From Acetobacteroides hydrogenigenes (GTDB taxonomy: Bacteria; Bacteroidota; Bacteroidia; Bacteroidales; ZOR0009): 64,000 bases of DNA. The position numbers were made by a program, and so were the translations under genes. The stretch spans positions 62,001 through 126,000 of the forward strand of contig NZ_SLWB01000009.1 of the NCBI RefSeq assembly GCF_004340205.1, written 5' to 3'. Positions within the stretch are counted from its first letter, which is position 1, and each line of letters begins with the position of its first letter. The notes below the pieces were generated by a model that worked only from the letters and a program-made list of their open reading frames with translations, searched no databases and was not told the origin of the DNA. Positions 1 to 64,000 of this stretch are shown here, in pieces.

Positions 1-119
1 AATCCATGTACTTTAACCTTGGCCGCATAACCAAGGAACAGGTGGAGTTGTACGCGCAGCGTAAGGGTGTAAGCGTAGAGGAGGCTGAGAGGTTGCTGAG
101 ACCGAATTTGGGATATTAG
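1..119 (+). CDS. metH: Methionine synthase MetH, C-terminal fragment
   Basis: The window opens inside a reading frame that ends at the TAG at 117-119. The last 38 residues read SMYFNLGRITKEQVELYAQR and then a tail ending RPNLGY. This looks like the end of the AdoMet-binding activation domain of cobalamin-dependent methionine synthase, which regenerates methionine from homocysteine and methyl-tetrahydrofolate. The next gene is metF, which makes that methyl donor, so the context fits well. Only the C-terminus is visible; the start lies outside the window. Confidence 0.8.
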   Translation, partial: SMYFNLGRITKEQVELYAQRKGVSVEEAERLLRPNLGY

Positions 120-127
120 ATTATTCA

Positions 128-211
128 ACACAGAGGCACAAAGCACACAGAGATACACTGAGAGTATTTGTAAAAAACTGTGCTCTCTGTTCCTCCGTGC
201 CTCTCTGTGCT
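128..211. repeat. Imperfect inverted repeat in the metH-metF gap
   Basis: Arms rich in CACAGAGGCAC (about 128-160) and GTGCCTCTCTGTGC (about 181-211) can pair across a short AT-rich loop. This type of CACAGAG-rich element is a common dispersed intergenic repeat in Bacteroidota. It sits directly before metF and would form a hairpin in a metH-metF transcript. No specific regulatory role can be shown. Confidence 0.5.
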
Positions 212-227
212 AAAAGAAAAAGAGAAT

Positions 228-1181
228 ATGAAAGTTATCGACATCATAAACAGGTCGCAATCGACGCTATTTACCTTCGAGCTGCTACCGCCGCTCAAGG
301 GGGCATCATTTAGCGAGATAGAGGAAACCATCGAGCCGCTGCTTCCCTACTCGCCTTCGTACATCAACGTTACCTACCACCGACCAGAGGTAGTGCTTCG
401 CGAACAGCCTAGCGGCTTGCTGGAACGGAGAATCATAAAGAAGCGCCCGGGAACCGTTGGCGTATCGGCAGGCATTAAGTACAAGTATGGCATTGATGTG
501 GTGCCCCACCTTATCTGCGGTGGCTTTACCCGCGAAGAAACCGAGGATGCGCTCATCGACCTCAACTTTTTGGGAATCGACAACGTGCTTGCCCTACGTG
601 GCGATGCCGAAAAGGGCGCTCACGGCTTTATGCCCGAACCCGGAGGCAACAAGCTCGCCGTAGACCTTGTTAAGCAGGTTAACGACCTTAACCACGGCAA
701 ATATGTTGATCCAGAATCGACCAACATCCAGAAAACAGACTTCTGCATTGGCGTAGCAGGATATCCTGAGAAGCATTCGGAGGCGCCCAACCTGGAAACA
801 GACCTTATGAGCCTAAAAGCGAAGGTAGATGCTGGCGCCGACTATATCGTTACTCAGATGTTCTTCAACAACGCCAAGTTCTTCGAGTTTGTAGAGCAGT
901 GTAGAGCCATTGGCATTACCGTTCCAATAATTCCGGGATTGAAGCCAATCTCGCTGAAGAAGCACCTTACCATGCTTCCTCAGATCTTCCACATCGACCT
1001 TCCACAGGATTTGGTGGATGCCGTTAACCGATGTAAGAACAACGAGGAGGTCCGTCAGGTGGGCGTTGAATGGGGAATTGCGCAGAGTAAGGAGCTAAAG
1101 GCTGCCGGAGTTCCGGTGCTGCACTACTACACCATGGGCAAGCCAGACAATATCGAAAAAATAGTAAAGGAGGTTTTTTAA
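228..1181 (+). CDS. metF: Methylenetetrahydrofolate reductase [NAD(P)H]
   Basis: The 317-residue TIM-barrel flavoprotein reduces 5,10-methylenetetrahydrofolate to 5-methyltetrahydrofolate, the methyl donor used by MetH, whose 3' end lies just upstream. Visible family features are the N-terminal FTFELLPP motif, whose Glu (about residue 18) is the expected catalytic acid, and the NVLALRGD segment near residues 120-127 at the flavin site. The length is normal for bacterial MetF. I chose the ATG at 228 because the open frame upstream to 180 lies in a repeat and adds 16 residues not typical of the family. The pair metH-metF is probably one methionine-cycle operon. Confidence 0.93.
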   Translation: MKVIDIINRSQSTLFTFELLPPLKGASFSEIEETIEPLLPYSPSYINVTYHRPEVVLREQPSGLLERRIIKKRPGTVGVSAGIKYKYGIDVVPHLICGGFTREETEDALIDLNFLGIDNVLALRGDAEKGAHGFMPEPGGNKLAVDLVKQVNDLNHGKYVDPESTNIQKTDFCIGVAGYPEKHSEAPNLETDLMSLKAKVDAGADYIVTQMFFNNAKFFEFVEQCRAIGITVPIIPGLKPISLKKHLTMLPQIFHIDLPQDLVDAVNRCKNNEEVRQVGVEWGIAQSKELKAAGVPVLHYYTMGKPDNIEKIVKEVF

Positions 1182-1193
1182 ACCTCCTTTTTA
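1166..1193 (+). terminator. Intrinsic terminator overlapping the metF stop
   Basis: AAAGGAGGTT (1166-1175) pairs with AACCTCCTTT (1181-1190), followed by a T run. The hairpin includes the last codons and the TAA of metF, so translation to the stop codon would compete with hairpin formation. Confidence 0.75.
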
Positions 1194-1225
1194 ATTCCTA
1201 CTAAGAATAGCGTTGTTGGGTTATT

Positions 1226-1930
1226 TTACTTAATGGGGATATTTATAGAACCCTCGTCTCCTTTTATGATATTTTCGTCCCTAAATATAGGAAGGCATTC
1301 CGACCAAGCCTTCTCAAGAGCTTGCGTAAAGAAGACCTGCTCTTGCGCCCCTGATATGGCGTACTTCCTATCGAACACAAAGAATGGAACACCCTGAACG
1401 CCGAGTTGTCCCGCCTCCTCTATCTCCCAACGCACCTCTTCCATAAACTGATTACCGGTAAGCATCTGCCAAATAGCGTTTACCTCAAGCCCTACTTCGG
1501 CACCAATTTTGGCAAGCTCGTTGAAATCGTTGAGATCTTTACCATGGGTAAAGTATGCAGCAAAGAGCTGTTCCTCCACCTCCTCCTGCAATCCGTAGCT
1601 TTTTGCAAGATGCGAGAGCCTATGCGCATTAAACGTGTTGCAAACAACGGCATTGTTCAGGTTAAACTCTATACCATTATCTCTCGCCAGCTGAGAAACA
1701 TGCCCATATATACTCTGAGCCTCTACCTCAGAAATCTGCTTACGCTCGGCGAAGTGGGACACAACGCTTTTGCCTGGCTCTGGCCGTACATCAGGCGCCA
1801 GCTGGTAGCTCTTCCACTCCACCTTAACCCTATCCGCATGCGGAAAATCTTTAAGCGCTGCATCTAGTTTTCGTTTGCCTATGTAGCAGAAAGGGCATAC
1901 AACATCTGCCCAAATTTCTATCTTCATCAT
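1226..1930 (-). CDS. DsbA family oxidoreductase, FrnE-like
   Basis: The protein has 234 residues and a thioredoxin fold with a helical insertion. It starts MMKIEIWADVVCPFCYIGKR, with the redox motif CPFC near residues 12-15 and a cis-Pro loop QGVPFFVFD near the C-terminus, as in FrnE/HCCA-isomerase-type DsbA relatives. There is no signal peptide, so it is expected in the cytoplasm, acting as a thiol-disulphide oxidoreductase on unknown substrates. It is convergent with metF and shares the short gap after it. Two adjacent ATG codons make the start uncertain by one residue. It could instead be called a 2-hydroxychromene-2-carboxylate isomerase-like protein, but the CxxC pair favours a redox role. 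Confidence 0.85.
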   Translation of the reverse strand: MMKIEIWADVVCPFCYIGKRKLDAALKDFPHADRVKVEWKSYQLAPDVRPEPGKSVVSHFAERKQISEVEAQSIYGHVSQLARDNGIEFNLNNAVVCNTFNAHRLSHLAKSYGLQEEVEEQLFAAYFTHGKDLNDFNELAKIGAEVGLEVNAIWQMLTGNQFMEEVRWEIEEAGQLGVQGVPFFVFDRKYAISGAQEQVFFTQALEKAWSECLPIFRDENIIKGDEGSINIPIK

Positions 1931-2035
1931 CGTACTCTACTTTAACCGTTTCTATTAAAACAACCTTACACCTAAAATGGCATAGGCAACATTCCGTTTT
2001 TAATGGATTTTTTACCTTTAAGAAATTTTTCTAGG

Positions 2036-2497
2036 ATGGAGAACCTGATCGAATACGGATACATTGGACTTTTTCTTGCCTGCTTTCTGGCAGCAACGGT
2101 TATTCCGCTAAGCTCAGAGGTAGTATTCATTGGTCTTCTGATTGCCGGGGCCAATCCGATTTATGCTACTATTATTGCCACCATTGGAAACACGTTGGGC
2201 GGCATGACCGGATACCTGCTTGGCTACCTCGGCAAGTGGGAGTGGCTCGAAAAGTACTTTAGGGTAAAGGAGGAAAACCTCGAAAAATGGAGCCGAATTG
2301 TAAAACGATACGGATCGACCATGGCCTTCTTTGCTTGGTTACCGTTTATTGGCGATCTCATTCCAATAATCCTTGGACTTATGAGGGCTTCCTACCACAA
2401 GGTTCTGCTGTTTATGTCGCTCGGCAAGCTTACCCGCTATGCGCTTTGGGCCTACATTACCGTAAGCGGCGTTAAAATATTTGGCCAGCTAGCCTAG
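2036..2497 (+). CDS. YqaA/DedA-like SNARE-associated membrane protein
   Basis: The protein has 153 residues and is highly hydrophobic, with several predicted membrane helices. It begins MENLIEYGYIGLFLACFLAA and has the SSE motif after the first helix and a GY-LG-W signature, as in YqaA proteins, small relatives of the DedA/VTT family. These proteins are linked to lipid scrambling or envelope integrity, but a specific substrate is not known for YqaA. The start at 2036 matches family N-termini; an upstream ATG at 2003 would add 11 uncharacteristic residues. The gene stands alone between the DsbA-like gene and pepF. Confidence 0.8.
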   Translation: MENLIEYGYIGLFLACFLAATVIPLSSEVVFIGLLIAGANPIYATIIATIGNTLGGMTGYLLGYLGKWEWLEKYFRVKEENLEKWSRIVKRYGSTMAFFAWLPFIGDLIPIILGLMRASYHKVLLFMSLGKLTRYALWAYITVSGVKIFGQLA

Positions 2498-2668
2498 CTG
2501 ATAGATGGTCTTTGTGCCAAATTCTACCGGCAGCATCCGAAAGTTATTCGCAACTATGTTGTCAAACAGGCGTCAATTGCACTCTTTTTTTGACTAAGGC
2601 TGTAACATTGCTCAAACAATTCCGTCAACTACAAAAGCGCAGAATAAAAACCTATACAACGCAATTCT

Positions 2669-4555
2669 ATGAAGAAAATGCTACTATCGGCCTTCGCTCT
2701 TGCACTAATCTGCAACGTTAGCTTTGGCCAAGCAACCGCTAAGGTTGATCCAAAAGATCCTGCATACAGCTGGGATTTCACCCACATTTACCCAAGTTGG
2801 GATGTTTGGCAGCAGGAGCTAAAAGCGTACAGCGAGCTTACCCCAAAATTCCTCGAGTATAAGGGTAAGATTTCGAAAGATCCAAAGGCCCTTCTCGACT
2901 ACATTAAGCTATCGGAGAAGGCTGGACAAATAGGCTCTAAGCTGTTCTGGTACGTTCGCCTTCAGGGGGATGTTGATGGCAAGAACCCTATTTACCGCGC
3001 CAAGCAGCAGGAGCTCCAAACCGTAAGCATCGAGATGAGCAAGAACAGCACTTGGTACTCTTCCGAGCTGGCAACAATCCCCCAAGAAACCTGCAACAAG
3101 TGGATGAGCGAAATGCCTGAGCTGGCCATCTACAAGCACGACTTTGACGACTTCTACCGTGAGCGTGCCCACATCCTCGACGAAAAGACGCAGAACATCC
3201 TAAACGAGTACAGCCGCTCTCTTGGCGCTCCATTACGCATCTACAACTCGCTGGCCATTGCCGACATCGAGTTCCCAAAGGTGACGCTATCAACCGGCGA
3301 GGTGGTAACCGCATCGCCAGCCGTGGCATCGCGCATCTACGCTACATCCAACAACCAGGAGGATAGGCTTAAGGTGGCCAACGCCAACCGCGAGTACTAC
3401 TACAAGAACCGCAATACCTTTGCCGATATCTACCTAACCAAGATGCAGAATAGCGTAGCCGGATCGAAGCTGAGCAACTACCCAAGCTGCCTAGAGGCAA
3501 CCCTTTCGGGCAACGACATCCCAAAGGATGTTTACCTAACCCTGCTTAAGGTAGCCCAAAGCAACGTGGCCCCACTTCAAAAATATTGGGATCTGCGCAA
3601 GCGCGCCCTTGGCCTTACTAAGTACTACGGTTCGGATGCTGCAGCCGAGTTGGTAAACTTTAGCCGCACCTACAAATGGGACGAGGGGGTAAGCATCGTT
3701 AGCAACGCCCTTCAGTTTATGGGCAAGGAGTACTACGATAGCTTTAAGCAGATGCTTGGCCCTGGCCGTATCGACGTATACGAAAAGCCCGGAAAGCAAA
3801 CGGGAGCCTACAACCTTGCCCTTTACGGCGTTCACCCTTACGTGCTGATGAACTGGAACGAAACCCGCGATAACGTATTTACCCTAGCCCACGAGCTTGG
3901 CCACTCAGTTCACGGAATTCTATCGCACAAGTATCAACCCTACACCTACTCGGGAAGCAACTCGATGGTTGCTGAGGTTGCCTCAACCTTCAACGAATGC
4001 GTGCTGCTCGACTACATGCTGGCCCAAGCTAAAGATCCAAACGAAAAGATCGCCCTACTCGTTCAGGCTATCGACAACGTTGCCGGAACCTTTTACCGTC
4101 AGGTTCAGTTTGCCGATTTCGAGTACACCATGCACACCATGGTGGAGCAGAACAAGCCGCTTAACGCCGACATTATGGCAAAGGTTTACGGCGAAATCGA
4201 CGCCAAGTACAACGGTCCTGGTGTTGAGCAACCCGAAAATCTAAAGTACTCCTGGCCCCGCGTGATGCACTTCTTCAACTACAACTTCTACGTGTACAAC
4301 TACGCAGTGTCGTTTACCGCTTCGAACGCCCTTTACAGCAACATCACAAAGGCTAAGAGTAAGAAGGAGGCTGACGCGGCCAAAGAGCGCTACCTGAATC
4401 TGCTTAAGAGCGGTGGAAGCGACTATCCCATCAATCTTTTAAAGAAGGCCGGTATCGACATGACCAAAGAGGAGTCGTACCTTACCGTTACCAGCCGCAT
4501 GCAGCAGCTGGTAGACCAGCTCGAAAAGGAGCTTAAGGCTATCGGTAAGATCTAG
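2669..4555 (+). CDS. pepF: Secreted oligoendopeptidase F, M3 family
   Basis: This is a 628-residue zinc metallopeptidase that cleaves short peptides. A signal peptide (MKKMLLSAFALALICNVSFG) suggests export to the periplasm or outside. The M3 catalytic motif HELGH lies at about residues 408-412, followed about 28 residues later by the third ligand region VAEVAS. The N-terminal helical lobe is typical of PepF. The length matches the family. The gene is monocistronic, with a hairpin terminator 25 bp after the stop. Its role is probably peptide scavenging or turnover of exported peptides. Confidence 0.92.
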   Translation: MKKMLLSAFALALICNVSFGQATAKVDPKDPAYSWDFTHIYPSWDVWQQELKAYSELTPKFLEYKGKISKDPKALLDYIKLSEKAGQIGSKLFWYVRLQGDVDGKNPIYRAKQQELQTVSIEMSKNSTWYSSELATIPQETCNKWMSEMPELAIYKHDFDDFYRERAHILDEKTQNILNEYSRSLGAPLRIYNSLAIADIEFPKVTLSTGEVVTASPAVASRIYATSNNQEDRLKVANANREYYYKNRNTFADIYLTKMQNSVAGSKLSNYPSCLEATLSGNDIPKDVYLTLLKVAQSNVAPLQKYWDLRKRALGLTKYYGSDAAAELVNFSRTYKWDEGVSIVSNALQFMGKEYYDSFKQMLGPGRIDVYEKPGKQTGAYNLALYGVHPYVLMNWNETRDNVFTLAHELGHSVHGILSHKYQPYTYSGSNSMVAEVASTFNECVLLDYMLAQAKDPNEKIALLVQAIDNVAGTFYRQVQFADFEYTMHTMVEQNKPLNADIMAKVYGEIDAKYNGPGVEQPENLKYSWPRVMHFFNYNFYVYNYAVSFTASNALYSNITKAKSKKEADAAKERYLNLLKSGGSDYPINLLKKAGIDMTKEESYLTVTSRMQQLVDQLEKELKAIGKI

Positions 4556-4579
4556 TAAGATATACTTCGAAACAAAGAA

Positions 4580-4608
4580 ACGCTACCTCCCAAGGGTAGC
4601 GTTTTTTG
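4580..4608 (+). terminator. Intrinsic terminator of pepF
   Basis: CGCTACC pairs with GGTAGCG around a short loop and is followed by six T residues. It lies about 25 bp past the pepF stop. Confidence 0.85.
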
Positions 4609-4649
4609 TTGTAAGTCCCGAACCGTTTGGGAACGGATACCATAAAAGA

Positions 4650-4692
4650 AAACACGCCCTATCCACCCCCTACCTCCGCCAGCGGGGGATAG
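4650..4692. repeat. Dispersed CCGCCAGCGGGGGA-type element
   Basis: The stretch ATCCACCCCCTACCTCCGCC followed by AGCGGGGGAT is one copy of an intergenic repeat family. Related copies occur near 22059-22092, 22144-22180 and 59876-59910. It can form a GC-rich hairpin. It is probably a non-coding REP-like or decayed element. Confidence 0.6.
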
Positions 4693-4756
4693 TACTATTC
4701 GGGGTAACACCAATTCTTTAACTTCTTTATCTTCCATTTTGTTATACTAGAGATGA

Positions 4757-4784
4757 TACAAAAAAGCCCCCATTGCTGGGGGCT
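4757..4784 (-). terminator. Terminator of the DUF6261 gene
   Basis: Read on the minus strand, AGCCCCC and GGGGGCT pair around a 6-nt loop and are followed by a run of T. It lies 30 bp past the stop of the gene at 4814-5554. Confidence 0.8.
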
Positions 4785-4813
4785 AAACCTAAATATTCAC
4801 ATATGGCACAACC

Positions 4814-5554
4814 TCACGGCTGGATATCTTCATTCTTCTTTTTCCTTTTCCGTGCGGCAGCGCGCAGCGCCTCGCGCGTTGCCAGCTCCTTGTTCAGCGT
4901 GGACACCCTGCCGCAGAACTTGCTCCACCGCTCGTCGTCCTCCTCCATCAGCTTGGCCTGAAGGTAGACCATGAACACCCGCACTGCCTCCTCGAAGTCG
5001 TGCCTAACCGTTGATGCCGAAAGGATATGCATTTTAGCCCCTCTATCACCGTCGCTTAGGCGCTGGCAGCGCGCAAACTCCGACTCCAGCTCCTCGATCT
5101 GCGCCACTTTTTTCTCCAACCCCAGCTGGCTGATGGCCGCCGCGCAGCTGGGCGACTTCAGGTCCACAAGCAGCTTGTTAAGGTAAGCCGACTCGCCCCC
5201 TGTCGAACCTCGGGTGAAGCTGCTGCCGTAGTGCTCTATCAGCGCCACCAGCGGCTTGGCGGCCTCCTCCTCGTCGGCAAAGCCCGAGCAGGCGGCGCTC
5301 TGAATGGCCAGCACCAGCGAGCGGTACGAGCGGTCGCGCCGCCTATCAATATCGCGCAGCTCCTCGGTGTAAGCGTTCTTCCGAGGCTTGTACCTTCCGT
5401 CCGACAGCTTCTCGTGGGCCTCCGTAAGCCGAAGATAGGGCTTCGAGGTCAACAGCTCGGGTAGGGCCAAGCTCTCGGCGGCCGAAATTAGCGCATATCC
5501 GTACCCGATCTCGTCGTCGAGCTTTGTGCGGGCGAGTGCAACTGTAAGCTTCAT
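4814..5554 (-). CDS. DUF6261-like helical protein
   Basis: The 246-residue, charged, probably all-alpha soluble protein has no signal peptide or membrane segment. The block KNAYTEELRDIDRRRDRSYR near residues 60-80 resembles the DUF6261 family of Bacteroidota, whose function is unknown. The start at 5554 is supported by a good Shine-Dalgarno site (AAGGAG) eight bases before the ATG; the open frame continues upstream to 5683 but without such a site. The C-terminus is rich in Lys and Arg (AARKRKKK), which could contact nucleic acid (inference). Directly upstream, from about 5682, lies an array of palindromic repeats with a strict 42-bp period. Three other loci in this window repeat this association of a ~240-residue helical protein with a 21-bp-period array. 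Confidence 0.75.
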   Translation of the reverse strand: MKLTVALARTKLDDEIGYGYALISAAESLALPELLTSKPYLRLTEAHEKLSDGRYKPRKNAYTEELRDIDRRRDRSYRSLVLAIQSAACSGFADEEEAAKPLVALIEHYGSSFTRGSTGGESAYLNKLLVDLKSPSCAAAISQLGLEKKVAQIEELESEFARCQRLSDGDRGAKMHILSASTVRHDFEEAVRVFMVYLQAKLMEEDDERWSKFCGRVSTLNKELATREALRAAARKRKKKNEDIQP

Positions 5555-5681
5555 GCCAACTCCTTTTGTAGGTTGATGCTGATCGATGGCGGTACCTTTA
5601 CCGCTCAGGCACATTTGTACCCTATGCCTTGTCAAAGGCCCCTTTCGCGTCGGAGGTTTGGGTAGGACGACACCAAGCTCC

Positions 5682-5954
5682 AAAACCTTGCTCCTCGGAA
5701 ATGGGTAAACGCCTCGAAATTCGTTTCCGAGTATACTCGGAAATCATTCCTCGGCTTCAAAATTGTTTCCGAGCATGCTCGGAAATATCTCTGCAGCCTA
5801 AATCGCATTTCCGAGCATGCTCAGAAGTATTTCTTGAACTAAAAAGTACTTTCCGAGTGCGCTCGGAAATGATTCCAAAGCGTAAAATACATTTCCGAGC
5901 ATGCTCGGAAAGCATTTTTGCCTCCTGCTACCTTTTCCGACTACCGGATGTGGG
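5682..5954. repeat. Array A: 42-bp-period palindromic repeat
   Basis: Palindromes close to TTTCCGAGCATGCTCGGAAA start at 5724, 5766, 5808, 5850 and 5892, exactly 42 bp apart. Half-decayed units at 5682 (right arm only) and 5934 (left arm only) stay in register. Between them are 21-nt segments that differ from unit to unit. The array ends 128 bp upstream of the DUF6261 start codon. Each unit could be a binding site for a dimeric protein or a small hairpin in RNA. Forty-two is twice the 21-bp period of the other three arrays here. Confidence 0.9.
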
Positions 5955-6089
5955 GACTTTTTCAAAGACCAGCATCCCAAATTTAACGAATTTTCTATTT
6001 CAACGGATCGGGTAGTGGTTTTTCTGGATGGGGTTGGCAAAAAAGGGCGCGGCACACCCAAAATGGCGGCTGCTGCAGCCCACACGGAA

Positions 6090-6133
6090 AGCCCCCGGAT
6101 GCTGCCGACAAGCGGCAGCAGCATCCGGGGGCT
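6090..6133. other. Strong GC-rich hairpin
   Basis: The arms AGCCCCCGGATGCTGC and GCAGCATCCGGGGGCT pair perfectly over 16 bp, with further pairing GCTGCCG/CGGCAGC possible inside. There is no T run on either side, so it is not a standard terminator. It lies between array A and the repeat at 6219 and may be a stable RNA structure, a REP-like element or a boundary. Confidence 0.7.
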
Positions 6134-6218
6134 GGGGATATTGAGAAACTATGGTGACGTAAGCATAAATGCTTGAAATGAAACCTTAATAGGTTAACGT
6201 AAGGTTAAAATTAGCACG

Positions 6219-6343
6219 ATTCCCCTCCTTTTTAAGGAGGGGTCGGCGCAGCCGGGGGTGGTTGGTGATGGTGGGTAGTACCTAACTATTCCGATTTAAA
6301 CCACCCCGCCCTTCGGGCACCCCTCCTTGGGAAGGAGGGGAAT
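6219..6343. repeat. Inverted CCCCTCC-type dispersed element
   Basis: Outer arms ATTCCCCTCCTT and AAGGAGGGGAAT enclose about 100 bp, including ACCACCCCGCCCTTCGGGCA and its diverged partner GGCGCAGCCGGGGGTGGTT. The same CCCCTCC/GGAGGGG theme recurs at 28348, 29247-29367 and 38159. This looks like a non-coding dispersed repeat common in Bacteroidota intergenic DNA. Confidence 0.65.
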
Positions 6344-6425
6344 ATGCCCTGTACATCCTTTGTCTATAACATCAAGCCCTTACGTAGAATTGACGTTTAA
6401 GTGACTGTGGCTATATACGGAGCAG

Positions 6426-7139
6426 CTACCTCTTCTTTCCGAAGGGCATCATGTCCTTCAGCGACGGCATCTCCATAACCTGGTACTCCGTCATGTCGAA
6501 GAGCGAGGCGCTGGGCTTGTCGGTGCTGATCTCCTTAACCAGAATGGTGGATACGCTGCCGTTTTCCTTGCTGGTTACCACCGTTTCGAGCGAAGCGCCC
6601 TTAACGTTGCCCCACCCGTTGCCCGAGGCGGCCTGCTTGCGGCCTTTGCCCATGTTCATGTTGGAGTAGGCCATCAGCTTGCCGAGGCTGAACTTCAGGT
6701 CGTTGGTAACCCACATGTCCATGATGGCGGTGGAGGTTTCGGCGATCACCTTACGGCAGAGGTAGCCGTTGATGGTCTTGGTCTCGTTGGTTTGGGTGAT
6801 CTTGGGCCGCTCGATCTTGGTGGTGTCGAGCATTTCGTTGATGTTGTCGTAGGTTTTGCGCATGGCCATCTTGCCGTCCTTGCCGCCCATCAGGATAAAG
6901 AATACCTGCTGTTGAGGCTTAAAGAGGATTCCAAGCTCGGCATCCTTACCCTTTTCCTTATCGCGGATTTGGGGCTTCATCAGCACCTCGCCGTTTAGGA
7001 AGTAGTAGGTAACATCCATCGATTCCTTAAGGTCGGTGCCGCTAATGTTAAGCACCATATGCCCGTTAAAAGTCTCCTGCGCGCGTAGGCCAACGGCGGC
7101 CAACGCAGCTAGCACGAGGAGTAAAAAGATCTTCTTCAT
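6426..7139 (-). CDS. DUF4412 secreted/periplasmic protein
   Basis: The 237-residue protein has a signal peptide (MKKIFLLLVLAALAAVGLRA) and a beta-rich body containing motifs typical of DUF4412 proteins: a central IERPKITQTNETKTINGYLC segment followed by a WVTNDL segment. DUF4412 proteins resemble lipoprotein-carrier folds and have no assigned activity. A Gly/Lys-rich stretch near residues 165-180 is probably a loop. The gene is monocistronic; a long gap with a hairpin separates it from the ars operon, which runs the opposite way. Confidence 0.75.
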   Translation of the reverse strand: MKKIFLLLVLAALAAVGLRAQETFNGHMVLNISGTDLKESMDVTYYFLNGEVLMKPQIRDKEKGKDAELGILFKPQQQVFFILMGGKDGKMAMRKTYDNINEMLDTTKIERPKITQTNETKTINGYLCRKVIAETSTAIMDMWVTNDLKFSLGKLMAYSNMNMGKGRKQAASGNGWGNVKGASLETVVTSKENGSVSTILVKEISTDKPSASLFDMTEYQVMEMPSLKDMMPFGKKR

Positions 7140-7258
7140 AGCGCGTTTGTGTAAGGAAATAATTACTTAAACAACAATCATCGTCCATTTTCTGTACCAA
7201 ATATTGGCTAAAAAAAGGTGAAGAAGCGGAATTTCGATTTTTGATGAAGGGTAGCAAG

Positions 7259-7296
7259 AGACCTGACCGGTTTTGAAAACCTGTCAGGTCTAGTAA
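7259..7296. repeat. REP-like hairpin GACCTGAC...GTCAGGTC
   Basis: GACCTGAC and GTCAGGTC arms surround GGTTTTGAAAACC, giving a nearly perfect hairpin. A related hairpin with AAACCTTTCAGG arms occurs at 34173-34205. Such elements are common intergenic repeats in this phylum. It lies in the DUF4412-ars gap. Confidence 0.6.
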
Positions 7297-7363
7297 ACCC
7301 GACTCCCTCAAGGCCTGCTACAGCATAAAAAATTGGGAAGAGATGCGCGCAAATTGGAAATTA

Positions 7364-7379
7364 ATCGTAATATTGCGAT
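7364..7379. promoter_or_regulatory. ArsR operator site 1
   Basis: ATCGTAATATTGCGAT is an imperfect palindrome 13 bp before the arsR start. A near copy, ATCGTGATTTTACGAT, lies between arsR and arsM. ArsR family repressors bind such palindromes and release on arsenite, so this is the likely autoregulatory site. Confidence 0.75.
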
Positions 7380-7392
7380 AAATATAGCTACA

Positions 7393-7722
7393 ATGGGAAC
7401 ATCAAAGTACGATTTATACTCCGACGAGGAGCAGCAGGTTGCCAGGTACGCCAAGGCGCTTTCGCATCCGGCGCGTGTTGCCATCCTGAGGCTGCTCTAT
7501 AGGAAGCAGACGTGCATCTGCGGCGATATCGTCGAAGAAATTCCCCTTTCGCAGAGCACCGTATCGCAGCACCTCAAGGAGCTTAAGGATGCCGGGCTGG
7601 TTAAGGGCGATATCGATGGCGTAAAGGTGTGCTACTGCATCAACGAGGAGGAGTGGAACAACGCCCGTAGGTGCTTCGGCAGCCTGCTTGGCGAGTATAC
7701 CGGCATCAACAGCTGCCAGTAA
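7393..7722 (+). CDS. arsR: ArsR family arsenite-responsive repressor
   Basis: The 109-residue winged-helix repressor has the recognition segment [20 protein letters not shown] (about residues 56-75). The segment [11 protein letters not shown] just before it carries a Cys pair placed like the arsenite-sensing CxC/CVC motif of ArsR. It heads the arsenic operon and is flanked by two matching palindromes, so it most likely represses the whole cluster including itself. The ATG at 7393 is preferred over the ATG at 7333, because the longer form would run through the operator. Confidence 0.9.
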
Positions 7723-7740
7723 AAATTTTTAGACAAATTC

Positions 7741-7756
7741 ATCGTGATTTTACGAT
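7741..7756. promoter_or_regulatory. ArsR operator site 2
   Basis: ATCGTGATTTTACGAT matches operator 1 at 12 of 16 positions and is followed, like it, by ATAAA or AAAG. It lies 48 bp before arsM, suggesting a second ArsR-controlled promoter within the cluster. Confidence 0.7.
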
Positions 7757-7804
7757 AAAGAAAGTTGAAGGACACAAATCAACCAAACCCAAATACTTCA
7801 AAAA

Positions 7805-8638
7805 ATGGAAAAAAGATTGCTAGACCAAAAGCAGCTGTCGGCCGACGAGGTAAAAGAGCTCGTAAGGAGCAAGTACAGCCAGATTGTGCTACAAGGCAAG
7901 GAGGATAATGCGGCATCGTGCTGCGGCTCGGGTTGCTGTAGCAGCGAGGCGTACAACATCATGAACGACGACTACTCGACCCTCGAAGGCTACAACCCCG
8001 ATGCCGACCTTAGCCTAGGCTGCGGATTGCCCACCCAGTTTGCCAAGATCAGGAAGGGAGATACGGTTATCGACCTTGGCGCGGGTGCCGGAAACGACTG
8101 CTTTGTTGCCCGTCACGAAACAGGCCAAACCGGTAAAGTAATCGGCATCGACTTTACCCCTGCCATGGTTGATAAGGCGCGCGCCAATGCCGCAAAGCTG
8201 GGCTTCGGCAACGTGGAGTTCCGCCTTGGCGACATCGAGCACATGCCGGTTGACGACAGCACAGCCGATGTTGTGGTGAGCAACTGCGTGCTCAACCTGG
8301 TGCCCAACAAGGAAAAGGCAATTAGCGAAATCTACCGCGTGCTAAAGCCTGGCGGCCATTTCAGCATCTCGGATGTGGTGCTGGTTGGCGATCTTCCAAG
8401 GTCGATTCAGAATGCCGCCGAGATGTACGCCGGATGCGTTTCGGGAGCCATTCAAAAGGATGAATACCTTGGAATAATCGAGAGGGTAGGCTTTAAGAGC
8501 ATAACCATTCAAAAGCAGAAGCAAATCGTTGTTCCCGACGATATTCTTGCAAGCTACCTCTCCAGCGAAGAAATCGACAATTTCAAGAAGAGCGGGACGG
8601 GTATATACAGCATTACCGTTTACGCTGAGAAGAACTAG
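7805..8638 (+). CDS. arsM: Arsenite S-adenosylmethionine methyltransferase
   Basis: The 277-residue class I methyltransferase converts arsenite to methylated arsenicals in the cytoplasm. The N-terminal Cys cluster SCCGSGCCSS (about residues 38-47) and the following region resemble ArsM. The AdoMet-binding motif VIDLGAGAGNDCF lies near residues 88-100. The arsenic-binding Cys positions are visible in SNCVLNL and YAGCVSG. The gene sits between arsR and the GNAT/arsC/acr3 genes in the same direction, with its own upstream ArsR-type operator. Confidence 0.92.
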   Translation: MEKRLLDQKQLSADEVKELVRSKYSQIVLQGKEDNAASCCGSGCCSSEAYNIMNDDYSTLEGYNPDADLSLGCGLPTQFAKIRKGDTVIDLGAGAGNDCFVARHETGQTGKVIGIDFTPAMVDKARANAAKLGFGNVEFRLGDIEHMPVDDSTADVVVSNCVLNLVPNKEKAISEIYRVLKPGGHFSISDVVLVGDLPRSIQNAAEMYAGCVSGAIQKDEYLGIIERVGFKSITIQKQKQIVVPDDILASYLSSEEIDNFKKSGTGIYSITVYAEKN

Positions 8639-8642
8639 TAGT

Positions 8643-8680
8643 GTAGCGTAGAGACAAGGCATACCTTGTCTCTACGCTAC
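8643..8680. repeat. Perfect REP-like hairpin
   Basis: GTAGCGTAGAGACAAGG and its exact complement flank the 4-nt loop CATA, making a 17-bp perfect stem between arsM and the GNAT gene. It resembles the GTAGAGACGCGAT-type REP hairpins of Bacteroidota, as does the hairpin at 31866-31887. It could lower readthrough or stabilise upstream mRNA. Confidence 0.75.
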
Positions 8681-8697
8681 AACAAACTAATTATACC

Positions 8698-9132
8698 ATG
8701 AATATCAGTATTGATCCCGTAAGACCAGAAAGTATAGAGGAGGTTAAGAGCCTACTTGCAGCCAATAACCTGCCAACGGCCGATATCTCCGATGATGCCG
8801 TTTTGCTATTCGAGGCTAGGCAAAGCAACGAGCAGGTAGGAACAATTGGCCTAGAGAAGTACGATGGCGCAGGGCTTATAAGGTCGTTAGCCGTAAAAGA
8901 TGGGCTTAAGGGACTAGGAATAGGAGAGAAGCTGGTAAACCACCTGCTCGATTACTGTGCATCCGAGCAGGTAACCGAGCTGTACCTGCTAACAACAACG
9001 ACAGAGAAGTACTTTGAGAAGTTCGGATTTCAACAAATCAGTAGGGATATGGTTTCGGAAGAAATAAGGCAGACCCGCGAGTTCAAAGACATCTGCCCCT
9101 GTTCTGCTGTAGTAATGCACAAACCACTTTAG
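8698..9132 (+). CDS. arsN2: GNAT acetyltransferase, ArsN2-like
   Basis: The 144-residue GNAT-fold protein has an acetyl-CoA binding segment near LKGLGIGEKLVNHLL (residues 73-87) and a C-terminal signature TREFKDICPCSAVVM, as in ArsN2-type proteins found in ars operons. ArsN proteins acetylate organoarsenical antibiotics (known for ArsN1); the ArsN2 substrate is less certain. Its place between arsM and arsC supports a role in arsenic detoxification. Confidence 0.8.
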   Translation: MNISIDPVRPESIEEVKSLLAANNLPTADISDDAVLLFEARQSNEQVGTIGLEKYDGAGLIRSLAVKDGLKGLGIGEKLVNHLLDYCASEQVTELYLLTTTTEKYFEKFGFQQISRDMVSEEIRQTREFKDICPCSAVVMHKPL

Positions 9133-9199
9133 CGAATTCTTAGCAAACTAGACCATCTTGATACGTGTGTCTTGATACATGATACTAAAAACACGAAAT

Positions 9200-9622
9200 A
9201 TGAAAGTTCTCATTCTTTGCACCGGCAACAGCTGCCGCAGCCAAATGGCGCACGGCTTTTTGCAGTCGTTCGATCCAAACCTCACCGTATGCTCGGCCGG
9301 AACCGAGGCTTCGGGGAAGCTTAACGAAAAGGCCGTTGCCGCCATGAAGGAGGCTGGCATCGACATCAGCCATCACACCTCCGATTCGGTTGAGAAGTAC
9401 CTCGACGAGGAGTGGGACTACGTGATTACCGTATGCGGAGGAGCCAACGAATCGTGCCCTGCCTTTACCGGTAAGGTTAAGCACCGCCTACACATCGGCT
9501 TCGACGACCCATCGCACGCCACCGGAACCGACGAGTTTATCTGGAGCGAATTCCTACGGGTTCGCGACGAGATTAGAGCAGGCTTCTGGAAATTTTACAA
9601 CGAGAATATAAAGAGCATTTAA
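9200..9622 (+). CDS. arsC: Arsenate reductase, thioredoxin-coupled
   Basis: The 140-residue low-molecular-weight phosphatase-fold reductase converts arsenate to arsenite. The P-loop CTGNSCRS gives the nucleophile Cys7, and the redox pair Cys79 and Cys86 in [10 protein letters not shown] keeps the 72 and 79 residue spacings of thioredoxin-dependent ArsC. The ATG at 9200 gives the family N-terminus [10 protein letters not shown]; an upstream in-frame ATG at 9179 adds seven residues. Its product arsenite would be methylated by ArsM or exported by the pump encoded next. Confidence 0.93.
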
Positions 9623-9639
9623 TACATAAAATCTCAAAC

Positions 9640-10689
9640 ATGGAAAGTACCATCAAAAAGCTATCCTTCTTCGACCGTTTCCTAACGCTATGGATATTCC
9701 TAGTTATGTTTGCCGGAGTAGTAGTAGGATACTACACTCCAGGTATCTCGAACTTTTGGAATTCGTTGAGCTCAGGAACGACGAATATCCCCATTGCCAT
9801 AGGTCTAATTCTGATGATGTATCCGCCATTGGCAAAGGTCAAGTACGAGAAGATGCCGTTGGTGTTCAAGAACCTTAAGCTGCTCAGCTTGTCGCTCACG
9901 CAAAACTGGATTGTAGGCCCTCTGGTGATGTTCCTTTTGGCCATCGTCTTTCTGCATAACCACCCCGGACTTATGGTTGGGGTTATTCTTGTGGGGTTAG
10001 CTCGCTGCATAGCCATGGTTCTGGTTTGGAACGACCTCGCCAAAGGCGATACCGAGCTGGCAGCAGGGCTGGTGGCCTTCAACGCCATTTTTCAGGTTTT
10101 TCTGTACTCGGTTTACGCCTACATCTTCATCACTTTGCTACCACCGATTTTTGGGTTAAGCGGTGCTGTTGTTGAGGTTTCCATATCCGAAATCGCAGTA
10201 ACTGTACTAATCTACCTAGGAATACCGTTTGGCTTAGGCTTGCTCTCTAACCTCATTCTCAGAAAGCTGAAGGGCAGCAGCTGGTACTTCACAAAGTTTA
10301 TCCCTAAGATATCGTGGCTTACCCCAATAGCCTTGCTCTTTACCATCTTTGTGATGTTCTCGCTTAAGGGCGAAAAGATTATTGAGCTACCTGCTGATGT
10401 GGTTAGAGTCGCCATTCCGTACACCATTTACTTTGCGCTCATGTTCTTTGCCACCTTCTTTATTGCACGATGGATTGGCGAGGGATACGAGAAATCGACC
10501 ACGCTGGCCTTTACTGCCGGAAGCAACGATTTTGAGTTGGCAATTGCCGTAGCCATTGCGGTGTTCGGAATTAACTCGCAGGCCGCCTTTGCTACCGTAA
10601 TCGGGCCTTTGGTTGAAGTTCCTGTGCTAATTCTGCTCGTTAACGTAGCGCTGTTCTTTAAGCGAAAATATTTTGCGCAAAATAAGTAG
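9640..10689 (+). CDS. acr3: ACR3 family arsenite efflux pump
   Basis: The 349-residue inner-membrane protein has about ten helices and is of the BART superfamily. The conserved transport Cys is visible at residue 123 in [13 protein letters not shown], and the [20 protein letters not shown] motif near the C-terminus is diagnostic for ACR3. It expels arsenite produced by ArsC. The gene follows arsC by 17 bp and is the last of the operon, ended by a clear terminator. Confidence 0.95.
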
Positions 10690-10716
10690 CAGCCTAAAAC
10701 AAGGAAATGCAGCATT

Positions 10717-10750
10717 CAAACCACCCATTATTGATGGGTGGTTTTCTTTT
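10717..10750 (+). terminator. Terminator of the ars operon
   Basis: AAACCACCCA and TGGGTGGTTT arms around a 6-nt loop are followed by a T-rich run. Confidence 0.85.
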
Positions 10751-10883
10751 ATCCGAGGATTTAAACCGAGGCAACCCATATTTTCAACAATAATGCGCTG
10801 CACTTTTCGTTTAAATAAATATATTGCAGCCAATTGTACTGCATACCTAAACAATAGCAACCCACAACGATTCCCTAAAGATA

Positions 10884-13511
10884 ATGAGGCTGAGAAAGCT
10901 GCTCTTCATCCTTCTACAAACAGTTTGTACCGTTGGAGCCTACGGTCAGCTATCGGGTAGCATCACCAATAAACAAGGAGATCCCATACCCTACGCCAAC
11001 ATTTACGTAGAGGAGCAGATGCACGGAACAGCATCGGATGGCAGTGGACGCTTTTCGCTTCACCTTAACCCAGGAACCTATACGGTAAACTTTCGGGCTA
11101 TTGGCTATAAGCCACAAACGCAAACCATTAATATTGGGAATCGAGAAACCAAGATTGCCGTTGTGCTCGAAGCAACAGCGTACGACCTTAAGGAGATTGT
11201 AATATCGAACAAGAATAACCCTGCCAACCGAATAATGCGCAAGGCCATCTCCAACGGCCAGCTATACCTGAGCAAGCTCGACGGCTACAACTCCAATGTC
11301 TACTTTAAGGCTAATGTGCTTTTTTCTAAAATGGCCAGCTACATTAGGTGGATAGCCCCAAAAGATAGCAAGCTGCCCATCTCAGGCAAAACCTATACCA
11401 TGGAGTTGGTAAACATGCTTACCTACAAAGCGCCCGACAGCTACACCCAAAAAACGATATCGTATCGAACCAACTTTCCTGGAGACAACTTCGACATACC
11501 AGGAGTAGATATTTACCGAAGTAACATCTATAACGATCAGTACTACGATACCCCTTCTCCAATGGGCCGACAAGCCTTTTCGTGCTACAAGTTCCACCTA
11601 GTGGCCACCACCGTACAGGATGGTACCACCATCTACAAAATAGGTGTTGCCCCAAAGCGCTCCTCTGGGGTATTCTTCAAAGGTTTTCTCTATATCAAGG
11701 ACAACACCTACGAGATTACCAATGCCGAGATGGAAACCACAAACGGTTTGATCAAGATTCACCTCAGCATCAGCTACGACATGGTGAAACAAACCGTTCC
11801 GCTCCCCACTTCCATCAGCATAAAGGTAGGAGGAAGCCTTATGGGAATAACCTTTTCGTCGAATATGGTTTCTTCGGTAAAGTACAACAGCGTAGCGGTT
11901 AAGAAGGGCACATCACAGCCATCCGATAAGCCCATAGCAGCACAAAGCACAGCTAAGCAAAATAAAGCCAAGCCCACAAAGCTGCATGCCATAGAAAAGA
12001 AGATTGAAGAGCTGTCGGCAAAGGACAACCTAACGGCAAAAGAAACGAGGCAAATTGTAAAGTTGGTTGAAAAAAAGCAGGAACTCGAAGATCCGCTCAA
12101 ATCAATGGAGGAGAAAAGCCTTAAAGTGGAAAAGGACTCGCTCTTCAACACACAGGACACTAGCTACTGGAGTAGGATTCGTCCCATTCCCCTGTCGGAC
12201 GAAGAGCTGAAGTACAGCCACGAAACCGACTCGATAACAGCAAGAATTCCCAAAGGAATAGCAGCACCCAAAGATACCACAACCAGCAAAGCCCGATGGA
12301 AAGCAAAAGCGGTAATTCTGGGAGGCTCCATCTACACTCGAGGAAACTTTAGCGTAGCATCTTCGGGTTTTATAGGAAAAAACGCCAGCTACTTTACCCC
12401 TGTTGATGGCTATACCATTGCAAATAAGCTCACGCTTAAAACAGTAATAGATACCAACAAACAGTTCACAATTTCGATGAAGCCAATATACTCTACCGTT
12501 AGGCAGATGCTAATGGGCGAGATGGCAACAAGATTCGACTTTGCCCCCCGCCACATGGGCTTTATTGAGCTTTCGGCCAAAACAGCAACGGCCGATTTCA
12601 ATATAGAGCAACCCATAAACCAAATGCTCAACACACTTGCGTGCCTATACTTCAAAAAGAGCTACAAAAAGGTGATGGACACTAAGGAGGTGAACGCAAA
12701 GCTACAGTTAGAGGTCGCCAATGGACTATCGGTAGGTTTAGGAGCACGTTTCGACAATCGCACGCTAGTTCAAAACAACATCAACCATTCGCTATTTACC
12801 TCCAACTCGAACTTCGAGAGCAATACTCCCGAAAACATATACCTCGACAGCTACCCGCTATCGAACTACAACCAAACGACTATGCTGCTCAACATCAGCT
12901 ATACGCCAATGCCACGCTATAGGTTCGATAGGAATGGATACAAACGCTACACCTCGTTGTACTGGCCAACGGTAAACTTAAAGATAGAAAAAGGGCTTAA
13001 CGTTTGGGGCAGCACAAGTTCGTTTACGAACGTGGAACTTGGTACAACTCAAGCCGTGGAAATCGATATGTTTAACCACGTATACTACAAGGCTAAAGCA
13101 GGCAAATTTGCCAAGGCCAAAGGAATGCAGCTATCCAACTTCTACTTCCCGAACACAGCATACTCCACAATAGAGCTCGAATCGACCAAAAACTCCTTTA
13201 CCCTACTCCCCTACTACCGTTTTGCAACGCCTACCGAGTATGCAGAAGCCCACGTGTGCTACGAAGCGCAAAGCATCCTCCTTAAACACCTCCCCTTCCT
13301 TTCAAAAAACCAATTCACCGAGAATATCATGGTTGGCTACTACACCACGGGCAGGTATAGAAACTATACCGAGATAGCCTACGGGCTCGATAAGCTCTTC
13401 TTCGTAGGAGGAGTTTCTGCAGTTGCCAGTTTCGAAAACGGGAAATACTCCGGATGGGGTATACGCGTTTACCTAAACCTATCATCGGGTTCTGGGATAC
13501 AGATAAGGTAA
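10884..13511 (+). CDS. DUF5686 outer-membrane protein with carboxypeptidase-regulatory-like domain
   Basis: The 875-residue protein has a signal peptide (to about residue 21, ending AYG), then a CarboxypepD_reg-like beta domain (about residues 23-100, with GDPIPYANIYV and YTVNFRAIGY) as in SusC-like and TonB-linked proteins. The large rest matches the DUF5686 type: a low-complexity Lys/Glu linker at about 345-420 and then a beta-strand-rich C-terminal half ending GIRVYLNLSS. It probably forms an outer-membrane barrel. Function is unknown. A full-length paralogue with the same layout lies at 42015-44648. Confidence 0.8.
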   Translation: MRLRKLLFILLQTVCTVGAYGQLSGSITNKQGDPIPYANIYVEEQMHGTASDGSGRFSLHLNPGTYTVNFRAIGYKPQTQTINIGNRETKIAVVLEATAYDLKEIVISNKNNPANRIMRKAISNGQLYLSKLDGYNSNVYFKANVLFSKMASYIRWIAPKDSKLPISGKTYTMELVNMLTYKAPDSYTQKTISYRTNFPGDNFDIPGVDIYRSNIYNDQYYDTPSPMGRQAFSCYKFHLVATTVQDGTTIYKIGVAPKRSSGVFFKGFLYIKDNTYEITNAEMETTNGLIKIHLSISYDMVKQTVPLPTSISIKVGGSLMGITFSSNMVSSVKYNSVAVKKGTSQPSDKPIAAQSTAKQNKAKPTKLHAIEKKIEELSAKDNLTAKETRQIVKLVEKKQELEDPLKSMEEKSLKVEKDSLFNTQDTSYWSRIRPIPLSDEELKYSHETDSITARIPKGIAAPKDTTTSKARWKAKAVILGGSIYTRGNFSVASSGFIGKNASYFTPVDGYTIANKLTLKTVIDTNKQFTISMKPIYSTVRQMLMGEMATRFDFAPRHMGFIELSAKTATADFNIEQPINQMLNTLACLYFKKSYKKVMDTKEVNAKLQLEVANGLSVGLGARFDNRTLVQNNINHSLFTSNSNFESNTPENIYLDSYPLSNYNQTTMLLNISYTPMPRYRFDRNGYKRYTSLYWPTVNLKIEKGLNVWGSTSSFTNVELGTTQAVEIDMFNHVYYKAKAGKFAKAKGMQLSNFYFPNTAYSTIELESTKNSFTLLPYYRFATPTEYAEAHVCYEAQSILLKHLPFLSKNQFTENIMVGYYTTGRYRNYTEIAYGLDKLFFVGGVSAVASFENGKYSGWGIRVYLNLSSGSGIQIR

Positions 13512-13643
13512 TCCAGCATACGCTCATTTACCCGGCAGAAATATTGAACAAAGATTTAAGCCATCCTGTTAGTATGTAGACACTCCAAGGCTTGGGGTAC
13601 AAGAAACACGAAAATAAACTTCAACATGAAACAGCAGAATACG

Positions 13644-14084
13644 ATGGCAAAGATCAACCCTTACATTACCTTCAACGGTAACTGCGAAGAAGCATTCAGC
13701 TTTTACAAGTCGGTATTTGGTGGAGATTTTACCCACATTGAGCGCTACAAGGATATGCCGGCAAACAGTCATCTACCAAAGTGCGAAACCAATAAAATTC
13801 TGCACATTTCTCTACCAATAAGCTCCGAAACCATTCTTATGGGAAGCGACACATGTTGGGAAACCGACACTGAATTTGACACCGAAGCCCGCTTTGGAGA
13901 TAATATATCGCTATCGATAAGCGCCCAAAGCGAGGAAGAAGCCACCCAAATTTTCAATGCTCTTTCCAACGGAGGACGCATTAATATGCCTCTTCAAAAA
14001 ACGTTCTGGAATGCCTACTACGGTATGCTAATTGATAAATTCGGCATTAACTGGATGATAAGCTACGACTACCCAAAGAACTAA
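13644..14084 (+). CDS. VOC family protein, PhnB/YjdN-like
   Basis: The 146-residue glyoxalase-fold protein begins MAKINPYITFNGNCEEAFSF and contains YKSVFGG, the standard PhnB-like opening. It ends with the WGYYGML-like segment WNAYYGMLIDKFGINWMISY. The family includes metal-binding dioxygenase- or isomerase-like proteins, mostly of unknown substrate. The start at 13644 matches family N-termini; an ATG at 13626 adds six residues. Confidence 0.82.
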   Translation: MAKINPYITFNGNCEEAFSFYKSVFGGDFTHIERYKDMPANSHLPKCETNKILHISLPISSETILMGSDTCWETDTEFDTEARFGDNISLSISAQSEEEATQIFNALSNGGRINMPLQKTFWNAYYGMLIDKFGINWMISYDYPKN

Positions 14085-14295
14085 AAGGGGATGTTCTATT
14101 ACTAGTTGGCCTACCTGTCAGTACTATTATATTCAGAAAACGAAAATAGTGGCAAGCAGGTGATATGCCTTACCAATTGTAGCCATCAATGCACTAACTT
14201 CAAGTTGTGCAGCGATGGCTTTTTACTGCACCAACAAGCCCAACGCTTCAAACAAATTAAAGGCAAAAACGTTACTGCCCCACAAACAACATAAA

Positions 14296-14961
14296 ATGAT
14301 AGAATCTACACCTGTGGGGACTACCGCTTGCAAGGTAGTAGCCAACGAAGAGATTACCGACAACGTTCACTACCTAACCTTCGAACGCCCCTACGATTTT
14401 GAGGCGGGACAGCTGCTGTCGCTTACCCTAAATGCCAATATACCTCCACGCCTATACAGCATTGCCTCTGGCACCAACAACGATTGCATAAGCATACTAT
14501 TTGACGTAAAACCCGAAGGTACGCTAACGCCCCTACTAGCCAAGCTGGCTGCTGGCGACTTTGTATTTATATCGCCACCATACGGCAGTTTTTTGGGTAG
14601 TAACGAACCAGCAGTATGGATTGCCACCGGAACCGGCATTGCACCATTTATTTCGATGGCCCAATCGGGATTAGGGGATAATAAAACGCTTATCCATGGT
14701 GCAAGAACCATCAACGAGTTCTACTTTGCACATTTTTTCGAGGCAATAAAGGGGCTAACGTACATACGCTGCGCATCGAAAGGCTCCTACAGTAACACCT
14801 ACAACGGAAGGCTTACCGCTTACCTACGCGAAACCTCATCCCTACCATTAAACGAAAAATACTACCTTTGCGGCAACCCGCTTATGGTTAACGAGGTTAG
14901 GGATTTGCTCATCGAAAGAGGCATTCCCTTCGACAATATTCTTTCGGAGATTTTTTTCTAA
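14296..14961 (+). CDS. Ferredoxin/flavodoxin-NADP reductase-like
   Basis: The 221-residue FNR-type flavoprotein has the FAD-binding motif RLYSIASG near residues 53-60 and the NAD(P)-binding motif ATGTGIAPFISM near 112-123, and ends with the family's short C-terminal aromatic tail (EIFF). It shuttles electrons between NAD(P)H and ferredoxin or flavodoxin. The last base of its TAA is the first base of the rlmN ATG (TAATG), so the two genes are translationally coupled. RlmN, a radical SAM enzyme, needs reduced flavodoxin or ferredoxin, so the coupling makes functional sense (inference). Confidence 0.85.
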   Translation: MIESTPVGTTACKVVANEEITDNVHYLTFERPYDFEAGQLLSLTLNANIPPRLYSIASGTNNDCISILFDVKPEGTLTPLLAKLAAGDFVFISPPYGSFLGSNEPAVWIATGTGIAPFISMAQSGLGDNKTLIHGARTINEFYFAHFFEAIKGLTYIRCASKGSYSNTYNGRLTAYLRETSSLPLNEKYYLCGNPLMVNEVRDLLIERGIPFDNILSEIFF

Positions 14962-16016
14962 TGACTACGGATATAAACAAGCCCTGGCTTTACGGTAAAA
15001 CGCTCGCAGAACTCAAGGAGGTCGCAACCTCTCTTGGTCTACCCGGCTTTACTGCTAAGCAAATTGCCGACTGGCTCTACAAGAAGAACGCAACCAACAT
15101 CGACCAGTTTACCAACCTATCGATTAAGGCACGTGAGGTGCTTAAGGCAGAATATCAGGTTGGATACATTGCCCATACCGATGTACAAACATCAATAGAT
15201 GGCACTAAGAAGTACCTATTCCCCACTGTTGGCGGAAAGTTTATAGAAAGCGCCTACATCCCCGATAGGGATAGGGCAACGCTATGCGTATCGTCGCAAA
15301 GCGGATGCAAGATGGGCTGCCTCTTCTGCATGACCGCAAAGCAAGGCTTTCAGTCGCACCTGTCGGCCGGAGAAATACTGAACCAAGTAAGAGCAATTCC
15401 CGAGTTCGAGAAGCTAACCAACCTCGTTTACATGGGGATGGGCGAGCCTATGGATAACCTTAAGAATGTGCTTGCCAGCCTCGACATACTTACCTCCGAC
15501 TACGGTTACGGCTGGAGTCCAACCCGAATAACGGTATCCACCATCGGGGTTATTCCGGCCATGAGGGAGTTTTTGGAAAAGAGCAAGTGCCATTTGGCCA
15601 TCAGCCTTCACACCCCTTTCGACGAGGAGCGCCGTAAGCTAATGCCCATCCAGAACGTTTATAAGATTCGCGACGTAGCAGAGGAGCTAAAACAGTGGGA
15701 CTTCACCAAGCAGCGCCGCGTAAGCTTCGAGTACATCATGTTTAAGGATCTGAACGATACGCCAGCCCATGTTAAGGAGCTGGTAAGGCTACTAAACGGA
15801 ATAAAATGCCGTATCAACCTTATCCGCTTCCATCCTATCCCCGGCACTCCACTACTAGGATCGGACGAGCAAACCGTACAGGGCTTTAAGGAGGCGCTAA
15901 ACGCAAAAGGCGTGGTAACTACGGTTCGTGCTTCGCGCGGACAGGATATCTACGCAGCTTGCGGGCTGCTTTCGACCAAGGAACTCAATAAGAAGGAAGA
16001 AGAAACCGACTTTTAG
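14961..16016 (+). CDS. rlmN: 23S rRNA (A2503-C2)/tRNA (A37-C2) methyltransferase RlmN
   Basis: The 351-residue radical SAM enzyme methylates C2 of A2503 in 23S rRNA and A37 in tRNAs. The [4Fe-4S] Cys triad lies in CKMGCLFC (Cys116, 120, 123), and the C-terminal catalytic Cys is in YAACGLLS. The N-terminal helical tRNA/rRNA-binding domain (LPGFTAKQIADWLYKK) is present. It overlaps the upstream flavoprotein reductase gene by one base and is followed by a terminator. Confidence 0.96.
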   Translation: MTTDINKPWLYGKTLAELKEVATSLGLPGFTAKQIADWLYKKNATNIDQFTNLSIKAREVLKAEYQVGYIAHTDVQTSIDGTKKYLFPTVGGKFIESAYIPDRDRATLCVSSQSGCKMGCLFCMTAKQGFQSHLSAGEILNQVRAIPEFEKLTNLVYMGMGEPMDNLKNVLASLDILTSDYGYGWSPTRITVSTIGVIPAMREFLEKSKCHLAISLHTPFDEERRKLMPIQNVYKIRDVAEELKQWDFTKQRRVSFEYIMFKDLNDTPAHVKELVRLLNGIKCRINLIRFHPIPGTPLLGSDEQTVQGFKEALNAKGVVTTVRASRGQDIYAACGLLSTKELNKKEEETDF

Positions 16017-16036
16017 CATAGCCAACCCCATAAAGA

Positions 16037-16070
16037 AAAGCATCGCAGAAATATTCTACGATGCTTTTTT
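16037..16070 (+). terminator. Terminator of the reductase-rlmN operon
   Basis: AGCATCG and CGATGCT pair around a 13-nt loop and are followed by six T residues. Confidence 0.8.
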
Positions 16071-16094
16071 CTATTTTGGTATTACACCTTTCAT

Positions 16095-16778
16095 CTACTG
16101 CCTATTCAGCACCAAGTACGACTGTTGAACGGCCAGCGTATCGCCATCATTCAACTTTTTAGAGGCATCGCTAACCAGCAGATTATTGAACTGCTGCATC
16201 TCCCTCATCTTTATCACAAGCTTATTGGCACCTACGCTAACGTAAAGATACGAGAGCATTGGAAAACGAATTGCATCGCCGCTCTTGTTCGCATATAGGC
16301 AATGCTTAAACTCGGTTTTGCTAGTAAACCCCGTAGTAAAAGGCACCATCGTTGTTACTGCGCTAAGCGGAGCATATACTACCAGCTTATCAAAGAACGA
16401 TTCCTCCTCGGTGTTCATCCGTACGCTTGGTGTATACGCCTGCAGGTAAATATCGCTACCCTTTACTATAACGCTTCGTGCTTCGTAGCCCTGCGCTTCG
16501 GTAACCTGCGCACTGTTGCCGGCCAAGAAGTCGATCTTGAGCCGACCCTCTGCTTTTTGGTTGCCATCGGAAGAAAAAAGTGAAGCGGTGCGCTGATATC
16601 GCTTAACGAAGCTGCTCACAATGGCAGCATCGGTCACCTCGCCCTTAGAGGTATAGAGCTTAACCGGAGAAACCTCCAGCACCTTAGAGTTGTAGGTTCC
16701 CGAATATTGCGTTGTCGAATCCTTTTCGCAGGATTGTAGCAGAACAGCAGCAGCGATAATGGTTAAGATTCTCTTCAT
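16095..16778 (-). CDS. Hypothetical lipoprotein (DUF4840-like possibility)
   Basis: The 227-residue protein has a lipoprotein signal (MKRILTIIAAAVLLQSC; lipobox LLQSC) and a beta-rich body. I do not recognise the family with certainty; secreted Bacteroidota lipoproteins of this type are often DUF-annotated. The start at 16778 is chosen because it gives a proper signal peptide; the open frame extends 20 residues upstream. It is convergent with rlmN and divergent from the LysE gene. Confidence 0.65.
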   Translation of the reverse strand: MKRILTIIAAAVLLQSCEKDSTTQYSGTYNSKVLEVSPVKLYTSKGEVTDAAIVSSFVKRYQRTASLFSSDGNQKAEGRLKIDFLAGNSAQVTEAQGYEARSVIVKGSDIYLQAYTPSVRMNTEEESFFDKLVVYAPLSAVTTMVPFTTGFTSKTEFKHCLYANKSGDAIRFPMLSYLYVSVGANKLVIKMREMQQFNNLLVSDASKKLNDGDTLAVQQSYLVLNRQ

Positions 16779-16938
16779 AGGTAGTGGTTTTCGTTGTTGT
16801 AAGTATAAAACTACAAGGCTAATATACAAAAATCGCACAACCCAAGCCTACTACTACCATTCCTCCCCATGAAATAACAACCTTGTCCTCTGAATGCCTT
16901 TTCGCCTAACCCCAAAAAGGATCCCTTAATTAATTTTT

Positions 16939-16946
16939 TACATTTG
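16939..16946 (+). promoter_or_regulatory. -7 box of a Bacteroidota promoter
   Basis: TACATTTG fits the TAnnTTTG consensus and lies 25 bp before the LysE-family start. Confidence 0.6.
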
Positions 16947-16971
16947 AGGGAAAATAAAAACCCCAACCCTA

Positions 16972-17580
16972 ATGGATATCTACCAAATAGTCTCCTTTCT
17001 TGCCGCATCGGTGCTGCTAACGCTTCTGCCCGGCCCCGATATCCTTTTTGTGGTGGCACAAAGCATTACCAGCGGCTGGCGTAGCGGAGTAGCGGTAGCT
17101 GTAGGATTATGCTCGGGGTTAATCATTCATACCTCGCTGGTGGCCTTTGGCGTTGCCGCCCTATTAGCCAAAATACCAATTGCACTAACAGGCATTAAGG
17201 CCTTTGGCGCACTTTACCTGCTCTACCTAGCCTACATGTCGTGGGGCGAGGCGGGTTTGGCGCTGGCAAAGACAGGAGGAAAGCAGCGCTACTCCAAGCT
17301 GCTAAAGATTGGGTTTGTGATGAACGTGCTTAACCCAAAGGTGCTGCTCTTCTACCTTGCCTTTCTGCCCCAGTTTGTGGTTGCAGGAGGTAACACGGCA
17401 CTGCAGGTTTTTACCCTAGGCGGAATCTTCTTTATTCAAGCAATAGTAATCTTCTCTATCGTTGCCTTCTTTGCAGGCTTGCTCAACCGATTTGTGGAGC
17501 AATCGCCCGTTGGCCGTTATATCGGCAAGATTAAGAGCATAATATTTGTACTTATTGCGGTTAACCTGTTTTGGCTATAA
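16972..17580 (+). CDS. LysE family translocator
   Basis: The 202-residue membrane protein has about six helices. The N-terminal LLTLLPGPDILFVVAQSI segment and the middle FVMNVLNPKVLLFYLAFLP segment are hallmarks of the LysE/RhtB family, which exports amino acids or related compounds. The specific substrate cannot be told from sequence. The gene is monocistronic, with a promoter-like box just upstream. Confidence 0.9.
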   Translation: MDIYQIVSFLAASVLLTLLPGPDILFVVAQSITSGWRSGVAVAVGLCSGLIIHTSLVAFGVAALLAKIPIALTGIKAFGALYLLYLAYMSWGEAGLALAKTGGKQRYSKLLKIGFVMNVLNPKVLLFYLAFLPQFVVAGGNTALQVFTLGGIFFIQAIVIFSIVAFFAGLLNRFVEQSPVGRYIGKIKSIIFVLIAVNLFWL

Positions 17581-17990
17581 GAAAAGCGGGATTATCCGAG
17601 TAGGTATTTCGATTTTGGCAGCTGGGAAAGCATCCAAACCGTTCATTTATCCCAATTAAAACGGTTTGAAGCCTCTGTGTATTAGCTAAAAATTATCCAG
17701 CAAAGGGTGGGGTAATGTTTACAGACGCAAAATCAGCTAAAGTATATAAGTAAATCACGAATAAATACTTTAAAATGACAGGATATTCGTTTGATTAGAT
17801 TGCAATGTATAAGGATCTTACGGTTGTATAATAAAATAGATCAAAATAGCAACGTAATATTACGTACCGAAAATTACTTAATCGACTGTAGATGCCCCCA
17901 GCTACATTTGCAGCCTAATTAAGCCAGTTAGAATTTCAATAATTCCCAACTTTTTTAAAATTCCCTTTTTAAAACCAACAGTCAAATAAG
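17581..17990. other. Non-coding gap, no clear gene
   Basis: No convincing ORF or RNA gene is seen in these 410 bp. The only notable element is the perfect 14-bp palindrome ACGTAATATTACGT at 17852-17865, of unknown meaning. Confidence 0.5.
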
Positions 17991-17992
17991 AA

Positions 17993-18021
17993 AAGCACCT
18001 CGTGAGAGATGCTTTTTTCTT
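17993..18021 (-). terminator. Probable terminator of the histidine kinase gene
   Basis: AAAGCA and TGCTTT arms with a 12-nt loop are flanked by A and T runs just past the stop at 18025, so it may work in both directions. The stem is short. Confidence 0.5.
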
Positions 18022-18024
18022 TTT

Positions 18025-20217
18025 TTAATTCTTTAGTTCGATTCTAACTGTGGTGCCTTGGCCTAATACGCTCTCTACAGAGATACGTCCATCATGCCTT
18101 TCGACAAAATGGTTGCAGATTAGCAGCCCAATTCCGGTAGTCGATTTACCATCGGGGCTGGTTCGTGGCTTTTTGGGGTTAATTTCCAACAGATGCGGAA
18201 TGATGCTCGCTTCAATACCCACACCATTGTCGGAAACGGCAATAACAGTCGTATCGGCCTTTACTTCCGCACTTATGCCAACAACCCCACCGTTATGGCT
18301 GTACTTTATGGAGTTTGATACCAGATTTCGGATTACCGTTTTGAGCATGTTTCGATCGGCAAATATCTCAATATCCCCGCTTACCTCATTGGCAAGGGTA
18401 ATTCCCTTGATTTGAGATGCTATAACAAGCTGCTTCTCGACATCGGAGCAAAGGCGCCTTAGGTTAAAGTAGGAAGGCTGGTAGTCGAAGCCTTCGATTA
18501 CGCTTTTAGTCCACGAAACCAGGTTGTCGAGCAGGTTTAGACCCTCTTCGGCCAAACAGGTTATGTCTTTAAGGAACATGGCCGTTTTAGTGTCGTTCTG
18601 CTTTTCTACATGCCCGATAAGGTTTTCTGATATAAGCTTAGTCGTTAAAAATGGATTCCTTAGGTCGTGACCAATAATGGAGTAGAACTTATCCATGTTA
18701 TTCTTCACCTTTTTGCTCTGAATGAGCTGGCTCTTCAGCTCGGCCTCCCTCCTCTTCCTTTTGGTTATATCATTTATAGTAGCCGTAAACGAAGAGAATG
18801 TTCCATCCGAACGCCTTACCCCAGACACTAGCACCTCCACCCAAATGGTCGTCCCATCTTTTCTATATATCTCTACATCTTCTTCGTAGTAGGATTCCGT
18901 TCCTTGCTTAAACTCCGAGAATCGGGCAAGAGAATCGGCTCTGTGCTCGGGAGTAATAATCTCAGGAATATAGGTTCCGATTAGCTCTGAGGGATCGTAC
19001 TGGAGGAGCGAGGCAAACTGTGCATTAACATAGGTAAACTCCATATCCTCGTTTATCCTTACAATAGACACCTTTGCCGTTTCGATGATAGACTGAGGCA
19101 TTTCACCCTCAATATCGAGCAGCATAAGCTCCCGCTTAAATCCGTTTACCTTCCGATGCTCAACGACAATGCTACTTATTTCGTTGTTTTGTACCAACGG
19201 CAAGGAAAAACGTTCGAACATCTCATCGTTCTCGAAGAAAATTTTTGGCTTTAGACTTCGAATATTCTGCTTGAAGAATGCCCTAAACTCCGAGGCTCTG
19301 GGATGTGCGGACAGGTTAAACAGAACACCGTTGCAGGGGTTTCCTTTTTTAAAGCCCTTTCCTTCGAACCACTGAATGGCAAGATCGTTGGCAAATGTAA
19401 CCTCAAGATTTTTGTTTATGATGAAGAGCGAATGCCTCAGATTTCCGGCCAGCGCGTTGCATTGCTTTCGGAGTACGACATGCTCGTTATCATCAATACT
19501 CTTATCGGTGATATCAATCCCTACGGAGAAGAAATGATCCTTTCCGTTTTTGGGAGCTGCCTGTGCGTGCATCCAAAAGGCCAACCGATCCTTACTCTTA
19601 ACCTTAAAATGGCTTTCGGAAATGGAGTATCCTCCCTCGCTTTTAAGCTTTCTGGATTGTTGATCTATCCGATTTGTTACATGTTCGGGCATAAGCTCTC
19701 GAAACGTACGACCAACCAGCTTTTCGGAATCTAGCCCAACAAACTGCCTCAGAGACTTATTAACGTAACCGATTTTCCCCTCTTCATTCCATTCTAAAAA
19801 CATAAATGGAGCATTGTCTATGATATGCGAAAGGGGAATATCTTCTTTGGATGAATTGCTTGCTTTTACCTCTGTAATACCATGTAGGGTAAATATGTAG
19901 GAGCCATGCTTACCATACTTACCATCGGTAGATCTTACCTTAACCTCCAATGCAGCACCTCTACCGGCTATTCGAACCTCTATCCTATCGTGCCAAACCT
20001 CTCCGGCAGCCATTGTACGCTGCCAGCTACGTATTTTTTCTTTCGAGATGGATATATTTTTTGAGAAAAATGGCCCATCAACACCCATCGTGCTATAGTA
20101 CTGGTTTAGGATAGATTTAGCCGTCGGGTTTTGGAAGGTAATCCGATTTTGGTAAACAACGAGAATGCCCGTATCTACCATGTCGGCGATTTGCAGCATT
20201 ACATTCTCATTAATCAT
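18025..20217 (-). CDS. Multi-PAS sensor histidine kinase
   Basis: This 730-residue kinase has no obvious membrane segment. About four PAS-like segments occupy residues 1-500; the clearest are near 135-245 (FMFLEWNEEGKIGYVNKSL) and 385-500 (with its PAC motif TATINDITKRKRREAE). Then come a HisKA-type dimerisation helix with the phosphorylated His517 in FYSIIGHDLRNPF, and an ATPase domain with the N box NLVSNSIKYS, DNGVGIE and TGIGLLI. It is divergent from the response regulator gene at 20351, so the two probably form a two-component pair. Cytoplasmic PAS domains suggest sensing of an internal redox, ligand or energy signal, but no cofactor residue can be assigned. Confidence 0.92.
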   Translation of the reverse strand: MINENVMLQIADMVDTGILVVYQNRITFQNPTAKSILNQYYSTMGVDGPFFSKNISISKEKIRSWQRTMAAGEVWHDRIEVRIAGRGAALEVKVRSTDGKYGKHGSYIFTLHGITEVKASNSSKEDIPLSHIIDNAPFMFLEWNEEGKIGYVNKSLRQFVGLDSEKLVGRTFRELMPEHVTNRIDQQSRKLKSEGGYSISESHFKVKSKDRLAFWMHAQAAPKNGKDHFFSVGIDITDKSIDDNEHVVLRKQCNALAGNLRHSLFIINKNLEVTFANDLAIQWFEGKGFKKGNPCNGVLFNLSAHPRASEFRAFFKQNIRSLKPKIFFENDEMFERFSLPLVQNNEISSIVVEHRKVNGFKRELMLLDIEGEMPQSIIETAKVSIVRINEDMEFTYVNAQFASLLQYDPSELIGTYIPEIITPEHRADSLARFSEFKQGTESYYEEDVEIYRKDGTTIWVEVLVSGVRRSDGTFSSFTATINDITKRKRREAELKSQLIQSKKVKNNMDKFYSIIGHDLRNPFLTTKLISENLIGHVEKQNDTKTAMFLKDITCLAEEGLNLLDNLVSWTKSVIEGFDYQPSYFNLRRLCSDVEKQLVIASQIKGITLANEVSGDIEIFADRNMLKTVIRNLVSNSIKYSHNGGVVGISAEVKADTTVIAVSDNGVGIEASIIPHLLEINPKKPRTSPDGKSTTGIGLLICNHFVERHDGRISVESVLGQGTTVRIELKN

Positions 20218-20315
20218 TGCTCACTCCGGAATTAGTACGATTCGAAAGCTGCAAGTATAGAAATTATTTTCATAAAAATCGGCGTACTTGGCATTAACTT
20301 ATTCATCCATTAATC

Positions 20316-20323
20316 TATATTTG
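20316..20323 (+). promoter_or_regulatory. -7 box upstream of response regulator
   Basis: TATATTTG fits TAnnTTTG and lies 28 bp before the ATG at 20351. A GAGGGGAG Shine-Dalgarno-like site is just before the start codon. Confidence 0.55.
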
Positions 20324-20350
20324 AGGCTTAAAATCAAGAGGGGAGTGTAT

Positions 20351-21004
20351 ATGAGCAGAACCAAGGTTAGCATACTGCTTGTCGATGATCATCCTATTTT
20401 TGCCGAGGCCTTAAAGCTGCTCCTAACCACAAGAAACGACTACGAGGTGATTGGAACATGCCTAAACGGGCGTGAGATGCTTGATTTCTTGACAAATAAT
20501 CGGCCCGACATAGCTCTAGTCGACATAAACATGCCTGTTATAAATGGCGAAGAAGCTATTACCAAGGCGCTAGAGCTACAGCCCGATCTGCACATAATTG
20601 TTTTGACATCCGAAGGGAAAAGTGCTACTTTAGAAAGAGTAATACACTCGGGGGTAAAAGGTTTTGTATCGAAGAGCAGCTGTCAATCCGAGCTTATTGA
20701 TGCCATAGAAACCGTGTACGAGGGAGGTGTCCACTTTTCGCAGGACATCTTCGACCTTTTGATAACCAGTATGCGGCAGCCCGAGAAAAATAGATCGATA
20801 GCAGACATCTTTACCATACGCGAGAAGGAGATTATCCGGCTTCTATGCCAAGGAAAAACATCGAAGGAGATTGCGCAGGAGCTGAGTATAAATCACCGAA
20901 CGGTAGAAACCCATAAGGCAAAGATCTTCGAGAAAACGGGGGTTAACAATACGATTAGCCTGGTGGTGTGCGCCATTAAGGACAACCTTATCGAGATCTT
21001 CTAG
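20351..21004 (+). CDS. NarL/LuxR family response regulator
   Basis: This 217-residue protein has a receiver domain (acidic pair Asp12/Asp13, phospho-acceptor Asp58 in ALVDINMP, Lys in FVSKSS) and a C-terminal LuxR-type helix-turn-helix (TIREKEIIRLLCQGKTSKEI followed by NHRTVETHKAKI). It would bind DNA when phosphorylated, probably by the kinase encoded divergently. The start at 20351 has a good ribosome binding site; the frame is open 21 codons further upstream without one. Target genes are unknown. Confidence 0.93.
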   Translation: MSRTKVSILLVDDHPIFAEALKLLLTTRNDYEVIGTCLNGREMLDFLTNNRPDIALVDINMPVINGEEAITKALELQPDLHIIVLTSEGKSATLERVIHSGVKGFVSKSSCQSELIDAIETVYEGGVHFSQDIFDLLITSMRQPEKNRSIADIFTIREKEIIRLLCQGKTSKEIAQELSINHRTVETHKAKIFEKTGVNNTISLVVCAIKDNLIEIF

Positions 21005-21169
21005 CCGCGATAGTACCGTGCTATTCGGATAGGAGTACCTACATATGCTGCTACTTTGTACCAAAGAAGCACCTTGTTGGCTTATCCCGATGGCAATAAG
21101 ATGAAAGCCTTGCTGCTGAGCATATGCGCTAAGGCATAAAACAACATATTCCATCCGAAGCAGTAATTT

Positions 21170-21430
21170 GCTTCCGCATCTATTCCCGTCTAGCTTATTT
21201 CAAAATATAGGAGATACCAATTCCTCGTCATACGGTATTCTAATCGTCTCTTGTCCATTCTCTCCAAGCTCTTATAGGCTAGGGCATACTATTACGCCCT
21301 TTCAGGGCTTCCTCTTTTTCCATAACCATCCATTTTTACGCCGTCGCGCCGCCATGCAGCACGAGCAGCGCTATGCTACAAGGATTATGCCCTTTAGCCG
21401 AAGGGCTAAAGCAGAATTCTAACGAGTAAA
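21170..21430. repeat. Hairpin-rich dispersed repeat element
   Basis: The segment contains TAGGCTAGGGCATACTATTA followed by CGCCCTTTCAGGGCTT, and later GCCCTTTAGCCGAAGGGC. The same theme (a CCC...GGG hairpin, a GGCTAT-like spacer, then AGCCCTT-AGGGCTT) occurs at 32810-32865 and, inverted, at 32928-32975. It has no plausible gene and is probably a non-coding mobile-repeat family. Confidence 0.55.
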
Positions 21431-21550
21431 CTACCAATAGCTGCATGTTGTCCTCCCACTTAGGCTACGCTCAGCGATCGGCAGGGAGTAGGGGCGTACT
21501 TTTCGTTAGCTCCATTAGCTTCGAAGCGCATAAATAGGGTTTCGACAGAA

Positions 21551-21919
21551 GTCTACGGAGCTTCTACGATGCTTTACACCCTTTCGAGGAACGTTTACGG
21601 AGCTTCGAGAGATCTTTACGCCCTTTCGAAGATGGTCAACACCTTTCAAAATATAGCTTACGCCATTCTGACGATGGTCTGCGCCATTCTGAATATAGTT
21701 TACGCCATTCTGAAAATGGTTTACGAGCTCGTAAACCATTTTCAGAAGCTCGTAAACCTTCTTCAGAATGGCGTAAACTTCTCTCTAAAGCCCGTAAGCT
21801 ACTTTCGAAGCTCCGAAAACCTTTCTCGAAGCTCCGTAAAGCATTGTCGAAATAGCCGAAACCATTATCGAAGCTTCGTAAGCTTCTCTCGAAATGGCGT
21901 TGACCATATTCGAAGGGCA
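21551..21919. repeat. Array B: convergent 21-bp repeats with central palindrome
   Basis: Nine units related to GTTTACGCCATTCTGAAAAT start at 21551, 21572, 21593, 21614, 21635, 21656, 21677, 21698 and 21719, exactly 21 bp apart. They meet a perfect 36-bp palindrome at 21710-21745 (centre GAGCTC). Beyond it the same unit runs in the opposite orientation, with GTAAAC-type ends at 21731, 21752, 21773, 21794, 21815, 21836, about 21857, 21878 and 21899. The units diverge outward from the centre. The array lies about 600 bp upstream of the helical protein gene at 22516. Confidence 0.92.
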
Positions 21920-22058
21920 TTTCTTAGGCATTAGAGCTCTAACAGTAGCTTTACAGGGGGAGCGGAAGCGGTAAAAAGTCTAGGAATTTCACATTTAAAA
22001 AATTCAACTCCCACAAACGAGGCAGATGTTAATGAATCAGCATGTCGCTGCATAAAAC

Positions 22059-22180
22059 ATGTCCCCCGCTGGCAGTGGCAGGGGGTGGGAAATGCGCCTT
22101 AAATGGTAAGTATACGGCACATATAGTGACTATACGCTACCTAAACTCCAACCCCTTACCCCCGCCAGCAGGGGACAACC
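22059..22180. repeat. Inverted pair of CCCCCGCTGGC-type elements
   Basis: GTCCCCCGCTGGCAGTGGCA (from 22061) followed by GGGGGTGGG is matched in inverted orientation by CCCCTTACCCCCGCCAGCAG followed by GGGACAAC (about 22151-22180). The family is shared with 4650-4692 and 59876-59910. Confidence 0.65.
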
Positions 22181-22515
22181 TTCGAAATGGAGTCCGTCTA
22201 ACTTTTAAATGCAAAATCCGCGGTATAAAGCCACCATAAAGTGCTTTACTGGAATAGATTAATCGCAAAAACAGGTATGCTACACCATAAAAAACAGCCC
22301 CTACAGCTATTTGTAGACGCGATTAACTTTTTTAGCTTTATGTACGCTAAATTTTTTCAATGTAAGCTATTGACATGTTGGTAAGATTCTTCATAACTTG
22401 AATGCAGATTTACAGATAAGTCGTTATGTATAAGCATAGCGCATCTGTGAGCCTACTGAACCCCCCAACTATTTGGGGTAATTGAGAACAGAATATAAAT
22501 CAAAACCAACAGCCC

Positions 22516-23250
22516 ATGAGTAAAGAACTTTTAAGATGCTACACTATGCCGGACACTGAAATGCTAACCGAAGCAAAAACCAAGCTCGAGCTTGCCAAGC
22601 AGGATATTGCCGAGCTACAGTCCGTAGAACCCTCCCTAACCGTAGTCGATATTGATGCCAATATCGCTGAGGTTGAAGAATGCTTAAACGACTACTCTAG
22701 CCTAGAGAGCAGAGGTAACATTACTATTGCTACGCAAGATCTTATGGATATCATGCAGGAATGCAGGGAAGAGGTGCAATTTTTCTTTTTCCACTGCGAA
22801 AGAGCGCTATCCGATAGGTCTACGGCATCTATTGCGTTTGGACGTAAGGGAGTAGAAAAGGCCAGAACCAACTCCGAGAAGATGGTAAGCCTTTTAAACC
22901 AAATTATCACCAACTACAGTAAGCCCGAATACGAGGCGAAGCTGAATGCACGGCTTCCTAATGGTTATAAGACGAAGCTGGTAGATATAAAGACACGGTT
23001 AACTAATGCAATTGCGGTTCAAGCGATGGCAAAGGCAAGTCGGCCAGCCGACACCGAGGTTCGTATTGCTAAGTACAATGCTGTTTACACCTTTACCCGT
23101 AATGTATGCGAGGCCGGTAAGGTTGCCTTCCGTGGTAGCTACGCCAAGCAGCAGCAGTACACCATGTACGATACGCCAGCGCCCAAAAAGGATAGCAACA
23201 CCGCTTTTAAGAATACGGAACTTCCTACACAGGAGGAAGGACAGGCTTAA
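22516..23250 (+). CDS. Helical protein of unknown function, paralogue 1
   Basis: The 244-residue soluble, probably all-alpha protein has no signal peptide. I do not recognise the family. It is clearly homologous over its full length to the product of 58240-58965: both have MLTEAKTK/MLTESKTK, LNDYSSLES/LNDYTSLES, PADTEVRIAKYNAVYTFTRN/PADTEERIAKFNAVWNFTRN and SYAKQQQY near the C-terminus. The shared N-terminus supports this start. Array B lies upstream, and downstream is a terminator nearly identical to that of the paralogue, so a whole cassette was duplicated. The repeated pairing with 21-bp arrays suggests a role with those repeats (inference only). Confidence 0.8.
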   Translation: MSKELLRCYTMPDTEMLTEAKTKLELAKQDIAELQSVEPSLTVVDIDANIAEVEECLNDYSSLESRGNITIATQDLMDIMQECREEVQFFFFHCERALSDRSTASIAFGRKGVEKARTNSEKMVSLLNQIITNYSKPEYEAKLNARLPNGYKTKLVDIKTRLTNAIAVQAMAKASRPADTEVRIAKYNAVYTFTRNVCEAGKVAFRGSYAKQQQYTMYDTPAPKKDSNTAFKNTELPTQEEGQA

Positions 23251-23289
23251 AAGATAAAGATGCCATAAGCAAGATTTTATTTCTTAACT

Positions 23290-23327
23290 AACCCCCAATA
23301 CCGAGCGTTCTTGGTGTTGGGGGTTGC
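23290..23327 (+). terminator. Terminator of helical paralogue 1
   Basis: AACCCCCAATACC and GGTGTTGGGGGTT arms enclose about 10 nt and are followed by a T-rich stretch. Read in gene sense it is almost the same as the terminator after the 58240 gene. Confidence 0.85.
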
Positions 23328-23559
23328 TTTTGCAAAGGCATAGAAAACTCGTTAGATAGGTAAATATTTAACCTTTAGAGTACAACCATAAGATATTTTA
23401 GCTACATTTCGAGCATCTATTTTTAAATCGTAAACCTAGGATAAGTATAGAGGTAGAAAAACACTTCTTGTGCGCCCTGTTTCGGGGGTGCTGGGTTTGC
23501 GGGAATAGATAGGAAAGGTCTAACAATAATTAGATATACCCACCCAAAACTGGAAGAAT

Positions 23560-23628
23560 ATGTTTGATAAAGTCAGACATATAAATGAGTTTACCAACAA
23601 TGATAAAATAGATACAGACCCCCTATGA
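23560..23628 (+). CDS. Short leader ORF coupled to the GHKL-nuclease gene
   Basis: A 22-codon ORF starts at ATG 23560, eight bases or so after GGAAGA, and ends with TGA that overlaps the ATG of the next gene (ATGA at 23625-23628). Such overlap is typical of translational coupling. The peptide MFDKVRHINEFTNNDKID (first 18 residues) has no known match to me. It may be a leader that controls translation of the large gene, or the remnant of a lost partner gene. Confidence 0.5.
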   Translation: MFDKVRHINEFTNNDKIDTDPL

Positions 23629-26216
23629 TACAATCAATTGAAATAGAAAGAAAAGAAGACGGCCCACGTTCAATAGCCGACAAAATAATAAAACGACTTC
23701 ACGACTTAGAAATGACCGTGGAGAATAACCACGGACGTTGGGCATGGGAGTTACTGCAAAACGCAAAAGACAGCATTGCAGATAATGACAGAAAAGTTTC
23801 CGTAGAAATAGAATTAAGTAGAGATAGTGTTGTTTTTAGGCATAATGGATCTCACTTTACGCAAAAAGATATTAGGGGGCTAATTAATCAGATTTCATCT
23901 AAAGAAGTTGAAGAAGGGCAAGAGAGCAGTAGAACAGGAAAATTTGGTACAGGTTTTCTTACTACTCACCTGCTTTCAAAAATTGTAGAAGTTGAAGGTA
24001 TTGTTAAGACCGTTGACGAAGAATACTATCGCTTTTCTTTCCAGATGGACAGAAATGGCAATACTACAGGACAACTTGTTCCAAAAATTGAAAACGCTTG
24101 GACTGCATTTCATGAATCAACTGAGGATAATAAGATTGACGAATATGATGAAGATGATTTTAACACCTCTTTTACTTATAATCTTGTAACAAAGGAGCAA
24201 AAAGATATTGCAAGAATAGGCGTTAATGAATTAACTGAACTAATTCCATTTGTATTGGCTTTTATTCCAGTCATTGATTCAGTAAATATTATTGACAGTA
24301 TTAACAACAAGACTACAAAATTTGAAAATAGCGAGATAATTGAAGATGATGTTTTGTTGACTATTATTAAAACTGAAAACAAAAAGAAGATTAAAATTAA
24401 AATTCTTTTTGCCGAAGATAACAATGTTGCAATTGCTTCAATTGTTGAAGAAACCAAGGATGGTTATGCGATAAAAAGTTTAAATGACTACCCAAAGTTA
24501 TTTTGCGATTTTCCTCTAATTGGCACTGAAGATTTTCATTTTCCTGTAATTGTAAATAGTTTTTACTTCAATCCTCTAATTGAAAGAGATGGAGTTTGGC
24601 TTAAAGGTGACGACAAACAAGAAGTTGATGAGAATAGAGAAATAATTGAAAAAGCAGTTAAACTTTACGGCCAACTTGTTGAAAGAATTACTGACCTTAA
24701 CTTTTATGACTACTACAATATTTGTCTGAACAAAACTCCAAACACAAATCATAAATATTTTGACGAGAAGTGGTATCAAAACAATGTTCAGAAAGTTTTA
24801 AGAGAAGTAATTACCAATTCAAAAGTTATAGAAACAGAAGATGACAAAGTTCTTTTTAGCGATGTAAGTTTCCCGGATCCAGACTTGAAGAAGGAAGATA
24901 GAGAAAAAATTTGGCAATTCTCGTCTGACTTAAAGGCTAAAATACTTCCAGCAAAGAAACATATCCATAAATGGGCAGACCTCATATGGAATGATTGTTC
25001 TATAATTGATTTCGAGAACATTGCAACTGATTTGAGCGAAATAAATAACATTACAGACCTTCAAAATTGTTTAAGACTAAATATTGAGAATACAATTAAA
25101 TGGCTTCAAAGTATTTATGATTTTCTAATTGGAAATAAATGTACTGAATTATTTAATGAATTAGAAATTGTACCTAATCGATTAGGTGCATTTCAAAAAG
25201 TAAATGAAGTTATAAATAAGAGATATGATAGTTTACGTAAACAATGGATAACAAACAAACAACTTATCCCTAATTTATATTTAGACGAACTTAATGACGA
25301 TATTTTACTTGATATTTTTGCTTTAATCGGGTTAGAAGATTGGCGAGAATATTTAGTTTATGAAGGTATTGATATTTCTGCATTAACATCAGCAAAAATT
25401 GACATACAAAATATTTCAAGTGATATTACACTAGGATTAAAGGAAAAGAAAGTTTACGATGAAAACACAATTAAAGCAGTAAGACTTTTATCAGAATGGT
25501 TTGACAATAACGAAGATATTGGCAAAAAACACTTTCAAGAATTATATAAAAATAGAGCGAAGTTATTTTTAGACACAATAGATGATAAAGATAGTTTATA
25601 TCGAATTATGAAAAGTAATATTTCTTTATCAAAATTATCAGAAATCACTCTAACTATTGAAAATGACCCCGAAATACTTAACCTTATTGCTAAACGAAAA
25701 AAAGAGATAGAAGAAGAAAAAGACCGAAACGAAGTAGGTGAAAAAGTAGAAAATATTTTAGCTGAGACATTACAAAAGCATGGATTTGAAGTTAAAAAAG
25801 AAATTTTTGGAAAAGATTTAATCATTACACTTAAAAAGAAAAACATTAGATATGCTATTGAAGTAAAATCTACATCGAGATCATCATATGTTTCAATGAC
25901 CTCATACCAAGCTGAAACTGCAGTTACTGAAGCAGACAATTATGCTTTATGTGTTGTTCAAAAAAATGGTTCTGTATTAAATACTGACTATATTAGAAAG
26001 AATTCTAAATTTGTTACCAACATTGGTGAAAAACTTAAAATGAAATTTGACGAAGTTTCAGAATTTGAAACTAATAAAATGGGAATTGCAAATACCAATG
26101 ATGATATTGATTTGTATTACGAAAATGATTTAATTTACAAATATAAAATCAGCAACAACATTTGGTCAAAAGGAAAGATTTTTGGGGATTTTATAGATCA
26201 TATCAATAAAATATAA
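23625..26216 (+). CDS. Sacsin-like GHKL ATPase fused to PD-(D/E)xK nuclease-like domain
   Basis: The 863-residue protein is markedly more AT-rich than its neighbours, suggesting transfer. The N-terminal ATPase has a Bergerat-type N box ELLQNAKD (Asn46, Asp49), the sacsin/NO VEIN style HNGSHF in place of DNGxG, and a GKFGTGF lid motif near residues 103-109. A long middle region has no motif I recognise. The C-terminal segment from about residue 704 (VGEKVENILAETLQKHGFEV) leads to Asp731 and Glu746-x-Lys748 (IEVKST), a PD-(D/E)xK/DUF3883-like arrangement. ATPase-nuclease fusions of this sort are typical of phage or plasmid defence, so that is the likely role (inference). It stands alone except for the coupled leader ORF and a small Cys-rich gene downstream. 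Confidence 0.75.
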   Translation: MIQSIEIERKEDGPRSIADKIIKRLHDLEMTVENNHGRWAWELLQNAKDSIADNDRKVSVEIELSRDSVVFRHNGSHFTQKDIRGLINQISSKEVEEGQESSRTGKFGTGFLTTHLLSKIVEVEGIVKTVDEEYYRFSFQMDRNGNTTGQLVPKIENAWTAFHESTEDNKIDEYDEDDFNTSFTYNLVTKEQKDIARIGVNELTELIPFVLAFIPVIDSVNIIDSINNKTTKFENSEIIEDDVLLTIIKTENKKKIKIKILFAEDNNVAIASIVEETKDGYAIKSLNDYPKLFCDFPLIGTEDFHFPVIVNSFYFNPLIERDGVWLKGDDKQEVDENREIIEKAVKLYGQLVERITDLNFYDYYNICLNKTPNTNHKYFDEKWYQNNVQKVLREVITNSKVIETEDDKVLFSDVSFPDPDLKKEDREKIWQFSSDLKAKILPAKKHIHKWADLIWNDCSIIDFENIATDLSEINNITDLQNCLRLNIENTIKWLQSIYDFLIGNKCTELFNELEIVPNRLGAFQKVNEVINKRYDSLRKQWITNKQLIPNLYLDELNDDILLDIFALIGLEDWREYLVYEGIDISALTSAKIDIQNISSDITLGLKEKKVYDENTIKAVRLLSEWFDNNEDIGKKHFQELYKNRAKLFLDTIDDKDSLYRIMKSNISLSKLSEITLTIENDPEILNLIAKRKKEIEEEKDRNEVGEKVENILAETLQKHGFEVKKEIFGKDLIITLKKKNIRYAIEVKSTSRSSYVSMTSYQAETAVTEADNYALCVVQKNGSVLNTDYIRKNSKFVTNIGEKLKMKFDEVSEFETNKMGIANTNDDIDLYYENDLIYKYKISNNIWSKGKIFGDFIDHINKI

Positions 26217-26394
26217 TTGAATACAAAATAAAAATGCAAGCAATACTCTGTAAATATTATTGCTTATTAAAACATATTTATGGATAGTCAAGACACTACC
26301 TTTGCACTCTTAGGCACGAACGAGGATCAAATTTTTTTTAACGAAATATTTTAGATAATGTCTCGTAAGTTTATTAACAAAAATACGTGTGAAT

Positions 26395-26574
26395 ATGGAA
26401 GATTTTGACGATTATGAGGAAAACCATAATTATCATGATAATTATGACGAAGACAACGAAGACTATTATAACAATGATTATCAATACGATTCGAGTATTG
26501 ATAATGGTTGTGGTGAAGGGTATTCTTGTAGTGAATGTACAAATGCTGGTTGTTCAGCGCATCCTCTAAATTAG
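26395..26574 (+). CDS. Small acidic protein with Cys-rich tail
   Basis: This 59-residue ORF begins MEDFDDYEENHNYHDNYDED and is nearly all Asp, Glu, Asn, Tyr and His, ending with a Cys-rich tail CGEGYSCSECTNAGC (C-x5-C-x2-C-x4-C). A GTG two codons earlier is an alternative start. The acidic leader plus Cys-rich core could be a small metal-binding protein or a ribosomal-peptide precursor; no modifying enzyme is seen nearby. It shares the AT-rich composition of the preceding ATPase-nuclease gene. Because the composition is biased, the ORF could be fortuitous. Confidence 0.4.
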   Translation: MEDFDDYEENHNYHDNYDEDNEDYYNNDYQYDSSIDNGCGEGYSCSECTNAGCSAHPLN

Positions 26575-26606
26575 TAGTTCATCCTTTGCTAAGCATAGAT
26601 TATAAG

Positions 26607-26664
26607 CACAAAGCTCGGCATAGTCTGTAACTATGTCGGATATAATTAGCGGTTTTAAACCGCC
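26607..26664. repeat. Two-hairpin REP element, copy 1
   Basis: CACAAAGCTCGGCATAGTCT followed by GTAACTATG forms one hairpin and GCGGTTTTAAACCGC a second. A homologous copy lies at 44942-45000 with compensating changes in the stems (CATAGT/ACTATG here, CGAAGTC/GACTTCG there). This is the layout of REP sequences mobilised by RAYT transposases. Confidence 0.75.
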
Positions 26665-26720
26665 ATAAAAAGAATAATAGGTTAGGCTGTGGCATCTACT
26701 AAAGGCTAATAAGCGTACAA

Positions 26721-26760
26721 TAATAGAATTGAAGAAGGGAAGAGCCTTCACCAAATAAAG
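26721..26760. repeat. Dispersed 36-bp repeat, copy 1
   Basis: TAATAGAATTGAAGAAGGGA followed by AGAGCCTTCACC is a diverged copy of the element at 28491-28526 and 29463-29498 (TGATAGAATTGACGAAGGCA followed by ACAGCCTTCGCCTAAC). The GAAGGC/GCCTTC part can form a hairpin. Confidence 0.6.
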
Positions 26761-26844
26761 GAATCCTCGGAAGATCGAGGCGCGAAAGAACGAAAACACT
26801 CCTATATTTACCGCATAGTAGAACCACGCCAAAAAACACTTTTA

Positions 26845-28179
26845 ATGAAGGCAATACCATTAATCCTCTTCTTCCTTTTACTATCCTCCACCCTATCGGC
26901 CCAGCTAATTGCAGTAGAAGAGGGTGAAGTTCTAACTATACGCCAGAAAGGCAAGGTTTTCGCGCTGGTTGATAGCAAAGGAAAAGCAAAGCTTACAGGA
27001 TTTCAGAGCATCACGAAATGCCCATTTGGCGACTTCTACCTTGTAAGAAAGAACCATCGGCAGGGATTGGTATCGCGCACAGGCATCGAGATTATACCTG
27101 CGGAATACGATGAGATCGAACGGGCCTACAACAGCTTTATATACGTAAAGAAAGAAGGGAAAATAGGCGTATACAGCTACTCTGGCAAGCAAATAGTAAC
27201 GCCAACGTTTGATGGAATAGACTTCACCTACAAGGTTGGTGCAGAGTTCTTGGTAAAAAAAGATGCGCTGTACGGCATTATCAACGATCAAGGAAAAGTG
27301 GTAGTACCGGTAGCCTACAATAGCATTAAGCAGGAGAGAGGAACGATAGTCCTAAAAAAAGGCGACCAAACCAGCTACCTCATAAAGACCAAAATAGTTA
27401 GCTACAACATTAGTACGAATAAAAATTTTCAGTCGGCTGGCGAATACCTGTCGGACTCAAAAAACTACTATATTGCAAATAACGGCTCGCAGGAAGGAGT
27501 GCTCGACGAGAATGGAGAGTACATAATACAGCCCGAATACGAGGAGATTATTCCCAAAAGAATGGGTAAAAGCAAGCATACACCCGACAACATTCTTCTG
27601 GTTAAGAAGAATAACCTATGGGGAATTATCGACCTCAAGAAAAATATTATCCTTCCGATTAAGTACCAGAGCATAGAAATCCTCAACACCGACTACGCGG
27701 TTGTTGGCATTAACAGCTCCAAGCATTTCCTCTGCTTTGCTACTAGCGAAACATCGAGCTACAGCTTCGACAAGTACTACTATAGCTCGGATGATTACAT
27801 ATTGGTATACAAAAACGAAAAGCAAAACTTGGCAGACGTCAGGAATGGCATGCAGCTCGTATTTCCCATTATGTACGATGATGTTATAGCCTACAAATCG
27901 GGCCTATTTAAGGTAAAGCAAAACAACAAAGAAGGGATAGTGGATAAAAGCAACAAAACTATTTTCCCCTTTACCTACGACCAAATCTCCCTATTCTGCG
28001 CCGATAAGGTAGCGGTTAAAAATGGCGATAAGTATGGAGTTGTATCCATCGATGGGACGGTGCTCGTACCATTAGATAGCAGGTATATTGTTGCATACGC
28101 CAATAGCTTTATCAGAAAAAAGGAGGGCAGCTTCGAAACCGAAGAGTACAACTGCGATTTAAAGCTGGTAGCACAGTAA
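26845..28179 (+). CDS. WG-repeat secreted protein
   Basis: The 444-residue protein has a signal peptide (MKAIPLILFFLLLSSTLSAQ) and a body of repeated WG (KWGF-like) units of about 40-50 residues. Examples are KIGVYSYSGKQIVTPTFDGI, LYGIINDQGKVVVPVAYNSI, LWGIIDLKKNIILPIKYQSI and KYGVVSIDGTVLVPLDSRYI. WG proteins form beta-propeller-like or elongated beta structures and are common in Bacteroidota; a general function is not known. It is probably periplasmic or surface-exposed. It is monocistronic between repeat-rich gaps. Confidence 0.88.
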   Translation: MKAIPLILFFLLLSSTLSAQLIAVEEGEVLTIRQKGKVFALVDSKGKAKLTGFQSITKCPFGDFYLVRKNHRQGLVSRTGIEIIPAEYDEIERAYNSFIYVKKEGKIGVYSYSGKQIVTPTFDGIDFTYKVGAEFLVKKDALYGIINDQGKVVVPVAYNSIKQERGTIVLKKGDQTSYLIKTKIVSYNISTNKNFQSAGEYLSDSKNYYIANNGSQEGVLDENGEYIIQPEYEEIIPKRMGKSKHTPDNILLVKKNNLWGIIDLKKNIILPIKYQSIEILNTDYAVVGINSSKHFLCFATSETSSYSFDKYYYSSDDYILVYKNEKQNLADVRNGMQLVFPIMYDDVIAYKSGLFKVKQNNKEGIVDKSNKTIFPFTYDQISLFCADKVAVKNGDKYGVVSIDGTVLVPLDSRYIVAYANSFIRKKEGSFETEEYNCDLKLVAQ

Positions 28180-28662
28180 GCGTGCGCCTACTAGCCATAG
28201 AATATGTTCGTCTGTGGCAAGAACCTCAGACGAGCCTATCCAAGTAGGCTATAGCCCATCGCCGTCAAGCTAAGCGGATGCATCGGATTGTATATTTTGA
28301 AAAAAAAGGATAGAGATCAAGGACCAGCGTATAGCTGAAGCCGTTTATCCCCTCTTGGGAGGGGTCAGGATGGGTTGGGACGTTATCACCCCCTGCCCTA
28401 CCGCCTAAGCGGGAGAATAACGTGCTGCTATCGGGTGTTTATCTGTTGAATTAAGGCATAGCCTGACGGCTATGTGCTCAGAGCCAGCAATGATAGAATT
28501 GACGAAGGCAACAGCCTTCGCCTAACAAAAGGGATTACAAGGCTAGCGGTCGTAATGGAGTATTGTAGAATAGATGGAGCGTTGCGTGTTGCCTTTGGGA
28601 TGTTACGAAAGCTAGGTGAAGAGCATAAGAGCCGAAAAGCAATCAACTTTATATAGCACATC
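28180..28662. repeat. Repeat-rich intergenic region
   Basis: No gene is seen. The region holds a CGTCTG...CAGACG hairpin (about 28209-28232), copies of the short repeat GCCGTCAAGCTAAG (28261, and inverted near 28465), a CCCCTCTTGGGAGGGG hairpin near 28348, CCGCCTAAGCGGGAGAATAA followed by CGTGCTGCT (repeated near 29545), and the TGATAGAATTGACGAAGGCA element at 28491. The same parts recur in the next gap. Confidence 0.65.
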
Positions 28663-29055
28663 ATGGATAAGCGCACTATCTCAGAAACAATTATTGCGCT
28701 AGAGACTGCAGCTCTCGACGCATGGCACAATGGAAACCCTACCCCCTACCTCGAACTCTACTCGAAGGACTTTACCTATTTCGACCCCATCCAGGAAAGG
28801 CGTATAGACGGCTGGGATCGGATAAAGGAGCTGTATGAGGGCATGCGGGGAACGGTAAAGATGGATAAGTTCGAGATGATAAATCCCGTAGTGCAATCAA
28901 CCGATACAATGGCCGTTCTCACCTACAACCTACACTCGTACTCGGGCGACATGATCTGGAAGGAGAACTGCACAGAGGTGTACAGGCTCGAAGAAAATAG
29001 CCAATGGAAAATTGTCCATAGCCATTGGTCGCTAACTAATGCTGCAATTAGCTAA
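28663..29055 (+). CDS. SnoaL/DUF4440-like NTF2-fold protein
   Basis: The 130-residue protein fits the NTF2-like alpha+beta fold: an N-terminal helix with DAWHNGNPTPYLELYSKDFT, then YFDPI, a conserved W and a C-terminal strand WKIVHSHWS. DUF4440/SnoaL-like proteins are ketosteroid isomerase relatives, many without proven activity. It has no signal peptide, unlike the related-fold lipoprotein at 40801. Confidence 0.75.
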   Translation: MDKRTISETIIALETAALDAWHNGNPTPYLELYSKDFTYFDPIQERRIDGWDRIKELYEGMRGTVKMDKFEMINPVVQSTDTMAVLTYNLHSYSGDMIWKENCTEVYRLEENSQWKIVHSHWSLTNAAIS

Positions 29056-29680
29056 AAGCACGCTGTTAGGCTGATGCTTCGGCCAATAGCCGTCAAGTTA
29101 AGGATGCTTGGTGTCTGTTTGGAAGAAATGAAGATAGGCATAAGGCATTAGAGCACGATTGAAGCTGTTTATTCCCCGTTTGGCTTAGGATCCAGCTCAT
29201 AGCCGTCAAGCTAAGGTTGAGTTTAAAAGGACAAACGCTCAATAGCGGCTGATTATCCCCTCCTTGGGAGGGGTAGGGGTGGGTTACGAACGCGAAGCGG
29301 AGCAAAAATATTAATTTAAACAAACAAACCCACCCCCTGCCCCCTCCTTGGGAGGGGATAATCAGCCATGATTCTGCATTTAGGCTTTGAAAAAATAGTT
29401 CAGCTTGACGGCTATGAGGATCCAGCCTCAGTCGAATCTATTCTGTAGGCTATAGCCTGCAATGATAGAATTGACAAAGGCAACAGACTTCGCCTAACGA
29501 GGCAGGGAGTGGGTAATGACATCTAAACCCTCCCCTACCTCCCGCCTGAGCGGAAGAATAACGTGCTGCTATTGTGTGCTTAACCTTCTAAATTTAACCT
29601 TAGCATGACAGCATTGGGCTAAGCATATTGACATCAACCGCTACTATAATTTGCGACATTTAGTTAAACCATAATACGAT
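29056..29680. repeat. Second repeat-rich intergenic region
   Basis: No gene is seen. It holds three copies of AGCCGTCAAGCTAAG (29087, 29201 and inverted at 29402), a large inverted repeat at 29247-29367, the TGATAGAATTGACAAAGGCA element at 29463 and a CCCGCCTGAGCGGAAGAATA element near 29540. The composition is very like the 28180-28662 gap, as if one was copied from the other. Confidence 0.65.
29247..29367. repeat. Inverted repeat, 14-bp perfect outer arms
   Basis: GGCTGATTATCCCC at 29247 matches GGGGATAATCAGCC at 29354-29367 perfectly, and pairing continues imperfectly through CTCCTTGGGAGGGG and the GGGTGGGTT/AACCCACCCC parts to about 39 bp per arm. Two back-to-back copies of the CCCCTCC element surround about 40 bp of AT-rich DNA. 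Confidence 0.8.
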
Positions 29681-29686
29681 TTGAAG

Positions 29687-30142
29687 ATGATGCTACGCTA
29701 CAAAACAGGCAAGCTTCCATTAAATTTCATAGCACTAGGAGTGATTCTACTCGCAGTTAGCATATGGCGAATAATGGTTTTAGATTGGAGTGGGATACCG
29801 TTTCTCGTTGTATCCATTGTGCTGCTCTTTATAGAGTCGGGAGTAGTTATAGATCCCGACAGTAGAAGAGTAAGAAGGTATATTGGCCTATTTACAGTAA
29901 CCAAGGGCGAGTGGGAAGATGTAAGCTCGCTAATCAACCTTCAAATTATAAGGTCGAGAGAGTCACGAACCATGAACTTTATTTCCATAAGCAGAACGGA
30001 AACCAACGACACCTACAAGCTCTACATAAAGCTACCGAATAGGAGCATCGAACTTATGTCGGGCAAAAAGGAGGATATACAAAGTAGAGCCGAAGAAATA
30101 GCATCGGCTCTAAAAGCATCAGTAGTAAACAATGCCGGCTAA
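29687..30142 (+). CDS. Hypothetical membrane protein
   Basis: The 151-residue protein has two close hydrophobic helices at about residues 12-50, connected by a short loop, then a soluble C-terminal domain (VVIDPDSRRVRRYIGLFTVT and onwards) that reads like a small PH-like or YcxB-like beta domain. I do not recognise a specific family. Two ATG codons in tandem leave the start uncertain by one residue. It is monocistronic. Confidence 0.6.
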   Translation: MMLRYKTGKLPLNFIALGVILLAVSIWRIMVLDWSGIPFLVVSIVLLFIESGVVIDPDSRRVRRYIGLFTVTKGEWEDVSSLINLQIIRSRESRTMNFISISRTETNDTYKLYIKLPNRSIELMSGKKEDIQSRAEEIASALKASVVNNAG

Positions 30143-30229
30143 GTAACAGTTTTTTGGTTAAGGCAAGAGCCTCAACCGAAAAAAGGTACCGATTATAAAA
30201 TGGCACTAGCTAGCTTATCTTATAATGCT

Positions 30230-31402
30230 ATGAGAAAATACTTAATCGTAGTAGGGATTTTTGCTTGTTGTATGTGGTGTCAGCAATTAGCTGCCCAGCA
30301 AGCATACTCTAATGATGTCATTAACGGAATGATGCCGTACGCCAAAGGAGAGATAAAACAACGTTTTGCAATAGTTAATTCGTATGGTTTGAAAAATTAT
30401 TCAGAATCCGAGTTAATAGCATGTAAAAATGCAGCAAAAAAAGTGGCCTCAAAGCTGTTAAAGTGGCTCAGCGACAATCCACCACAAGGATATGAGGCGC
30501 TAATCAACACTTTTATTGATATTCTACCCGACCATTCTTTTAAAAGTCCGTTAGATGATCCACATCCTAAGATATATGCAAAAATAGAGCTTCATTTTGC
30601 ACCGTATGTTCATACTCCAAAGGGAAAGTTTGCCAACTACGAAGTGGCTACTTGGGTCACTGTTTTTCTTAACGGCATGGATGTAAATACACTTGGCAGT
30701 CCAATAGCTGGAAATATCTATGTTATTCCACGTAAAACAGCAGACTTCTTCGGGTTTGGCATATACCAGACTACAGGAGAGGAGGTAACGCTGATAAACC
30801 CAGATAATGCCAAAATATTCCATCCCGTTTCACAAGGGGTGTTCCTTAATGAAATGATAAAGGGGCAGAAACAAGAAAAAGAAAATGCGGGTATTTCCTC
30901 AGGTATCCCAACAAACGGAGAGCGGTTGAAGGAGATAGAACAAGCCTATAAAGAGATTCTGAAGGTAAATAAACAAACAGCAGAAGAGTTTAGAAGTAAT
31001 GCACTGAAAGAGCTGCAGGGAGAATCTAATGCTGATATTCTGGATATGGAAAGCAAATTACAGGGAGAGCTTGATAAAATGTCATTGGCAGAACGCAAGA
31101 AGCCAGCATTTTATGCCGGAGACGGAGATATTGCCCCTAAAATGTTTGATCTGACAGGTAACTATTCAGGATTATGCCCAGAGGGTCATCAGGAAGGATG
31201 CGAGGCACTGGTTAGGGTTAACCCCGAGCTTATTGGTTTTTCGGCCTCAGGAAAGATTAAGCTAATGATAATTCATTGGAATTACATTCAGCTGACGGGA
31301 GAAAACAGAGATAAGCCCAGATTCTATGATCGCAAGAAAGAGTATGACAATGTCCATCAATGGAACATGGTGCGCTTGTATCAGGATAATGTATGGTTCT
31401 GA
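30230..31402 (+). CDS. Hypothetical secreted protein
   Basis: The 390-residue protein has a signal peptide (MRKYLIVVGIFACCMWCQQL, then AAQ). A helical region at about 230-310 is rich in Glu and Lys (RLKEIEQAYKEILKVNKQTA). The C-terminal part has a two-Cys segment (YSGLCPEGHQEGCEALVRVN). I recognise no family. The ATG at 30230 gives the signal peptide directly; an ATG at 30200 would add ten residues. Composition is somewhat more AT-rich than in neighbours. Confidence 0.6.
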   Translation: MRKYLIVVGIFACCMWCQQLAAQQAYSNDVINGMMPYAKGEIKQRFAIVNSYGLKNYSESELIACKNAAKKVASKLLKWLSDNPPQGYEALINTFIDILPDHSFKSPLDDPHPKIYAKIELHFAPYVHTPKGKFANYEVATWVTVFLNGMDVNTLGSPIAGNIYVIPRKTADFFGFGIYQTTGEEVTLINPDNAKIFHPVSQGVFLNEMIKGQKQEKENAGISSGIPTNGERLKEIEQAYKEILKVNKQTAEEFRSNALKELQGESNADILDMESKLQGELDKMSLAERKKPAFYAGDGDIAPKMFDLTGNYSGLCPEGHQEGCEALVRVNPELIGFSASGKIKLMIIHWNYIQLTGENRDKPRFYDRKKEYDNVHQWNMVRLYQDNVWF

Positions 31403-31449
31403 TTTATACTAATTGTCAGACATCAATAACGTCATAGAGCGTTGCTTAT

Positions 31450-31464
31450 GAGGACGGTGTCCTC
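31450..31464. repeat. REP-like hairpin left of the RAYT remnant
   Basis: GAGGACGGTGTCCTC is a perfect 6-bp stem with a 3-nt loop, about 95 bp before the RAYT remnant. Confidence 0.45.
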
Positions 31465-31558
31465 GCTACACGACATTAGCAAAAAGAAGTAGAACCGTAG
31501 AAGAAGCATTCGATTATACAGTCAACTACTAGTAGTAAAACATCAACATCGGCAGCCA

Positions 31559-31867
31559 ATGCCAGACCGATTTCGAGATAAATATCGCATACCTTCGGCC
31601 CGTTTGCAAAGCTGGGACTACGGATGGAATGCCTCCTACTTTATCACCATTTGTACTGCGAATAGAGAGCGCTATTTTGGAGAGATTGTTGCTGGTTTAG
31701 ATAACGAACAACCTGCAATGCAGCTGTCGGAGGTAGGAATAATTGCCAAACGGAGCTGGTTGGAGATCCCTACCCATTTCCCGTTTGTGGTATTAGACGA
31801 ATTCGGGGTAATGCCCAACCATGTGCATGGCATTATCATTATAAATAGGCAGGATGATCCCCGTTGA
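31559..31867 (+). pseudogene. Truncated REP-associated tyrosine transposase (RAYT, Y1 family)
   Basis: The 102 residues match the N-terminal half of RAYT/IS200-like Y1 transposases: RFRDKYRIPSARLQSWDYGW, YFITICTANRERYFG and the metal-binding HxH in MPNHVHGIIII. The frame stops 12 residues after that motif, so the downstream part with the catalytic Tyr is absent, while intact relatives are near 180-200 residues. A REP-like hairpin begins right at the break (31866). The gene is therefore an inactive remnant. Intact RAYTs move REP hairpins, of which this window has several. Confidence 0.85.
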
Positions 31868-31887
31868 GACGCGATGAATCGCGTTTC
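31866..31887. repeat. REP hairpin at the RAYT break point
   Basis: GAGACGCGAT pairs with ATCGCGTTTC with one mismatch around the loop GA. It resembles the GTAGAGACGCGAT-type REP and sits exactly where the transposase frame ends. Confidence 0.65.
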
Positions 31888-31948
31888 TACAGATGAACAG
31901 CGAAACCGTGACAGGGAATAAAAACCACCATTAAACCCCAACAACAAT

Positions 31949-32692
31949 ATGAAATTCCCGAAACTAAGAAATATGTGTAGCAAAACACAAAAGCATCTAT
32001 CAAAAGCAGTAAAGCTGGTTGGTATTGCAGGCGTAGGCGCCCTGCTTGCATTTACAAGCATCGACGGCAAAAATGGTAGCCCCAAAACCGAACAGCTAAC
32101 GCTATCACTTATTAAGGATAGAAATTTCCTTAGCTCTACGAAACTAGCCCCCTCGAAGGAAAAGGAGAAGATTCTGATTGAGTCTTCAAAGATTCTTCGA
32201 TTAGAAATCCATACGGTTACAGATGGTAAGCTCAAAGATTTTATACCCGATGATTTTAAAAACGTATATCCTATAGTAGATTTTATGCTAGCGGTAGACT
32301 CCCTAAATGGTCATGCAATTTATTTTAGGGGCGAGATATACCGCTTACTGAACGACAACGATCGATTTGTAGAATACTTTCAGCGTTACCTCGACATAGA
32401 AAGTACAACTAAATCGCACCTGCAAAAAGTAAAGAATGCCCAATTATGCTACGATACGCCGCATGGCTATTGCGAACAACGGACAGCATGGATATCGCAG
32501 CTTCTAGCAAGCTACTACTACAAAAAAGGGATCAGCGAACCGGAGGAAAGCAAAAAGCAAGAGGCTTTTTGCATTGCCACAAAGCATATTCAAAATGTAA
32601 GGATTCATTTCCCCGCTGGGTTTAACTCAAGCTCAGTTACCCAGTCAACATTAGAGCTAGAAAAGAATCTTAAAGAAAGAATTAGCAATTAG
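31949..32692 (+). CDS. Hypothetical membrane-anchored/exported protein
   Basis: The 247-residue protein has a basic N-terminus followed by a hydrophobic segment (VGIAGVGALLAF, about residues 26-37), so it is either anchored or exported. The rest is helical with a TPR-like stretch (YFRGEIYRLLNDNDRFVEYF) near residues 129-148. I recognise no specific family. It lies just after the RAYT remnant and before a repeat-rich gap, in an accessory-looking region. Confidence 0.55.
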   Translation: MKFPKLRNMCSKTQKHLSKAVKLVGIAGVGALLAFTSIDGKNGSPKTEQLTLSLIKDRNFLSSTKLAPSKEKEKILIESSKILRLEIHTVTDGKLKDFIPDDFKNVYPIVDFMLAVDSLNGHAIYFRGEIYRLLNDNDRFVEYFQRYLDIESTTKSHLQKVKNAQLCYDTPHGYCEQRTAWISQLLASYYYKKGISEPEESKKQEAFCIATKHIQNVRIHFPAGFNSSSVTQSTLELEKNLKERISN

Positions 32693-32796
32693 CAGCCGTA
32701 AAAGGACAAACAAATGGCTCTATGCGGGTTGTTGTGGGTAATAGAAATGGAGTTGCAGCTTGCTGGAGAAACCATTCAACCACTATGTGGTTGTTT

Positions 32797-33030
32797 ATTC
32801 CCCTCGTCCTGTTTTCCCGAGTTTCACTCGGGGCTATTCACATTGAAGCCCTTACGGGCTTCTACCTGCAGTAACGCAGATTTGGTTCAATTTTTACCGT
32901 TGATTAATGCAACATAATGTCTACTGGGTAGTAATCCTGAAAGGATTGAATATAAATAGCCCCGCATGCAATGCGGGAAAAACACGAGCAGTACGGCGAT
33001 AACCGCAAAGCGGTTGAATAGCGAGACAAA
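32797..33030. repeat. Inverted pair of a hairpin repeat element
   Basis: The first half reads CCCGAGTTTCACTCGGGGCT, then ATTCACATTGAAGCCCTTAC, then GGGCTT (32816-32861). The second half (32931-32976) reads ATCCTGAAAGGATTGAATAT, then AAATAGCCCCGCATGCAATG, then CGGG, and is the same element in reverse complement. It is followed by the hairpin AACCGCAAAGCGGTT near 33000. The family member at 21270-21320 is a single copy. These are non-coding dispersed repeats. Confidence 0.7.
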
Positions 33031-33223
33031 ATAAGACCTACCCTCCCAAAACGTCATAGAACCAAACAAATTGAGATTAGAGTTCAACCCTCACGACGTT
33101 TAACTTAACAAGGCTTTTTACGGTCTCTAATACAGAAAAAGAAAAAACAGATCAAAAGAAGGCAGAGCCTACACCTACCTCTGCAAAACAATGGCATCTA
33201 TACGATAAACGCCTACAAATTTA

Positions 33224-33231
33224 TACATTTG
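33224..33231 (+). promoter_or_regulatory. -7 box upstream of AraC-GyrI gene
   Basis: TACATTTG fits the TAnnTTTG consensus and lies 19 bp before the ATG at 33251. Confidence 0.55.
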
Positions 33232-33250
33232 CATACCATCAGTAGTTTAC

Positions 33251-34150
33251 ATGAGCAACACAGGATTTATAGATATTTATAAGGAACGTATACATCAGGC
33301 TATCGACTACATTTCGGAACATCTATCGGAAGAAATTCCACTAGAAAAGTTGGCCACGGTTGCCTGCTTCTCGCCCTTTCATTTTCATCGCATATTCTCC
33401 GCCGTTTTGGGAGAAACGCCTCGCGATTACATAGAGCGTTCGCGAATGGAGAAAGCAGCCAAACTTATTTGCCTTCAACAGAACATTGCCATCGCAAATA
33501 TTGCCTCGGCATGTGGTTTTTCCTCGGCATCGTCGTTCTCTAGAACTTTCAAGAAGCACTATGGCATAGCACCAACGCTATACCTGCAAAAGCACAAGGA
33601 AGAGCACCATACGCTTAACGGGCAACAGCTCGTAACAAAATCGCAAAGTAGGCTACGCGACTTCTCGCTGGTCGAAATAAAGAGGCTGCCTGCATTTCAT
33701 GTTGCCTACTCGCAGACCATCGAAAGCTATGCAACAGGAATTCCTAAGGCATGGAACAGGTTGTTCCAATTACTGCAGCCGAGAGGTTTAATTAGTAACG
33801 ATGCTACCCTATTGGGAATCCCCTATAACAATCCGGGTATTACCCCGCGCGAAAAATGCCGCTACAGAGCCTGCATTACGGTTCCACAAGAGGTTGTTCT
33901 ACCTCGTGGCGATGTAAAAACAGCTGATCTAAAGGAAGCGGTTTACGCCGTGTACCACTTTAAGGGTACGCGCGAGGATGTTTGGGAGGCTTACGCCTTC
34001 TTCTATGGAGAATGGCTTATGCAGAGCGGATATCTGCCCGACGAAAAACCGCTAATAGAGTTCTACCCACTTTCGCTAATGTCTGACTGCTCTCAAAACG
34101 ACCTTACGTACGACATTGCCATTCCAGTTGTTCCGATTGGGAGCTACTAG
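33251..34150 (+). CDS. AraC family regulator with GyrI-like effector domain
   Basis: The 299-residue protein has an N-terminal AraC-type double helix-turn-helix (about residues 10-110, with FSPFHFHRIFSAVLGETPRD and ASACGFSSASSFSRTFKKHY). A C-terminal GyrI-like/AraC effector-binding domain (about 130-299) follows, with PKAWNRLFQLL and FYPLSLMSD motifs. Such proteins (Rob/BmrR-like) bind small lipophilic compounds and control efflux or stress genes. The MFS exporter gene lies 210 bp further on in the opposite direction, so its control by this protein is plausible but unproven. Confidence 0.88.
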   Translation: MSNTGFIDIYKERIHQAIDYISEHLSEEIPLEKLATVACFSPFHFHRIFSAVLGETPRDYIERSRMEKAAKLICLQQNIAIANIASACGFSSASSFSRTFKKHYGIAPTLYLQKHKEEHHTLNGQQLVTKSQSRLRDFSLVEIKRLPAFHVAYSQTIESYATGIPKAWNRLFQLLQPRGLISNDATLLGIPYNNPGITPREKCRYRACITVPQEVVLPRGDVKTADLKEAVYAVYHFKGTREDVWEAYAFFYGEWLMQSGYLPDEKPLIEFYPLSLMSDCSQNDLTYDIAIPVVPIGSY

Positions 34151-34172
34151 ATTTGCAGCATGCAAACAGCAT

Positions 34173-34206
34173 AAACCTTTCAGGTTTTAAAAACCTGAAA
34201 GGTTTG
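34173..34206. repeat. Hairpin AAACCTTTCAGG...CCTGAAAGGTTT
   Basis: Near-perfect inverted repeat just after the AraC-GyrI stop, related in form to the GACCTGAC hairpin at 7259. It may serve as a terminator for the regulator gene or be a REP-like repeat. Confidence 0.6.
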
Positions 34207-34360
34207 GCTAATGCAAATAAAAGAGCGCTTCAAAAAGGTAGTATGAAAATTCTGAAATTAGTTCCAGAGCCTCCTATAAGGTAATTTCATAATCTTCGCG
34301 ATACGCATATAGGAATACGTAATTCCAATTTTTGAATGCCCCCTACTCTTTTAGATGATA

Positions 34361-35767
34361 TTATGCGACTTCGTATTCTTTAGCCATGGCAGGTTCCTTG
34401 AATCGGGCCTCAAACTTATCGCGAATCTCCTTTTCGTTAAGTCCTGCCATTGCAATAAAGCCGAACGCCAATGCTACAATACATAAGGCAATAAGCCATT
34501 GCGTTGACACATGAAGCAGGTTACCTAACACCGAGGTTGATACCACTCCACCCATAATCTGAAAGAATTCGAGGCTCGATATTAGGATACCCATCTGAGC
34601 GGCAGGGAAAAATGCCTGAGGCGCCATATTCATTGTAGGGAAGTTAAGTCCAATACCAAGCCCCACAAGCAGAATCCCCGAAATCAGCATTCCCATCGAA
34701 ATACTTTCGCCATATACCAGCAAAGGAATAAGCCCCACTATAGAAATGCTGAAGTTTACCATTGCTTGCAACCTAAAACGCATCCACTTAGAGGCAATAA
34801 ATCCACCGCTCATTCCACCAACCACAATGGCCAACGACATTGGCAGCATCACCATTCCCGAATACGCAGCACCCTTATGCTGTACTATCTGCAGCAGGAA
34901 AGGAACATATAGAATTAGGCCGAATAAGGCAACATATCCCATAGCAGCCGAAAACGAAGCTCTTCTAAAAACCTTATTCTTCAACATCTCAACGGGCAGC
35001 AATGGCGACTTCGAGTAGCGCTCTACCTTTATAAACCCTACCAACATCAGCAACGAAAATACAATTAGTGAGATGGTGACGGGCGATGTCCAGGGCAACA
35101 GTTTACCTCCTTCGGTAAAGCAAAACAGGAATGGAAACAGGGCAAGCAAAAACAGCGTAATACCATTAAAATCGATCTCGTTGCTGCTGCCTGGATGCTT
35201 GATAAGCGGTAGCTGTTTTTTCAGCAATAGGAAAGATAGCAGCCCAACAGGAATGTTAAGGTAAAAAATCCAGTGCCACGAGAAGTAGTCGGTTATTAGA
35301 CCGCCAGCTACAGGCCCAAGTAAGCTGGCCAAGCCATGCATAGATACTAGCATGCCAATATACTTGCCTCGCACCTGAGGAGGAAACAGCTCGGCACAAA
35401 TAATAAATGCGCTCGATGCCAAAACGCCACCACACGCTCCCTGCAATCCACGAAAAAGTATTAGCATTGGCATGTTAACCGACAATCCGCAAAGCGCCGA
35501 TGTTAGCATAAACAACCCGATCCCCCAAAGAGCAACAACTTTTCGGCCAAACACATCCGAGAGCTTCCCCGCAATCGGAATTACTACGGTAGAAAAGAGT
35601 AAGTACGAGGTAAACGGTAAGGAGAAGTGGCGCAATCCCTGCAAATCGGCAATAATTTTGGGCATAGCAGTCCCAACAATCGAGTTGTCAAGGGCCGACA
35701 AGAACAGGCAAAGCATCAATCCAGCCATCGTTGCTGGAATGTTCCTGACAGAAATCTGAGAATCCAT
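34361..35767 (-). CDS. MFS drug exporter, DHA2/EmrB type
   Basis: The 468-residue inner-membrane protein has a hydrophobicity pattern consistent with 14 helices. The segment FLSALDNSIVGTAMPKIIAD in helix 1 carries the acidic residue and motif D typical of DHA2 drug:H+ antiporters, and GKLSDVFGRKVV is MFS motif A. It would expel drugs or other lipophilic compounds. No membrane-fusion or outer-membrane partner gene is adjacent. The divergent regulators on either side are candidates for control. Confidence 0.9.
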   Translation of the reverse strand: MDSQISVRNIPATMAGLMLCLFLSALDNSIVGTAMPKIIADLQGLRHFSLPFTSYLLFSTVVIPIAGKLSDVFGRKVVALWGIGLFMLTSALCGLSVNMPMLILFRGLQGACGGVLASSAFIICAELFPPQVRGKYIGMLVSMHGLASLLGPVAGGLITDYFSWHWIFYLNIPVGLLSFLLLKKQLPLIKHPGSSNEIDFNGITLFLLALFPFLFCFTEGGKLLPWTSPVTISLIVFSLLMLVGFIKVERYSKSPLLPVEMLKNKVFRRASFSAAMGYVALFGLILYVPFLLQIVQHKGAAYSGMVMLPMSLAIVVGGMSGGFIASKWMRFRLQAMVNFSISIVGLIPLLVYGESISMGMLISGILLVGLGIGLNFPTMNMAPQAFFPAAQMGILISSLEFFQIMGGVVSTSVLGNLLHVSTQWLIALCIVALAFGFIAMAGLNEKEIRDKFEARFKEPAMAKEYEVA

Positions 35768-36062
35768 TTTATTCGATAATTATTACGCTGCAAATCTATT
35801 ACCCAATAAAAATTTTGATTTACCGATTCTTGCTTTTTACTTTACAATTCTTGCTAAATGAAAAATATAGGCGGTTGAAATACCCATAAAATCAGCTATG
35901 GGCAGAAGCCCCCGATACGCTTGGTTTAGCAGGGCTTACAGCCTATTATTAATAGCACCATAGGCAACAATCAATAAAAGCGTAGTTAGAGCCTCTACTC
36001 TTAGCGCATAGCAGCATTAGTTAACCGAACCAACAAAACAAACCACCATAAAACTACAATCA

Positions 36063-36683
36063 ATGAAGCTTAAGACATTTTCGTTAGTACTACTCCTGAT
36101 GCTTTCGTACACGCTAGTAGCACAGGAGAAACAAGAGCTGAAGCGAAGCATTGGCTTTACCTTTTCGGCGATCGGCAGTAACGATGTCACCAACTCCGAA
36201 GGAGCCTCTCTACTAGGAGGAGAAAGCTATAGCGGCAAGCGCTTCTTCACGCTAGGCGTAAGCTATGTTCACCCCATCCTTTCGTGGATAGCAATCGAAT
36301 CGGGGATAGAGTACTCCAAGCACACCATTACCGTCGAGCCAATGAAAATGCCCAACTTTCCCTACACCGCACCGTACGACAAATCCGTATCGCTGATAAA
36401 CATTCCGATAACAGCAAGGGTAAGCTTCCTGAAGTACTTCTTTATTAACGGAGGATTGATACTAGACCTCGAAGCTGCGAATTCGAGCCCAATAGAAAGC
36501 CAAACAGGAGTAGGAACGCTGCTGGGCATTGGGGCAAAGTATAGCCTAAGCAACGGATTTGGAGCCTTTGTTAACGGGTACTACAAGGCACACACATTGG
36601 TACCCTTTTCGGCCAATAATGACGACTACAGGTGGAGGCTGATTGAGGGCGGATTAAGGATAGGCGTTACGTACAACTTCTAA
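36063..36683 (+). CDS. Outer-membrane beta-barrel protein
   Basis: The 206-residue protein has a signal peptide (MKLKTFSLVLLLMLSYTLVA). Alternating hydrophobic strands end in a typical C-terminal barrel strand (GLRIGVTYNF), as in PorT/OmpX-like small barrels. It is probably an eight-stranded outer-membrane protein of unknown function. It is monocistronic. Confidence 0.75.
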   Translation: MKLKTFSLVLLLMLSYTLVAQEKQELKRSIGFTFSAIGSNDVTNSEGASLLGGESYSGKRFFTLGVSYVHPILSWIAIESGIEYSKHTITVEPMKMPNFPYTAPYDKSVSLINIPITARVSFLKYFFINGGLILDLEAANSSPIESQTGVGTLLGIGAKYSLSNGFGAFVNGYYKAHTLVPFSANNDDYRWRLIEGGLRIGVTYNF

Positions 36684-36932
36684 AAGCAAACGGCATCTTG
36701 TAATGATGTTTGCACACATTGTCTGAATATCGGATTAAAGGATTATGCGGCAAGCCCTACTGCATAGCGAATTGTTACAGATTACTCAGTGCAAAATATG
36801 GGCATTCGTTATACTCCGCGATTCATCCGTTGAGAGATAGGGAAAGTAATGCCCCAATGGGAAAAGTAGCCAAGTAAGCGTAGCATTTCCCCGAAAGCTC
36901 CATATATTGCAGCAACCAAGGACGCATAGCGA

Positions 36933-37553
36933 ATGAACTTTGTAGGACACATCTATCTATCGGGCGAGAATAAGAATATAGCCATTGGCAACTTTATTGG
37001 CGACTACGTAAAGGGGAAAGAGTACGAACGCTACCCCGAAGAGATCCAAAAGGGCATTCTTATCCATCGCGACATAGACTCGACCATGGATATCCACCCA
37101 TCCTTTCTGGCAACACGAGAGCTGTTTAAGGAGAGCTACGGCCGCTACGCCGGAGTTGTTGTGGACATGGCCTTCGACCATATCCTTACCAAAAACTGGA
37201 ACGACTGGCACGACATACCGCTAAAAAAGTTTACCCGAAGCTTTTACGGGCTGCTGCTCAAGAACTATAGAGTACTACCCTCGCAGGTAAAGGAGTTTCT
37301 CCCGTTTATGGTACGGAGCAACCGCCTCTACTCCTACTCCTCGCTTAATGGAATAGAAAAAGCGCTGTCGATAATGGCCAACTACACATCGCTACCTAGC
37401 AAGCCGACAGAGGCAGCCCTCGTCATACAAAGCAAGGAGGCCGAAATTACGCAACACTTCTACCAGCTGCTGGGCGACCTAGCGCTATACCTAAACAAGA
37501 AGTACCAGCTACCGATAAATGGCAAAGCCGCAATTCAAATAGCCAGGAAGTAG
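36933..37553 (+). CDS. acpH: Acyl carrier protein phosphodiesterase (DUF479)
   Basis: The 206-residue HD-like helical enzyme removes the 4'-phosphopantetheine group from acyl carrier protein. The opening MNFVGHIYLSGENKNIAIGN with its GDYVKG segment, the IHRDIDSTMDIHP motif with metal ligands, and VVDMAFDHILTKNW are diagnostic. The length matches AcpH (about 195-205 residues). It is monocistronic, with no fatty acid genes nearby. Confidence 0.92.
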   Translation: MNFVGHIYLSGENKNIAIGNFIGDYVKGKEYERYPEEIQKGILIHRDIDSTMDIHPSFLATRELFKESYGRYAGVVVDMAFDHILTKNWNDWHDIPLKKFTRSFYGLLLKNYRVLPSQVKEFLPFMVRSNRLYSYSSLNGIEKALSIMANYTSLPSKPTEAALVIQSKEAEITQHFYQLLGDLALYLNKKYQLPINGKAAIQIARK

Positions 37554-37750
37554 CCCCCAATAGCTGCAGCCGAAGCAAAATGTAGCTGCTGCGATAGGGT
37601 TTTTCGCCTTAGTCGCGTCATATGAGCGGCATTCGTACTGTAACAACAGCAATGCGAATGATAGAAAGGCGAAGATTACAGCTTCGTATGGCAAAGTGTC
37701 GAATTATCCGACGTCGATACATTACACTACAACTGAATAAAACTTTAACC

Positions 37751-38106
37751 ATGAGTAAAAAAACATTCCTTTTCAAACTATTGATTGGACAAACGTCCCT
37801 AAAACAGAGCATAAAGGCGAAACGGGTGTTGCCTATTGGCAAACCATGCAATACGAAGGGCTCCGAATACGAATCGTTGAGTACTCGAAGGGCTATGTTG
37901 CCGACCACTGGTGCACAAAAGGGCATATCGTACACTGCCTGGAAGGAGAATTTGTAAGCGAACTTAAGGATGGCGAAAAGTTTACTCTGACAAAGGGCAT
38001 GACCTATGTTGTTACAGACGAACTTAGCTCGCACCGCTCCACTACAGAGCAAGGCGTTAAGCTGCTGATTATTGATGGCGATTTTTTAAAGCTAAACGTC
38101 GACTAA
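37751..38106 (+). pseudogene. DHCW-motif cupin with a frameshift in an A tract
   Basis: From 37765 the frame reads IPFQTIDWTNVPKTEHKGET and on through YVADHWCTKGHIVHCLEGEF to LLIIDGDFLK, matching the whole length of small DHCW-motif cupin proteins (about 115 residues). The ATG at 37751 (MSKK) is in another frame: seven A residues at 37757-37763 are one short of the eight needed to join it to the cupin frame, and a TAA lies in the cupin frame at about 37755. Either the gene is broken, or the A run allows slippage, or it is a sequencing error. An internal ATG at 37846 would give a shortened 86-residue form. Confidence 0.75.
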
Positions 38107-38562
38107 GCGCTGCACGCTCTTCTTTCTAAGGCTTCTTAGCGCATAATTGAAGCTAGCTATCCCCTCCCAAGGAGGGGATTCGTTTGAAATGATCCTTAGT
38201 TTGACGGCTAAAACGTCTACCCTACTAGCAGCACCCGGATAGACTGCTCCATAATATATTCCAGATAAGCCAAACCGTGCATCCCAACCATAAAGGGAAT
38301 CACAATTTTCAAATTATTTGTACCTTCCCCCGAATTATCTACCTAACCATATGAGACAAGCACCTTACACAACAAGATCGGCACAAGCTGAGGCTATCGA
38401 GCAGGGCATTTCCTTTCGCCTAACTACCAGCATTCACTTGAAATAAGCAAGTATCTGCCTAGCGCCACCAAGCGTTAAGCTAAGACCCGACGCTTTTTAG
38501 AAGCATCGAATCTAATGTTGCTAACACCTCTAATTTCAATACCAACACCAAAAATCACAACA
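38107..38562. other. Gap with repeat fragments and a doubtful micro-ORF
   Basis: The gap has a CCCCTCCCAAGGAGGGG hairpin (about 38162), an inverted copy of CTTAGTTTGACGGCTA (about 38195) and, at 38351, a 31-codon ORF (MRQAPYTTRSAQ...) whose second half runs into a TTCCTTTCGCCTAAC repeat fragment. The micro-ORF may be the start of a gene cut short by repeat insertion. No other gene is seen. Confidence 0.45.
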
Positions 38563-40167
38563 ATGAACAGGCTGATTCTTTTTCTCCTTCTTCTTCCTGT
38601 ACAAATTCTGAATGCACAAGATAACCTATCGGCTCTTCTGCCGCTTCCAAACCATATAGAGCAGCGGCAGGGTAGCTATCATCTATCGAGCAACGTAAAG
38701 ATTTCATCAAGCACTGCCGAACTGCAGTTTGCCACCGAACAGCTGCAACAGGTCTTCAAGCAGCGATTTGGCATCAACCTAAATACAGGAGAAAACGGGA
38801 AAATCCGCCTACTGCTTAATCCCAAAATTGAAGGAGACGAGCAGTACAGGCTTACGGTAAGCTCTAAAGGCGTAACCATAGAAGGCAAAACACCTGCAGG
38901 TGTACTGTATGGAGTAATGACGCTCGACCAAATACTTCTGGGGGATGTGGTAAGTACAAAGCAAGGTAAAATACAAGCCGTATTTATCGACGATAAGCCG
39001 GCATATGCCTTCCGCGCGTTAATGCTCGACCCCGCACGTAACTTTCTACCCGTAAACGATGTGAAGTTTTACATAGACCAAATGGCACGCTACAAGTATA
39101 ACGTGCTGCAGTTCCATCTAACCGACGATCAGGGATGGCGTGTAGAGGTAAAAAACCACCCAAAGCTAACCCAGGTTGGAGCATTCCGAAATCCAAAAGG
39201 CGGCGTTAATTCACCCGACAACGGTTACTACACGCAGGAACAGCTAAAAGATTTGGTGCTGTATGCTAAGCAGCGCAACGTGGAGATTATTCCCGAGATG
39301 GATGTTCCTGGGCATACGGCAGCGCTGCTTGCAGCATATCCCGAACTTAGATGTGGTTTCCTCAAAGACTCCATATTCGACTTGAACAAGACTAACAACG
39401 TAATGCTTTCGGCAGCCAACCCAAAGGTTTACGAGGTACTGGACGATGTAATTCGCGAGATGTCAACCATATTTCCTTCCAAGAAGATACATTTGGGTGG
39501 CGACGAATCGGCAATAGAGAAGAACTGGGGAAAAAGCACCGAAGACCTGAGGCTAATGCAAGAGCATGGCTACACAAAACCCGAACAGTTGATGAATATC
39601 TTCTTCGGGAAGGTACTGGCATCAGCAAAGAAATACGGAATGCACGCCATTTTGTGGTGCGAGTTGGATAACATCCACATGCCCGCCAACGAATACCTGT
39701 TCGACTACTCCCAAGATGTAACGCTGGTTACATGGCGTTATGGTCTTACACCAAAGTGCATCGAGCTAACTGGAAAGAAGAAGAACTCGCTAATACTTGC
39801 CCCCGGCGAATATTGCTACTTCGACTATCCGCAGTACAAGAACGATCTGCCCGAGTACAACAACTGGGGTATGCCAACAACAACGCTCAAAAAGAGCTAC
39901 GAGTTTAACCCAACCTACAACCTAGCTACTTCAGAAACCCAACACATCATAGGGGTAATGGGAACGCTATGGGGCGAGGCTATCAAAGATATTAACCGCG
40001 CTACATATATGACCTTTCCTCGCGGTTTGGCGCTAGCAGAAGCAGGCTGGACTCAGATGCCGCTCCGCAATTGGGATTCGTTCAAAAACAGGCTATACCC
40101 CAACCTGCTGGAACTTACCAAAAGAGGAGTTTCTGTAAGAATGCCGTTTGAAATATCCGCCAAGTAA
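38563..40167 (+). CDS. Beta-N-acetylhexosaminidase, GH20
   Basis: The 534-residue secreted enzyme has a signal peptide (MNRLILFLLLLPVQILNAQ), an N-terminal GH20b domain (about 25-135) and the catalytic GH20 barrel (about 140-480). The catalytic Asp314-Glu315 pair sits in IHLGGDES, and VEIIPEMDVPGHTAALLAAY and VTWRY are family motifs. It removes terminal GlcNAc or GalNAc from glycans, chitin or peptidoglycan fragments, probably in the periplasm or at the surface. The start at 38563 gives a clean signal peptide; the frame is open 16 codons upstream. No SusC/SusD pair is nearby. Confidence 0.93.
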   Translation: MNRLILFLLLLPVQILNAQDNLSALLPLPNHIEQRQGSYHLSSNVKISSSTAELQFATEQLQQVFKQRFGINLNTGENGKIRLLLNPKIEGDEQYRLTVSSKGVTIEGKTPAGVLYGVMTLDQILLGDVVSTKQGKIQAVFIDDKPAYAFRALMLDPARNFLPVNDVKFYIDQMARYKYNVLQFHLTDDQGWRVEVKNHPKLTQVGAFRNPKGGVNSPDNGYYTQEQLKDLVLYAKQRNVEIIPEMDVPGHTAALLAAYPELRCGFLKDSIFDLNKTNNVMLSAANPKVYEVLDDVIREMSTIFPSKKIHLGGDESAIEKNWGKSTEDLRLMQEHGYTKPEQLMNIFFGKVLASAKKYGMHAILWCELDNIHMPANEYLFDYSQDVTLVTWRYGLTPKCIELTGKKKNSLILAPGEYCYFDYPQYKNDLPEYNNWGMPTTTLKKSYEFNPTYNLATSETQHIIGVMGTLWGEAIKDINRATYMTFPRGLALAEAGWTQMPLRNWDSFKNRLYPNLLELTKRGVSVRMPFEISAK

Positions 40168-40232
40168 CGGACACTTTGGCTAAGGAGTATTGCTAATCCA
40201 GAGAAAACATCTTTTACAAAATAAACAACCAT

Positions 40233-40760
40233 ATGAACTCTCCATTTGTCAATTCATTAGTAGCAGCAGGTCCGCATCCCGCTGTATACGAACATCTGAA
40301 ATTGTACGAGCCTCTAATAGGCAGCTGGGATTTCGATTGGGTTGGCCATAACGGGAATGGCACCACTTGGACCGTCCCCGGAGAGTGGATTTTCTCGTGG
40401 GTACTCGAGGGCAGAGCCATTCAGGATAACTGGATATGCCCAAGCATTGAGCTCCGTAGCACCGGAAAATATCCAACAGGGCAGTATGGCACAACCATTC
40501 GTTTTTACGATAAGGAGGAAGATTGCATAAAAGTGGTTTGGGTTGGCGCCGCTAATCCACAGGTAAACCTTTTTAGGGTTACATTCATAGACAATCAAAT
40601 TATCCAACAGGAGATAGCAATCGGGAAAAAGCCAAGCCTGTCCAAATGGGTGATTAAGGATATAACGTCCGAGTCGTTTAAGTGGGAGGCACTCATTTCG
40701 GAGAACGAAGGAAAGGAGTGGCAGCTAACACAGGAAGTATTTGCCCGACGGAAGGATTAG
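40233..40760 (+). CDS. Hypothetical protein, DUF1579-like
   Basis: The 175-residue soluble, beta-rich protein has LYEPLIGSWDFDWVGHNGNG and WTVPGEWIFSWVLEGRAIQD segments resembling DUF1579-type lipocalin-like barrels. No signal peptide is seen. Function is unknown. It is 65 bp after the hexosaminidase and 40 bp before the NTF2-like lipoprotein, so it may share transcripts with either. Confidence 0.6.
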   Translation: MNSPFVNSLVAAGPHPAVYEHLKLYEPLIGSWDFDWVGHNGNGTTWTVPGEWIFSWVLEGRAIQDNWICPSIELRSTGKYPTGQYGTTIRFYDKEEDCIKVVWVGAANPQVNLFRVTFIDNQIIQQEIAIGKKPSLSKWVIKDITSESFKWEALISENEGKEWQLTQEVFARRKD

Positions 40761-40800
40761 CTCATTAAGCCTACGTTTTAAATTCATAAATAACCGCAAT

Positions 40801-41358
40801 ATGAGGATCGTAACAAACAGCTTTATGGTTGCTGTATCTGTCCTACTACTTTGGGGCTGTTGCGCACAAAACCATAGCATAAGCAGCAAATCTCAAGCCG
40901 ACACTAGTGTCAATGCAGCGAACCGAGTACTAATCGGCGCAATGCTCGACTCGTTTAACGTGGCGGCAGCAAGGGCAGACTATGCCCGCTACTTCGACTT
41001 CTATACCGCCGATGCCATATTCATAGGTACCGATGCAACAGAGCATTGGAATAAAGCGAACTTTATGGTTTGGGCAAAGCCTTTCTTCGACAAAAAGAGA
41101 ACCTGGAATTTTAGATCTATCCAACGACATATCTACTTTGGCAAAGGTGGAGACATTGCCTGGTTCGACGAGCTGCTAAGCACGCAGATGAAGATATGCA
41201 GAGGTTCGGGAGTCGTTGTAAAGCAGAACAACGAATGGAAGGTTCAGCAATATGTCCTGTCGATGACAATCCCCAACAGCCAAACAAAACAAATCATTAA
41301 GTTTAAAGCAGCAGAGGAGGATTCTATCATTACCAGGTTATCGGGAAATAGGAAGTAA
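40801..41358 (+). CDS. NTF2-like (SnoaL/DUF4440) lipoprotein
   Basis: The 185-residue protein has a lipoprotein signal (MRIVTNSFMVAVSVLLLWGC; lipobox LLWGC). An NTF2-like domain (ARADYARYFDFYTADAIFIG and the following region) and a C-terminal strand WKVQQYVLSM follow. It is likely anchored in the envelope. Ligand and activity are unknown. The ATG at 40801 is preferred, as the earlier ATG at 40741 overlaps the preceding gene and hides the lipobox. Confidence 0.75.
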   Translation: MRIVTNSFMVAVSVLLLWGCCAQNHSISSKSQADTSVNAANRVLIGAMLDSFNVAAARADYARYFDFYTADAIFIGTDATEHWNKANFMVWAKPFFDKKRTWNFRSIQRHIYFGKGGDIAWFDELLSTQMKICRGSGVVVKQNNEWKVQQYVLSMTIPNSQTKQIIKFKAAEEDSIITRLSGNRK

Positions 41359-41400
41359 AAAAAGACAGTACATTTACCGAACAACTAAAGATAAAGACAA

Positions 41401-41434
41401 TAAAAAAGCGTAGGCGGATTGCCTACGCTTTTTT
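41401..41434. terminator. Bidirectional terminator
   Basis: AAAAAAGCGTAGGC and GCCTACGCTTTTTT form a perfect stem with A and T tracts on either side, between two convergent genes. Confidence 0.9.
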
Positions 41435-41473
41435 ATTTGAAGTAGCCAAGGGCTATTGTCCCACTCCAAAATA

Positions 41474-41830
41474 CTATGCTTTTTTCACAAACTCCGATTT
41501 CAGATACATGGCACCAATACCATCAATCTTACACGAAATGTTGTGCCCATCGCTGCTATCAACCAAACGGATATTCCTAACCTTGGTGCCGGCTTTAATT
41601 CCCGATGTAGAGCCTTTTACCTTTAGATCTTTGATTACGGTAACCGAATCGCCATCGCTAAGAACATTCCCATTCGAATCCACAACACGGCTTGCCTGTG
41701 CCTCTGCTTCTGCAGCCTCTGCCTGCTCCGATGGGTCCCACTCATGGAAGCAATCTGGGCAAACCCATAGGTTCATGTCTTGATACGTATTCTCCGATCC
41801 GCATTTTGGGCACTTGTGCTCGTCGCTCAT
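41474..41830 (-). CDS. yjdM: Zinc-ribbon protein YjdM (PhnA-like)
   Basis: The 118-residue protein has an N-terminal zinc ribbon (CPKCGSEN...[10 protein letters not shown]; four Cys) followed by the KOW/SH3-like PhnA domain ([20 protein letters not shown]). The length and layout match the family formerly called alkylphosphonate utilization protein PhnA, whose true role is unclear. An Ala/Glu-rich linker (about residues 36-46) joins the domains. Confidence 0.92.
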
Positions 41831-42014
41831 AATTGTCCTTTCTAGTTTTTATTTTTGTTCTATGTTCAATTGGCGGGCAAAGATAGCATTTCCTCGATTA
41901 AGCATAGGTCCATAAAAAAATAGGCAACCGCTAGTTTATCTGCGGCTGCCTACATTTATGAGCTTAATAATGCGAGATCACTTCTCGTTTATGTCCCGAA
42001 TAACAACGTTGTCG

Positions 42015-44648
42015 CTAGTCCCTATTTATAGAAATGCTGATTCCCCACGAGCGGTACTTGCCATCCTCGAATCCGACAATCGCCTTAACCTCCATAAGCA
42101 CCCATATCTTGTCGATACCGTAACCAACCTCTACGTAGTTGCGCAGCGCTTTGGTGTTGTAGTAGCTTAAATAAAGATTCTCGGTAAATACGGTTCCCTT
42201 AAAGAAAGGTAGCTGCTTTATGATAATGTTATCGGCCTCGTAAAGCGAGTGCGCCTCCACAAACCATCCTGGAGTAGCATACTGGTAGTATGGAATCAGG
42301 TGGAACGACTGCTTGGTAGGCTGTAGCGATACCGGCATATGATCTACATTTGGCATATGAAAGTCGGGTAGCTGCATAGCCTTAGAGTCAAAGAAAGAGC
42401 CTCCTGCAACCTCATACCAGAACTCCGAGAGAAGGCCTAAGTCCCACCTCTTCCAAGTCTTAAACTTTAGCAGCTGATAGGGGCTGGCGCTTTCGTTTAG
42501 TATGCCCTTTCGGTAAAGCACCTCGAAGGTTGGGTAGTCCGACTTAACATACTTCTTACGATTTCCATCCATACGGTAGTACTGCTCGGGCGTATAAGTA
42601 AGCGAAGCCTCAAAGGCAGCCTGCTTATGATTGGTTAGAGGATGGCTGCTCAAATACTCGTTACCCGGTATATTTGGATCGTAACTCTCGTTCTTCTTTA
42701 AGAAGGAAAAGTTGGTGATGTTGTTCAGCAAACGGCGATCGTAGTAGCTCAACTCGAACTTAGCCTGTAGCCCATTTGCCACCTCGAAGCTAAGGTTGGC
42801 AAACCCACCCCTGTTATCCATTGCTCGCGTGTAGCTATCCTTAAAGAACAACGAAGTAACGCTGTTTACCAGAGGTTGTACCGGTTGTTCAGCATTAAGA
42901 TCTCGGCTTCCATAAGTTCCACCAAATCGCACCCAAGCCATCTTCTGAGGCCAAAGCAGGTAGCTAAACGAAAAATCGCCCATTACCTTTGTGCGGTTGA
43001 ACGAGTACTTTGGAAATAGGTAGAGAGCTATTTCTCTACTGCTCTCGTATGTTTTAAAGATTGCAAAACGGGTACCAATGGTAAATCCATCAATAGGGTT
43101 AAAGTAGGTATAGTTAGGATTGATGAACCCCTTTGTTTTTACCTCTAGTCCACCCTTGTTGTAAAGGTATCCACCACCAATTAAGCTTCCCCACGAAACG
43201 GTTTCGCTTCCACGCGAAAGGCTTTGGAATGCGGCAATTCTATCCTTAATGGTTTTAATGCTATCGCTTTTTGTAAAAGCCTCCTTTTCGTCCTCTTCCA
43301 GCGGCATAGGTCGAAGACCTGTCCAGAAAGAGCTATCCTTTTTATTGTAATCATCCGAGAATTCAACCTTGTCCAATCCCTGCATCTCCATGCTTTTCAT
43401 TAGTAATGTGTCGGGACGCTTAGATTCCTCCTCTTCCTTCACCAGCTTTGCAAGCTTGGTCATTTCAGAGTTCGACAGGGCAGTCTTGCTCATCAGCTTC
43501 TCGATCTTTTCGGCACGCTTCTTTTCCTTTTCCGTCTTTTTCTTTACTACGGTAGGAGAAGGCTGCTTTTGGGGAGTAACGCTTGCAACTTGAGGGCGAT
43601 TATGGGAGCCACCTCTACCAATAATCCTTACATTAGTGTACTTTAGCGAACCGCTACTCTTTACCCAGCCCGAGCTACCCAGCATCGATCCGTTGGCAAA
43701 CAGCTGGTAGCTCGAAGGTAGTACCGCGCTCTCGTCAATTAAATCGAATGCTATCTTAAAGTTGGCCTTACCAAAGCTCATTTCGAAGTTAAGATCCGCA
43801 TCCTTCACTGCATAGGTATTGTCGGCAATGTAGAGATAGCCCGAGAAGAACTTTCCTGAAGGACGTTTAGGAAGTACCTGTATTTTATAGATTGGCACGT
43901 TGTTCTCCAAGGTCGATCCAATAAGCTTAAACTGATAGTACGAAAAAGCGTTTAGGCCAAGAGGCGATGGGATATCGCTAAAAGAGTTGTCGTAGATGCT
44001 CGTGCTAAGAAATTCGAGGCCAGGGAAGTTATCCTTAGAGTCGGCACCCGGCAACGTCGATCTAAACGAGATAACCCGCTGGCTGTAGGTTTCGGGAGCA
44101 TTAAAGGTTATCTTGCTAAGCATCTCGCCAAAGTAGGTTTTCCCCTCTTTCGGGATAGCTATACTTTTAGGCGTCATATACCTAAGTATTCGCGAAAACT
44201 TACTAGCATTAAAGCTCAGCTTAAGGTAAACGTCGGACGAATAGGAGCTCACCGAACGCTTATACTGTTGGCCAAGGGCTATGGCCTTACGCATAATCCA
44301 TACGCTGGGGTTATCCTTACTCGATACGGTAAGCTGCGAGAGGTCGTAAACTGCCTCTTCCAGTACAATATTTACGTTAGTAGTTCCATCACCAACCTTT
44401 ACCACTTGCGAAACAGGCCTATATCCGATTGACTGAAACTTAACGGTATAAGTTCCTGGTTCGACATTAACCTGAAACTTCCCCTTATCGTTTGCGGCTA
44501 AGCCCCTGTTGGCTTCACGAATAAAAATGGTTGCAAAAGGAACAGGATTACCCTGCTTATCAAGTATCTTCCCTGCAATATTCTGTGCACTCGCGGAGGA
44601 TGCTATAAGAATAAGTAAAATCCATGTAAGCTGCTTACGTATCTGCAT
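42015..44648 (-). CDS. DUF5686 outer-membrane protein, paralogue 2
   Basis: The 877-residue protein has a signal peptide (MQIRKQLTWILLILIASSAS), a CarboxypepD_reg-like domain (about 23-100, GNPVPFATIFI and YTVKFQSIGYRPVSQ), a Lys/Glu-rich linker near 370-420 and a beta-rich C-terminal half ending WGISISINRD. It aligns with the 10884-13511 product over the whole length, e.g. WIMRKAI/RIMRKAI and SSYSSDVYLK versus DGYNSNVYFK. It is probably an outer-membrane barrel of unknown function. It is monocistronic. Confidence 0.8.
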   Translation of the reverse strand: MQIRKQLTWILLILIASSASAQNIAGKILDKQGNPVPFATIFIREANRGLAANDKGKFQVNVEPGTYTVKFQSIGYRPVSQVVKVGDGTTNVNIVLEEAVYDLSQLTVSSKDNPSVWIMRKAIALGQQYKRSVSSYSSDVYLKLSFNASKFSRILRYMTPKSIAIPKEGKTYFGEMLSKITFNAPETYSQRVISFRSTLPGADSKDNFPGLEFLSTSIYDNSFSDIPSPLGLNAFSYYQFKLIGSTLENNVPIYKIQVLPKRPSGKFFSGYLYIADNTYAVKDADLNFEMSFGKANFKIAFDLIDESAVLPSSYQLFANGSMLGSSGWVKSSGSLKYTNVRIIGRGGSHNRPQVASVTPQKQPSPTVVKKKTEKEKKRAEKIEKLMSKTALSNSEMTKLAKLVKEEEESKRPDTLLMKSMEMQGLDKVEFSDDYNKKDSSFWTGLRPMPLEEDEKEAFTKSDSIKTIKDRIAAFQSLSRGSETVSWGSLIGGGYLYNKGGLEVKTKGFINPNYTYFNPIDGFTIGTRFAIFKTYESSREIALYLFPKYSFNRTKVMGDFSFSYLLWPQKMAWVRFGGTYGSRDLNAEQPVQPLVNSVTSLFFKDSYTRAMDNRGGFANLSFEVANGLQAKFELSYYDRRLLNNITNFSFLKKNESYDPNIPGNEYLSSHPLTNHKQAAFEASLTYTPEQYYRMDGNRKKYVKSDYPTFEVLYRKGILNESASPYQLLKFKTWKRWDLGLLSEFWYEVAGGSFFDSKAMQLPDFHMPNVDHMPVSLQPTKQSFHLIPYYQYATPGWFVEAHSLYEADNIIIKQLPFFKGTVFTENLYLSYYNTKALRNYVEVGYGIDKIWVLMEVKAIVGFEDGKYRSWGISISINRD

Positions 44649-44750
44649 AGTTAATTCCGATTATATGCGGCCTAAACACCAAGCCACAAAGTCATACATT
44701 TATCCTACAAAGATAGCTATTGAATTGTTGAAAACGGACTTTGGACAAAA

Positions 44751-44784
44751 AGAGGGGGCAACCATCCGGAAGCCCCCTCTTTAT
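44751..44784. terminator. Hairpin terminator after the kbl remnant
   Basis: AGAGGGGG and CCCCCTCT arms with A and T tracts. It would serve minus-strand transcription coming from the kbl remnant at 44811 and lies near the upstream side of the DUF5686 gene. Confidence 0.7.
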
Positions 44785-44810
44785 TCGAACTATGCTTGTA
44801 AATGGTTTAC

Positions 44811-44941
44811 TTTATCACGCCCATCTCTTTACCACCTTAGTAAAGGCAGCCACACACTTATCAAGATGCTCGATTTCGTGGCCGGCCGAAACCTGAACAC
44901 GAATACGTGCCTGACCCTTGGGTACTACTGAATAGTAGAAT
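44811..44941 (-). pseudogene. Remnant of the kbl 3' end
   Basis: The minus strand encodes FYYSVVPKGQARIRVQVSAG and then HEIEHLDKCVAAFTKV, the C-terminus of 2-amino-3-ketobutyrate CoA ligase (compare the intact copy at 46830-48020). A one-base deletion then shifts the last residues. Upstream, homology stops abruptly at the REP element at 44942. Nucleotide identity is only partial, so the duplication is old. The intact kbl, a helical protein gene and array C lie on the far side of the break. Confidence 0.9.
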
Positions 44942-45000
44942 CACAAAGCTAGGCGAAGTCTGTGACTTCGTTTTTACTAAATAGCGGTCTCCAGTCCGCA
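44942..45000. repeat. Two-hairpin REP element, copy 2
   Basis: CACAAAGCTAGGCGAAGTCT followed by GTGACTTCG forms the first hairpin (CGAAGTC/GACTTCG), and GCGGTCTCCAGTCCGC the second. It is homologous to 26607-26664 and lies exactly at the end of the kbl remnant. Confidence 0.75.
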
Positions 45001-45231
45001 ACTAGAAGAACAAAGCCTCCCAAACATACCCTTTTCCCTTACCCATTACCCTCCATCAGCTAAAATATAATTCATACAAAATGGCTTTACACGCTACCAC
45101 AGCCATATAGCCTCAAAATATTTTTGGGTGCAGCTAAAATAAGCTGTAAAAACCCTTGGTTATGTTAACCGAGATTTCTAGCTTTAGGTCGATTCGAAAC
45201 TAAACTACAAACATTAAAAGCTAAAATTATT

Positions 45232-45954
45232 ATGACCAGCACCTACGAAACCGGGCACGCCAAGAACGTGGATAACCTAGGACTACTAATCGCCAACATC
45301 GCCAGCTACGGCGAACGGTACAAGCCCACCAACCCCGCTCTATTACTCGAAGCGCTTAAGAAAATGGAAGCCGACGGACGCGCCGCCATTCTAGCCGTTA
45401 ACAACGCCATGCCCACCTATAGCCGTGCCACCATCGAGCGCGATAGCGCCTTTGGTCCGCTAGGCCCGCGGGTAACCCGCTCGCTCAACGCGCTTCGCGC
45501 CTCCAGCTCGTCCGAGCAAACCGACGAGGCCGCCACGGCCATCGTTCGCAAGATAAGGGGCAACCGTACCACCTCGGCCAAAGCCGCTGCTGCAACGGAC
45601 ACTAAGGTGGCCACCGTATCCACCTCGCAGCAGAGCTACGACAGCGTACTCGACAGCTACGAGCGCTACGTTCAGTACCTGGCAGCAACCCCCGAGTACG
45701 CGCCCAACGAGGAGGACATCAAGCTACCCGTACTCCAAGCCCTAGCGGTGGAGCTGCGCGCCAAGAATACCGCCTGCAACAACGCCAAGGTTGCCATCGA
45801 CAACGCCCGCATGGCCCGCAACCGTGCGCTCTACACCCCCCTAACCGGACTAGTAGATGTAGCCCTCGATGCCAAAACCTACATCAAGTCGCTATTTGGC
45901 GCCACCAGCCCCGAGTACAAGCTGGTAGGTAAGATCGACTTTACCAAGGCATAG
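45232..45954 (+). CDS. Conserved helical protein, TYETGHAKNV family
   Basis: The 240-residue soluble protein is rich in Ala and predicted all-alpha, with a central low-complexity linker (TTSAKAAAATDTKVATVSTS, about 122-141). The opening TYETGHAKNVDNLGLLIANI and the end YIKSLFGATSPEYKLVGKID match a conserved Bacteroidota hypothetical family as I recall it; its function is not known. Codon use is GC-rich compared with neighbours. A terminator follows the stop, then array C starts 115 bp after the stop. It lies between an old kbl remnant and intact kbl, as if inserted there or left by rearrangement. Confidence 0.8.
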   Translation: MTSTYETGHAKNVDNLGLLIANIASYGERYKPTNPALLLEALKKMEADGRAAILAVNNAMPTYSRATIERDSAFGPLGPRVTRSLNALRASSSSEQTDEAATAIVRKIRGNRTTSAKAAAATDTKVATVSTSQQSYDSVLDSYERYVQYLAATPEYAPNEEDIKLPVLQALAVELRAKNTACNNAKVAIDNARMARNRALYTPLTGLVDVALDAKTYIKSLFGATSPEYKLVGKIDFTKA

Positions 45955-46009
45955 CCAGCTCGCTCCGGCAGCTCGGCTTCCGAGCATTGCCACACCCCCC
46001 ATAGCATAA

Positions 46010-46047
46010 AAGGCGGAAGCACCCCGTAAGGTTGCTTCCGCCTTCTT
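46010..46047 (+). terminator. Terminator of the 45232 gene
   Basis: AGGCGGAAGCA and TGCTTCCGCCT form a strong stem with a loop of about 11 nt and a T-rich tail, placed between the gene and array C. Confidence 0.85.
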
Positions 46048-46069
46048 TATTCCAGTAGCCGTTCTCAAG

Positions 46070-46329
46070 CTTTAGGCCTCCCTGCTGCCGCTTTTCGGTT
46101 CCTGCCCGATACTTCTTGCCTCCCGTCTGCAGCTTTTGCCTTCCTGCCTGACGCTTTTGGTTTCCGGCCTGATACTTTTAGCTTCCGGTTCGACACTTCT
46201 TGCTTCCCGGTTGTAGCTTTTAGCATCCTGCCTCAAGCTTTTCGCTTCCCACCTGTCACTTTTCGCTTCCGGTTCGACACTTCTTGCTTCCCGGTTGTAG
46301 CTTTTAGCTTCCCGCCTCAAGCTTTTAAC
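46070..46329. repeat. Array C: 21-bp direct repeats with 84-bp higher order
   Basis: Twelve units related to CTTTTAGCTTCCGGTTCGAC start at 46070, 46091, 46112, 46133, 46154, 46175, 46196, 46217, 46238, 46259, 46280 and 46301, each exactly 21 bp long, followed by a partial unit. Units 46175-46237 recur almost unchanged at 46259-46321, an 84-bp (four-unit) repeat. All units point the same way. The terminator of the helical protein gene at 45232 precedes it. Confidence 0.93.
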
Positions 46330-46479
46330 ATCATATTTACTAGCTAAAGCTAAATAAAGGCCGTTTTCGAGGCCTCCTTTGCGGGGCACTTCGGCCGCCC
46401 CCATAAAAGCCTTTGCCGTCAGGACTATTTCAGGACTATTTATAGAAGAACAAAAGCAGGGCGTTAAATTGATGGACAC

Positions 46480-46735
46480 CGAATAGCCGGCATGGATTGA
46501 TGAAAAGAGCCGTAAGGTTTTTCCGTAAATAACATGGCGAAGCCATACCAGACAGGCACGAATTCTGTTTGAGCGAGCGGAACTTCCACAACGCGAATCA
46601 GTGCAATGCCGATGAAAGGACAAGAAGCAACATTTGAAATCGTAACATTCCACCGCGACCGAGCGAGTTAATTCGTGCAGGATTTTTCTTTGTTTCGTTT
46701 CTTTTGATCCCTCAAAAGAAATGAAAATTGAAGTT
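46480..46735. other. Intergenic repeat-like DNA upstream of kbl terminator
   Basis: No gene is convincing here. The stretch GGATTTTTCTTTGTTTCGTT followed by TCTTTTGATCCCTC, preceded by GAGCGAGCGG and GAGCGAGTTAATTCGTGCAG pieces, resembles a common dispersed Bacteroidota intergenic element. A minus-strand open frame runs from 46653 into array C but has no family features. Confidence 0.45.
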
Positions 46736-46829
46736 TGCCGATCTCTTATTATTAGTCCTCACGGCAATACCCAAAAAGCAAGAAGGGCCACCCTCATGGG
46801 CGACCCTCCTTTTATCGTATTCGATGAGC

Positions 46830-48020
46830 TTACTTCAAAACGCCCATCTCCTTGCCAACCTTGGTAAAGGCCGCAATACACTTGTCGAGATGCTCCATTT
46901 CGTGGCCTGCCGAAACCTGAACGCGGATACGAGCCTGTCCCTTTGGCACTACTGGATAGTAGAATCCGGTAACGTAGATGCCCTCTTCGAGAAGCTTAGC
47001 GGCAAAATCTTGCGACAGCTTAGCATCGTATAGCATTACGGCACAGATAGCCGATTGAGTTGGCTTGATATCGAATCCGGCAGCAACCATCTTGGTGCGG
47101 AAATACTCAACATTGCGAACTAGCTTATCATGCAGCTCATCCGACTCGCCTAACATTTGGAAAACCTCAAGGCTTGCACCTACAACTGCAGGTGGAATAG
47201 AGTTAGAGAACAAGTATGGACGAGAACGCTGACGAAGTAAGTCGATGATCTCTTTTCTACCGGTGGTAAATCCACCAATAGCACCACCAAATGCCTTACC
47301 TAGTGTTCCTGTGAGGATATCAACCTTGCCACGAACGTTGAACTGCTCAGTTACACCACGTCCAGTTTTACCAACAACACCAGCCGAGTGGCATTCGTCT
47401 ACCATTACTAGTGCGTCATACTTTTCGGCCAGCTCACAAATCTTATCCATTGGAGCAACGTTGCCATCCATAGAGAATACGCCGTCGGTTACAATGATAC
47501 GGAAGCGTTGTGCTTGTGCTAGCTTAAGCTGATTTTCCAAATCCTCCATGTCCGCATTAGCGTAACGATACCTTACTGCCTTACATAGGCGGACACCGTC
47601 GATAATAGAAGCATGGTTAAGCGCATCCGAGATGATAGCATCCTCTTCGCCAAAAAGCGGCTCAAACACACCACCGTTAGCATCAAAACATGCTGCGTAA
47701 AGAATGGTATCTTCTGTTCCAAAGTAGTCAGAGATAGCGTGCTCCAACTCCTTGTGGATATCCTGAGTTCCGCAGATAAATCGAACTGAAGACATACCGT
47801 ATCCGCGCTTTTCCATAGCCTTCTTGGCTGCCTTAATCACGCGTTGGTTATCGGAAAGACCTAGGTAGTTGTTGGCGCAAAAGTTTAGAACTTCTTGGCC
47901 GCCGTTAACCGTAATATCAGCCTTTTGTGGGCTGGTTATAATGCGCTCCTTTTTGTACAATCCTGCCTCTTCGATAGCTGCAAGTTCATTTTGAAGGTGC
48001 TGTTGAATTTTGCCGTACAT
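46830..48020 (-). CDS. kbl: 2-amino-3-ketobutyrate CoA ligase (glycine C-acetyltransferase)
   Basis: The 396-residue PLP enzyme of the alpha-oxoamine synthase family cleaves 2-amino-3-ketobutyrate to glycine and acetyl-CoA in threonine breakdown. It has the motif NNYLGLSDN near the N-terminus, the VDECHSAGV cofactor site and the PLP Lys in GTLGKAFGGAIGG (about residue 243). Length is normal. No threonine dehydrogenase gene is adjacent. A remnant of a second kbl copy lies 1.9 kb downstream at 44811-44941. Confidence 0.95.
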   Translation of the reverse strand: MYGKIQQHLQNELAAIEEAGLYKKERIITSPQKADITVNGGQEVLNFCANNYLGLSDNQRVIKAAKKAMEKRGYGMSSVRFICGTQDIHKELEHAISDYFGTEDTILYAACFDANGGVFEPLFGEEDAIISDALNHASIIDGVRLCKAVRYRYANADMEDLENQLKLAQAQRFRIIVTDGVFSMDGNVAPMDKICELAEKYDALVMVDECHSAGVVGKTGRGVTEQFNVRGKVDILTGTLGKAFGGAIGGFTTGRKEIIDLLRQRSRPYLFSNSIPPAVVGASLEVFQMLGESDELHDKLVRNVEYFRTKMVAAGFDIKPTQSAICAVMLYDAKLSQDFAAKLLEEGIYVTGFYYPVVPKGQARIRVQVSAGHEMEHLDKCIAAFTKVGKEMGVLK

Positions 48021-48203
48021 AGCGATTTATATTTTAGAGTGTTCGTGCTATTAACTGCACCAAAAATATGAATTAAATACTTATAAGATATTATTATTTA
48101 CAGCTAAAGTTATAGTAATTTATAGCCTAAACAGCCTGTACGCTTAATCTATACAAGCAACTGCACACATTAGTTGAAAGTTACAGCACTTGCACATCAC
48201 CGC

Positions 48204-49118
48204 TTATGGTAGTTTGGGGAATTCCCGAACATTCATATGCCTCATGTAGATCGAAAAAAGCAGCAGCACAATCAGCACAAGAGAAAAAATAACGTTGAAG
48301 TTGCTGATTTCAAAATCACCACCACTTCCAGCCGCTGTTGCTGGCGATTTATCCATTCGGTTTAATATAAAAGCAGAAACTACGTACTGCGCATTATTTA
48401 TAAAGTGAGCCAGCATAGGCACCCAAAGACTTCCTGTCCAGTAAAATAGGTATCCAAGCATAGCACCAAGCAAGAATCGGGGCAAAAACATCACCGCATC
48501 AAAATGAAAAGCCGAAAATAGAACCGCAGCTAAGAATATGCAGAGATGAGGATCTTTGATCCACTTCATAAAGATGCGCTGTAGAAAACCTCGGAAGAAG
48601 AATTCCTCGCAAAACGCAGGAATAACGCAAACAATAATGAGATTAAGGGTCAAATCGAAGTAAGAGGTTCCAAAAAGCAACAGGTTCGTCAGCTTTTCGC
48701 TTTGCGCATTGGCTTCCATATACTTTTGAGGCCAAGGCAACAGTTGGCTATACCGCGAGGCAAGCACCATTATCGTTGTCGAGAATAAAACAAGAAAAAC
48801 CGCATCAAATAGATCGCGCCAGTGTACTTTAGACGCAAGCATCAACGAGATTCCCTTACGCCCATACAGCACTCCAACCATAGCTAATGCTGGAACAAGA
48901 AAAACACCTATAGTTTGCCCCCCTTGAGAAAGCTTCATCCTAAACAGTAACTCCTGCAACGAAGGGTTTGCTGGTGCTTGAATCTTCAGCAAACGCTGTA
49001 GAGTAGCTATCGAATCCGGGGAAATGGCCTCGCTAATCAGCAGCGTTGCAAGTATCGACAGGGCTATTATGGATATGCTCAAAATCAGCTTTACAAGAAT
49101 ACTACCGGAAGTTTTCAT
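48204..49118 (-). CDS. CPBP family intramembrane protease
   Basis: The 304-residue membrane protein has about eight helices and the CPBP (Abi/CAAX-like) motifs EEFFFRGFLQRIF, FSAFHFD and the C-terminal HFINNAQY, which provide the Glu and His residues of the active site. CPBP proteins are Rce1-like glutamic endopeptidases; bacterial substrates are mostly unknown. It is divergent from dusB. Two further CPBP-type genes lie at 56206-57781. Confidence 0.9.
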   Translation of the reverse strand: MKTSGSILVKLILSISIIALSILATLLISEAISPDSIATLQRLLKIQAPANPSLQELLFRMKLSQGGQTIGVFLVPALAMVGVLYGRKGISLMLASKVHWRDLFDAVFLVLFSTTIMVLASRYSQLLPWPQKYMEANAQSEKLTNLLLFGTSYFDLTLNLIIVCVIPAFCEEFFFRGFLQRIFMKWIKDPHLCIFLAAVLFSAFHFDAVMFLPRFLLGAMLGYLFYWTGSLWVPMLAHFINNAQYVVSAFILNRMDKSPATAAGSGGDFEISNFNVIFSLVLIVLLLFSIYMRHMNVREFPKLP

Positions 49119-49262
49119 TCAAACTTTAAATTTTCGAAAGGCGAACACACTGGATCATGCTTTTATCAAGCAAAGTCCCTTCGCAGATTTGTGTTCTGTT
49201 AACAATGTTTACAGGCACAAATCTACAAAAATGTAGCTAACTCGAACTCTGATAATTCTTTC

Positions 49263-49270
49263 TATTTTTG
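49263..49270 (+). promoter_or_regulatory. -7 box upstream of dusB
   Basis: TATTTTTG fits TAnnTTTG and lies 19 bp before the dusB ATG. No matching -33 TTTG was found. Confidence 0.45.
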
Positions 49271-49288
49271 TAGCCCAAATTGCAAAAC

Positions 49289-50317
49289 ATGAAAATTGGA
49301 ACAATAGAGTTGGGAGAGCAACCTCTTTTCTTGGCCCCAATGGAGGATGTAACCGATCCTTCGTTTCGCTTTATCTGCAAGGAGTTCGGTGCCGATATGA
49401 TGTACACCGAGTTTATCTCTTCGGATGGGCTGATACGCGATGGCCATAAGTCGGTAGAGAAGCTCAACATATACGACTACGAGCGTCCTATTGGCATTCA
49501 GATATACGGCCACATCATCGAAAGCATGGTGGAAGCTGCCAAGATTGCCGAAGAAGCAGGCCCCGAGCTTGTCGATATCAACTTTGGCTGCCCCGTTCGC
49601 AAAATTGCCGGGCGAGGTGCAGGCTCGGGCATGATGCGCACCCCCGACCTTATGGTAGAGATGACCCGCCAGATTGTCGAGGCGGTAAAGCTCCCTGTTA
49701 CGGTTAAAACCCGCCTTGGCTACGACGACTCGATGAAGAATATTGTCGAACTAGCAGAGCGCCTTCAGGATGTGGGAATACAGGCACTAACCATTCACGG
49801 AAGAACTCGCGCCCAAATGTACACCGGCGAAGCCGACTGGACGCTTATAGGTGAAGTAAAGAACAACCCCCGAATTCACATCCCGATTATTGGCAATGGA
49901 GACGTTGCTTCTCCCGAAAAAGCGAAGGAGATGTTCGATCGCTATGGCGTAGATGCCATAATGGTTGGACGGGCCACCTACGGACGCCCTTGGATTTTTA
50001 AGGAGATAAAGCACTACCTGCAAACAGGCGAGCTAATGCTGCCTCCTTCCGTACCAGAGCGTGTGGAGATTGCCAAGCGCCACCTAAAAAAATCGGTAGA
50101 AATAAAAGGGGACAGAACTGGTATTCTGGAAATGCGCCGCCACTTGAGCAGCTACTTTAAGGGATTACCCAACTTTAAGGAAACCCGCATGAAGCTTGTC
50201 ACCCTCAATGACGTGGAAGAACTTTTTGCGGTGCTTAACTCTATAACCGAGAGATGGGGCGATAATACAGACATTCTAAAAGAGCTGTACAATTCACCTC
50301 TTAATGGCAAGAGTTAG
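49289..50317 (+). CDS. dusB: tRNA-dihydrouridine synthase B
   Basis: The 342-residue FMN enzyme reduces uridine to dihydrouridine in tRNA. The opening LFLAPMEDVTDPSFRF, catalytic Cys101 in NFGCPVRKI, the GRTRAQMY motif and the FMN-phosphate site (IPIIGNGDV, MVGRATYGRPW) are typical of DusB. The ATG at 49289 is preferred over a TTG at 49280. A perfect terminator follows. Confidence 0.94.
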   Translation: MKIGTIELGEQPLFLAPMEDVTDPSFRFICKEFGADMMYTEFISSDGLIRDGHKSVEKLNIYDYERPIGIQIYGHIIESMVEAAKIAEEAGPELVDINFGCPVRKIAGRGAGSGMMRTPDLMVEMTRQIVEAVKLPVTVKTRLGYDDSMKNIVELAERLQDVGIQALTIHGRTRAQMYTGEADWTLIGEVKNNPRIHIPIIGNGDVASPEKAKEMFDRYGVDAIMVGRATYGRPWIFKEIKHYLQTGELMLPPSVPERVEIAKRHLKKSVEIKGDRTGILEMRRHLSSYFKGLPNFKETRMKLVTLNDVEELFAVLNSITERWGDNTDILKELYNSPLNGKS

Positions 50318-50335
50318 TGTTAATCGGAACTTTAT

Positions 50336-50377
50336 AATATGAAGAAAGGAAGCCAACCTGCTTCCTTTCTTCATATT
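50336..50377. terminator. Bidirectional terminator after dusB
   Basis: GAAGAAAGGAAGC and GCTTCCTTTCTTC form a perfect 13-bp stem, extended by AATAT/ATATT, between convergent dusB and the lipoprotein gene. Confidence 0.85.
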
Positions 50378-50392
50378 CTGTTATAAACCTTC

Positions 50393-50782
50393 TTACTTTG
50401 CCTTACCGTAAGAAAGCTGAATTACGTAATCGGACTGACGACGAGTTTTATTAAACTCTGGATAGGGATAAACAGAATTAAGCTTCAAGCGAATTCCATC
50501 CAAAACAATCTCATTAGGAAAACTTGTACTAATAGCAGTATCAACAGAACGCTTCCCGGTGTAAAGCTGGAGCCTAAGCTTTGCTTCGCCTTGCCTTACA
50601 TAACCAGAACCTATAGGTTTACGCATATCAACCACTTCATGCACCTTCAAAAAGACACCGTCGGATATAACGACCTCCTTATTCGTGGTTACATTCAGCG
50701 TATTGCTATCTGCATCCTTATTCTCATATTCCCCGCAAGCCCCCAAAACTGCGGCTACTAATAAAAGTAATGCCTTCCTCAT
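50393..50782 (-). CDS. Hypothetical lipoprotein
   Basis: The 129-residue protein has a lipoprotein signal (MRKALLLLVAAVLGACG; lipobox LGAC) and a small beta-rich domain (KEVVISDGVFLKVHEVVDMR and following). I recognise no family. The start at 50782 is chosen to give the signal peptide; an upstream ATG at 50830 would add 16 charged residues before it. Confidence 0.65.
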   Translation of the reverse strand: MRKALLLLVAAVLGACGEYENKDADSNTLNVTTNKEVVISDGVFLKVHEVVDMRKPIGSGYVRQGEAKLRLQLYTGKRSVDTAISTSFPNEIVLDGIRLKLNSVYPYPEFNKTRRQSDYVIQLSYGKAK

Positions 50783-51015
50783 CTTTTCGAAACTTTTGTT
50801 TTTTACAGCCAAATTCTCTTGCTTCTCCATATCCCATATCCCAAGTCAAACAAAGCTAAGAAGCAAAAACACCTTATAATCGATTAGAACCAAGGATCAC
50901 TAAACACTAATCCCTGCTGCAAATTTAACAAAATCTTCTAAGTATTAAAATGTGTTATCAAAAAATCGCATCAAAAAAAGACATTTGCGCCCTTTTTTTT
51001 GCCATTAATGCAAGT

Positions 51016-51813
51016 TTATGCGCACTTCTCAGCAAAAGCCACTATGGCTTCTAGCGATTTTTTAGGCTCTTCAACAAATCCCATATGGCCTGAATTCTCT
51101 AAAACTAGCGTCTCGGCCTTTGGAAACTTTGCCATTAAACCTTCGGCAACCTCCCAACTTATGTAAAAGTCCTTCATGCCAAAAACAAACATATGGGGAA
51201 TAGTTGTTGACGCAACAAACTCATTCATATCCTCGCGTATCTTCATCCCATTAAGGCTTGCTATAACACCAGCCTTTTCGTTTACGCTGTACATCTCTAC
51301 ACATTCATCTATAAAATCGGCAAAACGCTTACGATTGTCGCGCGCAAAACCGTTAGGAGCCGTTGTACGTGCTATGAGTTCGAGCTTATCTTCCTTCAAC
51401 AGCTCTATCTCCTTATCCCGCAGCGCCCGCTTTTCTTCAGAATCTGGATTAGGCGTTGAATGAAAGAGCACAAAACCATTAAGCAATTCGGGATACTTCT
51501 TTGCAAAAGCAAGGGTAACATATCCCCCCATCGAATGGCCCACCAAAATACACTTATTTACATTTGCCAGCGCAAGAACATGCCGAACCGCATCGGCCAT
51601 AAACTCCATGGTGTGAACATCTCCATGTTCTCCCGACAGCCCATGACCCGGAAGGTCTAAGCGAATAACCCTATTAGTCCGCTTAAGGTTTGAAGCAAAA
51701 TCGTCCCACACAAGCGACGACTCGAGATAGCCATGTAGCAGCATAACCGGAATCCCTCGTCCCTCATCAATGTAAAACAAAGGAGTATCACCAAACATCA
51801 CGAACTTTTCCAT
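51016..51813 (-). CDS. Alpha/beta hydrolase
   Basis: The 265-residue alpha/beta-fold hydrolase has an oxyanion HG in VMLLHGYLES and nucleophile Ser in VGHSMGGYVTLAF. The expected acid (FGMKDFYISWEVAE) and the terminal His in ENSGHMGFVEEP complete the triad. Substrate cannot be assigned. No signal peptide. It is divergent from the succinate dehydrogenase operon. Confidence 0.9.
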   Translation of the reverse strand: MEKFVMFGDTPLFYIDEGRGIPVMLLHGYLESSLVWDDFASNLKRTNRVIRLDLPGHGLSGEHGDVHTMEFMADAVRHVLALANVNKCILVGHSMGGYVTLAFAKKYPELLNGFVLFHSTPNPDSEEKRALRDKEIELLKEDKLELIARTTAPNGFARDNRKRFADFIDECVEMYSVNEKAGVIASLNGMKIREDMNEFVASTTIPHMFVFGMKDFYISWEVAEGLMAKFPKAETLVLENSGHMGFVEEPKKSLEAIVAFAEKCA

Positions 51814-51943
51814 AAGCTAATTTTTTGTGCAAATATACGCCATTCGAAAGTATGGACCACAACTTACAGTTAACTGTGCTATTCTAGAATCGATTTAAAT
51901 TAAGGTTTTTTGCCATGGGGAACTGTTTTTTGAGGCTATTTCT

Positions 51944-51975
51944 TTTGTTAATTGATAAACAACGGGGTACTTTTG
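51944..51975 (+). promoter_or_regulatory. Sigma-ABfr promoter of the sdh operon
   Basis: TTTG at 51944-51947 and TACTTTTG at 51968-51975 are 20 bp apart, an excellent match to the Bacteroidota primary promoter (TTTG, 19-21 bp, TAnnTTTG). The sdhC start is 87 bp further on, leaving an untranslated leader. Confidence 0.8.
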
Positions 51976-52061
51976 CGTAGCTCTATTTGGCGGGATACAA
52001 CCAACGTAACTTGCTATAAATGTGCAAAACTGAACGATTTTTTAAAACAAATAATTCCGAC

Positions 52062-52748
52062 ATGAGTAACATTTTTAGTTCTTCTATTGGGAAAAAACTG
52101 GTAATGAGTCTTTCCGGTTTATTCCTAATCGTGTTTCTATTGGTGCACCTCGGAGTAAACTCTCTTCTAATGTTCGACAACACGGGAAGACTGTTCAACT
52201 TAGGCGCTCACTTTATGGCTACAAACCCTCTAATCAAGGTGTTTGAACCTGTATTGGCTATTGGATTCCTGCTTCACATCGTATGGGCTTTCACCATCAC
52301 CCTACGCAACATGCAAGCTCGCCCAGTAAGATATGCCGTAAACAACCAATCAGGTAATGCAACCTTTGCTTCTCGTAACATGTTCGTACTTGGTGTTATC
52401 GTGCTTGGGTTCTTGGCTATCCACCTTGCCAACTTCTTCGTAAAGATCAAGTTTACCGGATCGCCACTTTTGGCCGAGGTTGACGTTGATGGAGTTATGA
52501 TGGAAAATGCCTACGGTCTAGTTGTTGAGCTATTCCGCAACCCAATTTACTCTGTTGTTTACGTTGTATGGATAATTGCCCTATGGTTCCACCTAACCCA
52601 CGGTTTTTGGAGCGCATTCCAAACTGTTGGACTTAACAACCAAATCTGGATTAAACGTTGGAAGGCAGTTGCCTATGCATACGCAACTATCGTTGCTGTA
52701 GGTTTTGCTATCATCCCACTATTCTTCCTTTTAGGTCTTGATGCTTAA
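52062..52748 (+). CDS. sdhC: Succinate dehydrogenase/fumarate reductase cytochrome b subunit
   Basis: The 228-residue membrane anchor has about five helices ([20 protein letters not shown] first) with several His residues placed to bind haem, as in the single-subunit type B succinate:quinone oxidoreductases. It anchors SdhAB to the inner membrane and passes electrons to or from menaquinone. The ATG at 52062 fits family N-termini ([13 protein letters not shown]). The genes follow in the order C-A-B. Confidence 0.93.
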
Positions 52749-52795
52749 TTCGATCGAGCAATCGTTCTAAATTGAAAAGAAAAAAAGATTACGAT

Positions 52796-54739
52796 ATGAA
52801 ACAGTTTGATTCTAAGATTCCAGCTGGCCCATTGGCGGACAAGTGGAAAAATCATAAGGCTGCCATTAAAGTGGTTAGTCCCGCAAACAAAAGAAAGTTA
52901 GACATTATTGTTGTTGGTACCGGTTTAGGTGGTGCTTCTGCAGCTGCCTCTCTTGCCGACCTTGGATATAATGTAAAGGTATTCTGCATCTCTGATAGCC
53001 CACGTCGTGCGCACTCTATCGCGGCTCAAGGGGGTATCAACGCTGCTAAGAACTACCAAAACGATAACGACTCGGTTTACCGTTTGTTCTACGATACGAT
53101 TAAGGGTGGTGACTACCGTGCTCGCGAGGCCAACGTTTACCGTTTGGCTGAAGTAAGCGGCGCTATCATCGACCAATGCGTTGCTCAAGGTGTTCCATTT
53201 GCTCGCGATTACGGCGGACTACTTGACAACCGCTCTTTTGGTGGTGCTCAGGTTTCTCGTACCTTCTACGCTAAGGGACAAACCGGACAGCAACTTCTAC
53301 TAGGTGCTTACGCTGCCCTTAACAAGGGTATTGCTCGTGGCAATATCAAGTCGTACGTTCGCCACGAAATGCTCGATGTAGTTATCATTGATGGCAAGGC
53401 TCGTGGTATCATTACCCGCAATCTTGTAACCGGCGAAATCGAGCGTCACGGAGCACACGCTGTTGTTCTTGCAACTGGTGGCTACGGAAACGTATTCTTC
53501 CTTTCGACCAACGCTATGAACTCTAACGGTTCGGCTGCTTGGCAAGCTTACAAAAAGGGCGCAATGTTTGCTAACCCTTGCTTCACCCAAATTCACCCAA
53601 CCTGTATTCCAGTACACGGTGACCAACAGTCGAAGTTAACCCTTATGTCGGAGTCGCTTCGTAACGATGGCCGTATCTGGGTTCCAAAGAAGAAGGAAGA
53701 TGTAGAGAAGATTCGCAAGAAGCAAATCAAGGCTTCTTCTATCGCAGAAGAGGATCGCGACTACTACCTAGAACGTCGTTACCCTGCATTCGGTAACCTT
53801 GTACCACGTGACGTTGCTTCGCGTGCTGCTAAGGAGCGTTGCGATGCTGGTTTCGGTGTTAACGAAACAGGTTTGGCCGTATTCCTAGATTTCTCTACCG
53901 CTATCAACCGTCTTGGACAAAAGACCATCGAAGCTCGCTACGGTAACCTATTCCAAATGTACGAGAAGATTACCGACGTAAATCCTTACGAAGAGCCTAT
54001 GATGATCTACCCAGCGGTTCACTACACCATGGGTGGTCTTTGGTGCGACTACAACCTGATGACCAACATCCCAGGATTGTACGCTATCGGTGAGGCAAAC
54101 TTCTCAGATCACGGAGCAAACCGTCTTGGTGCATCTGCGCTTATGCAAGGTCTTGCTGACGGATACTTCATCCTTCCATACACCATTGGCGATTACCTAT
54201 CGCACGAGATTACCTCTCCTAAGGTAAACACCAACACCTCAGAGTTCGAAGAAGCAGAGAAAGCTGTTAAGGCTAGAATCGAAAAGCTATTCAGCATTAA
54301 GGGTAAGAAGACTGTTGACGAGCTACACAAGGAGCTAGGCCACATCATGTGGGATCTAGTGGGTATGGCTCGTAACGAAAAGGGTCTTGAGCAAGCGGTT
54401 GAGCGTATTAAAGCGCTTCGCGAAGAGTTCTGGAAGAACGTTTACGTTCCAGGAACCAACAACTCTTTCAACCCAGAAATCGAAAAAGCTCTACGCCTTG
54501 CCGACTTCCTTGAAATGGGCGAGGTTATGGCTTACGATGCTTACAACCGTAACGAATCGTGTGGTGGTCACTTCCGCGAAGAGTTCCAAACCGAAGAGGG
54601 AGAAGCTAAGCGTAACGACGAAGAGTACACCTACGTTGCTTGCTGGGAGTACACCGGCGAAGGCCAAAAGCCAGAGCTTAACAAAGAGCCACTAAACTTC
54701 GAATTCATTAAGGTGGCACAACGTAACTATAAAGAGTAA
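52796..54739 (+). CDS. sdhA: Succinate dehydrogenase/fumarate reductase flavoprotein subunit
   Basis: The 647-residue flavoprotein has an N-terminal dinucleotide-binding motif [20 protein letters not shown], the FAD attachment region around [16 protein letters not shown] and active-site motifs such as FTQIHPT and HYTMGGL. It interconverts succinate and fumarate, with FAD covalently bound. It lies between sdhC and sdhB. Codon use in this operon favours pyrimidine-ending codons typical of highly expressed genes. Confidence 0.96.
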
Positions 54740-54755
54740 TCGGAGGAGAACAATC

Positions 54756-55511
54756 ATGGAAAACAAGCTAAATCTCACGCTTAAGGTATGGCGCCAAGCC
54801 GATGCTAAAAGCAAAGGAAGATTTGAAACATATAAGGTGAACGACATTTCGACCGAAAGCTCGTTCCTAGAAATGTTGGACATCGTTAACAACAACCTTA
54901 TTCACGAAGGAAAAGAGCCTATCGCATTCGATCACGACTGCCGCGAGGGTATTTGCGGTATGTGCTCGCTATATATCGATGGCCGCGCTCACGGACCAGA
55001 CGATGACATCACCACTTGCCAGCTTCACATGCGTAAGTTCAAGAATGGCGATACCATTACCATTGAGCCTTGGCGTTCGGCTGCCTTCCCTGTAATTAAG
55101 GACCTTGTTGTAGACCGTCAAGCTTTCGATAAGATTCTTCAAGCAGGTGGTTTCGTTACCGTAAATACCGGTGGTATTCCTGATGGTAACGCAATTCCAA
55201 TTAGCAAGGAGAAAGCAGACGAAAGCATGGATGCAGCTAGCTGTATTGGTTGCGGTGCTTGCGTTGCAACCTGCAAGAATGGCTCTGCAATGCTATTCGT
55301 TTCGGCTCGCGTATCGTCGCTAGCCCTTCTTCCTCAAGGAAAGATCGAAGGCGCACGTCGTGCAAAAAGCATGGTGGCTAAAATGGATGAGCTGGGCTTT
55401 GGTGGATGTACCAACACCGGTGCTTGCGAGGCAGAATGTCCAAAGGGCATCTCTATTTCGCACATCGCTCGCCTAAACCGCGAATTCCTTTGCGCTAAGC
55501 TTGCTGAGTAA
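54756..55511 (+). CDS. sdhB: Succinate dehydrogenase/fumarate reductase iron-sulphur subunit
   Basis: The 251-residue protein carries the [2Fe-2S] motif CREGICGMC in its N-terminal ferredoxin domain, then [11 protein letters not shown] and a later [15 protein letters not shown] that bind the [4Fe-4S] and [3Fe-4S] clusters. It links SdhA to the membrane subunit. A good Shine-Dalgarno site (GGAGGAG) precedes the ATG, 17 bp after sdhA. A terminator follows 22 bp after the stop. Confidence 0.96.
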
Positions 55512-55532
55512 GCTTTAGCCAAACAAATCATA

Positions 55533-55563
55533 GAAAAAGCCTCGCATTTGCGGGGCTTTTTTT
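55533..55563 (+). terminator. Terminator of the sdh operon
   Basis: AAAGCCTCGC and GCGGGGCTTT pair around ATTT and are followed by a long T run. Confidence 0.85.
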
Positions 55564-55687
55564 GTTTTCATGGATCTTGGCATTTAAAAAAAACTACTTT
55601 TGTTATCAGAAATATTGCCTTATACTGAAGACCTACTACTATTATTGATTAACTATAATTTTTCAAAATATCTAAACCATAATAGGA

Positions 55688-56206
55688 ATGAACCGCTTTG
55701 TCCTCCGATGCATAGTTCGCGTACAACAACTCCCGTTTACTCCGTATGTAATGCTCTTTTTGCTGCTATTCCTTTTGGTAGGGTTGCCCTATTCGCCAGT
55801 CGATTACCTAAAGGGAGATTGGATAGAAACAGCTGCTCACAATCCGCTTCTAACCTTCGTTCTTACCTGTATTGTGGCGCCACTGGTGCTCTCGCTCATC
55901 TTTCTGTTTGCCCCCAACGTAAACCATAGTACGCCCAATAGCCTTAAAAGTAAGCGTACGGCAGGTGCCCCTGCACTAGTATTCGCCATTATAACCTTTT
56001 CGACATCCGGTCATATCCTAAACTCTATGGTAATGGGTGTGGTACTTTGCCTTTGCTACTATGGCTACTGTAAGCAGGGTAAAAAAGCAGCCTATTGGGC
56101 CGTGACAACCGTTCTCATTCTCCGAAATCTGCTGGTTTACCTTTATATCCTGTGCGCTGACAATGTGCAGGGATCTTTTGTACTAACACTAATCAAAAAT
56201 CTCTAA
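55688..56206 (+). CDS. Small multi-helix membrane protein
   Basis: The 172-residue protein has about four predicted membrane helices (YVMLFLLLFLLVGLPYSPVD first). I recognise no family. Its TAA overlaps the ATG of the CPBP gene that follows (TAATGA at 56204-56209), so the two are translationally coupled. It may act with the CPBP proteins, but this is inference from position. Confidence 0.6.
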   Translation: MNRFVLRCIVRVQQLPFTPYVMLFLLLFLLVGLPYSPVDYLKGDWIETAAHNPLLTFVLTCIVAPLVLSLIFLFAPNVNHSTPNSLKSKRTAGAPALVFAIITFSTSGHILNSMVMGVVLCLCYYGYCKQGKKAAYWAVTTVLILRNLLVYLYILCADNVQGSFVLTLIKNL

Positions 56207-56961
56207 TGAACAGATCTCTTAAGCTACTCGCCTTTAACATCCTTTTCTCCTTAGTTGTTGGTGTACCTTTAAGTATGGTTGGCCTCATCTTCGAGGTGGT
56301 TGGTTTTCCCAAAAACGAAATTAGCGGCATAACAACCAGTCTTGGAATAGCCATTGCAACCGCAATAACCATTTACTACGGCTACCGAAAGAGGTACATG
56401 CAGCGTAGCGACTTTTCGTACAACCTTTCTGGCATTCAGGTAGGCTATACCTTTATCCTATTCCTGCTCCTTTTTGTCCTAATTGGCATTTTTAATGAGT
56501 ACGTACCGCTACCCAACGTCTTCGATTGGATGAATGTTGACTTTACCTCTGCTGCAACCATTATTGCAGCCGTAATTGTTGCCCCTATTGGCGAGGAGAT
56601 CATCTTTAGGGGAATGATCACCAAGCTGCTGCTCGAGGAATACCGCCCAGTAAAGGCCATAATCATCTCGGCGCTCATCTTTGGAATCATACACTTCAAC
56701 CCGGCACAGATACCGGGAGCGTTTGTGATAGGACTACTCTTCGGCTGGCTCTACTACAGAACTCGAAGCGTAATTCCTGGTATAGTTCTTCACTTTATCA
56801 ACAACGCGGTTGCTGTTGGTGGTGCAATCTACCTTGGAGAAGAGTGGGAGGTCAACAACAGTATTGTAGCAATTTCGTTACTCGTCCTTTCGCTTATTAC
56901 CCTACCATTTATCTTTAAACGGGCGCAGCTCGCTTTTGCGAGAAACGAGGAGTATCCATAA
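56206..56961 (+). CDS. CPBP family intramembrane protease
   Basis: The 251-residue membrane protein has about eight helices with the CPBP motifs EEIIFRGMITKLLLEE, FGIIHFNPAQIPGAF and VLHFINNAVAV, which provide the catalytic Glu-Glu and His residues. The substrate is unknown. It is coupled to the upstream membrane protein gene and followed by a second, more diverged CPBP-type gene. Confidence 0.9.
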   Translation: MNRSLKLLAFNILFSLVVGVPLSMVGLIFEVVGFPKNEISGITTSLGIAIATAITIYYGYRKRYMQRSDFSYNLSGIQVGYTFILFLLLFVLIGIFNEYVPLPNVFDWMNVDFTSAATIIAAVIVAPIGEEIIFRGMITKLLLEEYRPVKAIIISALIFGIIHFNPAQIPGAFVIGLLFGWLYYRTRSVIPGIVLHFINNAVAVGGAIYLGEEWEVNNSIVAISLLVLSLITLPFIFKRAQLAFARNEEYP

Positions 56962-57079
56962 CAATGCATTATCCCGATTTGGAATAGCTAATGCCAATTC
57001 CCTATCGGGATATAAAGATCACAAACAAAGCATTTACTTATTAGTAATCCATTATCAACAACATAAACATACAACTTCA

Positions 57080-57781
57080 ATGAAAGAATTCTTCAGCTTT
57101 CTTCTGTCTCCATACGACAAGCCTATGGTAGAAGGTTGGCGCAGTAAAGCGCGTTTTACACTAGGCTCTTTAGGTATTCTAGTTGTACTGCTACTGGCTA
57201 ATGCAGCACTACAAATGCTCTACATCTATTTTACAGGAAGTAAAAGCCATTTGGAAACATGGCAGGCCTATGACAATGGATTAGCCTCTATTGCTAAAGA
57301 AATTGGACCTTCATTTCTTCTATTTTACGGCTGCATAATCGGACCATTTATGGAAGAGGCTGCCTTCAGGCTCCCTTTCTCCTTTAAGCGCGGCCATGTC
57401 TTAGTTGGGCTGCCTATTCTTGTACTCCTAATCTCATTCGTCTTGGGCAATTGGTATTTATTTGTTGGAGTTGTTATTCTAATGGGAAGCGTAGCTTTTT
57501 TTGTTCGTCAAAAAATTACTCAGGAACAGCTGGATGCCTTAAAGAAGAAGCATGGTAAGACGCTACTTCATTCAGTCGCATTGCTGTTTGCCCTACTGCA
57601 TATCGGAAATTACGGTGAGTTTAGCATTACCCACATGGGCAGCTACTTCTTCTCCATTGGTAGCATCCTGATATCTGCTTATTTTTTCTACTACGTAAGA
57701 TTACGTGCCGGTTTTCTTTATGGCTTTGTACTGCATGCAGCAATGAATTCTTTTATGCTTTCTGAATTCTTCCACAATTAA
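57080..57781 (+). CDS. Diverged CPBP-like membrane protein
   Basis: The 233-residue protein has about six to seven helices. It keeps recognisable CPBP features, EEAAFRLPF (FMEEAAFR), ALLHIGNYGEF and VLHAAMNSF, with the Arg of EExxxR and the His positions intact, so it may still be active. The ATG at 57080 follows family N-termini best; the open frame runs upstream into the preceding gene. Confidence 0.75.
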   Translation: MKEFFSFLLSPYDKPMVEGWRSKARFTLGSLGILVVLLLANAALQMLYIYFTGSKSHLETWQAYDNGLASIAKEIGPSFLLFYGCIIGPFMEEAAFRLPFSFKRGHVLVGLPILVLLISFVLGNWYLFVGVVILMGSVAFFVRQKITQEQLDALKKKHGKTLLHSVALLFALLHIGNYGEFSITHMGSYFFSIGSILISAYFFYYVRLRAGFLYGFVLHAAMNSFMLSEFFHN

Positions 57782-57877
57782 CCAATCAGCTTAGAACAAA
57801 TATGCGTTACAAAAAACATAAGACGGTGCATTTATTTTATCTGGCTTGCCAGCTCTAATTATTAATACAGAACCAAC

Positions 57878-58006
57878 ATGGATAACGTTGAAGAACTTAA
57901 AAAGCAAAACAAACGGCTAAAAATAGCCAATGCCATTATTAAAGCATATGTGTTTATGCTTATAATATACTATTCCGTACACATTATTGTAGGATACTTA
58001 AAGTAA
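57878..58006 (+). CDS. Single-helix micro-protein 1
   Basis: The 42-residue ORF has a polar, coiled-coil-like N-terminus (MDNVEELKKQNKRLK) and one hydrophobic helix (AYVFMLIIYYSVHIIVGYL). It sits 8 bp before a second ORF of the same design. The shared EELKKQN/EKLRQQN motif indicates duplicates. Function is unknown. It lies just after the CPBP cluster and may act as a membrane-bound regulator or as a partner of the nearby membrane proteins. Confidence 0.6.
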   Translation: MDNVEELKKQNKRLKIANAIIKAYVFMLIIYYSVHIIVGYLK

Positions 58007-58014
58007 AAGAGCTT

Positions 58015-58134
58015 ATGAATGAAGAAAAATTAAGACAGCAAAACATCGAGCTAAAACGAAAAGTAAAAAGGGGGGTAATTTTTATTATTATAACGATTCT
58101 GGTTGCTCTTTACGACAGATTTGTTCCGTGGTAA
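58015..58134 (+). CDS. Single-helix micro-protein 2
   Basis: The 39-residue ORF (MNEEKLRQQNIELKRKVKRG then a helix VIFIIITILVALYDRFVPW) repeats the layout of the ORF just upstream: charged helix followed by one membrane span. The tandem pair with only 8 bp between suggests real small genes rather than chance. Function is unknown. Confidence 0.6.
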   Translation: MNEEKLRQQNIELKRKVKRGVIFIIITILVALYDRFVPW

Positions 58135-58152
58135 TTTTAAAGATGTAAAAGT

Positions 58153-58190
58153 CACCCCCAACACCAAGCGCACTCGGTATTGGGGGTTAG
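58153..58190 (-). terminator. Terminator of helical paralogue 2
   Basis: On the minus strand AACCCCCAATACCGAG and CTTGGTGTTGGGGGT pair. It is nearly identical to the terminator after the 22516 gene, supporting cassette duplication. Confidence 0.85.
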
Positions 58191-58239
58191 CAATGAGTAA
58201 ATTTTTATCTTAAGAAAAACAAATAGTCATTGTGTAGGG

Positions 58240-58965
58240 CTACTCCTCCTGAGCTTCCGGAGCCGATGCCTTTGCCGGATCGTCAGCATCCTTTTTTGCC
58301 GCAGGGGCATCGTAAAGGTTGTACTGCTGCTGCTTGGCGTAGCTATCGCGGAAGGCAATCTTCCCTATTTCGCTTATGTTACGGGTAAAGTTCCATACCG
58401 CGTTGAACTTGGCGATCCTTTCCTCGGTGTCGGCAGGCTGTGTAGTTTTGGCAACCGATTGCTGTACCATTGCCTCATTTAGCTTCAGCTTGCTTGCGCC
58501 TAGGTTTTCCATAAATCCGACGGGTAGGCGCTTGCTCAGCCTCTCCTTATACTCCGGCTTTTCGGCAACCGTTGTAACCAGGCTAATCTGGCGTATCATC
58601 TTCTCCGGGCTTTTGCGGGCATTTTCAATTCCGCGTTCACCAAATTCGATAGCGGCTGCAGCGTTGCTGGCAAACTCGCGATTTACATGAAAGTAGAAGA
58701 TTTGCATCTCGCCCTTACAGTGCTCCATTAGGTCGTTCACCTTTTGGGTTGCAATCGTGATGGCGGCTTTAGATTCCAAGCTGGTGTAATCGTTTAGACA
58801 GGCATCGATGTTAGCGTCCCACTGTTCGAGCTGCTCCTGCGTTAAGCTGGGTTCTACCTTCTTTAGCGACTCTAAGTCACCTTTAGCAAGCTCTACTTTA
58901 GTTTTCGATTCCGTTAACATGTCGTTATCCGACATCGCATAGTTGCGATTTAGTAGTTTAGGCAT
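58240..58965 (-). CDS. Helical protein of unknown function, paralogue 2
   Basis: The 241-residue soluble, probably all-alpha protein is a full-length homologue of the 22516-23250 product, sharing MLTE-KTK, LNDY-SLES, KPEY-, RLP-G, PADTE-RIAK and SYAKQQQY blocks. The C-terminal tail is acidic and Pro/Ala-rich (KDADDPAKASAPEAQEE). It has no signal peptide. Its terminator matches that of the paralogue. Upstream of its start, at 59270-59456, lies array D with a unit sequence unlike array B, so the protein was kept while the repeat changed. Confidence 0.8.
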   Translation of the reverse strand: MPKLLNRNYAMSDNDMLTESKTKVELAKGDLESLKKVEPSLTQEQLEQWDANIDACLNDYTSLESKAAITIATQKVNDLMEHCKGEMQIFYFHVNREFASNAAAAIEFGERGIENARKSPEKMIRQISLVTTVAEKPEYKERLSKRLPVGFMENLGASKLKLNEAMVQQSVAKTTQPADTEERIAKFNAVWNFTRNISEIGKIAFRDSYAKQQQYNLYDAPAAKKDADDPAKASAPEAQEE

Positions 58966-59269
58966 CAGTATTAATGTTTTACTGAGTGGTAATTATGCAG
59001 AATATCGGCTAATCCTGCTTAGCAGCGTGGTTAAGACACATTTACAAGCTGTTTGGCTACCCTAACCAAGCATGCATACAAGTTAGTAAATAGTTAAAAT
59101 ATCGCACAATACATATTAATATTATTTAACTTTTATTCTGTACCTATTTTAGTCCATCTCCCTCCTAATGCGCCATGTGCAGCACCTCTAATGGGAAGCA
59201 ACCACGTAACAGCAAGAGGTAGCCAGGTTAACTACCAACTTTAATCAGCATAGCATAAGGCAAACGAAG

Positions 59270-59456
59270 CTTAGCTAATACCTGCCGGAGCTTAATGGGA
59301 CGTTATTGCTCTTTAATAGCCCGTTGCCAGGCTTAATGGCAGATTTCTGCGCTTAATGAGGATTTTGCATGCCTTAACGAAACATTTCCGAAGCTTAACG
59401 GAATCTTTCCGAAATTTAGTGGAATCTTTCGAAAGTATTTAGCATACATTAAGCTT
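59270..59456. repeat. Array D: 20-21-bp direct repeats
   Basis: Units related to CTTAACGGAATCTTTCCGAA start at 59270, 59291, 59312, 59332, 59352, 59373, 59394 and 59415, with a final decayed unit from 59436. Spacing is 21 bp except for two of 20. The array starts 305 bp upstream of the minus-strand gene at 58240-58965. Its unit sequence differs from arrays A, B and C. Confidence 0.85.
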
Positions 59457-60712
59457 CGCATACTTTCTTTTAAAGGGAGAAAACCTTCTACTAAGCCAAT
59501 TTAGCCTACCGTAAGGCGGTGACAATCGTACTTTTAGTTTGGAATTCTTTGTTTAAAAGCCTAAAACCTCCCGTAGGATGGTACCAACCTTACCTTAAAC
59601 GCTGTTGATAAAGAATAGAGAGCTGCGGCTAGGGCTAGAACTTACCATTTTTCAGCGAAATGCCATGCACTTGCTCCCGACATCAGCGGGTAGGCTTTCC
59701 CTAAGCTTTTTCTCCTGCAAGAAAGGCGACCAGATGCCTTCTTAAAGGGCAATGCTATTTACTTAAGGCATATCGCCCTTCCTCGGAGTGTTATCCCGTG
59801 CTTGTTATGCAATTTAATGGCTGTTCGAAGGCAGGGCGTTCGTTTTTAGGTAATGGTACCACTCTTTATCGAAGGTTGTCCCCCGCTGGCAGGGCTTAGG
59901 TAGTGGATTTAGGGTAGCGTAGAGTTGACTAAAACATCATATTTCTCCATAAACTCACATTTTACAGCCCCTACCTCTGTAAGCAATGTCGTTAAGTAAA
60001 GGAAAGACGTTCCCTGGAAGTGTCATCCCATGCTTGTCACGGAATCTTTAGATCGACGTAGTCAAACTATAGTTCGGCGTAGCCAATCTAATGAGCAGAC
60101 CAAAGGTTGGAAATCCCGAGAAGTTGGGGCCTTTTTAAATCCATTGAATTCTCGATTAGATTCCGGGACAAGACCGGAATGATAGCGCTGATTGAGCTCT
60201 ATGCTTAGCTTAGCAATATTGCCACCCGCCTGCGGGGGATATGCCTTGTGCTACGGCATACTAACTTCTTAATATCGGCCTCTTTGATGAAAGAAGGATT
60301 CTTAAAAGCGACATTCCTGTATCCGAAGGGCGCGTTCTTAGGATCAATCGGATTTAGCCTTCGATTGGCGACCCGAACTAAGGGCTCCGGGACAAGCCAG
60401 GAATGACAGCGCCGATAAAGCAACATGCTTAAGCTAATGGCATAGCCCTAAAAGGAGTGCAAGCCCAATAAGAAGCCCTACAATCAGATTAGCCCCAATA
60501 GGCCAGCCGCAGCCACTTCCTATTCGATTTTGCCCCACTCTACATTAAAAATTAAACGGATGGGTGAGCACAAAAGGATTCTACAAAGAATTGGAATTGA
60601 AATTATGACCTCAAAAAAATAAAGCAGCCCAAAGCCGAAAAGCATCGATGTCGTTATAAAATATTAGCCAACAGCCAAATGTAAAGTCTCACCAATGAAA
60701 AGACAAAAATCA
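59457..60712. other. Long non-coding region with dispersed repeats
   Basis: No convincing gene is seen over about 1.25 kb. Repeat pairs are visible: CTCGGAGTGTTATCCCGTGC followed by TTGTTATG (59795) with CTGGAAGTGTCATCCCATGC (60014); ATTCCGGGACAAGACCGGAA (60157) with CTCCGGGACAAGCCAGGAAT (60388); and a GTCCCCCGCTGGCAGGG element (59878). A short minus-strand ORF at 60205-60426 lies within these repeats and is not supported. Confidence 0.5.
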
Positions 60713-60713
60713 T

Positions 60714-60796
60714 TTATCGAAAAACAGTAAATATTTCTTGAAAAACAAAAATATTGTAATATGTTTGCATATCGAATTTCGATAAATAAGTATCGT
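60714..60796 (+). promoter_or_regulatory. Promoter and TATCGA operator boxes of the DUF2975-XRE pair
   Basis: A TATGTTTG box at 60760-60767 fits TAnnTTTG, with a CTTG-like -33 near 60737. TATCGA boxes occur at 60715, in the palindrome TATCGAATTTCGATA (60770-60784) and at 60791. The palindrome overlaps the expected transcription start, as for an autorepressor, and the XRE protein encoded by this operon is the natural candidate. Confidence 0.6.
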
Positions 60797-60798
60797 TT

Positions 60799-61431
60799 AT
60801 GGATAAGAAGCTGCTGATACGGGTACGTCTGCTAAATGTGGTAATCGCACTACTGCTTATCGTCTCCCTATCTACCGACTTCGTTAGCGGATTTAAGGAG
60901 GGGGTACGTTCGGCAAAGCTTGGCAAGCAAAAAAACGCTTCGACGGAGCTCTACTTTGTGTCGCTACGCCCCTTGGAAAGCAGAAGCGAGCTTAAGGTGG
61001 CAACCACCAACGGCTCGGAAGCGCTAGCCACCATCAACGAGGCAACGGTTATTCTGCACAACAGCCAAAAGCCCATCGGGAAGCTTGTATCCGATACAAC
61101 AATGGCGGTGCTTACATTAGGTATAATTGGTTGGCTTATTATCCTTATTTGGAAGATAACAGCGTCGCTGGGTCGGGGCAACGTGCTTACGCGCCGCAAC
61201 CTAATCCGCGTTAGGGCAATCGGAATCCTGCTAATCGTTAAGGAAGCCGTATTTATCGGCTCGCAGTACGTCGATCTGCACTACATAAAGTCGGTGGCAC
61301 AGGTAAAAGGCTACGAGATGGTGGTCGACCTCTCGTGCACCCAAATCGTGGTAGGGCTAATGCTGCTGGTGTTTGCCGAAATACTGGTGGTGGCCAACCG
61401 CATTAAAGAAGAACAAGAATTAACCATCTGA
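60799..61431 (+). CDS. DUF2975 membrane protein
   Basis: The 210-residue protein has about four predicted membrane helices (LLNVVIALLLIVSLSTDFVS, TLGIIGWLIILIWKI, and two near the C-terminus). The NVLTRRNLIRVRAIGILLIV segment is typical of DUF2975 proteins. These are regularly paired with a small XRE regulator, as here, where the next ATG starts one base after the stop codon. Function is unknown. Confidence 0.85.
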   Translation: MDKKLLIRVRLLNVVIALLLIVSLSTDFVSGFKEGVRSAKLGKQKNASTELYFVSLRPLESRSELKVATTNGSEALATINEATVILHNSQKPIGKLVSDTTMAVLTLGIIGWLIILIWKITASLGRGNVLTRRNLIRVRAIGILLIVKEAVFIGSQYVDLHYIKSVAQVKGYEMVVDLSCTQIVVGLMLLVFAEILVVANRIKEEQELTI

Positions 61432-61432
61432 T

Positions 61433-61639
61433 ATGCCAATAGTAGTAAATCTCGATGTAATGATGGCGAAGCGTAAGGTTTCGCTGGGCGAGCTGGCCGA
61501 TAGGGTGGGAATTACTCAGGCAAATCTCTCCATCCTTAAAACGGGCAAGGCCAAGGCCATCCGCTTTAGCACCTTGGAGATGCTATGCAAGGAGCTCGAC
61601 TGCCAGCCGGGCGACCTGCTGGAGTATCAACCGGAATAG
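61433..61639 (+). CDS. XRE/YozG-like transcriptional regulator
   Basis: This 68-residue Cro/CI-type helix-turn-helix protein begins MPIVVNLDVMMAKRKVSLGE, has the recognition region LADRVGITQANLSILKTGKA, and ends CQPGDLLEYQPE. It is translationally linked to the DUF2975 gene. It probably controls its own operon through the TATCGA boxes upstream. Confidence 0.92.
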   Translation: MPIVVNLDVMMAKRKVSLGELADRVGITQANLSILKTGKAKAIRFSTLEMLCKELDCQPGDLLEYQPE

Positions 61640-61675
61640 TTTTCTTCACAATTAATATTCACTAACATGCTTTTT

Positions 61676-64000
61676 ATGAAAAAGAACATTTTCTTGCTTC
61701 TGATGGTAGCGCTGCTAAGCCTACCAGCGCTGGCACAGCAAATGCCACCGCTACCTACCGACCCCAAGGTACGCGTAGGGAAGCTAGATAACGGCCTAAC
61801 CTACTACATCCGCCACAACGCAGAGCCAAAGGGACAGGCAGACTTCTACATTGCCCAAAAGGTGGGCTCCATACTCGAAGAGGAGAACCAACGCGGGTTG
61901 GCGCACTTCCTAGAGCACATGGCCTTTAACGGCTCAAAGAATTTCCCAGGGAAAAAGATGATTAACTACCTGGAAACAATCGGCGTTAAGTTCGGCGCAA
62001 ACTTAAATGCAGGTACCGGATTCGACCAAACCGTTTACAATATTGCCAATGCACCTGTAACACGCGAAGGCGTTGTTGACAGCTGCCTACTTATCCTTCA
62101 CGATTGGTCGAGCTTCATTTCGCTAGAGGATAAGGAAATCGACAACGAGCGTGGCGTTATCCACGAGGAGTGGAGAACCCGCACCAACGCTCAAATGCGC
62201 ATTTTCGACCAGATGCTTCCTACCCTATTCGAAGGAAGCCAGTATGCCAATAGAATGCCAATTGGCACCATGGAGGTTATTGACAACTTTAAGTATCAGG
62301 AGCTAAAGGACTACTACCACAAGTGGTACCGTCCCGACCTTCAAGGCCTTGTTATTGTTGGTGACATCGACGTAGATAAGGTAGAGGCTAAGATTAAGGC
62401 TATGTTTGCCGATATCGCAAAGCCGGTAAACCCTGCCGAGCGCACCCAATTCTTGGTTAAGGATAACGACTCTCCTATTGTGAGCATTGCAACCGACCCA
62501 GAAGCTACCAATACCCAGATCATGCTCTTCTTTAAGCGCGACCAAATGCCTAAGGAGCTTCGCCCAACGGCAGCAAATCTGGTTAACTACTACCTATGCC
62601 AAGTATCACAAAAGATGCTGAACGACCGCTTTGGGGAGATTGCCCAAAAGCCAAATTCTCCATTTGTTTATGCACAGGGAGATAACGGAAATTTCTTTAT
62701 TGCAAATACAAAAGATGCGTTCACCATCTACGGAGCTAGCTCGGAGGGCAAAGCAATGAATGCGCTAACGGCAATAGCTACCGAATCGGAACGCGTACGC
62801 AAATTTGGCTTCACCGCAAGCGAGTACGAAAGAGCAAAGAGCGATTTCCTTCGCCAAGTAGAGAACCAGTTTAAGGATCGCGAAAAGCAAAAGAATGGCT
62901 ACTACGTAAACCAGTACTTGGAGAACTTCCTTAACGATACCCCAATTGCCGGAATCGAAACCGAATACCAAATATTCCAACAAGTAGCAAAAATGCTTCC
63001 TGTAGAGCAGGTTAACAAGTTTGCTGCCGAGATGATTGGAGAAAAGAACGTTGCAATTGCAATTAGCGGTCCTAAAAAGGATGGCTTAACCTATCCAACT
63101 ACCGATGAGGTAATCGCAGCATTCAACAAAGCTCGTTCAGAAAACATCACCGCTTACGTAGACAAGGTTTCAAACGAACCGCTTATCAAAGAGCTTCCAA
63201 AAGCCGGAAAGGTAGTTAAGGAAGAGAAGGGCAGCAAGTTTGGCGAAACCATTTGGACCCTTTCGAACGGGGCTAAGGTGTTGGTAAAGAAGACCGACTT
63301 TAAGGAGGATGAGATTATCTTCACCGCAACCTCTAAGGGAGGATCATCGCTGGTTGACGACAATGATGCAATCAACATTAAAGCGCTTAACGAGGTTATC
63401 TCGGTAGGTGGCGTTGGTAACTTTAGCGCTACCGATCTTCCAAAAATACTTGCCGGCAAGAAAGCAAGCGTAGAGGCTTCGGTTGGCAACGATAGCGAAA
63501 GCCTAAACGGCCAATGCTCGCCAAAAGATATAGAATCGATGATGCAGCTTACCTACCTAACCGTTGCAGCACCACGCGTAGATAACGAAGCATTCCAATC
63601 GTATATCGAACGTGCAAAGGCAATGCTAGCAAATAGGGAAGCGCACCCAATGACCGCTTTCAGCGACTCGCTAACCTCTGCAATGTACGGAAATCACCCT
63701 CGTGCACAGCGCCTAACCGCTGCCATGATGGACAAGGTTAACTATGCGCGTATCATGGAGATCTACAAGCAACGCTTTGCCAACATGGGCGACTTCACCT
63801 TTACCTTCGTAGGTAATGTAGACATGAACACCCTTAAGCCAATGGTTGAGCAGTACATCGCATCGCTACCGGGCAATCCTAAGAAGGAGAACTTCCGCGA
63901 CGTGAAGATGTATACCCGCAAGGGAGAGTACAAGAACCAATTCGAAAAGGAGATGAAAACTCCTAAAGCTACGGTCTTCACCATGTATACCGGCAAGCTC
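61676..64000 (+). CDS. M16 family zinc peptidase, 3' truncated by window end
   Basis: The visible 775 residues start with a signal peptide (MKKNIFLLLMVALLSLPALA). The inverted zinc motif HFLEH (His77, Glu80, His81) lies in GLAHFLEHMAFNGSKNF, with the downstream Glu in DNERGVIHEEW. A second M16 domain begins near residue 530 (GETIWTLSNGAKVLVKKTDF). The size and two-domain layout resemble PqqL-like or periplasmic M16 proteases of about 930-950 residues, so the last part lies beyond the window. An in-frame ATG three codons upstream is a possible start. It is a separate unit from the XRE gene. Confidence 0.92.
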   Translation, partial: MKKNIFLLLMVALLSLPALAQQMPPLPTDPKVRVGKLDNGLTYYIRHNAEPKGQADFYIAQKVGSILEEENQRGLAHFLEHMAFNGSKNFPGKKMINYLETIGVKFGANLNAGTGFDQTVYNIANAPVTREGVVDSCLLILHDWSSFISLEDKEIDNERGVIHEEWRTRTNAQMRIFDQMLPTLFEGSQYANRMPIGTMEVIDNFKYQELKDYYHKWYRPDLQGLVIVGDIDVDKVEAKIKAMFADIAKPVNPAERTQFLVKDNDSPIVSIATDPEATNTQIMLFFKRDQMPKELRPTAANLVNYYLCQVSQKMLNDRFGEIAQKPNSPFVYAQGDNGNFFIANTKDAFTIYGASSEGKAMNALTAIATESERVRKFGFTASEYERAKSDFLRQVENQFKDREKQKNGYYVNQYLENFLNDTPIAGIETEYQIFQQVAKMLPVEQVNKFAAEMIGEKNVAIAISGPKKDGLTYPTTDEVIAAFNKARSENITAYVDKVSNEPLIKELPKAGKVVKEEKGSKFGETIWTLSNGAKVLVKKTDFKEDEIIFTATSKGGSSLVDDNDAINIKALNEVISVGGVGNFSATDLPKILAGKKASVEASVGNDSESLNGQCSPKDIESMMQLTYLTVAAPRVDNEAFQSYIERAKAMLANREAHPMTAFSDSLTSAMYGNHPRAQRLTAAMMDKVNYARIMEIYKQRFANMGDFTFTFVGNVDMNTLKPMVEQYIASLPGNPKKENFRDVKMYTRKGEYKNQFEKEMKTPKATVFTMYTGKL

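Follow-up and report, generated by a model that had tools for sequence, protein, structure and literature searches.

A tandem array of phased palindromes beside a DUF6261 gene, and the recurrence of this gene-array arrangement across Bacteroidota

The window considered here is the whole stretch of 64,000 nucleotides that was analyzed from the genome of Acetobacteroides hydrogenigenes (G000 below; G001 and G002 are two congeners). On its minus strand, at 4814-5554, lies a gene of the DUF6261 family (PF19775) that encodes 246 residues if translation starts at 5554, an in-frame ATG 63 nucleotides farther upstream being a possible alternative start. Directly upstream of this gene, about 130 nucleotides away, positions 5682-5954 hold a tandem array, termed array A and, like all its parts, given without strand, whose 42-bp rows carry five full palindromes and one half-site at each end. 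The five 20-bp palindromes, of the form TTTCCGAG-N4-CTCGGAAA, follow one another exactly 42 bp apart between 5724 and 5911. The first (5724-5743) has the center TATA, the second (5766-5785) and the fifth (5892-5911) have the center CATG, the fourth (5850-5869) has the center TGCG, and the third (5808-5827) has two mismatches in its right arm. The array opens with the right half-site CTCGGAAA at 5694-5701, in the row starting at 5682, and closes with the left half-site TTTCCGA at 5934-5940, in the row starting at 5934. A non-coding block adjoining the far end (5957-5989, minus strand) is near-identical in G002 and contains, on the minus strand, TAAATTTG, a possible Bacteroidota -7 box; promoter scans with the Bacteroidota consensus pointed to no clear place. 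Beyond this block, at about 6188-6424, are inverted repeats of the CCCCTCCTTTTTAAGGAGGGG type, present in G000 and absent at the orthologous place in G002; this stretch is possibly a small inserted element.

A first-pass annotation of this DNA had placed palindromes at 5724, 5766, 5808, 5850 and 5892, with half-units at both ends in exact 42-bp register, and these positions are confirmed. The 42-bp alternation that it described also stands, whereas its division into 21 and 21 nucleotides is corrected to a 20-nucleotide palindrome and a 22-nucleotide spacer. The accompanying statement that the spacers are not conserved does not hold: the 24 spacers of the four arrays that carry this palindrome, read as 22 nucleotides, share a weak directional consensus (9.6 bits versus 2.2 ± 0.4 in shuffles), with C at position 12 and AAA at positions 16-18. 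In a self-similarity scan array A scores 60 at lag 42. When 464 kb of G000 were scanned at lags of 12 to 89, the lags of 21 and 42 gave 21 and 28 matches with a score of at least 16, those of 63 and 84 gave 15 and 23, and no other lag gave more than 4; because only these four lags form peaks, array A is one member of a large class rather than a product of chance. In intergenic DNA free of arrays, lag 42 does not stand out and lag 21 does so only weakly (1.65 standard deviations), and at gathering thresholds Rfam has no match in the window. A coding interpretation was considered, as array A is open in a plus frame, and was dropped because arrays with periods of 41, 43, 44 and 85 bp, none divisible by three, occur.

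The first-pass annotation was in no position to recognize the decisive context, namely that the neighbor of array A is a DUF6261 gene and that such arrays and such genes go together in general. This association extends well beyond the window. Genome-wide searches find 33 DUF6261 genes in G000, 18 in G001 and 38 in G002. An upstream array, defined by a period of 39-45 bp, a score of at least 17 and a position no more than 900 nucleotides upstream (less where the contig ended), accompanies 33 of 33, 13 of 18 and 36 of 38 of them, respectively. The same holds for 23 of 29 genes from other Bacteroidales (one gene from each of 27 genomes of other genera and two more from one genome) and, outside the order, for 12 of 16 genes drawn from eight genomes. 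The total is 117 of 134, with 17 genes lacking an array at this threshold, and at a stricter score of at least 20 an array is still found upstream of 32 of the 33 genes in G000. The sample comprises every DUF6261 gene of G000, G001 and G002 and, elsewhere, the genes whose loci were returned; it leaves aside L234, which falls below the Pfam cut-off, six of the seven DUF6261 genes of genome G031 and other genes of the order without a returned locus. A downstream array accompanies only 1 of the 134 genes, and upstream arrays with control periods are similarly rare (2 of 134 for 30-36 bp, 3 of 134 for 48-54 bp). Among other genes of at least 200 codons, G000 has 18 with an upstream and 23 with a downstream array out of 236, and the samples from other Bacteroidales have 3 and 4, respectively, out of 316. 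The 117 arrays are narrowly distributed in period (42 bp in 65, 41 bp in 44, 43 bp in 5 and 40 bp in 3), contain up to about a dozen units, number up to dozens of gene-linked examples per genome and, in G000, end 73-368 nucleotides (median 155) from the start codon. The family itself is patchy, occurring in 31 of 295 genomes of the order and in 12 of 395 in a phylum-wide draw, 11 of these above the cut-off; Breznakibacter xylanolyticus DSM 6779 is among its carriers. That a DUF6261 gene with its upstream tandem array forms a recurrent module across Bacteroidota is thus virtually certain. In most of these arrays the unit contains a recognizable, if imperfect, dyad. The module is apparently undescribed, as the open-license literature searched, in which a single paper mentions DUF6261, gave no account of it or of such arrays; a description elsewhere is possible.

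The window protein matches PF19775 with an E value of 2.1e-21 and 76.9 bits, well above the curated cut-off of 27; the Pfam scan assigned it DUF6261 only, with no Y1 (HUH) transposase, and the gene adjoining another array in the same scan was assigned DUF6261 too. An AlphaFold model is all-helical (pLDDT 95.9, pTM 0.79). Foldseek comparison of this model with the Protein Data Bank and viral models returned nothing at an E value of 0.001 or lower, and a profile search of solved structures gave a best E value of 0.1, to an unrelated protein. The best structural match by VIA-align was LemA (2etd; Z 10.2, root mean square deviation 2.6, 115 residues aligned), and an accessory subunit of a DGR (8ube_D) was also matched (Z 7.7, deviation 3.0, 92 aligned); neither was used, because helical bundles reach such values by chance. 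Three DUF6261 proteins had no match in PADLOC, NCBIfam or PHROGs, and a plasmid search with the window protein found none. The best-kept residues of the family include D70, R73, D74, G110 and E121 (window numbering), and the isoelectric points have a median of 6.2, with 59% of 66 members under 6.5.

The palindrome of array A is confined to few places. Allowing up to two mismatches, G000 contains 11 matches, 10 of them within two arrays, array A itself (on C9) and a second array at an unlinked site (C1:62840-63096); the single match outside is a two-mismatch match. In G002 all 10 matches fall in the two matching arrays. A reversed-pattern control gives 3 to 4 matches in each of the three genomes. 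G001 has 2 matches, below its control of 4, and its genes flanking the sister-array site are about 2.5 kb apart; the palindrome is taken as absent from that genome. Five palindromes and two half-sites make up each of the four arrays, and the G002 orthologue of array A aligns without gaps and with equal unit number. Irregular spacing in related strains had been named beforehand as an outcome that would speak against selection, and in the one sister species checked both spacing and copy number are kept. Both G002 arrays are intact despite an in-frame TAG in the orthologous DUF6261 gene (L016, 8107-8844), beyond which coding similarity continues.

Within the 20 palindrome copies of these four arrays, the left arm TTCCGAG is invariant, whereas the right arm has two variable positions without compensation (C-A in 5 and G-A in 2 of the 20), and variation is concentrated in the central four nucleotides and the outermost pair. 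The palindromes are 81-90% identical within and between the arrays, as against 35-55% for the intervening spacers, which in register between species are 55% identical. This disparity, together with a copy number and register that both species retain in both arrays, supports the view that the dyad of each unit is under constraint and is not a product of recent copying. The first-pass suggestion of selection on pairing or on dimer binding, rather than simple copying, is thereby upheld as regards copying; selection on pairing as such did not fare as well. As to its observation that variants keep self-complementarity in part, the inner arms are nearly invariant and hence say little about covariation. 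In array A alone, pairing is 94% within units versus 88% between units (z 2.45, with the axis chosen for pairing), and in its G002 orthologue the corresponding z is -0.75. The arms are kept mainly through sequence identity; dimer binding is at least as good an explanation as pairing.

A broader question is whether each DUF6261 protein is matched to an array of its own. Arrays of different DUF6261 genes share very little sequence, the median fraction of shared 8-mers being 0.006 over 48 arrays, and the median identity of DUF6261 proteins within G000 is 16%. The duplicate genes C1:274649 and C3:254352 encode proteins that are 98% identical and have arrays that are 94% identical; a clear relationship also links the arrays in several sets of presumed orthologues, and in two further pairs of paralogues part of the array sequence is shared. 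Array sequence is mostly private to each paralogue, close duplicates apart. Some presumed orthologues with 76-82% protein identity nonetheless have arrays with few 8-mers in common, so palindromes do change. Protein and array divergence are correlated (Mantel r 0.49 for 33 genes, reached in 0 of 2000 permutations), a correlation that rests on few close pairs and may reflect common descent alone.

Arrays without a DUF6261 partner add to this picture. Among 23 such orphan arrays of G000 (21 from two scanned stretches and two fetched for their resemblance to a third), 5 match a gene-linked array at an E value of 1e-3 or lower, versus none for reversed arrays; the other 18 have no gene-linked match, and several of them have a strong 21-bp period. 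In an earlier collection of 45 arrays with periods of 41-44 bp, taken from the first samples of G000, G001 and G002, the unit sequences mostly differ and many, not all, are palindromic; by our own open reading frame calls, 17 lie between convergent, 12 between divergent and 13 between same-strand genes, with 3 at the end of a stretch. A blastp survey of genes near 16 arrays, including three loci of a family designated E, found no neighbor common to that family. Array positions are stable: of 18 G000 arrays with a score of at least 30 and syntenic flanks, 16 have an array between the corresponding flanks in G002 (intervals of up to 3.3 kb, with a score of 25 for one of the G002 arrays); for 7 further arrays this procedure gave no synteny. 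Among syntenic intergenic gaps of at least 250 nucleotides, G002 has an array in 8 of 9 with a G000 array and in 7 of 24 without. At some loci the sequence has wholly changed between G000 and G002 while the period is kept, and the odd periods 43, 44 and 85 are common to both.

Several individual arrays illustrate these variations. The orphan arrays L031:1918-2200 and L048:17114-17432 have a period of 44 bp, and L035:3232-3601 and L042:15372-15759 one of 85 bp (42+43), in each case with the period shared between the two species. Separated by 15 kb, the arrays L027:9747-10142 and L028:4564-4885 resemble each other more than they resemble their orthologues, as do their G002 counterparts, a pattern that suggests exchange between arrays. 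In the window, a 21/42-bp array at 21517-21915 has its halves in opposite orientation, forming a large inverted repeat, with a relative near the matching G002 gene (L051:3811-4246); an array at 46032-46351 has periods of 21, 42 and 84 bp, no DUF6261 gene beside it and a relative at the syntenic G002 place; and a weak 21-bp array at 59290-59438 has no known partner gene. In G020, another member of the Bacteroidales, the search yielded no DUF6261 gene; its locus L064 carries two related arrays with a 23-bp period, at 8231-8298 and 9629-9756.

In gene-sense stems of 69 arrays, G-T mismatches are no more frequent than A-C mismatches (85 versus 117; by array, 22 versus 30, p 0.33), so that no preference for G-U is apparent, and 81 arrays show no T-tract bias after the dyad (p 0.37). 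Strand asymmetry is weak, with one of four composition tests at p 0.047 uncorrected and an AT skew of 0.040 (standard error 0.019). The average dyad of 51 arrays has half-sites conserved 3-7 nucleotides from the axis around a more variable center; since the axis was chosen for pairing, its pairing values lean upward. Palindromicity exceeds the mean of column shuffles in 69 of 75 gene-linked arrays and exceeds all 20 shuffles in 32. The proposed check for covariation in the palindrome arms, extended to many arrays, proved equivocal, as its sign depends on the rule for choosing the axis: when within-unit pairing sets the axis, the 45 sampled arrays give Z +6.5 and 113 gene-linked arrays +4.0, and when cross-unit pairing sets it, Z is -2.3 and -3.3, respectively. 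In a split test, half of the units served to choose the axis and the remaining half to test it; Z was then 3.1 for the 39 usable arrays among the 45 sampled and 0.7 for the 79 usable among 117 gene-linked arrays. In all these statistics, units within an array are not independent. Together, these sequence properties suggest that the arrays probably function at the level of DNA rather than RNA.

The alternative that fares best among those weighed is a type III toxin-antitoxin-like system, in which array RNA cut into units of about 42 nucleotides would restrain a toxic DUF6261 protein encoded downstream. The layout is that of toxIN, whose repeats precede the gene in a non-integer number of units (ToxI comprises 5.5 repeats of 36 nucleotides; PMC5086642), and the DUF6261-linked repeat is mostly private to each of many paralogues per genome. 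The conserved block with its possible promoter beyond the far end of array A, and the within-unit covariation of array A taken alone (z 2.45), would also fit. So would the terminator-like sites found by a simple scan of our own between array and gene, 11 of 105 in sense versus 3 in antisense orientation, and the palindromes of array A, which look terminator-like on both strands. Against these points, 94 of the 105 intervals have no such site in that scan; palindromes as RNA terminators in general were rejected for the missing T-tract bias, and the mismatch counts likewise run against an RNA stem. Three DUF6261 members have no PADLOC or NCBIfam match, and the all-helical DUF6261 model appears unlike ToxN. 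On balance this explanation is unlikely.

A REP/RAYT-like arrangement, in which DUF6261 would spread or maintain its own palindromes and the orphan arrays would be non-autonomous copies, is a distinctly doubtful alternative. The unlinked second array with the gene-linked palindrome, the many families with their patchy distribution (31 of 295 genomes of the order; 12 of 395 phylum-wide) and, in some families, a closer resemblance of arrays inside one genome than among orthologues could be so explained. RAYT genes are flanked by REPs (PMC2817692); DUF6261 arrays are one-sided (117 upstream versus 1 downstream of 134), the one family counted genome-wide, that of the array A palindrome, amounts to two arrays with no clear single copies, the protein has no transposase-family match, and 16 of 18 syntenic array positions are conserved between species. 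Still less probable, and very much so, are neutral tandem quasi-palindromes whose symmetry is kept by template switching during replication. According to PMC8794818, hairpins with compensatory changes can arise and persist through this process, and it would suit the turnover of array sequence at fixed positions. It does not predict an upstream-only association with one family across a phylum, which contradicts the neutral reading, nor the near-invariance of the arms among the 20 copies from two loci of G000 and G002, and it may contribute to turnover. A CRISPR-like memory array of palindromic repeats and variable spacers, suggested by the 21/21-nucleotide look of array A, is already contradicted and has next to no probability, given spacers with a consensus that are 55% identical in register between species, a constant copy number, a DUF6261 gene as neighbor and many gene-linked arrays that repeat nearly the whole unit.

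The reading that we prefer, tentatively, is that of a double-stranded DNA platform recognized by a specific protein acting in trans, in the simplest case DUF6261 and otherwise a partner. As 41-42 bp is about four turns of B-DNA, successive dyads would lie four helical turns apart on one face of the helix. A dimeric palindrome-specific protein, most simply the neighboring DUF6261 product, would bind them in succession, and the bound dimers would build a cooperative nucleoprotein complex controlling the gene itself; the same protein would also act at orphan arrays carrying its palindrome. That DUF6261 is itself the reader is predicted at just short of an even chance. Its lack of a clear fold match and its mostly low isoelectric point speak against DNA binding. 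Against the reading more generally stand the 18 of 23 unmatched orphans, the diverged arrays of some orthologues, the in-frame TAG in the G002 gene whose arrays are intact, the 17 of 134 genes without an array, a palindromicity that is not universal and the weak strand asymmetry. The chances appear evenly balanced that DUF6261 founds a new class of module in which each of up to dozens of paralogues per genome reads private dyads, fixed at four helical turns, at its own locus and at a few orphan arrays. If this were true, nucleoprotein (or ribonucleoprotein) systems orthogonal to one another would exist in Bacteroidota in large variety. Protein-DNA (or protein-RNA) recognition pairs, many and independent of each other, may be available from one fold. 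An uncharacterized family gains a near-obligate partner of fixed geometry and mostly private sequence, so its function becomes testable by pairing each protein with its own array. The module also explains part of the intergenic repeats of the phylum that could otherwise pass for noise or CRISPR-like debris.

Comparison with known systems places these features in context. Like CRISPR arrays, array A alternates a palindromic repeat with a less conserved spacer; unlike them, it has DUF6261 in place of a cas gene, a spacer consensus and a copy number fixed in the four arrays compared, among which spacers are neither unrelated nor subject to turnover. Gene-linked palindromes with further copies at unlinked intergenic sites recall REP/BIME elements and their RAYTs. 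Here, however, the array lies on the upstream side only, with strict 41-42 bp phasing and stable positions; flanking of the gene on both sides by inverted REPs was not found among the 134 DUF6261 genes; the array A palindrome occurs in two arrays per genome (G000 and G002) rather than in numerous dispersed copies; and DUF6261 has no match to the tyrosine transposase family or to Y1 (HUH). Type III toxin-antitoxin loci (toxIN, cptIN, tenpIN) share tandem repeats directly upstream of a protein gene, a fractional copy number and a repeat mostly private to each protein. DUF6261 arrays differ from them in a period of 40-43 bp, mostly 41-42, without an RNA-type mismatch bias, in related orphan arrays elsewhere and in intervals that mostly lack a terminator-like site in a simple scan; as to ToxN, Pfam gives DUF6261 only, and absence from the list of fold matches excludes nothing. 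Unlike multi-site operators, the arrays have up to about a dozen units, with dozens of them gene-linked per genome, orphans also between convergent genes and a protein without a recognized DNA-binding domain; with operators bound by cooperative dimers they share same-face dyads, conserved half-sites, a variable center and a position beside the gene.
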